Assembly: GCA_025458035.1 (NCBI GenBank)
Contig: JALOTH010000008.1
Location: forward strand, 1-41,167
Length of the DNA stretch: 41,167 nucleotides
Source of the DNA: Rhodospirillales bacterium
Lineage (GTDB): Bacteria > Pseudomonadota > Alphaproteobacteria > Rhodospirillales > Defluviicoccaceae
Direction of reading: 5' to 3'
Shown piece after piece: positions 1 through 41,167 of the stretch (position 1 is the first letter of the stretch; every line of letters begins with the position of its first letter). The notes beneath the pieces were generated by a model. That model had not been told where the DNA came from and searched no databases. It saw only the letters and a list, made by a program, of their open reading frames with translations. The translations under genes were made by a program, and so were the position numbers.

Positions 1-1287
1 GCTTTGCCGGCTGAGACCGAGGAGTTCGGCCGTCAACGTGCGGTTTCCCCGGGTCAATTGGAGAGCCGCTTCGATGTAATGCCGTTCGACGACGCCGACT
101 GTCTCGCGGACGAGTTGGCTCAACGGACTCTTGCCGACCTCCTGCGTCAGCGCGTTCAGCATCGAGCCCAGCCCGTCGCCGGCGACCGACGTCGGCAGAC
201 GGTGTCCGACCGCGCGAATGACGACGCCAATCTCGGCAAACCCGGCCTCGGACACGCCGGCCGCGGAAATCTCGACTTCGACATCGGTGCCAAGCTCGCC
301 GTGGATCGATGTCGAGAACAGCCGGACGAAGCCATGTTCACGAATGTTGACGATCATGACCTTAAGGTCGGCACCGGGACGGCCAAGCCATCGTCCGAGA
401 CGCTGGCCAACCACAATCCCCTCCGCTCCAACCTGCACGAGATCGAGGAAAGCCCGGTTCGCGCGGATGATGACACCGTCCCGATCCATGACAACGAAAC
501 CGTCGGGCAACCGATCGATCAGCTCGGCGAGCGAACCCCCTTCGTTCGGGTTGGCTTCGGCCGGGGGCAGCCCGGCCGGCGACAGTTGCAGCAAGAACAC
601 CGAGCCCGGCGAAGCGGTCATCACCGAGGCGCGCAACAGCCACGGTTGGCGGTGGCGTCCCAGGTGGATCAGCAGGCTGGGCGCCTTTCCCTGCTCGCGG
701 ACGCGGTTGAGCATGGCGACGACGGCGCTCCGGTCCTCGGGCGCCACTTCCCGCAGCAGGTCTTGACCCTCGGAGCGGGAGCCGAGGGCGCTGATCGCCG
801 CCGGATTGGCCTCGATGATGTGGAAATTGGCGGCCCGCACCAGCAGCACGGCCTCCTTCGAAGCGTCGAAGAGGAGGCGATAGCGGGCTTCCGCCTCACG
901 CACCTTCCAGTAGTCCCGCTCCATCGCGTGCTGCGCGGCAACCAGGCGCGCTTGCAGTTCGGCGACCGCTTCCAGGCTCTTGCCCACGGCGATGAGGCCG
1001 CCGCCATTGCCCAGGGAGACCGCCGTATACTCGATCGGCAGTTCGAGACCGCTTGGAAAGCGTTGATTGACTTGTCGAAAACCGGAAGCGCCGTTTTCGC
1101 GGGCATCCTCGACAAGGCGGCGTACCTTATCGGCGCCGACATCGGCCACCGTTTCGGCCCAGGGCCGGCCGATCCAGCCATCGGCGCCACCCTGCGGAAC
1201 GTCCGCCGACAGCCTCGCCTCGCGGATAATCCCCTCGCGATCGAGAACGAGAGTGATATCGGGTTGCTGGACGCGTGTACTAATCAT
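1..1287 (-). CDS. ppsR: PpsR/CrtJ-family PAS-PAS-HTH photosynthesis regulator (paralog 1), C-terminus truncated by the window edge; not in the supplied ORF track
   Basis: Manual translation from ATG 1287 (MISTRVQQPDITLVLDREGIIREARLSADV...) is open to base 1 and ends ...VRETVGVVERHYIEAALQLTRGNRTLTAELLGLSRQS, the Fis-type HTH of PpsR; clearly similar to the 20993-22396 product. Confidence 0.9.
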   Translation of the reverse strand, partial: MISTRVQQPDITLVLDREGIIREARLSADVPQGGADGWIGRPWAETVADVGADKVRRLVEDARENGASGFRQVNQRFPSGLELPIEYTAVSLGNGGGLIAVGKSLEAVAELQARLVAAQHAMERDYWKVREAEARYRLLFDASKEAVLLVRAANFHIIEANPAAISALGSRSEGQDLLREVAPEDRSAVVAMLNRVREQGKAPSLLIHLGRHRQPWLLRASVMTASPGSVFLLQLSPAGLPPAEANPNEGGSLAELIDRLPDGFVVMDRDGVIIRANRAFLDLVQVGAEGIVVGQRLGRWLGRPGADLKVMIVNIREHGFVRLFSTSIHGELGTDVEVEISAAGVSEAGFAEIGVVIRAVGHRLPTSVAGDGLGSMLNALTQEVGKSPLSQLVRETVGVVERHYIEAALQLTRGNRTLTAELLGLSRQS

Positions 1288-1342
1288 AGCCGCGATGCCT
1301 CGGCGACGGTCATGGTCGGAAATTCGACTGCTTCAAGACTGC

Positions 1343-1370
1343 ACTATAACACGGACTGGGGCAGGCCCAA
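1343..1370 (-). promoter_or_regulatory. Candidate sigma70-type promoter for ppsR paralog 1
   Basis: On the minus strand TATAGT (1343-1348), 16-nt spacer, TTGGGC (1365-1370), in the unusually long gap between the CBS gene and ppsR1. Confidence 0.3.
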
Positions 1371-1514
1371 GCCCAGATGCGTCGATGATGGACATGGGTC
1401 GCAGCCTGCCCGCCGTTTCGGACGGGGAGACGGCGGCCAGCCTTGCTTCTTGCCGCACCCGTTTGGGGCTCACGTCGTCGGCAATCGGGCGCAAGGCGGT
1501 TTCGCACCGCACCC

Positions 1515-1958
1515 TCACTCCGAGGTCTTGCCAGACTGCTGTCTCCGGTCGATGGCCTCTTCCAAGCTGAGCTTCGTGACCTCATACAAATCACGCACCG
1601 ACACCATGCCCACCAGCCGGCCCTGATCGACGACGGGAAGATGGCGGTAGCCGCGCAGCCGCATCAGGGTGAGGGCGTCTTCTGCCGTGTCATCGGGGCG
1701 CAACGTGTCGGGATTGGCGCTCATGATGTCTTTCAGTGCCGTCAGCGTCGGATCGCGGCCTTCCGCGACCACTCGCCGGGTGATGTCACGCTCGGTGACG
1801 ATGCCGATCACCTGGCGGCGGTCGTCGACAATGACGATGGCGCCAACGTTGAAATAGCTCATCCGGCGGGCCGCTTCGTCGACACGGCCATCCGCCTGCA
1901 TCGCGCACAGCTTCTGCTCGTGGATGATATCGGGGATGATCTTCAGCCTGTGCGGCAT
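1515..1958 (-). CDS. CBS-domain-pair protein
   Basis: 147 aa; two CBS repeats (VGAIVIVDDRRQVIGIVTERDITRRVV ... RGYRHLPVVDQGRLVGMVSVRDLYEV). Confidence 0.88.
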   Translation of the reverse strand: MPHRLKIIPDIIHEQKLCAMQADGRVDEAARRMSYFNVGAIVIVDDRRQVIGIVTERDITRRVVAEGRDPTLTALKDIMSANPDTLRPDDTAEDALTLMRLRGYRHLPVVDQGRLVGMVSVRDLYEVTKLSLEEAIDRRQQSGKTSE

Positions 1959-2000
1959 GTCCTGAGCTGCTCCGGCTGCCGGGGCGCGGTTGGCCGCCGC

Positions 2001-2678
2001 CTATGACCACCGAACGTCGAAAACGCACGATGCGTTGCCCATGGCGGCACATTCAACCTCATGAACCGTGGCCCCATGGTGGACCAATTCGCGATAAAGC
2101 CGCTCGAAGGTCGCCGCAAAGTAGGCGCACGCGGGCATCGCGGTGCTGAGCTGCCGACAGATCGGGCAGCCGGTGATGGCGATCCGTGGCGATGCGCCGC
2201 CCTTCGCGTCGAACTGTCCACTGCCGACGAACGTCCAGGCGTTGCTGGCGATGGCGGCAAGGAGCAACCGGCTTGCGAGGCCCGGCGGCAAGCGCCGAAG
2301 CACCCATTGCGCCAACCGCGGAATGCGGTGGGCGAGGAGGTAGTCGGCGGTGCGCGAGCCCGCCGATCGGCAGACCGCGAGCACCGTGTCCGGACCGAGG
2401 TCGCGAACGATGGCGGCATGAAGCGCGGAGACGTCCGCCTCGGCCACCATCTGCGTCGGCGGTAGGTCGAGGTAATGCGCAAGGTTGCAGTCGGTGAACA
2501 CGCGCCGCGTTGCCGCCGGGCCGATTTCCTCGGCCAGCGCCTCGGCCATGCGGGTGATGGCGTTGGGGCCAATGCGCCCGGAGCGAGCCGCGTGCGCAGC
2601 GGCATCCCCCTCTGGCGCAACGGCCGCTCCGTTGCCGCTGCCGGCCCGCAGGCGCTGAGACGGCAGCGACACGGTCAC
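2001..2678 (-). CDS. bchJ: BchJ, bacteriochlorophyll biosynthesis 4-vinyl reductase family protein
   Basis: 225 aa, GTG start; BchJ/V4R-like C-terminus (GCPICRQLSTAMPACAYFAATFERLYRELVHHGATVHEVECAAMGNASCVFDVRW) and position next to bchE. Confidence 0.85.
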   Translation of the reverse strand: MTVSLPSQRLRAGSGNGAAVAPEGDAAAHAARSGRIGPNAITRMAEALAEEIGPAATRRVFTDCNLAHYLDLPPTQMVAEADVSALHAAIVRDLGPDTVLAVCRSAGSRTADYLLAHRIPRLAQWVLRRLPPGLASRLLLAAIASNAWTFVGSGQFDAKGGASPRIAITGCPICRQLSTAMPACAYFAATFERLYRELVHHGATVHEVECAAMGNASCVFDVRWS

Positions 2679-2685
2679 CGGCGCG

Positions 2686-4230
2686 CTACTCCGCCGCCGA
2701 AGCGGTGATGCGGGCAGGTTCGTCCGGCAGCTGCTGATCTCCGCCGCCGCAGGCCTTGACCGCAGCGTGACGGCCTTTCGCCTTGCGCGACCGGTCGGCC
2801 GCCGCCACCCAATCCTCCATCTGCGCCTCGGCGATGGTGCGGTTCGGATCGAAGTGGAAATCGACGCGTTTACGCGACTGTGGTCCCCAGTAATTGACCT
2901 TACCGAGGTCGTAGAACTTGCGTTCGAATCCAGCTTTCAGGAAAGCCTTCAGGCAACCGAGGAGATACCGCCGGCGGAAGCCGGTCCCTGCCCAAGGATA
3001 CGAGAAAAGCGCCTTGAAGCTGTAAAAGCGGCGGTAGTTGTGCATGACGCGGTCCAACAACTCGCCGCGGTCCATGGCCTCGGGCTTGATGATCGGTGTA
3101 ACGAAGTTGTACTTCTCAAAGTCGAAAATTTCCACCTTGTCGCCGAGTTCATGGAAAAGATTGGAAAATGGCCATGGCGTATACATCGCCCAGTTCACCA
3201 GATCGGGTTTCCAGTCCCGTGCCATGCGGTAGGTTTCTTCGAGGGTTTCCGCCGTTTCGTTTTCGAGGCCGACGATGAATTGCGCTTCGACGACGATGCC
3301 GGCTTCCCGCAGCAGCCGCACGGCTTTCTTGTTTTGAGCGACGGTCGTCTCCTTGTTGAAGCGATCGAGCTTGAGTTGCGCCGCCGCTCGGGTATTGATT
3401 CCCCACTTGATCTTTTCCGGGAGACCGCGGTCGATCAGCTCCCGGCAAAACGCGACGAATTTGTTGCGGTTAATCGTCGGCTCTTCGTCGGCGAGAATGA
3501 AAAAGCCGACCTGGTGATCGCGGACCAGCGCTTCGATCTCGTCGACGACTTTCTTCGGGTCGCGGACCCGGTAATCCCGCCAGAACTTCCACTGCGAGCA
3601 GAAGGAGCACGTAAACGGACAGCCGCGCGCCATGTTGGGAATGGCAACCCGTACGCCCAGGGGGATGTACTGATACTTTTCCCATTCCAGGATGCCCCAA
3701 TCGGGGTTGATGGCATCCAGGTTCTGAACCGTTGGCGCCGCTTCGGTGGCGACGATGGACGCCTCCTCACGGAAAGCGAGCCCCTTGATCGCGTGCCGGT
3801 CATGGGGCCACCGCCGCTCGTCGATCGCGCGCACGAGATCGATCAGGATCTCTTCGCCCTCGCCGCGCACGATGACGTCGATCCAGGGCGCTTCACTGAG
3901 CACCTGCTTGTACATGAAGGTGGCGTGGACGCCACCCAGGATGGTCACCGTACCGCTGTTGACCTCCTTGGCGATCTCGAGGGCGCGCTCCGCCTTGTAG
4001 ATCGATGGTGTGATCGCGGTGGCGCCGACGACATCGGCCTGCGCGGCGATGAGGCGTTCGCGGAGCGCCTCATCGGAGAGGTCATTGGTCATCGCGTCGA
4101 TGAACTGGACATCGTCGAAACCGGCGGTCTTCAACGATCCCGCCAAGTAAGCGACCCACGCGGGCGGCCAGTTGCCGGCGATCTCCGCCCCACCGGAGTG
4201 GTAGTTGGGATGAATGAGTACGATACGCAT
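2686..4230 (-). CDS. bchE: BchE, anaerobic Mg-protoporphyrin IX monomethyl ester cyclase (B12-binding radical SAM)
   Basis: [38 protein letters not shown]; radical SAM CxxxCxxC ([17 protein letters not shown]). Confidence 0.95.
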
Positions 4231-4303
4231 GGCCGCCTCCCGAAACTTAAACGCGTGTCCCCGAATGGGTCACTGACTTCGAAACCGCTGTCGTCACCTG
4301 AGA

Positions 4304-5518
4304 TCACGCCGCCCGTTTCAAACTGAGCGCGGACCAGATCGTCGACAGGGCATCGACGAAGTAGTCGATGTCGGCATCGGAATGCAGTGGTGATGGCGTG
4401 ATCCGCAGGCGTTCCGTACCGCGCGGCACCGTCGGATAGTTGATGGGCTGCACGTAGATCCCGTACTCCTCCATGAGAATGTCGGTGATCTGTTTGCAGC
4501 GCACCGGATCGCCGACGATGACCGGGACGATGTGGCTCGGGTTGTCGTAATGCGGCACGCCGACGCCATCAAGGCGCCGCCGCACGGTCTGCACGCGATC
4601 TCGCTGAAGGGCGCGCTCGACGGAGCTCGTCTTCAGGTGACGGATGCTGGCGCAGGCACCGGCGGCGACCGCCGGCGGCAGGGCGGTGGTGAAGATGAAG
4701 GCGGACGCGAAGCTGCGCACGAAGTCACAGACGGCAGCCGAGCCGGCGATGTAACCGCCAAGCACGCCGAATGCCTTGGCCAACGTGCCCTCGATCACGG
4801 TGAGGCGGTGGGCCACGCCATCGCGCTCGGAAACGCCGCCACCGCGGGGGCCGTAGAGGCCAACCGCATGCACCTCGTCGATGTAGGTCATGGCGCCGTG
4901 TTTCTCGGCGACGTCGCACAGCGCGGCGATCGGCGAGATATCGCCATCCATGGAATAGACGGATTCGAAGGCGACGAGCTTGGGCCGCTTCGGGTCGATG
5001 GCGGCGAGCTTGCGGTCGAGATCGTCAGGATCGTTGTGCCGGAAGATCTGCTTTTCGGCGCGGGACTGGCGGATGCCCTCAATCATCGAGGCATGATTCA
5101 ACTCATCCGAAAGCACGACGCATCCGGGAAGCTTGGCCGCCAGCGTCGACAACGCCGCCAAGTTGGAGACGTAGCCCGAGGTGAACACCAGTGCCGCCTC
5201 GGTGCCGTGCAGATCCGCCAGCTCCTGTTCGAGCAGGATGACATTGTGGTTGGTGCCGGAGATGTTGCGGGTTCCACCGGCTCCCGCCCCGCACGTGTCC
5301 AGCGCTTCGTGCATGGCCGCGAGCACCGCCGGATGCTGGCCCATGCCGAGGTAATCGTTGGAGCACCAAACCGTGACCTCGGCCTGCCGTCCCTGCGCGC
5401 CATAGTGGGTGGCACGGGGGAAATGGCCGGCGTGGCGGGCGAGATCGGCGAACACCCGGTACCGGCCTTCCTTGCGGAGGGTCTGCAGCTCCTGCGCGAA
5501 AAAGTTTTGATAGTCCAT
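4304..5518 (-). CDS. hemA: 5-aminolevulinate synthase
   Basis: [26 protein letters not shown]..., [30 protein letters not shown] upstream; the longer 4304-6397 ORF is a read-through frame. An ATG at 5521 is also possible. Confidence 0.96.
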
Positions 5519-5520
5519 CA

Positions 5521-6459
5521 TTACCTCCCGTTTGTAGTTGGCGCTGGCCGCGGTGGCGAGGACGCGAACGCGCTCGCCGGCTTCAAACCGGCAAGAGGCT
5601 CGCAGGCACGCCGGCAGCGGCCGGCTGACGGCGTGTCGATGAGGGTTGGCGGCAATCTTCCGGGGATGTCCTGGCGGCACTGACGGGCGGCCGGCAGCGC
5701 CCAGTTCCACAGCGCCGAGTCCGGTAGCGTCAGGACGAGAAAGCCATGTTCCAGAACCGCCAGCAGAATCAGGCTCCCCACCAACAGGGCGCTGACGATC
5801 TCGGTCGACGTCGCGTCGCTGCGCACCACCGTCGACAGCACGGAGGCGGCAGCCGTCAGGGACAGCAGGATCGAGAACGGAAACAAGGCGTTCATCGGCC
5901 GCCTGACGATGAAGCTTTCCAGATAACGCAGGTGATCGGGGAACCACTGCAGATTGAGGTGCGGCACGCCGAGAAAAATGTTGAGCTTCGCGCTCCAGCG
6001 CATCAGCCACAGGGTGACGAACGTCCAGGTGCCGACCTGATTGGGCGCGCCCCAGGTCAGTGCGATCGTGCCGCCGGCGAAGGCGACGATCGCCAGTTCG
6101 TGGTAGAGGCTGGCCTTGAGCGCGAGCACGAAGCGCCGCCAGGCGCTGACGCCGGCAGGGCAGGGAAGGGGTCTGGGGCCGGTCAGCACACCCGTATAGT
6201 AGCTCATTTCGAGCCAACCCCAGATCAGCACGCCGCAAAGGAAGGCGACATAGGCGCCGGGAACCGTCGCCTCCCGGCTCGCCCAGCTGAGCCCGATGAC
6301 GGAGGCCGCGAGGATGACGGTGGCAACGATGAGACTCCGCCGATAGCTGGCCGGCGGCCGGTTGACCGCCAGCAAGACAAGTCCGGTGGCGCACCACCAG
6401 ACCAGCAGGGTAAACACGATCGGCAAGGCATGCAGGGTCATGCGGGGGTGTCCGTTCAC
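5521..6459 (-). CDS. puhE: PuhE photosynthetic complex assembly protein
   Basis: Multi-TM protein with [21 protein letters not shown] motifs typical of the PuhE family; between acsF and hemA; stop overlaps the hemA start region. Confidence 0.85.
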
Positions 6460-7526
6460 CAGGCCGGGGTCAATCGGACCCGGTTGGGGACAGCGTTGGA
6501 CCGTGCCGGCAGCGCGTAAAGGCGCAGAAAGCCGGCGGCGGCGGCGGCGCTCAACGCCGCCAGCTTCACCGGCGCCAGCAGGCCGCCCCGTTTACGGACG
6601 GCGGCTTTGGCTTCGGCAATCCGCCGCAGCCGTTCCAGGCCCGAGCGGAACTTCGGGTGGTCGATGTCCAGCGTCAGCGGGAAGACTTGCCGCATGATGC
6701 TCGATGTGATGCGAAACACCGTGAAATCGTAGTCGGTGGGATCGAGCCCGAGAGCAGCATAGAAATTTGGCCGCGAGTGATCGCGCACGTACATGGTGGC
6801 GAAAACGGCGAGAATGAAAAATCGGATGAGCAGCCGGTTGGGGCCCTTGAGGAGCTGCGGATGGCCGCGCATCAGCAGCGCAAATGCCTCACCATGCCGG
6901 AACTCATCGTTACACCATTCCTTGAACCAGCCAAAAATCGGATGAAATTGCCGATCGGGGTGGCGTTCGATCTGACGAAAAATCGTGATGTAGCGCGCGT
7001 AGCCGATTTTTTCGGAGAGATACGTCGCGTAGAAAATGAATTTTGGACTGAAGTGCGTGTATTTTTTCGCGGACTTCAGAATACTCAGATCGATCGCCAA
7101 GCCAAAATCGGCAAGGGACTCATTGATGAAGTTGGCATGGCGGGCTTCGTCCCGGCTCATGTACCCCATCAGCATGCGAATATCAGGATTGCTGGTGTTC
7201 TTTTTGATGTCTGCGTAAAGCAGGCATCCCGAGAACTCCGCCGTGATCGATGAAATCAGGAAATCCAGAAATTCCTCACGCAACGCGTCCGGCATCGCCT
7301 CCACCGCGGCACGGAACGCCTCCGTTCGCTTGAAGTGGCGCAGGTTCGTATCGTTGCGGAACTCGTCGATCAGACGGTCCCACTCCTCGCGAACCGCCGA
7401 AACGTCGAGCCGGTCCATCGCCGCGAAGTCGGTGGTGTAGAATCGCGGCGAGAGCAGGGTATCGGCGAGCGCCCGCTCGGTGGCCGGATTGCGGGCGGCA
7501 GGGGTCGTCGATGTCGCGGCGATCAT
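6456..7526 (-). CDS. acsF: AcsF, oxygen-dependent Mg-protoporphyrin IX monomethyl ester cyclase
   Basis: Diiron motifs [42 protein letters not shown]. Confidence 0.96.
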
Positions 7527-8008
7527 GACGGGCGATCCTTGGGGTTGAGCAGCCGGGCGAACGCGGCGGCGTTGGTCGAGCCGAACGCGTCCAGTCCGAT
7601 GACGCGGCCCGTCGACGGGTCGGAGAGCAGGAGGCGATGATCGGCATCGCGGCTCAGGACGAACGGGAGGTCCTGGCTGACACCATGTGCCGTCCGCTCC
7701 CGGACGAGACTGCGCATCACGCCACGGATGAAGTTATCGTGGCCCGGGGCGAGCACCTCGATCTCCCGACTGGCTTCCGTGTCGATGACCACGACGGCAC
7801 CGTCGCCACGGTCGGCAAAGCGGAGCTGGCGGCTCTGCTCGGCGCTGGCGGCGGGCAGGGTCACGGTGCCGGTTCCGGTCAAGCGGCCGGCGCCGGCCAA
7901 CGCCACGGCAAAAGCAAGCAGCAGCCCGGCGCCAATGAGGGCACGTCGGGGAAGGAACTTCGAGCCCGCGTGCGCGTTCATCGCCACCTCGTGCCGCCCG
8001 CTGGTCAT
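7523..8008 (-). CDS. puhC: PuhC photosynthetic complex assembly protein
   Basis: 161 aa, one N-terminal TM, ...[17 protein letters not shown]-like motif ([20 protein letters not shown]), conserved puhABC order. Confidence 0.88.
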
Positions 8009-8667
8009 GCCGCGGTCGCCAAGGGCCGCGGCTTGGCGAGCACCGCAACGGCCGGTTCGTCCGCCTGCGGCGTTGGCGCCGGCGCCGGCTGGTGCATCGG
8101 CGCGAGCGCGGCGGCGAGGATCTGAGCAACGCGGGCGGCATCGGGGATGCAGCGGAGAGTGGGCTCAGGCCGCGAAACGCGCCACGGCCGGACGTGTGGC
8201 CAAGCCACGAAATAACCCAGCCGCTGCGACGCCGTTGGCGTCAGGGAGATATCGCCGCTGCCGTCGCCGTACGATCGCAGGCCGGCCGCCTCCACGGCGG
8301 AAAAGGGAACGTTGATGGTCATCGGCAGAGCGACGCCGACGCTCATGACGAGCCGCCGATTGGTCAGGGTGTAAACGGTTGAGCGGGAGATCAGCCACGC
8401 CAGCAAACCAAACAACGCAATCGCCGCGAGCAACACCGGCAGCAACAGTGCGGCGGACAGGAGGGCGTCGGCGGCGGCGGCGCCGTCCGCCAGGCCGGAC
8501 GCCATGCGCCAGGCCATCAGGACGCCGAAGTAGATGGTGATCATCCGCAGGTGAAACAGGCGCACGGCCAGGCTGCGCCAAGCCGGTGCCCCCTGCCAAA
8601 GGATGTGTTCGCCGTCGGGCAGCCGCTCCGGCAAGCCGCGGTCGTGTTCGAGGTCGTGGTCGGTCAC
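8005..8667 (-). CDS. puhB: PuhB photosynthetic complex assembly protein (PH-like domain)
   Basis: LPDGEHILWQGAPAWRSLAVRLFHLRMITIYFG; YTLTNRRLVMSVGVALPMTINVPF. Confidence 0.92.
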   Translation of the reverse strand: MTDHDLEHDRGLPERLPDGEHILWQGAPAWRSLAVRLFHLRMITIYFGVLMAWRMASGLADGAAAADALLSAALLLPVLLAAIALFGLLAWLISRSTVYTLTNRRLVMSVGVALPMTINVPFSAVEAAGLRSYGDGSGDISLTPTASQRLGYFVAWPHVRPWRVSRPEPTLRCIPDAARVAQILAAALAPMHQPAPAPTPQADEPAVAVLAKPRPLATAA

Positions 8668-9437
8668 AGCAGCGGCTCCGCGCGGCTTGGTGTGGCATAG
8701 AGATGACCGCTGGCGAAATAGGCCGAGATGCGATCTTCTTCACGCGCCGTGATTTGGTCGGGGTTCTGCAAGGCCGGCACGGTGGCGAAATGGCGGGCAA
8801 GCACCGAGGCGACCTTGACCTGGCGCCGGCCGCCATCGACGCGAGCGAAGGTCATCGGCAGCAGGGCGCGCCGGGGGGTCGTGCCGCTCACCTCGACTTC
8901 GAGGAAGCTGATCCGCGGCTCCGCGCGATCCACCCACACGTCCTTGACGACACCGGCGACCGCGCCGTCGGCGGCGACGACGGTCATGCCGCGCGGATCG
9001 GGATCCTGGGGTTCGATCCAGAAGTCGGTGGCGACGCGCAGCGGCGCCATGCGCGGTTCGCCTTCGAGCGTCAGCTCGGGCTTATCGGAGCGCAGCGCGT
9101 AGGCGGCCGGGCCAACCGCGTCGAGCATCGGATCTCCCGTCGGCTGCAGCGGGGCGCCCGGAAACGCGGCGACGGGCTTTGCCTTGATCTCCCGGGTGTC
9201 GTGCTCCGCGCGCGGCGCGGTTTCGATGCCGCCGTGGGGGAGCCGGAACGTCTTCGGCTCCGGCACCCAAATGAACCCATGGTCCAAGGGCTTGCCGGTG
9301 ATGTCGTTGATGAGCGGATAGCCCTCGCGCCGATCTTCCCGCCGCAGATAAAAGATCAGCCCGGCGAAAAAGATCCAGAAGGCGTAGAGAACAACCAGTG
9401 CCACGTCGATCCCGCTGGTGATGGCGCCGATTTCCAT
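8664..9437 (-). CDS. puhA: Photosynthetic reaction center subunit H
   Basis: MEIGAITSGIDVALVVLYAFWIFFAGLIFYLRREDRREGYPL; VKDVWVDRAEPRISFLEVEV. Confidence 0.96.
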   Translation of the reverse strand: MEIGAITSGIDVALVVLYAFWIFFAGLIFYLRREDRREGYPLINDITGKPLDHGFIWVPEPKTFRLPHGGIETAPRAEHDTREIKAKPVAAFPGAPLQPTGDPMLDAVGPAAYALRSDKPELTLEGEPRMAPLRVATDFWIEPQDPDPRGMTVVAADGAVAGVVKDVWVDRAEPRISFLEVEVSGTTPRRALLPMTFARVDGGRRQVKVASVLARHFATVPALQNPDQITAREEDRISAYFASGHLYATPSRAEPLL

Positions 9438-9463
9438 GTGTCGTCCCTCCTTGGCTGCTGCCG

Positions 9464-10897
9464 TCAGCCGGGCAGTTCGGCTAAACCAAACTTCGAAGGC
9501 GTTGGCGGACGGCGCAGCCGCGCCGGACCGGCCAGCGGCCCGATGACCGCCAACGTCGCGAAGAGCAATGCGATCTCAATGTGATAGACAACGCTGTAAC
9601 CGACCGCGGGACCGGCCAACGCCTCGCCGAGGATGCCGGCGCTGCCGAGGCTCGAAACGGCATCGCGAAGGGCGCCAGCGATGGCGATCGACGCACCGGC
9701 GGCGGTCGCCTGCACCGCACCCCAGGCGCCAAGGGCCAATCCGCTCTGGCCCGATGCCGCCAAATCCATGGCGGCGGTCATCGTTCCCACGGCAAAAAGT
9801 CCACCGCCGAGGCCGATCACGAACGTGCCGGCGCGGAACAGCAGTCCGGATGACAGCGGTGCGGCGAAGATCACGGCGGAGAACGCGACGATGCCGATCA
9901 GCACCCCGGCGGCCGATAGGCGATAGGGATCGAGGCCGCGGCCGAGCCAGCGCGCCGCCAAGCAGAACCCGGCCAGCGCGCCCGAAGCCAGCAGTGCGGT
10001 GAGCAGTGTCGTGGCACCGACGCTGAAACCCAGGATCTGCCCGCCGTAGGGCTCCAGCAGAATATCCTGCATGCTGAAGCCGGCGGTGCCGAGGCCGACC
10101 GCGATGAGCAGGCGCCCGCTGCGTGTGCCTTGGCTCATCGTCCGCCAGGCGTCGCGCAGACCGGGACGGGGCCGGTCGTGGCGGGTCCGCTGCGGATCGC
10201 GCGCCTCCTGCTTCCACAGCGCCGCCGTGTTGAGGACCATGGTCGCTACGGCTGCGGCTTGAATCACTTGGATCAGGGCGATCGGTGAGTAGTCGGCAAG
10301 GAGCGCGCCAAACGTGAGGGAGCTTGCCACCATGCCGAGGAGGAACATCACGTACAAAAGAGCGACGACGCGCGGCCGCCGGTCCGCCGGCAGCAAGTCG
10401 GTGGCGAGAGCGAGGCCCGCGGTTTGTGTCGTATGCAGGCCGGCGCCAACCAGAAGGAACGCCAGTGCGGCCCCGATATGTCCGACCACCGCCGGCGCGT
10501 GCGTATCGCCGGACAGCACCAGCAGCGCGAATGGCATGATCGCCAGGCCGCCGAACTGCAGCACCGATCCCATCCAGATGAAGGGGCTGCGCCGCCAGCC
10601 GAGGAACGAGCGGTGGGTATCGGAGCGAAAGCCGATGAGCACGCGGAAGGGAGCGATGACCAGCGGCAGCGCCACCATCAGCCCGACCATCCAGGCCGAG
10701 GTTCCGAGCTCGACGATCATCACCCGGTTCAACGTTCCGGTCAGCAGGGCGACGGCCATACCCACGGAGACCTGGAACAAGGAGAGCCGCAGCAGCCGGG
10801 ACAGCGGCACGTCGACGGTGGCGGCATCCGCAAATGGCAGGAACTTCGGACCGAGCCCGCTCCAGGCCCCGGCGAAGCGTTCCGTCAGGCGTCGCAT
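9464..10897 (-). CDS. lhaA: LhaA, PucC-family MFS light-harvesting 1 assembly protein
   Basis: LLRLSLFQVSVGMAVALLTGTLNRVMIVELG; internal ATG 10897 (MRRLTERFAGAW) preferred over the longer ORF because it gives a short overlap with bchM. Confidence 0.92.
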   Translation of the reverse strand: MRRLTERFAGAWSGLGPKFLPFADAATVDVPLSRLLRLSLFQVSVGMAVALLTGTLNRVMIVELGTSAWMVGLMVALPLVIAPFRVLIGFRSDTHRSFLGWRRSPFIWMGSVLQFGGLAIMPFALLVLSGDTHAPAVVGHIGAALAFLLVGAGLHTTQTAGLALATDLLPADRRPRVVALLYVMFLLGMVASSLTFGALLADYSPIALIQVIQAAAVATMVLNTAALWKQEARDPQRTRHDRPRPGLRDAWRTMSQGTRSGRLLIAVGLGTAGFSMQDILLEPYGGQILGFSVGATTLLTALLASGALAGFCLAARWLGRGLDPYRLSAAGVLIGIVAFSAVIFAAPLSSGLLFRAGTFVIGLGGGLFAVGTMTAAMDLAASGQSGLALGAWGAVQATAAGASIAIAGALRDAVSSLGSAGILGEALAGPAVGYSVVYHIEIALLFATLAVIGPLAGPARLRRPPTPSKFGLAELPG

Positions 10898-11594
10898 CGA
10901 TGCACCAGCTGGGCGGCTTGCGAAGTGTAGAAACCGTTCACGATCCGCTCCGTGCGCGCGAGCGACCATGCCTTCAGGTCAGGTTGGGCGGCAAGCGCGT
11001 CCCGCAACTGCCGTTCGGCAACGGGCTCGATCGCGGGAGCGCGGTCGGTGCGGGGAAACAGCCGGCCGATGGCGTGCATCACGGCGAGCGGCGCCGTTCG
11101 CGGCGCAAAGGTGAACAGGATGGAGCGGTCGGCACGGGCGGCCAGACCGACGAGGGCAGCGATCGCATCGTCGGGCGAGTAGTGAATCAGGGAGTCCATG
11201 GCGATGACGCGATCGAACCGGCCGAGGTCGGGGTCGAGCATATCGCCAACGGCGAACTCGACATCGCCGGCGCCGGATGACGGCGCCATCCGTTCGCGCG
11301 CCAGGCTGATCAGGGTCGGCGAGATATCGACGGCCACGACATGGGCGCCCCGGCTCGCCAACGCCATCGCCAAGGCGCCGGTGCCGCAGCCGGCGTCCAA
11401 GATGCGTTCGCCGCGAAGATCGGCCGGCAGCCAGTCCAGGAGCGTTTGCCGCATGCGGTCGCGGCCCGCCCGCACGGTGGCACGGATGCGGCCGACCGGT
11501 TGTTCCGAGGTCAGGCGGGTCCATGCCTCCACCGCCGTCTTGTCGAAATAGACGGCGATCTGCCCCCGCCGCTTTTGGTAGGTCTGGGTCTGCA

Positions 11595-11595
<1 letters not shown>
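10885..11595 (-). CDS. bchM: Mg-protoporphyrin IX O-methyltransferase
   Basis: SAM-MTase motif ILDAGCGTGALAMALASRGAHVVAVDIS; TGATG junction with bchL. Confidence 0.95.
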
Positions 11596-16193
<4,598 letters not shown>

Positions 16194-16219
<26 letters not shown>

Positions 16220-17768
16220 CGTATAGGGTCTCAACAGTGATCACGGTGACGCCGCGAACGCGAGCAAAGCTCTCCGTGTTACGGCGAGCTTTGCCGCGGA
16301 CAAAAAACGGGATCTTGCGGAGTTCGCGCTCCGCTTCCAGGTCCCAACTCGCCGCCGGGCCTGGCGCCGGGGGCGCCGATGCGATGGATGCGGGGACCGC
16401 CGCGGCCACGTCGACCGGCTTCGCCGGAGTGCCGAGGTGGGATGGCGCGATGCCATCGCGGAACTCGAAGTCCTCCCGGAACATGGTCAGGAGGTGCTCT
16501 TCGAGGCCCATCATCAGCGGATGCACCCAGCTATCGAACAGCACGTTGGCGCCTTCAAAGCCCATCTGCGGCGAGTAGCGCGCCGGATAATCCTGAACGT
16601 GCGTCGGCGCCGAGATGACGGCACACGGGATGCCGAGCCGCTTCGCGATATGCCGCTCCATCTGTGTGCCGAGGACCAGCTCGGGCTGCAGCGCCGCGAT
16701 CGCCGCTTCGACCTCCAGGTAATTGTCGGTGATCAGCGCCTCGATGTCGTACTGACGCGCCGCGTCGCGAACCTCACGGGCAAACTCGCGGCTGTAGCTG
16801 CCGAGGCCGACGACCTCGAAGCCCAACTCCCGCGCCGCAACCCGCGCGGCGGCAACGGCATGGGTGGCGTCGCCGAAAATGAATACCCGCTTTCCCGTCA
16901 GATAGGTTGAGTCGACGGAACGCGAATACCAAGGCAGGCGCGAAGCCTGGTCGCTCAGCGCCGGTTCCGGGTCAATGCCGGTCAGCCGGGCGATTTCGTT
17001 GACGAAGTCCCGGGTGGCGCCAACGCCAAGGGGCGCGGCACTGACCAGCGGCTGCCCGAACTCGCGCTTCAGCCATTGCGCCGCCGTCGCGCCGATCTCG
17101 GGATAGAGGACAACATTGAAGTCGGCCGCACCGAGCCGCGCGAGATCGGCCGGCGTGGCGCCGAGGGGGGCGATCACGTTGACCTCAACGCCGATGCGCG
17201 CCAGCAGCTTTGCAACCTCCTCGACATCATCGCGATGGCGAAAACCGAGAGCCGTCGCCCCCAGCAGGTTGCAGCGCGGGCGCACCGCTGCCGCCGGCTC
17301 CTTAGGCTGGCCGTCACGGCCTGCGGTGCCCGCGGCAAAGGTGCGAACCAGCCTGTAGAACGTCTCCGCTGCGCCCCAGTTTTCCTTGCGCTGATAGGCC
17401 GGAAGGTCGAGGGGGATGACCGGAATCGGTAGGCCGAGGGCGCGCGCCAGCCCCCCGGGATCGTCCTGGAGCAGCGATGCGGTGCACGAGGATCCGACGA
17501 GCATCGCCTGCGGCCGGAAACGATCGAAGGCTTCGCGGACAGCGCCCTGGAACAGCTCCGCGGTGTCGCTCCCGAGATCCCGCGCCTCGAACGTCGTATA
17601 CGTCACCGGCGGGCGCTTCTGCCGCCTTTCGATCATCGTGAACAGCAGGTCCGCATAGGTATCGCCCTGCGGTGCGTGCAGAACGTAGTGGACATGCTCC
17701 ATCGCCGTGGCGACCCGCATCGCGCCGATGTGGGGGGGGCCCTCGTATGTCCACAGCGACAGCTGCAT
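16194..17768 (-). CDS. bchB: DPOR subunit BchB
   Basis: [49 protein letters not shown]. Confidence 0.97.
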
Positions 17769-17773
17769 GGCGG

Positions 17774-19686
<1,913 letters not shown>

Positions 19687-19837
19687 GGCTTGACATCACT
19701 CGCCTGAGGGTTCCTAAATCGACCCGCGGGATATCTCCCCTTTCATGGAAAGCGCCAGGATGGAGAGATTGTTGGGCGTCTCAGGGTCGTTAGAGAACCA
19801 CAGCGCCTTGCTTCGTGGATGCTCCCAAGTGTTGGGG

Positions 19838-19866
19838 AGTGTAAGTGCCGCATTTCCGGGTGTCAA
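19838..19866 (-). promoter_or_regulatory. Candidate bchF promoter
   Basis: Minus strand TTGACA (19861-19866), 17-nt spacer, TACACT (19838-19843). Confidence 0.5.
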
Positions 19867-19878
19867 GTTAACTGAACA
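19861..19878. promoter_or_regulatory. PpsR/CrtJ-type operator, box 1 (TGT-N12-ACA)
   Basis: tgtcaagttaactgaaca matches TGT-N12-ACA exactly. Confidence 0.75.
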
Positions 19879-19886
19879 CACCCAAA

Positions 19887-19904
19887 CGTCAACATCGCTT
19901 GACA
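19887..19904. promoter_or_regulatory. PpsR/CrtJ-type operator, box 2 (CGT-N12-ACA)
   Basis: cgtcaacatcgcttgaca; one mismatch to TGT-N12-ACA; 8 bp after box 1. Confidence 0.65.
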
Positions 19905-19927
19905 TTGCTAGGCGGGGGGACCCTAAT
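19899..19927 (+). promoter_or_regulatory. Candidate aerR promoter
   Basis: TTGACA (19899-19904), 17-nt spacer, CCTAAT (19922-19927). Confidence 0.5.
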
Positions 19928-19995
19928 AGCGCCGCTGCCGACGGCGGGCGGTGGTGCCTATCCCTCGTCCGCGCCTTCGGTTCGCAGAAGGTGTC

Positions 19996-20033
19996 GCGAT
20001 GTGACGTAAGCGGGACCAATCCCGCGACATCGC
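19996..20033 (+). promoter_or_regulatory. Nested hairpin in the aerR 5' leader, just upstream of the Shine-Dalgarno
   Basis: GCGATGT(19996-20002)/ACATCGC(20027-20033), 7 bp, enclosing GCGGGA(20010-20015)/TCCCGC(20020-20025), 6 bp, loop CCAA; GGGAGG SD follows. Confidence 0.5.
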
Positions 20034-20051
20034 AGTGCAGGGAGGGCACAC

Positions 20052-20969
20052 ATGACCGTTTTGCGACACCTCAGGTTGGAAGGGTTTCCGTGGGACACGG
20101 TCGGCAAGGTGATCGCCGATCTGCGTCCGCATGCGCGGCGCGGCGCGGCAAGCGCAGCCAACGACGCGGGTCCTTCGCCCTTGTGGCTGGGCCGTGCCGT
20201 TGAAGGAGAGGTGATTCCCCGTCTCGTTGCGGCCCATGCCGCAGCGCGAGCGGTGCCGGAGCCGCAGCGGATTATCGGCAACGCGCCGGACGACGAGGAC
20301 GTGGCCGAATTCGCGAAGGCGCTGCTGGCGGAGGATCCCGCCGCGGCCAACACCTTTGTCAGCGGGATGATTCAACGGTCCGTTTCGCTGGAGACCATCT
20401 GCCTCCAGTTGATGACGCCAACCGCCCGCCGCATTGGCGACCTATGGGTTGCCGATCTCTGTCATTTCGTCGACGTCACCGTCGCGTTGGGCAGGCTTCA
20501 GTACCTGCTGCGGGCCTTGAGCCAAACGGTTTCGTACGCCGTGACCGTGCCGGACCATGGCCGGCGCGCGTTGCTGGCCGCCGTGCCGGGTGAACAGCAC
20601 ACCTTTGGCGCGTTGATGGTGGCGGAGTTTCTGCGCCGCGCCGGTTGGGATGTGGCCGGCGACATCAGCACGACGACGAATGAGGTCGTCGCCATCGTCC
20701 GCGATGAATGGTTTTCGCTGGTGGGGCTGTCGGCAAGCTCCGAGCGGACCGTCAGCGATCTGGTGCCGGTGATCTCGGCGATCCGCCAGACCTCGCGGAA
20801 TGCGGCGGTTGTTGTCCTGGTCGGCGGTAACGTGTTCCTTGAGCATCCCGATTTCGTTGCCCTTGTCGGCGCCGATGCGACCGCCGTCGACGCGCAACAG
20901 GCGGTTCTCAAAGCGGAACGACAGATCGCGCTGCAGCCGCCACCGGTTGCCGAAATCATCGAGGTTTGA
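20052..20969 (+). CDS. aerR: AerR/PpaA-family cobalamin-binding (SCHIC-type) antirepressor
   Basis: B12-binding-fold region (LLAAVPGEQHTFGALMVAEFLRRAGWDVAGDIST...VGLSASSERTVSDLVPVISAIRQTSRN); immediately upstream of ppsR. Confidence 0.88.
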   Translation: MTVLRHLRLEGFPWDTVGKVIADLRPHARRGAASAANDAGPSPLWLGRAVEGEVIPRLVAAHAAARAVPEPQRIIGNAPDDEDVAEFAKALLAEDPAAANTFVSGMIQRSVSLETICLQLMTPTARRIGDLWVADLCHFVDVTVALGRLQYLLRALSQTVSYAVTVPDHGRRALLAAVPGEQHTFGALMVAEFLRRAGWDVAGDISTTTNEVVAIVRDEWFSLVGLSASSERTVSDLVPVISAIRQTSRNAAVVVLVGGNVFLEHPDFVALVGADATAVDAQQAVLKAERQIALQPPPVAEIIEV

Positions 20970-20992
20970 AACGCTTGTGACCGGTTGAGGTC

Positions 20993-22396
20993 GTGAAGCC
21001 ATTTCAGTCTCCGCAAGACATGCTGGGCGACCTCGAATGTTCGACCGTCGGGACGATCATCGCCGTCGCCGCTGACGTCGCGCTGATTGTCGATGGCGAT
21101 GGCATCGTTCGCGATCTCGCCCTCGGGCGAGACGAGATTCCCGACGAAATCTACAGCGATTGGGTCGGCCGGCACTGGGTTGAGATCGTCACCCCGGAGA
21201 GCCGGTCGAAGGTGGAAGCGCTCCGTCGCGAGGCAAGCCAGACGACGGTGACGTCGCGGCGACAACTCAATCACCGATCGCAGGAAGGCAGAGAAATTCC
21301 AGTTCTGTACGCAGCGGTCGAGATCCGGCCGGACGGCCGCATGGTCGCCGTCGGCCGCGACCTCAGCGACATGGCGATGCTTCAGCAGCGATTGGTTCAG
21401 GCGCAACAGGCGCTGGAACGGGATTATACCCGCCTTCGCCAGACGGAGATGCGCTATCGCCTGTTGTTCCGGATGACGTCGGAAGCGGTGTTGATTGTCG
21501 ACGCGGCGACATTGCGAATCACCGAGGCCAGTCCGGCGGCGCAAAGGCTGAGGACAGACGACAAGCCCCTCGTCGGGATGGAACTGGCGCAACTGTTCAG
21601 CCCGGCCAGCGCGCTGGCGGTGGACGCCCTGGTGGCGACGGTACGCACCATCGGCCATGCCGACGACGTGCGGGCCCGCCTTGCCGATGACGGCCGCGAG
21701 TTCCGCGTTTCGGCAACGCTGTTCCGCCAGGATCTCGCGTCATATGTCCTGCTGCGGTTGGCCCCGGTCGATGCGGAAGCGGTCGGCGCCGCGCGTGAGC
21801 GCTCGGAACCCAAACTTTGCCCGTACGCGGATGTCAGCGCCGACGGCCTCGCCGTGACCGACTCGCTCGGCCGGATGATCGCCGCGAACCGAGCCTTTTT
21901 CGAAATGGCCGAGCTTTCGGGCGAACGCCAGGCGATCGGCCAGTCGCTGGAACGCTGGCTGGGACGCAGCGGCGTCGACCTGCGCGTGCTGTTGACGAGC
22001 CTGCGGGAGAAGGGAGCCATCCGACTCTTTGCCACCAGCGTCCAGGGTGAGCAGGGCGGCACGACAGCGGTCGAGGTTTCCGCGTCGACGCTGGTGGAGA
22101 AGGGCGAGACGCGGTTCGTTTTTTCGATTCGCAACGTCAATCGGCGGCTCGGCCGCCCCCTCGGCGGGGGCCGCGAGGTGCCGCGTTCCGTCGAGCAGAT
22201 GAGCCAGTTGATCGGCATCGTGCCACTCAAGGAGATCGTGCGCGAATCGACGGACATCATCGAGCGTCTGTGCATTGAAGCCGCGCTCGACCTGACCAGC
22301 GACAATCGCGCGGCCGCCGCGGAGTTGCTCGGCCTCAGCCGGCAAAGCCTCTACGTCAAGCTCAGGCGTTTCGGGATCGACGACGCGGCCGTGTAG
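20993..22396 (+). CDS. ppsR: PpsR/CrtJ transcriptional regulator (paralog 2)
   Basis: 467 aa, GTG start with GAGG upstream; PAS repeats and C-terminal HTH IERLCIEAALDLTSDNRAAAAELLGLSRQSLYVKLRRFGI. Confidence 0.94.
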   Translation: MKPFQSPQDMLGDLECSTVGTIIAVAADVALIVDGDGIVRDLALGRDEIPDEIYSDWVGRHWVEIVTPESRSKVEALRREASQTTVTSRRQLNHRSQEGREIPVLYAAVEIRPDGRMVAVGRDLSDMAMLQQRLVQAQQALERDYTRLRQTEMRYRLLFRMTSEAVLIVDAATLRITEASPAAQRLRTDDKPLVGMELAQLFSPASALAVDALVATVRTIGHADDVRARLADDGREFRVSATLFRQDLASYVLLRLAPVDAEAVGAARERSEPKLCPYADVSADGLAVTDSLGRMIAANRAFFEMAELSGERQAIGQSLERWLGRSGVDLRVLLTSLREKGAIRLFATSVQGEQGGTTAVEVSASTLVEKGETRFVFSIRNVNRRLGRPLGGGREVPRSVEQMSQLIGIVPLKEIVRESTDIIERLCIEAALDLTSDNRAAAAELLGLSRQSLYVKLRRFGIDDAAV

Positions 22397-22467
22397 CCGC
22401 CGGCAACGCCCACCGCACGCCATCATCGCCGCTTGCGTCGCCGGTGCCGCGCCCAGCGCCGCGCGAG

Positions 22468-22485
22468 TGTCAACTCACATTGACA
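22468..22485. promoter_or_regulatory. PpsR/CrtJ-type operator upstream of bchG, box 1
   Basis: tgtcaactcacattgaca matches TGT-N12-ACA exactly. Confidence 0.75.
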
Positions 22486-22493
22486 ATAATGGC

Positions 22494-22511
22494 TGTCAAA
22501 CGTACGCTGCA
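22494..22511. promoter_or_regulatory. PpsR/CrtJ-type operator upstream of bchG, box 2
   Basis: tgtcaaacgtacgctgca, TGT-N12-GCA, 8 bp after box 1. Confidence 0.55.
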
Positions 22512-22514
22512 TCC

Positions 22515-23429
22515 ATGCATGGCTCGGTCTCCCTCACGCTTCCGCGCGGCCGCCCCGCGGCTTCGGCGGTCCTGGAACTCCTGAAGCCGATCACATGGTT
22601 CGCACCGATGTGGGCGTTCGCATGCGGGGTCGTCTCCAGCGGCGTCGCGTTCACCGAGCGCTGGCCCGTTGTTGTTGCCGGCGTCGTGCTGGCCGGCCCG
22701 CTGGTTTGCGGGATGAGCCAAGCCGTCAACGACTGGTACGACCGGGACGTTGATGCGATCAACGAGCCGAACCGGCCGATCCCGTCAGGCCGCATGCCGG
22801 GACGCTGGGGTCTGGTGGTCGCCGTTGGCTGGACCCTGCTCTCGCTCGTCGTCGCCGCGTTCCTGGGTGCCTGGGTGTTCGGCGCCGCGGTCGTCGGCGT
22901 CGTTCTGGCATGGGCCTACAGCGCGCCACCGCTGCGGCTGAAGCGGAACGGCTGGTGGGGAAATGCCGCTGTCGCCCTCTGTTACGAGGGGTTGCCCTGG
23001 TTCACCGGTGCCGCGCTGATGGTGGCGGCCTTTCCCGACTGGCGCATTGTCCTGATCGCCGCGCTCTATAGCTTCGGCGCCCACGGCATCATGACGCTGA
23101 ATGATTTCAAGTCGGTGGCTGGCGATGAGCGGCTCAATATCCGGTCCTTGCCGGTCATCCTCGGCGTGTCGCCGGCGGCGCGGCTGGCCTGTGCGGTGAT
23201 GGCGGTGCCGCAGGTCGTCGTTGTCGCCCTTCTTTTCGCCTGGGATCAGCCGCTGGCCGCCGCAATCGTGTCGTTGCTGCTGCTTGCGCAAGCGACGCTG
23301 ATGGTGCGGTTGCTGGGAAGTCCGCGGGAGCGCGCTCCCTGGTATAACGCCACCGGCACGACCCTCTATGTCGCCGGCATGCTGGTCAGCGCCTTCGCCT
23401 TGCGGGCCGTTTCCGGAGGGGCGTCATGA
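22515..23429 (+). CDS. bchG: Bacteriochlorophyll synthase BchG
   Basis: UbiA prenyltransferase motif NDWYDRDVDAINEPNRPIPSGR; ATG 22515 preferred over the track's GTG 22467, which precedes and lies next to the PpsR boxes. Confidence 0.94.
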   Translation: MHGSVSLTLPRGRPAASAVLELLKPITWFAPMWAFACGVVSSGVAFTERWPVVVAGVVLAGPLVCGMSQAVNDWYDRDVDAINEPNRPIPSGRMPGRWGLVVAVGWTLLSLVVAAFLGAWVFGAAVVGVVLAWAYSAPPLRLKRNGWWGNAAVALCYEGLPWFTGAALMVAAFPDWRIVLIAALYSFGAHGIMTLNDFKSVAGDERLNIRSLPVILGVSPAARLACAVMAVPQVVVVALLFAWDQPLAAAIVSLLLLAQATLMVRLLGSPRERAPWYNATGTTLYVAGMLVSAFALRAVSGGAS

Positions 23430-24784
23430 CCCGTGCGTCGCTCGGCTGGCTGGGCATCGCCCGCCTTGGCCTGGTGCAGACCGCCCTCGGCAGCATCGTT
23501 GTCTTGACCACGTCAACGATGAACCGGGTGATGGTGGTCGAACTGGCGCTGCCGGCCCTCCTGCCGGGCCTTCTCGTCGCTCTCCACTACGCGGTGCAGA
23601 TTCTCAGGCCAAGGCTCGGCTATTGTTCGGATGTGGGTGGCCGGCGCACGCCCTGGATCGTTGGCGGCATGGCCATACTGGCGCTGGGCGGCATTGGCGC
23701 CGCCGTTGCCACCAGTTGGATGGCGGCCAGCCCGATCGCCGGTATCGCGCTGGCGACCCTCGCCTTCGCGTGCATCGGGATTGGTGTCGGCGCCACCGGA
23801 ACGTCGTTGCTGGTGCTGCTGGCGGAGCGGGTCGACGACCGGCGACGGGCAGCGGCGGCGAGCCTCGTTTGGGTGATGATGATCGCCGGCTTCGTCATCA
23901 CCGCGACGACGGCCGGCCACTTCCTCGATCCGTTCTCGCCAACACGGCTGATTGTCGTTACTTCGGTCGCGGCGGGTGCCGCATTCGTTCTCACCGTGCT
24001 GGCGGTTCGCAACATCGAATCGCGGGGTGCTGCCGCCGATGGGCGCCGCCGGCAACCGGAGCCGACCGCCCATCCGGCATTCCGCGAAGCCTTGGCGCAA
24101 GTGTGGGCGGAGCCGCAGGCGCGTCGCTTTGCCATCTTCGTCTTTATCTCGATGCTCGCCTACAGTGGCCAGGATCTAATCCTCGAGCCGTTTGCCGGCG
24201 CCGTTTTCGGGCTGACACCAGGGGAGTCGACAAAGCTGGCGGGGGTCCAACACGCGGGTGTCCTTGCCGGCATGATCGTCGTCGCACTGGCGGGGAGCGC
24301 GGCGGGAAACGCCCGCGCGGCGTCGATGCGCGTTTGGACGATGGGTGGCTGCATCCTCTCGGCGGCGGCGCTGGCGAGCTTGGCGACCGCCGCTTTCGTG
24401 GCCCCGGATTGGCCGCTGCGGGGATCGGTGTTCGTGCTCGGTCTCGCCAATGGCGCCTTTGCCATCGCCGCGATCGCATCGATGATGCGCCTGGTCGGGG
24501 CGGGTCGGGCGTCCCGTGAAGGGGTGCGCATGGGTCTGTGGGGCGCGGCGCAGGCGATCGCCTTCGGCCTTGGCGGCGTCGTCGGCACCGCCGCCGTCGA
24601 TCTGGCGCGCCAGCTCACGGGCTCGCCCAGCATCGCGTACGCGTCCGTGTTCGCGGGCGAGGCGCTGTTGTTCGTCATTGCGGCGGGCCTCGCCGCACGG
24701 GTCTATCGTTCCTCAACACCGCCAGCATCGATGCGCTTCGCCACGACCGGCGACGGGCTGGCCGGCGGTCTGGATCGGGCATAG
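23426..24784 (+). CDS. PucC/LhaA-family MFS transporter (between bchG and bchP)
   Basis: LGIARLGLVQTALGSIVVLTTSTMNRVMVVELALPALLPGLLVALHYAVQ; typical bchG-MFS-bchP order. Confidence 0.9.
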   Translation: MTRASLGWLGIARLGLVQTALGSIVVLTTSTMNRVMVVELALPALLPGLLVALHYAVQILRPRLGYCSDVGGRRTPWIVGGMAILALGGIGAAVATSWMAASPIAGIALATLAFACIGIGVGATGTSLLVLLAERVDDRRRAAAASLVWVMMIAGFVITATTAGHFLDPFSPTRLIVVTSVAAGAAFVLTVLAVRNIESRGAAADGRRRQPEPTAHPAFREALAQVWAEPQARRFAIFVFISMLAYSGQDLILEPFAGAVFGLTPGESTKLAGVQHAGVLAGMIVVALAGSAAGNARAASMRVWTMGGCILSAAALASLATAAFVAPDWPLRGSVFVLGLANGAFAIAAIASMMRLVGAGRASREGVRMGLWGAAQAIAFGLGGVVGTAAVDLARQLTGSPSIAYASVFAGEALLFVIAAGLAARVYRSSTPPASMRFATTGDGLAGGLDRA

Positions 24785-24789
24785 GGATC

Positions 24790-25989
24790 ATGTCTGCATG
24801 TGAACGCTACGATGTGGCGGTTGTCGGCGGTGGACCGGCGGGAGCGACGGCGGCGGCCGATCTGGCGCAGCGCGGGCACTCGGTTCTGCTGCTGGACCGG
24901 GCCGGCCGGACCAAGCCTTGTGGCGGCGCCATTCCGCCGCGGCTGATCCGTGACTTCGAGATTCCCGCCGCGCTGCTGGTGGCCAAGGCGACCAGCGCCT
25001 GCATGGTGTCGCCGTCGGGCCGGAGCGTCGACATGCCGATCAACGGCGGCTACGTCGGCATGGTGGATCGCGACGTCTTCGATGAATGGTTGCGAACGCG
25101 CGCCGCCGACGCCGGCGCGATCCGGCGAACCGGTGTCTTTGAACGCCTCTCCCGCGACGACGATGGCACGGCGGTGATCCACTACCGCCACGGCAGCACC
25201 GGCGGCGACGAGACCGCCGTGGCGCGCGCCCGCGTCCTTATCGGGGCCGACGGTGCCAACTCGGCTGTCGCCAGGCAGGCGATGCCGGGCAGCAAGCGGC
25301 CGCCTTTTGTCTTCGCCTACCATGAGATCGTCCGTTCGCCGACGGCTGGTATCGTCAGCGATTTCGACGGCGCCCGCTGCCACATCTACTATCGCGGCAG
25401 CTTGTCGCCCGATTTCTACGCCTGGGTGTTTCCGCACGGCGACACCGTGAGCATTGGCACGGGCAGCGCCCAGAAAGGCTTTGCGCTTCGGGGCGCCGTC
25501 GCCGCGGTGCGCGCCGTTGCCGGTTTGCAGGGGATGGAAACGGTCCGCTGCGAGGGTGCGCCCATTCCCCTGCGTCCGCGCCGGCGATGGGACAACGGCC
25601 GCGATGTCCTCGTGATCGGCGATGCGGCCGGCACCGTCGCACCCGCTTCGGGCGAGGGGATCTATTACGCCATGGCCGGCGGCCGGCTGGCGGCGGAGGC
25701 GATCGATACCGTCATCCGGACCGGCGATGCACGGGCGCTCGCAACGGTGCGCAAGCGGTTCATGACCGCGCACGGGCGGGTGTTCTGGATCCTTGGCTTG
25801 TTACAGCGCTTCTGGTACGCCAACGATCGTCGTCGAGAACAGTTTGTCAGCATCTGCCGCGATCCCGACGTGCAGCACCTGACTTGGGAAGCGTATATGA
25901 ACAAGGAATTGGTGCGGGCGCGGCCGCTCGCCCACTTGCGGATCATGTTCAAGGATCTGGCGCACCTGCTTCGCCTCGTCTCTCCGTGA
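24790..25989 (+). CDS. bchP: Geranylgeranyl reductase BchP
   Basis: FAD motif YDVAVVGGGPAGATAAADLAQRGHSVLLLDR; VIGDAAGTVAPASGEGIYYAMAGGRLAAEAI. Confidence 0.94.
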   Translation: MSACERYDVAVVGGGPAGATAAADLAQRGHSVLLLDRAGRTKPCGGAIPPRLIRDFEIPAALLVAKATSACMVSPSGRSVDMPINGGYVGMVDRDVFDEWLRTRAADAGAIRRTGVFERLSRDDDGTAVIHYRHGSTGGDETAVARARVLIGADGANSAVARQAMPGSKRPPFVFAYHEIVRSPTAGIVSDFDGARCHIYYRGSLSPDFYAWVFPHGDTVSIGTGSAQKGFALRGAVAAVRAVAGLQGMETVRCEGAPIPLRPRRRWDNGRDVLVIGDAAGTVAPASGEGIYYAMAGGRLAAEAIDTVIRTGDARALATVRKRFMTAHGRVFWILGLLQRFWYANDRRREQFVSICRDPDVQHLTWEAYMNKELVRARPLAHLRIMFKDLAHLLRLVSP

Positions 25990-26483
25990 CCGAAGCCGCG
26001 CCACCCCTGTGGACGCCGATCCTCGTTGCCGCCATCGTCACCTTCGCCGTGGCAGCCCTGGGTAGTGCGCTCACCGATATCGGCCCCTGGTATTATGCTC
26101 TGAAGAAGCCGTCCTGGCAGCCGCCGGACTGGCTGTTTCCGGTGGGCTGGACGATCATCTTCACCCTCACCGCCACGGCCGCCGTCCTGTCCTGGCGAGC
26201 CGCATATGGAACGCCGCTGAGCGCCTGGATCGTTGTGCTGTTTGCGTTCAACGGCGTGCTGAACGCCTTGTGGAGTGCGCTGTTTTTCCGGTTGCAGCGT
26301 CCCGACTGGGCGCTGATCGAAGTGGTACTGCTGTGGCTGTCGATCGTCGCGCTCATCGCCGTGACTGCGTTGGTTTCCCGCACGGCGGCGGTGTTGCTGC
26401 TGCCGTATCTGCTGTGGGTCACCTTCGCCAGTGCGCTGAACACCGCTGTTGTTCGGATGAATGCCCCGTTTGGGGCTACTTAA
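25986..26483 (+). CDS. tspO: TspO/MBR family tryptophan-rich sensory protein
   Basis: DIGPWYYALKKPSWQPPDWLFPVGWTIIFTLTATAA; NGVLNALWSALFFRLQRPDWALIEV; GTG start overlaps the bchP stop. Confidence 0.9.
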   Translation: MTEAAPPLWTPILVAAIVTFAVAALGSALTDIGPWYYALKKPSWQPPDWLFPVGWTIIFTLTATAAVLSWRAAYGTPLSAWIVVLFAFNGVLNALWSALFFRLQRPDWALIEVVLLWLSIVALIAVTALVSRTAAVLLLPYLLWVTFASALNTAVVRMNAPFGAT

Positions 26484-26775
26484 GTCGATGCCTGCCGCGA
26501 TTGGGGAGCTGATCGCCCATGGCCGCATCGTCGATCTGATCCTGGCCGTGCTGCTGGTGGAGACGGCGGCGCTCCTTCTGTGCCGCCGCCGTCTCGGTCG
26601 CGGACCATCGGCGGGCGGCGTGATCGCCAACGCGCTCGCCGGGGCCTTTCTGTTGCTCGCGCTGCGCGAAGCCCTCCGCGGTGAGGGGCAGGTTTGGATT
26701 GGGGGGTGGCTGCTGGCGGCGCTGGCTGCCCATGTCGCCGATGTTCGCTCTCGCTGGCGCCCGGGTCGCCAGTGA
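26461..26775 (+). CDS. Small hydrophobic (about 3 TM) protein of unknown function
   Basis: 104 aa (or 95 aa from ATG 26488): MPAAIGELIAHGRIVDLILAVLLVETAALLLCRRRLG...NALAGAFLLLALREALRG...WLLAALAAHVADVRSRW; overlaps the tspO end. Confidence 0.6.
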   Translation: MPRLGLLKSMPAAIGELIAHGRIVDLILAVLLVETAALLLCRRRLGRGPSAGGVIANALAGAFLLLALREALRGEGQVWIGGWLLAALAAHVADVRSRWRPGRQ

Positions 26776-26818
26776 ACAGCAGCGCCCGCAGATGCCGGCG
26801 GCGGCGAAGGGCTGGCAA

Positions 26819-26841
26819 TGACCTGGTCAATGACCCGGTCA
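26819..26841. repeat. Tandem palindromes TGACCtGGTCA-a-TGACCcGGTCA
   Basis: Two TGACC-N-GGTCA palindromes at 26819-26829 and 26831-26841, 12-bp period. Confidence 0.7.
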
Positions 26842-27061
26842 AGGCTCCGGCGATCCCGTGCCGCCGTGACGTTTGTGCTTGACTCGTCTTCGTGGCCTTG
26901 GAAAACCATGCGTCAACAACGAAACCACAGGGCCTTTCACCGGAACTGAGCGGGCTTGCGGAGCGTCGCCGATGGGCTGGCGCGGAGGTGGGGGGGCTTG
27001 CGGAGGCGGCCCAGCCGGCGGCGGCATGCGGCTGCGACGCGTCGGGTCGCGAAACAAACGG

Positions 27062-27991
<930 letters not shown>

Positions 27992-27994
27992 GCC

Positions 27995-29332
27995 GTGCCG
28001 GGATCGGCTGCCACCGGCTCCGCGTCGCCGATCGTCGCCACGCTGAAGGAATCGGCAGTCGCCGCCCTCGTTGCTGCCGTTCTGGCGGTGCCGCTCCTCG
28101 GATTGCAGACGGTGCAGGAACCGGGCGGCCTGACGTTGCACACGCGCTGGACGTGGGTCGGTATCGCCGTCGGCGCCGTCTTCCTCGGACGGCTCCTGTT
28201 GAACGTCGCCATCGCGGCGATCAGCCAGCGGCGCGCCGCCCGTCAGCAGCGTTCCGCAACATCGCTCGGCCAGGCCGTCAATCGGTATGCAGTTTCCCTG
28301 ACCGCGGCGGCTTTATTGTTTGCGGTGGCGTTACCGTTCCTGCCGTTTACCGACCGCTATGTCCTCGACGTGTCGATTCTGGTGCTGACCTACATCATGC
28401 TGGGGTGGGGTCTGAATATCGTGGTCGGCCTTGCCGGTCTGCTCGACCTCGGCTACGTCGCGTTCTACGCGGTCGGCGCCTACTCCTATGCTCTGTTCGC
28501 CCAGAATTTCGATCTTGGCTTTTGGGCCTGCTTGCCGCTCGCCGGCATGCTGGCGGCGATGTTCGGGCTGCTGCTCGGCTTTCCCGTTCTGCGTCTGCGC
28601 GGTGATTATCTGGCAATCGTCACCCTCGGTTTCGGCGAGATGATCCGCATTATCCTGATCAACTGGCAGTCACTGACCAACGGCTCCAACGGCATCACGG
28701 GAATTCCACGACCGACGTTTTTCGGCTTGCCGTTCGCCGCCAGTGCGCCGGCGGACACGACCACGTTTCACCAGTTTTTTGATATCTCCTTTTCACCTTT
28801 GCAGCGCATCATCTTTCTATATTACGTGATCTTGGTGTTGGCGCTGATCACCAATGCGTTCACGCTGCGGATCCGCCGGCTGCCCGTGGGACGAGCCTGG
28901 GAGGCCCTGCGCGAGGACGAGACCGCCTGCCGTTCCCTCGGCATCAACCCGACCAACACCAAGCTGACGGCGTTTTCGATCGGCGCCATGTTCGCGGGCT
29001 TTGCCGGTTCCTTCTTCGCCACGCGGCAGGGCTTCATCAGCCCGGAAAGCTTTGTGTTTCTCGAGTCCGCGATCATTCTCGCCATCGTCGTCCTTGGCGG
29101 TCTCGGCAGCCAGATCGGCGTCGTTATCGCCGCCATCGTGCTCATCGGCGGCCCTGAAATCGTCCGCCAGCTGGAAGAGTTTCGCATGCTGGCGTTCGGC
29201 GGGTTGATGGTGCTGATCATGATCTGGCGTCCGCGCGGCCTGCTCTCCTACCGGGAGCCGACGATCCGATTGCGACCGCGAGACCGCCGGGCGGCCGTGG
29301 CGTCTGATGCCGCGACGAAAGCGCTGCCGTAA
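27995..29332 (+). CDS. livM: Branched-chain amino acid ABC transporter permease LivM
   Basis: NIVVGLAGLLDLGYVAFYAVGAYSYAL; RLRGDYLAIVTLGFGEMIRIILINW. Confidence 0.93.
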   Translation: MPGSAATGSASPIVATLKESAVAALVAAVLAVPLLGLQTVQEPGGLTLHTRWTWVGIAVGAVFLGRLLLNVAIAAISQRRAARQQRSATSLGQAVNRYAVSLTAAALLFAVALPFLPFTDRYVLDVSILVLTYIMLGWGLNIVVGLAGLLDLGYVAFYAVGAYSYALFAQNFDLGFWACLPLAGMLAAMFGLLLGFPVLRLRGDYLAIVTLGFGEMIRIILINWQSLTNGSNGITGIPRPTFFGLPFAASAPADTTTFHQFFDISFSPLQRIIFLYYVILVLALITNAFTLRIRRLPVGRAWEALREDETACRSLGINPTNTKLTAFSIGAMFAGFAGSFFATRQGFISPESFVFLESAIILAIVVLGGLGSQIGVVIAAIVLIGGPEIVRQLEEFRMLAFGGLMVLIMIWRPRGLLSYREPTIRLRPRDRRAAVASDAATKALP

Positions 29333-30207
29333 TGGCCGTGGAACCGGTGCCGCCGGCCGAAGCCTTGCTCGTGGTCGAGCACTTGACGATGCGGTTCGGC
29401 GGGCTGATCGCGATTGACGACGTGTCCTTCATCGCCAACCGCCGAGAGATTACGGCGATCATCGGTCCCAATGGCGCCGGCAAGACGACCGTTTTCAATT
29501 GCCTGACGGGTTTCTACAAGCCCTCCGTCGGGCGGCTGACCCTTCACCACCCTCGGCGCGGACCGTTTCTGCTGGAACGGATGGAAGGCTTCCGGATCCC
29601 GCAACAGGCGGGCGTTGCCCGGACATTCCAGAATATCCGCCTGTTCAGCGGCATGTCGGTGCTGGAAAACCTCATCGTTGCCCAGCACAACGCGCTGATG
29701 CGGGCGTCGGCGTTTTCCCTGGCGGGGCTGCTCGCCCTCGGCCGCTATCGCCGGGCGGAACGGGCTGCGGTCGAACGCGCGCGCCACTGGCTGGATCAAA
29801 TCGGTTTGATCGATCGGGCCGACTGGATCGCCGGCAGCCTGCCCTATGGGGATCAGCGCCGCCTGGAAATCGCTCGTGCCATGTGTATCGAGCCGGTGCT
29901 GCTGTGCCTGGACGAACCGGCGGCCGGTCTTAACCCTCGGGAAACCGCCGACCTCAATCGCCTGCTTCTGGATATTCGGGCGAGCGAGGGGATCGGCATC
30001 CTGCTCATCGAACACGATATGAGCGTCGTCATGGGGATTTCCGATCACGTGGTCGTGCTCGACTACGGACGGAAGATCGCCGATGCCGCGCCGCAGGAGG
30101 TGCGCAACGATCCGCACGTCATCCGCGCCTATCTCGGCGAGGACGAGGATGAAGCGTTGCCGCCGGAGGTTCTGCAGGACCTCGGCGACACCGTGAAAGG
30201 GCGATGA
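29332..30207 (+). CDS. livG: Branched-chain amino acid ABC transporter ATPase LivG
   Basis: Walker A GPNGAGKTTVFNCLTGFYKP; LSGE-like SLPYGDQRRLEIARAMCIEPVLLCLDEPAAGLNPRET. Confidence 0.94.
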   Translation: MAVEPVPPAEALLVVEHLTMRFGGLIAIDDVSFIANRREITAIIGPNGAGKTTVFNCLTGFYKPSVGRLTLHHPRRGPFLLERMEGFRIPQQAGVARTFQNIRLFSGMSVLENLIVAQHNALMRASAFSLAGLLALGRYRRAERAAVERARHWLDQIGLIDRADWIAGSLPYGDQRRLEIARAMCIEPVLLCLDEPAAGLNPRETADLNRLLLDIRASEGIGILLIEHDMSVVMGISDHVVVLDYGRKIADAAPQEVRNDPHVIRAYLGEDEDEALPPEVLQDLGDTVKGR

Positions 30208-30920
30208 CGGTGCTGGCGGTTCGCGGCGTTCACACGTTCTATGGCAACATCGAAGCGTTGAAGGGCGTCGATCTCGAGGTTGCGGCGGGTGAGATTGTGA
30301 CCTTGATCGGGGCCAACGGCGCCGGAAAATCGACGCTGCTGATGACCATCTGCGGCCAGCCGGCGGCAACGCGGGGGCAGATCGTCTTCGATGGCGATGA
30401 CATCACCCGCCAGCCCACACACGAAATCGTCGCTCGCGGCATTGCGCAGTCGCCGGAAGGCCGCCGAATCTTCCCGCGCATGAGCGTCCTCGAAAACCTG
30501 ATGATGGGCGCCACGACGGCACCGTCTCAGCATTTCGCCGACGATCTCGACCGTGTCTTCACGCTGTTTCCCATTCTCAAGGAGCGGCGCCAGCAACGCG
30601 GCGGCACCCTGTCCGGCGGCGAACAGCAGATGCTGGCGATCGGCCGCGCGTTGATGAGCCGGCCCCGGCTGCTGCTGCTCGATGAGCCGTCACTGGGACT
30701 GGCGCCGATGGTGGTCAAGCAGATCTTCCAGACCATACGGGAAATCAATCGGATGGAAGGGGTGACGATCTTTCTCGTCGAACAGAATGCCTATCACGCG
30801 CTCAGACTGGCGCACCGCGGCTACGTTCTCGTCAACGGCCGCGTGACGATGACCGGCGGTGGTCGCGACCTGCTGGCGAACGCGGAAATTCGCGCCGCCT
30901 ATCTGGAAGGTGGACATTGA
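30204..30920 (+). CDS. livF: Branched-chain amino acid ABC transporter ATPase LivF
   Basis: GANGAGKSTLLMTICG; TLSGGEQQMLAIGRALMSRPRLLLLDEPSLGLAPMVV. Confidence 0.95.
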   Translation: MTVLAVRGVHTFYGNIEALKGVDLEVAAGEIVTLIGANGAGKSTLLMTICGQPAATRGQIVFDGDDITRQPTHEIVARGIAQSPEGRRIFPRMSVLENLMMGATTAPSQHFADDLDRVFTLFPILKERRQQRGGTLSGGEQQMLAIGRALMSRPRLLLLDEPSLGLAPMVVKQIFQTIREINRMEGVTIFLVEQNAYHALRLAHRGYVLVNGRVTMTGGGRDLLANAEIRAAYLEGGH

Positions 30921-30939
30921 GCGGGCGGAGGCGACGGCC

Positions 30940-31281
30940 GTGACCGAATGGCTTGGCGCATCGCCGGCGGTCTTCATCGGCGTCACGGTCGTTCTTGTCG
31001 GATTTTGCGCCTACATGACCGGGCAGGCGATCGCCAACACATGGCGGCCGATCTGGCAGATGCTGGTCTATTGCGCGCTGCTGGCCGCGGCTGCCCGCTT
31101 CCTCAGTTACGGGCTGTTCGGGGCGCCGCTGTTGTCGATAACCGGCTATCTCAGCAGCCTGTTGGTGCTCTGGTCGATTGGCCTCGTCGCCTTTCGCTTC
31201 GCCCGGGCGCGGAAAATGGTCACCCAGTATCCCTGGATTTACCAGAGAACGGGCCCGTTTGGCTGGCGTTCCCGCCATTAA
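30940..31281 (+). CDS. Small membrane protein co-transcribed with liv genes (unknown function)
   Basis: VTEWLGASPAVFIGVTVVLVGFCAYMTGQAIANTWRP...; GGAGG 8 nt upstream of GTG 30940. Confidence 0.65.
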   Translation: MTEWLGASPAVFIGVTVVLVGFCAYMTGQAIANTWRPIWQMLVYCALLAAAARFLSYGLFGAPLLSITGYLSSLLVLWSIGLVAFRFARARKMVTQYPWIYQRTGPFGWRSRH

Positions 31282-31313
31282 CCTTCGCTTCAGGGGATTT
31301 TCTGGCCGGCGCC

Positions 31314-31351
31314 CACAACTATATTGTGAAAGGCGTCACATTCGTTACAGT
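31314..31351 (+). promoter_or_regulatory. Candidate livK promoter with CRP/FNR-superfamily-like palindrome
   Basis: TGTGA-N6-TCACA (31325-31340), overlapping CACAA-N5-TTGTG (31314-31328); TTGTGA (31324-31329)-N16-TACAGT (31346-31351). Confidence 0.45.
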
Positions 31352-31455
31352 CTCGGCGACCGGCGAAGACGGGAACTGAACCGTGTTCAACTGTCTGTGG
31401 TCCCGTCCGCGTGACGACTTCGCTGTCGCAACCCGAGAAGGCTAGGGAGACTCCC

Positions 31456-32559
31456 ATGATCAGACGAACCCCGTTGTTGCTCGCCGCTGCCGGTGCTTTC
31501 GCACTGGGCCTCGGTACTGCCCAGGCCGACATCCCCATCGCCGTGGTCGGTCCGATGACCGGCCCCTATGCCGCTTTCGGTGGGCAGATGAAGGCTGGAG
31601 CGGAGCAAGCCGTCGCCGACATCAACAAGCAAGGTGGCGTACTCGGACAGAAACTCGTGCTGGAGATCGGCGACGATGCCTGTGATCCGAAACAGGCGGT
31701 CGCCGTTGCCAATCAGATGGCGGCAAAGGGCGTGAAGCTGGTTGCCGGTCATTTCTGCTCGGGTTCGTCGATACCGGCGTCGGATGTCTACGCCGAGGAA
31801 AACATTGTGCAGATTTCGCCGGCGTCGACCAATCCGAAGCTCACTGAACAAGGCCGAAAGAACGTCTTTCGCACCTGTGGCCGCGACGACCAGCAGGGTT
31901 TCGTTGCCGGGAACTACATCGCCGACAATTTTGTTGGCAAGATAATAGCCGTTGTCCACGACAAGCAGGCCTATTCACAGGGCCTCGCCGACGAAACCAA
32001 GAAACAGTTGAACAAGCGTGGCGTCCAGGAAGTGCTTTATGAAACGATTACACCGGGCGAGAAGGATTACTCCGCGCTGGTCAGCAAGCTGAAGTCGGCT
32101 GGTGTCGATGTGCTGTACTACGGCGGCTACCATACCGAGGCCGGCTTGATCGTCCGCCAGATGCGCGAGCAGGGCATGAAGACGGTGCTGATATCGGGCG
32201 ATGCCCTGGTGACCGACGAGTTCTGGAGCATCACCGGTCCGTTGGGGGAAGGCACGCTGATGACCTTTAGCCCCGATCCGCGCAAGAACCCGGTCGCTGC
32301 CGACGTCGTTGCCGCTTTCCGCGCCAAGAAAATCGAGCCGGAGGGGTACACCCTCTATACCTACGGGGCGATCCAGGCGTGGGCCGATGCCGTGAACAAG
32401 AGCAAGTCGCTGGAAACGGACAAGGCGATCGCGGCCCTGCACGCGGGCACCTTTGAGACGGTGCTGGGTCCCATCGGGTTTGATGCCAAAGGCGATGTGA
32501 CCGCCCCCGGCTATGTCTTTTACGAGTGGAAGGGTGGCAAGTACGATTACGTGAAGTAG
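31456..32559 (+). CDS. livK: Branched-chain amino acid ABC transporter substrate-binding protein LivK
   Basis: Signal peptide MIRRTPLLLAAAGAFALGLGTAQA; IPIAVVGPMTGPYAAFGGQMKAGAEQAVADINKQGGVLGQKL. Confidence 0.95.
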   Translation: MIRRTPLLLAAAGAFALGLGTAQADIPIAVVGPMTGPYAAFGGQMKAGAEQAVADINKQGGVLGQKLVLEIGDDACDPKQAVAVANQMAAKGVKLVAGHFCSGSSIPASDVYAEENIVQISPASTNPKLTEQGRKNVFRTCGRDDQQGFVAGNYIADNFVGKIIAVVHDKQAYSQGLADETKKQLNKRGVQEVLYETITPGEKDYSALVSKLKSAGVDVLYYGGYHTEAGLIVRQMREQGMKTVLISGDALVTDEFWSITGPLGEGTLMTFSPDPRKNPVAADVVAAFRAKKIEPEGYTLYTYGAIQAWADAVNKSKSLETDKAIAALHAGTFETVLGPIGFDAKGDVTAPGYVFYEWKGGKYDYVK

Positions 32560-32591
32560 CCATTGCACCCATCTTCACTCTGCGCAGCGGG

Positions 32592-32621
32592 CCCGGCGGC
32601 AAGTGCCGCCGGGTTTTTTTT
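32592..32621 (+). terminator. Rho-independent terminator after livK
   Basis: CCCGGCGGC-AAGT-GCCGCCGGG (9-bp stem) followed by 8 T. Confidence 0.92.
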
Positions 32622-32676
32622 GGAAACAGGGGAGGGGTGGTGCAAGAGCCGTGAGCTACGGCACCGGAAACTCTCG

Positions 32677-33096
32677 TCAGTCAGCCTTGCGGCCGAGGCC
32701 GATCTTCTTGGCGAACTCGGACCGCTGGCGAGCATAATTTGGCGCGACCATCGGGTAGTCAGGCGGCAAATTCCACTTCGCGCGGTACTCTTCAGGCGTC
32801 ATGTTGTAATTGGTGCGCAAATGACGCTTCAGCATCTTCAGCTTTTTGCCGTCTTCGAGACAGATGATGTATTCGGGCGTCACCGATTTCCGAACGGACG
32901 TCGCCGGCTTCGGCACCTCCACGGGCGCTTCCGCTGCCTGCACGTCGAGGCTGCTGAGCGAATTGAAAACGCTGTTGATGATACCGGGGATTTGCGCGGT
33001 CGGAACCTGATTGTTGCTTAGATAAGCGGCGACGACATCGACGGCCATTCGCAAGACGTCATCACGGGATACTTTGTCGGCTGCGTCTTCGGTCAT
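32677..33096 (-). CDS. mucR: MucR/Ros-family zinc-finger transcriptional regulator
   Basis: SVTPEYIICLEDGKKLKMLKRHLRTNYNMTPEEYRAKWNLPPDYPMVAPNYARQRSEFAKKIGLGRK; ATG 33096 (MTEDAADK). Confidence 0.92.
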   Translation of the reverse strand: MTEDAADKVSRDDVLRMAVDVVAAYLSNNQVPTAQIPGIINSVFNSLSSLDVQAAEAPVEVPKPATSVRKSVTPEYIICLEDGKKLKMLKRHLRTNYNMTPEEYRAKWNLPPDYPMVAPNYARQRSEFAKKIGLGRKAD

Positions 33097-33141
33097 TGAA
33101 CATCTACCCAGGAAGAGATCGGGGAGCAAGCGATGGCCGAA

Positions 33142-33170
33142 GATATCGCATCCGGATCATGTCGTGTCAA
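33142..33170 (-). promoter_or_regulatory. Candidate mucR promoter
   Basis: Minus strand TTGACA (33165-33170), 17-nt spacer, GATATC (33142-33147). Confidence 0.35.
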
Positions 33171-33452
33171 TCACCAAAAAGTTAACATCGAGTATTCTCA
33201 TCTTTGGTATTCCCGAGAGCACAGTAATTGCCGGCGACTCTGGCCTTTTAAGGGAAATTCTGGCGAGTTTATGGCAAAGTGTGCTGGCGTCCAAAGCCGA
33301 AAGGCCGGCCCGGTCGCCGCCCTGCGGCATTTTGCAACAGGATCGGTCACCGTCGTAGCGCGAATCCGAGCGCGCGATCAATGGTGTTACGCTGGCGTCG
33401 CGGCGCGACATATGGTATCGGTGCGCGAAGCGGGCGTGGCGGATGGACGGCA

Positions 33453-33896
33453 ATGCGGGGACCGGTGGTGGCAATGGCCAGCGATCACGCGGGCTTTGAG
33501 CTGAAAGAGCTTCTGAAGAAGGATCTTCAAGCGTTGTCCTGCACTGTCGTGGACCTTGGCTGTGAAGATGCCACTCCCGTTGACTACCCTGATATGGGCT
33601 ACGCATTGGCGCGTGTACTACGGGCTGGTGAGGCGCAGTGGGGCGTGCTGATCTGTGGCAGCGGCATCGGCATCAGCATTGCCGCCAATCGCTTTCCCGA
33701 AATCCGCGCCGCCCTCATTCATGACGGGCTTGGCGCGCGCCTTGCGCGCCGCCACAATGACGCCAATGTCATCTGCTTCGGCGGCCGGCTGATCGGCGCC
33801 GATGTCGCACGCGATTGCTTGCGGATCTTCCTTGAAACGCCATTCGAGGGCGGCCGCCACGGGCCGCGGGTCGACAAGCTGTCCCGTCCCAACTGA
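33453..33896 (+). CDS. rpiB: Ribose-5-phosphate isomerase B
   Basis: [70 protein letters not shown]. Confidence 0.93.
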
Positions 33897-33918
33897 GGTT
33901 CATACGGGTGACCAGGTC

Positions 33919-35229
33919 ATGACCGCTGTTCTTTCCAATACGGATGCCTTTCGTCACGGGCGCTTCTTCGCGGCGGGTCTGGCGGAGACCGATCCGGCGG
34001 TGTTCGCTGCGGTTCGCGATGAGTTGACGCGCCTGCGCGATCATATCGAGCTGATCGCCTCGGAAAACATCGTGTCTCGCGCCGTGCTGGAGGCGCAGGG
34101 TTCCGTAATGACCAACAAGTATGCGGAAGGCTATCCGGGCCGCCGCTACTATGGGGGTTGCGAGTACGTGGATGTCGCCGAAGCCCTGGCGATTGAGCGG
34201 GCGCAGGCGCTTTTTCAGTGTGCGTTCGCCAACGTGCAGCCGCATTCCGGGGCGCAAGCCAACGGCGCCGTCTATCTCGCCCTGATGCAGCCGGGGGAAA
34301 CGCTGCTCGGGATGTCGCTCGCCGCCGGTGGACATCTCACCCACGGTGCCGCACCGGCGCAGTCCGGCAAGTGGTTCCACGCCGTGCAGTATGGTGTGCG
34401 GGCGGATGACGGGCTCATCGATTATGACGAGGTTGAGGCGCTGGCGTTGCAGCATCGGCCACGGCTGATCGTTGCCGGCGGCTCGGCATACTCCCGGATC
34501 ATCGATTTCGCCAGGTTTCGCCGCATCGCCGACGCCGTTGGCGCTTACCTTCTCGTCGACATGGCGCATTTCGCGGGTCTTGTCGCCGCTGGCGTGCATC
34601 CGAGCCCGCTGCCCCACGCGCACGTCGTCACCACAACAACCCACAAGACCTTGCGGGGCCCGCGCGGCGGCATGATCCTCAGCAACGATGCCGAGCTCGG
34701 CAAGAAGATCAACTCGGCGGTCTTTCCGGGGCTGCAGGGCGGGCCGCTCATGCACGTGATCGCCGCCAAGGCGGTCGCCTTTGGCGAGGCGCTTCGCCCC
34801 GAGTTCAAAGCCTATGCCGAAGCGGTCGTCGAGAACGCGAAAGTCCTGGCATCGACGCTGGTGGAGCATGGCCTCGCCATCGTTTCCGGCGGAACCGACA
34901 CCCACCTGATGCTGGTCGACCTGCGGCCGAAGAACCTGACCGGCAAAGCGGCGGAAGCATCGCTGGGCCGGGCGCATCTGACCTGCAACAAGAATGGCAT
35001 CCCCTTCGATCCGCAAAAGCCGATGGTCACGTCGGGTATCCGCCTCGGTACGCCCGCCGGCACGACGCGCGGCTTTGGTCCCGCCGAGTTCCGCCGGGTG
35101 GGCGAGCTGATCTGCGAGGTGCTGGACGGCCTTGCGGCGAATCCGGACGATAACGAGCGCTGCGAGCAGGCTGTGCGCGAGAAGGTGGCGGCGCTGTGCA
35201 GCCGTTTCCCCATCTACTCCGGGTTGTGA
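33919..35229 (+). CDS. glyA: Serine hydroxymethyltransferase
   Basis: [46 protein letters not shown] site [14 protein letters not shown]. Confidence 0.97.
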
Positions 35230-35284
35230 ACGACGGCGGGCGCTCTGCGGGGGCGCGCCAAGCGAGGGCAGGGAGAGGCGAAAG

Positions 35285-35737
35285 ATGCGATGCCCGTTCT
35301 GCGGTCACGACGATACCCAAGTCAAGGACTCGCGACCGACGGAGGACCATTCGGCGATCCGCCGGCGCCGCTATTGTCCAGCCTGCGGGGCGCGCTGGAC
35401 GACCTTTGAACGGGTCCATCTGCGGGAGCTGATCGTCGTCAAGAAGGATGGCCAGCGGGTACCCTTCGACCGTGACAAGCTGATGCGCTCCCTGAAAATC
35501 GCGCTGCGCAAGCGCCCCGTTGACGATGAGCGGATTGAGCGCATCGTCAACAGCATTCAGCGCCGGCTGGAGACGTTGGGGGAAACGGAGATCCCGTCCA
35601 AGGTTATCGGTGAGATGGCGATGGAGCAGTTGGCGCAGCTCGATCAGGTGGCCTACGTGCGCTTCGCTTCCGTTTACAGAAACTTCCGGGAGGCGAAGGA
35701 CTTCGAGGATTTCGTCGAAAGCATTGGCGAACGCTGA
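35285..35737 (+). CDS. nrdR: Transcriptional repressor NrdR
   Basis: [47 protein letters not shown]-cone. Confidence 0.96.
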
Positions 35738-35774
35738 CGGCCCCCACTGCCCCGCTGACCTCGACCGTTCGCTG

Positions 35775-36854
35775 ATGCAAGCCGCGCTACGCTTGGCGCA
35801 GCGCGGCCTCGGCAAGGTCTGGCCCAATCCTGCCGTTGGCTGCATCCTGGTTCGCGGGCAGGAGATCGTCGGCCGCGGCGTTACCCAGCCGGGCGGACGT
35901 CCGCACGCGGAGGCGGAGGCCTTGCGGGCCGCTGGATCGCGGGCGCGCGGCGCTACCGCATACGTCTCTCTCGAGCCATGCGCCCATTTCGGGATGACGC
36001 CGCCATGTGCCGACGCCCTGATCGAAGCCGGCGTCGCTCGCGCCGTCATTGCTGTCGAAGATCCCGATCCACGGGTATCGGGGCGCGGCATCGAGCGACT
36101 TCGTGCCGGGGGCGTCCCTGTCGACACGCCGTTGCTCGCCGCCGAGGCCGCAGCCCTCAATGCCGGGTTTTTCCTCAGGATGCGGCAACGGCGGCCGCTG
36201 TTCACGCTGAAGCTGGCGAGCAGTCTCGACGGCCGGATTGCCACGGCGAAGGGCGAGTCGCGTTGGATCACGGGTGCCGATGCGCGCGCCATTGGCCACC
36301 GGCTGCGCGCCAGCCACGATGCCGTTCTGGTCGGATCGGGGACGGCGCTGGCCGACGACGCGGAGTTGACCTGCCGGCTGCCCGGGCTTGCGCATCACTC
36401 GCCGGTCCGCATCGTTCTGGATCGGCGGTTGCGGCTGAGTTCCGACTGCCGCCTCGCGACGACGGCATCCCATCACCCGGTGTGGGTGTTCACCCGTCCC
36501 GAGGCCGACGCCGGCCGGCGCGCGCGACTGACTGGGGCGGGGGTGGTGGTGACCGCGCTGGCGATGCCCGCGGACGACGCGGCAGCCGCGCGCATCATTG
36601 CCCGCCACCTCGCCGATCTCGGGTTGACGCGAGTGCTGATCGAGGGCGGCGCCGTGGTCGCCGCGGCGTTTCTCGCTGCCGAGTTGATCGACGAAATCTG
36701 GTTGATGCAGGCGCCGAGCCTGCTGGGTGGAGACGGGATTGCGGCGCTCGCCCCGTTCGGTCTTGATGAACTTGCAGCCGCGCCGCGATTTCAACGAATT
36801 GCCAGCCAGCCCGCCGGCGCCGACTGGATCGCCGTCTATCGCCGGCGAACGTGA
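35775..36854 (+). CDS. ribD: Bifunctional diaminohydroxyphosphoribosylaminopyrimidine deaminase/reductase RibD
   Basis: NPAVGCILV; GRPHAEAEAL; AYVSLEPCAHFGMTPPCADALIEAGV; C-terminal reductase domain. Confidence 0.95.
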   Translation: MQAALRLAQRGLGKVWPNPAVGCILVRGQEIVGRGVTQPGGRPHAEAEALRAAGSRARGATAYVSLEPCAHFGMTPPCADALIEAGVARAVIAVEDPDPRVSGRGIERLRAGGVPVDTPLLAAEAAALNAGFFLRMRQRRPLFTLKLASSLDGRIATAKGESRWITGADARAIGHRLRASHDAVLVGSGTALADDAELTCRLPGLAHHSPVRIVLDRRLRLSSDCRLATTASHHPVWVFTRPEADAGRRARLTGAGVVVTALAMPADDAAAARIIARHLADLGLTRVLIEGGAVVAAAFLAAELIDEIWLMQAPSLLGGDGIAALAPFGLDELAAAPRFQRIASQPAGADWIAVYRRRT

Positions 36855-36869
36855 GGGAGCGGAACGGAC

Positions 36870-37472
36870 ATGTTCACCGGCATCATCACCGATCTCGGCT
36901 CGGTTCGCAGCATTACCCAATTGGGGGACACTCGTTTTGAGATCGCGACGCGCTACGCGCCGTCCTCGATCGCCGCGGGCGCCTCCATCGCCTGTTCGGG
37001 AGTGTGCTTGACCGTCGTTGAGACGGGAGAGGTTGGCGACGGATGCGGCTGGTTTGCCGTTACCGTTTCGGCGGAAACCCTGAGCTGTACGACCCTCGGC
37101 GATTGGCAGGTGGGCACACGTGTCAACCTCGAACGTGCGTTGCGCCTCGGCGACGAACTGGGCGGGCACATCGTGTCTGGCCACGTCGACGGGGTCGGGC
37201 GGATCGCGGCCATTCAGCCGGAGGGCGACTCGCGCCGCTTCACGTTTGCGGCGCCGCCCGGACTGAAGCGCTTCATTGCCCGCAAGGGATCGATCGCCGT
37301 CGACGGCATCTCGCTGACCGTGAACGAAGCGCAAGGCGCGGAGTTCGGTGTCAACGTCATTCCCCATACCCTTGAGTGGACCAATCTCGGCCGCGCCCGC
37401 GTCGGCGATCGCGTCAACCTGGAAATCGATATGTTGGCGCGCTATGTTGCGCGCCTTCTGGAGCGTGAGTGA
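36870..37472 (+). CDS. ribE: Riboflavin synthase alpha subunit
   Basis: MFTGIITDLGSVRSI; duplicated lumazine-binding domain; DGISLTVNE. Confidence 0.95.
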   Translation: MFTGIITDLGSVRSITQLGDTRFEIATRYAPSSIAAGASIACSGVCLTVVETGEVGDGCGWFAVTVSAETLSCTTLGDWQVGTRVNLERALRLGDELGGHIVSGHVDGVGRIAAIQPEGDSRRFTFAAPPGLKRFIARKGSIAVDGISLTVNEAQGAEFGVNVIPHTLEWTNLGRARVGDRVNLEIDMLARYVARLLERE

Positions 37473-37476
37473 CCGC

Positions 37477-38601
37477 GTGAACGGTTCGGCGACTTTCTCC
37501 CCCATCGAGGATGTCATTGAAGATGCCCGCAACGGGCGGATGTTCATTCTTGTCGATGATGAGGACCGGGAAAACGAGGGCGATCTGGTGGTGCCGGCGC
37601 AGATGGCAACGCCGGAATCGATCAACTTCATGGCTCGGTTCGGCCGCGGACTGATCTGTCTGGCTCTCACCCGCCACAGGGTTGCCGAAATGAAGCTGCC
37701 GCTGATGCCGCAGCGGAACACGTCGCGCCATGAAACCGCGTTCACCGTCTCGATCGAGGCACGGCACGGTGTGACCACCGGCATCTCGGCCTCTGACCGC
37801 GCCCGTACCATCAGCGTTGCCATCGATCCGACGAAGGGACCCGACGACCTGGTCATGCCCGGCCACGTTTTTCCCCTGGAGGCCCGTGACGGCGGCGTTC
37901 TGGTGCGCGCCGGTCACACCGAAGCGGCCGTCGACGTTGCCCGCCTCGCCGGGCTCACTCCCGCCGGGGTCATCTGCGAGATCATGAATGACGACGGGAC
38001 GATGGCGCGGACGCCGGAGCTGCTGGCCTTTGCCGCGCGCCATCACCTCAAGATCGCCACCATCGCCGATCTGATCGCCTATCGCTTGCGCTGCGATCGG
38101 ATCGTCGAGCGCACGCTGGAGACGACGATCGGCACTATCCATGGTGGCGCGTTCAAGCTGTATGTGTACATCAACCGCGTCGCCTATGCCGAACATCTGG
38201 CACTGGTGAAGGGCGACATCAGCGGGCCGGCGCCGGTTCTCGTCCGCATGCATGCCCTCAACGTTCTTGACGACGTCCTCGGCGATACCTTCAGCGGCAA
38301 GGCCGACGAACTGCAGGCGGCGATGCGCCTGATTGCCGAAACCGGCCGTGGCGTCGTCGTGCTGATCCGCGAACCGCACCGGCTCAGCCTCTCCGACCGC
38401 ATCCGCGCCCGCCTCGATGGCCGCGACGAGAGCGCCGCTCAGTTGCGGGACTACGGCGTTGGCGCACAAATCCTGCTGGATCTCGGCGTGCGCTCGCTGA
38501 CCCTGCTGTCGAACGCCCAGCGGACCATCGTCGGCCTGCAAGGCTACGGCCTCGCGATCACCGGTCAACAGCCGATCCCGGTACGGGGCGTCGCCCGATG
38601 A
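37477..38601 (+). CDS. DHBP synthase (RibB) fused to a degenerate GTP cyclohydrolase II-like domain (RibBX-type)
   Basis: FILVDDEDRENEGDLV; VTTGISASDRARTI; C-terminal half lacks the GCH II zinc Cys motif. Confidence 0.88.
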   Translation: MNGSATFSPIEDVIEDARNGRMFILVDDEDRENEGDLVVPAQMATPESINFMARFGRGLICLALTRHRVAEMKLPLMPQRNTSRHETAFTVSIEARHGVTTGISASDRARTISVAIDPTKGPDDLVMPGHVFPLEARDGGVLVRAGHTEAAVDVARLAGLTPAGVICEIMNDDGTMARTPELLAFAARHHLKIATIADLIAYRLRCDRIVERTLETTIGTIHGGAFKLYVYINRVAYAEHLALVKGDISGPAPVLVRMHALNVLDDVLGDTFSGKADELQAAMRLIAETGRGVVVLIREPHRLSLSDRIRARLDGRDESAAQLRDYGVGAQILLDLGVRSLTLLSNAQRTIVGLQGYGLAITGQQPIPVRGVAR

Positions 38602-39059
38602 CTGGCCGGCCGCATGTTCTCATCGTCGAGGCCCGCTTCTACGAAGACCTCGCCGACGCGATGGCCGCAAGCGTCGACGGCATTTTGGCCGACGCCGGGG
38701 TCGAGCGGACCCGCTGGTCGGTTCCCGGTGCCTTTGAGCTGCCCGCTGCCATCCGCATGGCGATCGCCGCCGCCTCGCGCCGGATCGGGCCGGCCTACGA
38801 CGGCTTCGTGGCGCTCGGCTGCGTCATCCGCGGCGAAACGGATCACTATGAGCACATCTGCCGCGAAACCAGCCGCGGCTTGATGGACTTGACGCTGCAG
38901 TTCGGGATCGCTCTCGGCTTCGGTTTGCTCACCTGCCCAACCTATGAGCTCGCGCGTGTCCGTGCCGCCAGCGATGGCAGGAACAAGGGCGCCGATGCCG
39001 CGCGGGCCTGTTTGCGGATGATGGCTCTGCGTCGCGATCTTAAACTGCCGTCGCAATGA
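38598..39059 (+). CDS. ribH: 6,7-dimethyl-8-ribityllumazine synthase
   Basis: VPGAFELPAAIRMAI; DGFVALGCVIRGETDHYEHICRET; NKGADAARACLRM. Confidence 0.94.
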   Translation: MTGRPHVLIVEARFYEDLADAMAASVDGILADAGVERTRWSVPGAFELPAAIRMAIAAASRRIGPAYDGFVALGCVIRGETDHYEHICRETSRGLMDLTLQFGIALGFGLLTCPTYELARVRAASDGRNKGADAARACLRMMALRRDLKLPSQ

Positions 39060-39538
39060 CCGCCCCCTCCGTGCCAACGCTGCGTCAGCGGCGAACCGCC
39101 GCGCGCCTTGCTGCGGTGCAAGTGCTGTATGAGATGGAGGTCGCGGACGCGGCGGTGGAGGCGGTGCTCACCGAACGCAAGAGTCGCCAGCTGCCATCAG
39201 TCGACAATGGCGCGGCAGAGCGATTCGTTGAACCGGACGTTGCCTTCCTTGAAGAACTGGTTCGCGGGGTCGTCCTTCGAAAGGAGGATATCGATCGTCA
39301 TCTCGCGGCTGCGTTGACGGGCCGGCTCGTTCTGTCCCGCCTTGAGGTTCTGTTACGCGCGATTCTCCGGGCCGGTGCCTATGAGCTGCTGGAAATGCCG
39401 GATGTGCCGGGGCGGGTCGTCATTAGCGAGTACCTCGAGCTGGCTCACGCCTTCTATGCGGGCAAGGAGCCACCGCTGGTCAACGCGGTCCTCGATCAGC
39501 TCGCGACACGCCTGCGCACACCCAGTAATGGCCGCTGA
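39056..39538 (+). CDS. nusB: Transcription antitermination factor NusB
   Basis: ARLAAVQVLYEMEV; LLRAILRAGAYELLEMPDVPGRVVISEYLELAHAF; FVNAVLD-like LVNAVLDQLA. Confidence 0.94.
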   Translation: MTAPSVPTLRQRRTAARLAAVQVLYEMEVADAAVEAVLTERKSRQLPSVDNGAAERFVEPDVAFLEELVRGVVLRKEDIDRHLAAALTGRLVLSRLEVLLRAILRAGAYELLEMPDVPGRVVISEYLELAHAFYAGKEPPLVNAVLDQLATRLRTPSNGR

Positions 39539-40559
39539 CCGCGCGTCCAATACCGACGGCGGCGACGAATTTGCCTTGATCGCCCGTTACTTTGCGCCGC
39601 TGGCAGCGGCGGAACCGGGGGCCTTCGGCCTTGGTGACGACGCCGCCGTGCTGACCCCGCCGAGCGGCTGCCAGCTGGTCGCCACCTGCGATACGATCGT
39701 GGAGGGCGTGCACTTCCGCGCCGACGATCCGCCGGAAAGCATCGGCGTCAAGGTGCTCGCCGTCAATCTCTCCGATCTGGCGGCGATGGGCGCCCGGCCA
39801 GCCGCCTATCTGCTGTCGGCGGCGCTGCCATCGGCGTGGCGGGGGCAGCCGTTGGACAACTGGCTCGGCGCGTTTACCGCCGGCCTCGCCGCTCTGCAGA
39901 CCGAACACCAGCTGGCGCTGATCGGCGGCGACACCGTCGCCACCGGCGATCGCCTCTGCCTGACGGTGACGGCGCTGGGTTGGCTCGCCAGCGGCCAGGC
40001 GCTGCGCCGCAGCGGCGCGCGACCGGGCGATCGGCTGTTCGTGTCCGGCAGCATCGGCGACGCCGGGCTTGGACTGGCGATCTTGAGCGGACGCCTTCAG
40101 CACGGTGGCGCAGACGCGCGCGCCACGCTCGTCGATCGCTATCGTCGGCCGCGGCCGCGCGTCGGCCTCGGACAGCGGCTTTCCGGTCTGGCCCGCGCAG
40201 CGATCGACGTCTCCGACGGACTGATCGCCGATCTCGGGCACATCTGCCGGCAATCGGCCGTCGGCGCGACGATCTGGCTCGAACGGGTGCCCGTTTCTGC
40301 GGCGGCGCTGGCCACGATCGGCGCCGACGAAACTGACCGCATGCCGCTGCTTGCAATGGGCGATGACTACGAACTCGTGTTCGCGGTGCCACGGGAGCGG
40401 GTGGCGGAGGTGGCCGTCCTTGCCGGCGAACTCTCGCTGCCGCTGACCGAGTTTGGGGTGATCACCGCGGCGGCTGGCGCTCGGCAAACCGTAGTGACCG
40501 TGCTCGGCCGCGGTGGACAGGAACTCTCGCTGGATCGGCGAGGGTATCGCCACTTCTGA
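39528..40559 (+). CDS. thiL: Thiamine-monophosphate kinase
   Basis: GLGDDAAVL; DTIVEGVHF; KVLAVNLSDLAAMGARP; AIDVSDGLIADLGHI; MGDDYELVFAV. Confidence 0.95.
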   Translation: MAADRASNTDGGDEFALIARYFAPLAAAEPGAFGLGDDAAVLTPPSGCQLVATCDTIVEGVHFRADDPPESIGVKVLAVNLSDLAAMGARPAAYLLSAALPSAWRGQPLDNWLGAFTAGLAALQTEHQLALIGGDTVATGDRLCLTVTALGWLASGQALRRSGARPGDRLFVSGSIGDAGLGLAILSGRLQHGGADARATLVDRYRRPRPRVGLGQRLSGLARAAIDVSDGLIADLGHICRQSAVGATIWLERVPVSAAALATIGADETDRMPLLAMGDDYELVFAVPRERVAEVAVLAGELSLPLTEFGVITAAAGARQTVVTVLGRGGQELSLDRRGYRHF

Positions 40560-40600
40560 TGCGCGCCACGCGCAAGGAAGCTTTGCGGCCACGCATGCTG

Positions 40601-40622
40601 CAACGCAACAGAGGCATGTTGC
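40601..40622. repeat. Inverted repeat in the thiL-hppA intergenic region
   Basis: ACGCAACA-GAGGCA-TGTTGCGT, perfect 8-bp arms. Confidence 0.6.
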
Positions 40623-40750
40623 GTCGGTGCGTTAGCTCTGGCATGGTGAAGTAAACCCGTCGCGTTCCGCCTCCTTCGGCGCCTCGCAGAACGGAAGGGG
40701 GTTGCACTGGCGATCTGTCGGCGCGGCTAAACCAAAAGGGGCCCATCACC

Positions 40751-41167
40751 ATGACAATCACTCTGATTATCGTGCTGCTTTGCGCCTTCGTAGCCCTGGG
40801 CTACGGGGTGTTAACGAGCCGCGCCGTGCTTGCGTCCAGCGCGGGCAATGAACGGATGCGCGAGATTTCCGGGGCGGTTCAAGAAGGCGCCGCCGCCTAC
40901 CTCAACCGGCAGTACACGACCATCGGTATCGTCGGCGTCGTCGTCGCCATTATCCTCGGCCTGTTACTCGGTTTCTGGGTCGCACTCGGGTTCGTTCTCG
41001 GTGCGGCGCTGTCGGGGGCGGCCGGCTACATCGGCATGAACATCTCCGTTCGCTCCAATGTCCGCGTTGCCGACGCGGCGCAGCGGGGGCTGGCAGAAGG
41101 TTTATCGGTCGCCTTCAAGGCGGGCGCGGTGACCGGCATGCTCGTCGCCGGGTTGGCGCTGCTGGCC
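40751..41167 (+). CDS. hppA: Membrane-bound proton-translocating pyrophosphatase, C-terminus beyond window; not in the supplied ORF track
   Basis: MTITLIIVLLCAFVALGYGVLTSRAVLASSAGNERMREISGAVQEGAAAYLNRQYTTIGIVGVVV...GMNISVRSNVRVADAAQRGLAEGLSVAFKAGAVTGMLVAGLALLA, open to the right edge. Confidence 0.94.
   Translation, partial: MTITLIIVLLCAFVALGYGVLTSRAVLASSAGNERMREISGAVQEGAAAYLNRQYTTIGIVGVVVAIILGLLLGFWVALGFVLGAALSGAAGYIGMNISVRSNVRVADAAQRGLAEGLSVAFKAGAVTGMLVAGLALLA

Follow-up and report, generated by a model that had tools for sequence, protein, structure and literature searches.

The window analysed here, a stretch of 41,167 nucleotides that makes up the whole of contig C216 in a 3.1 Mb Rhodospirillales genome assembly (239 contigs, 96% complete), carries a photosynthesis gene cluster with two ppsR genes, termed ppsR-A and ppsR-B. 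Family scans and synteny give the minus-strand order, read from right to left, as bchF-N-B-H-L-M, lhaA, puhA-B-C, acsF, hemA, bchE, bchJ, a gene for a CBS-domain protein and ppsR-A. The divergent plus-strand genes encode an AerR-like B12-binding protein, ppsR-B, bchG, a PucC-family transporter, bchP and tspO. The features relevant to the two regulators are as follows.

1..1287, minus strand: ppsR-A, gene for a probable PpsR2-type repressor without the helix-turn-helix (HTH) Cys (TIGR02040, 453 bits; clade A, support 100/100; no Cys); truncated by the contig end
76..78, minus strand: codon of Tyr404 (tac on the minus strand), at the site of the redox Cys in other PpsR/CrtJ proteins (alignment; codon read from the sequence)
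1515..1958, minus strand: CBS-domain protein, between bchJ and ppsR-A (Pfam CBS, 87.6 bits; synteny)
2001-2678, minus strand: bchJ (scan with TIGR02019 / TIGR02026 for bchJ and bchE)
2686-4230, minus strand: bchE (same scan)
4304..9437, minus strand: hemA, acsF, puhC, puhB and puhA, the distal half of the bch-puh operon (TIGR01821, TIGR02029, TIGR03054, NF040894, TIGR01150)
9464..19686, minus strand: lhaA-like gene, bchM, bchL, bchH, bchB, bchN and bchF (family scans; lhaA from position and synteny only)
19861..19878, no strand assigned: TGTN12ACA PpsR box between bchF and aerR (exact motif match)
20052..20969, plus strand: aerR/ppaA-like gene for a B12-binding-domain protein, adjoining ppsR-B (Pfam B12-binding, 51 bits)
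20993..22396, plus strand: ppsR-B, canonical-type PpsR with HTH Cys427 (TIGR02040, 463.5 bits)
22271..22273, plus strand: codon of Cys427 of ppsR-B (coordinate computed from the frame)
22468..22485, no strand assigned: TGTN12ACA PpsR box upstream of bchG (exact match; overlaps the mechanical ORF start)

The CBS-domain gene occupies the same position between bchJ and ppsR-A in two relatives, G009 and G019. A TspO/MBR-family gene follows bchP at 25587-26483 of the window; in Rhodobacter, TspO is known to modulate regulation linked to tetrapyrroles and PpsR.

The open frame of ppsR-A runs on the minus strand from an ATG at 1287 to base 1 and comprises 429 visible codons with neither a stop nor a Cys, a further 20 or so codons being lost to the contig end. 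The product matches the NCBIfam PpsR-CrtJ model TIGR02040 at 453 bits across model positions 5-432 of 442 (curated cut-off, 275.4 bits) and contains PAS repeats and an HTH_8 (Fis-type HTH) domain, placing it within the PpsR/CrtJ family; the solved structure of Rhodobacter PpsR/CrtJ (4hh2) matches at 134 bits. The gene could not be completed from elsewhere in the assembly, as the first 24 bases of the window are absent from every contig other than C216. In all complete members of the clade described below, the C-terminus after the SRQ motif is without Cys, as judged by alignment, so that restoration of the function by the unseen tail is not expected. Comparison with the G009 and G019 relatives (68-71% identity) gave dN values of ∼0.21-0.23 against dS values of 1.2-1.7, and hence dN/dS of ∼0.14-0.18, indicating that the visible part of the gene is under purifying selection; the conserved HTH residues are also kept. 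Judged by its sequence, ppsR-A is a genuine gene, the second in the window for a PpsR repressor of photosynthesis.

At the HTH position of the Rhodobacter-type redox Cys (Cys424/Cys420), ppsR-A has Tyr404 and ppsR-B has Cys427. The PAS1 position (Cys251/Cys249; Cys251 in Rhodobacter sphaeroides PpsR) is Leu in both window copies, so that disulfide redox chemistry of the Rhodobacter type cannot be assumed for ppsR-B. The absence of the HTH Cys from one PpsR, combined with its presence in the second PpsR of the genome, is the pattern expected of PpsR2. Recent duplication within the cluster was considered as an origin of the pair and rejected, the copies being only 39% identical and falling in separate parts of the tree. 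The initial annotation had described bases 1287-1 as encoding a PpsR-family protein, free of Cys in all 429 visible codons, at the distal end of the bch-puh operon, and each of these points was confirmed by family scan, translation and gene order, respectively; the HTH strings that it quoted for the two genes are exact, and its placement of Cys427 is correct. Neither of the two observations named there as fatal was made, as far as the available sequence allows: the visible part of ppsR-A is free of frameshifts and stops, and the tails of complete relatives hold no Cys. The accompanying proposal, that a redox-responsive PpsR is paired with a thiol-blind one, is right in outline but stands only in part: the HTH Cys is indeed present in one PpsR of the window and missing from the other, and its loss is shared by the whole clade, but the complete absence of Cys is not a shared property, and ppsR-B has no equivalent of Cys251.

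Phylogenetic analysis placed ppsR-A in a single group of eight sequences, clade A, with 100/100 support and a long stem. The members are ppsR-A, its counterparts in genomes G009, G019, G049, G480 and G442 and in an Acidiphilium metagenome-assembled genome and, in the second of two trees (56 and 79 PpsRs, respectively), a plasmid gene from Thiodictyon. Support remained at 100/100 in the second tree, which was built with the HTH Cys column removed. That column holds Tyr in seven clade A members and Phe in one, versus Cys in 69 of the 71 other PpsRs, and on the sequence evidence ppsR-A is an old paralog and no local oddity. A complete lack of Cys was rejected as the defining trait: four of the eight members have none (the window's tail being unseen), while those of G049, G442, Acidiphilium and Thiodictyon carry one to three elsewhere, indicating that the HTH replacement is what the clade shares. 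In G009, G019, G049 and G480 the same bch-puh block has a PpsR gene at each end, with 17-20 kb separating the two; in G442 they are on different contigs. Halieaceae PpsRs and the second PpsR of G463 (L095) were examined as candidate relatives and rejected, as they retain the HTH Cys and are not clade A members, and scans of the two small orders around G660 and G692 found no genome with a second PpsR. Outside clade A, the HTH Cys has also been lost from L093 (G442; Tyr) and L063 (G108; Thr). Both PpsR copies found in G442 are thus without it, and this genome may lack redox sensing through that residue. The Thiodictyon gene (L110, 20004-21383) is carried by plasmid NZ_CP020372.1 of the gammaproteobacterium Candidatus Thiodictyon syntrophicum, where it follows bchG-pucC-bchP with no phytochrome gene beside it; transfer between classes is possible in this case. 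A search for plasmid-borne RpBphP1-type phytochromes returned none at E 1e-100. None of the four other genomes of the window's genus (G001-G004) has a PpsR above the cut-off, and, by PpsR alone, no phototroph other than the window's genome may have been sampled in the genus, which would reflect loss in the others or gain here.

Wherever an alphaproteobacterial relative has sequence beyond the ppsR-A counterpart, which is so in six, a phytochrome gene is found 3' of it on the same strand, at a spacing of 17-24 bases (117 in Acidiphilium, where the phytochrome copy ends at its contig end). The encoded proteins have a PAS-GAF-PHY architecture with no kinase, are ∼724 amino acids long where complete and in most cases show a PAS-fold match before the C-terminus. 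The G009 protein matches RpBphP1 of Rhodopseudomonas palustris (4gw9) at 814 bits, versus 318 for the highest-scoring phytochrome that is neither RpBphP1 nor a derivative of it, and it keeps the chromophore-site stretch NCE(Q/R)EQIHLAGSIQPHG. Across 66 PpsR-bearing genomes, an RpBphP1-type phytochrome, counted at ≥55% identity, occurs in six of the seven with a clade A gene and in none of the 59 others, in which the best match is ≤40% identical (Fisher, 7.7e-8, with the relatedness of the genomes uncorrected). A heme oxygenase gene adjoins that for the phytochrome in G009 and G049, as identified by Pfam, and in G019, as identified by similarity to the other copies. A possibly different phytochrome-PpsR linkage was observed in another family at L102 (G463 C122, 278-4882), where a second PpsR with the HTH Cys is divergent from a kinase-type phytochrome.

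Exact matches to the PpsR motif TGTN12ACA (PMC6899989) number seven in the window against 2.85 expected, a count reached in 5 of 100 shuffles and, by itself, only weak evidence. The boxes at 19861 and 22468 sit where PpsR boxes are expected, and the true start of bchG probably lies downstream of its mechanical ORF start. No exact box is present in the window in the gap before ppsR-A (1288-1514). Exact boxes do occur within ∼180 bases upstream of the ppsR-A counterparts in G019, G049 and G442, which, on sequence grounds, would be consistent with autoregulation of ppsR-bphP by PpsR.

In the mechanism proposed, PpsR-A would act as a PAS-PAS-PAS-HTH repressor of TGTN12ACA sites at its predicted targets, with DNA binding free of gating by an HTH thiol, the Cys there having given way to Tyr. 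Its input would come from the next gene downstream, just beyond the window edge, which would encode a type-3 bacteriophytochrome (PAS-GAF-PHY-PAS9, no kinase), such that bphP presumably falls within a gap in the assembly of this genome, and the heme oxygenase BphO would supply biliverdin to the phytochrome. Under far-red light the phytochrome would be expected to bind PpsR-A, which in the bound state would probably leave photosynthesis promoters, whilst ppsR-B, adjoining aerR and retaining the HTH Cys, would carry a redox and/or B12-light input. There is good reason for confidence that ppsR-A is the light-controlled member of the pair, with far-red phytochrome input, and ppsR-B the member with redox and/or B12-light input. 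Gene content, linkage and loss of the Cys together make ppsR-A the most likely bearer of the PpsR2 role and ppsR-B that of the redox/B12 role, and it is most likely light, not oxygen, that switches the photosynthesis genes via ppsR-A.

A different history for the clade is unlikely. Clade A would, on this account, not be orthologous to rhizobial PpsR2 but form a separate lineage, in which the HTH Cys was independently replaced by Tyr and the RpBphP1-type partner arose by convergence or cassette transfer. In the latter form, a ppsR-bphP cassette would have passed from one photosynthesis cluster to another across distant orders, and the gammaproteobacterial plasmid would have received only ppsR.

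Of the seven clade A genomes searched, the window's own is the one without an RpBphP1-type match: bphP has no match in the window or elsewhere in the assembly, and the contig stops ahead of the site of the gene. Contig C22 of the same genome carries pufLMC-bphO in the order seen in G019; at 8767-12493 (L111), the genes that come after pufLMC and bphO are holin-like and putA-like (the latter for proline dehydrogenase/aldehyde dehydrogenase), where G019 has bphP. Since the genes following bphO are unrelated, the photosynthesis cluster is evidently split in this genome. Loss of bphP, leaving ppsR-A as an orphan, thiol-blind PpsR that represses constitutively or is otherwise controlled, would be in keeping with the split, with the failure to match a phytochrome in an assembly that is 96% complete and with the Thiodictyon plasmid, which shows that a clade A gene can occur without an adjacent bphP. 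It is nevertheless improbable, as the contig ends ∼20 codons ahead of the ppsR-A stop, just before the expected start of bphP, bphO has been retained and ppsR-A is under purifying selection. Still less probable is differential redox tuning alone, with ppsR-A constitutive, antagonistic or heterodimer-forming with ppsR-B and lacking a light partner. These were the roles suggested in the initial annotation, and the distribution of the HTH Cys between the copies, together with the reported activator and repressor functions of Bradyrhizobium PpsR1 and PpsR2, respectively (PMC10569730), would be compatible with them; however, they leave out the direct partner, since the RpBphP1-type phytochrome co-occurs strictly with clade A and lies directly downstream in the relatives, which points to light control. 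That ppsR-A is a decaying pseudogene, its end being unseen where it runs off the contig, is barely credible given 429 open codons, the low dN/dS against two relatives and the conserved HTH residues.

Light control of ppsR-A, as the favoured reading, was compared with the systems already described. Both window proteins resemble Rhodobacter PpsR/CrtJ in belonging to the TIGR02040 family, and ppsR-A does so in domain order; unlike the Rhodobacter proteins, ppsR-A has no equivalent of Cys251 or Cys424, and ppsR-B has that of the HTH residue only. In Bradyrhizobium, PpsR2 is bacteriophytochrome-linked and has no Cys at the HTH position (PMC4452267, PMC10569730). The Bradyrhizobium PpsR1/PpsR2/BrBphP system thus shares with the window the presence of two PpsRs, one of which lacks the HTH Cys and is bacteriophytochrome-linked (here, from the phytochromes seen in relatives), but in the window ∼20 kb separates the two ppsR genes, which sit at either end of the bch-puh block. 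In R. palustris, RpBphP1 complexes with PpsR2 on far-red illumination, and PpsR2 is without the HTH Cys in most strains (PMC6899989). The likeness to RpBphP1-RpPpsR2 extends to a second PpsR with the Cys in the same cluster and to a type-3 phytochrome partner, known here from the relatives of ppsR-A. The systems differ in the replacing residue, which is Arg428 in R. palustris and Tyr in ppsR-A, and in gene order: the published block reads BphP-ppsR2-cycA-bchP-MFS-bchG-ppsR1 (PMC10569730), whereas in the relatives hemA/bchJ/CBS, ppsR-A and bphP are followed by bphO and puf in G009 and G019 (G442 differs).

For both R. palustris and Bradyrhizobium, PpsR2 is described as being under far-red control through BphP, with PpsR1 acting as a redox sensor (PMC6899989, PMC4452267, PMC10569730). 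Within the open-licence literature, as covered by titles and abstracts, this sharing of tasks, with one PpsR for redox and another for light, is published for Rhodopseudomonas and Bradyrhizobium only, the remaining PpsR2-bacteriophytochrome papers being concerned with optogenetic tools or being reviews; earlier reports elsewhere are possible. That several other alphaproteobacterial families follow this logic, in strict linkage with an RpBphP1-type phytochrome, suggests an old and possibly mobile regulatory module. The clade A proteins and their phytochromes would accordingly represent new natural far-red BphP-PpsR pairs, a kind of pair already established in optogenetics through BphP1-QPAS1 of R. 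palustris, and for ppsR-A itself a specific light-switch prediction replaces the description of a thiol-blind paralog of unknown role. The most fitting description of ppsR-A is that of a probable new member of the BphP-controlled PpsR2s, a kind already known and found here in several further alphaproteobacterial families.
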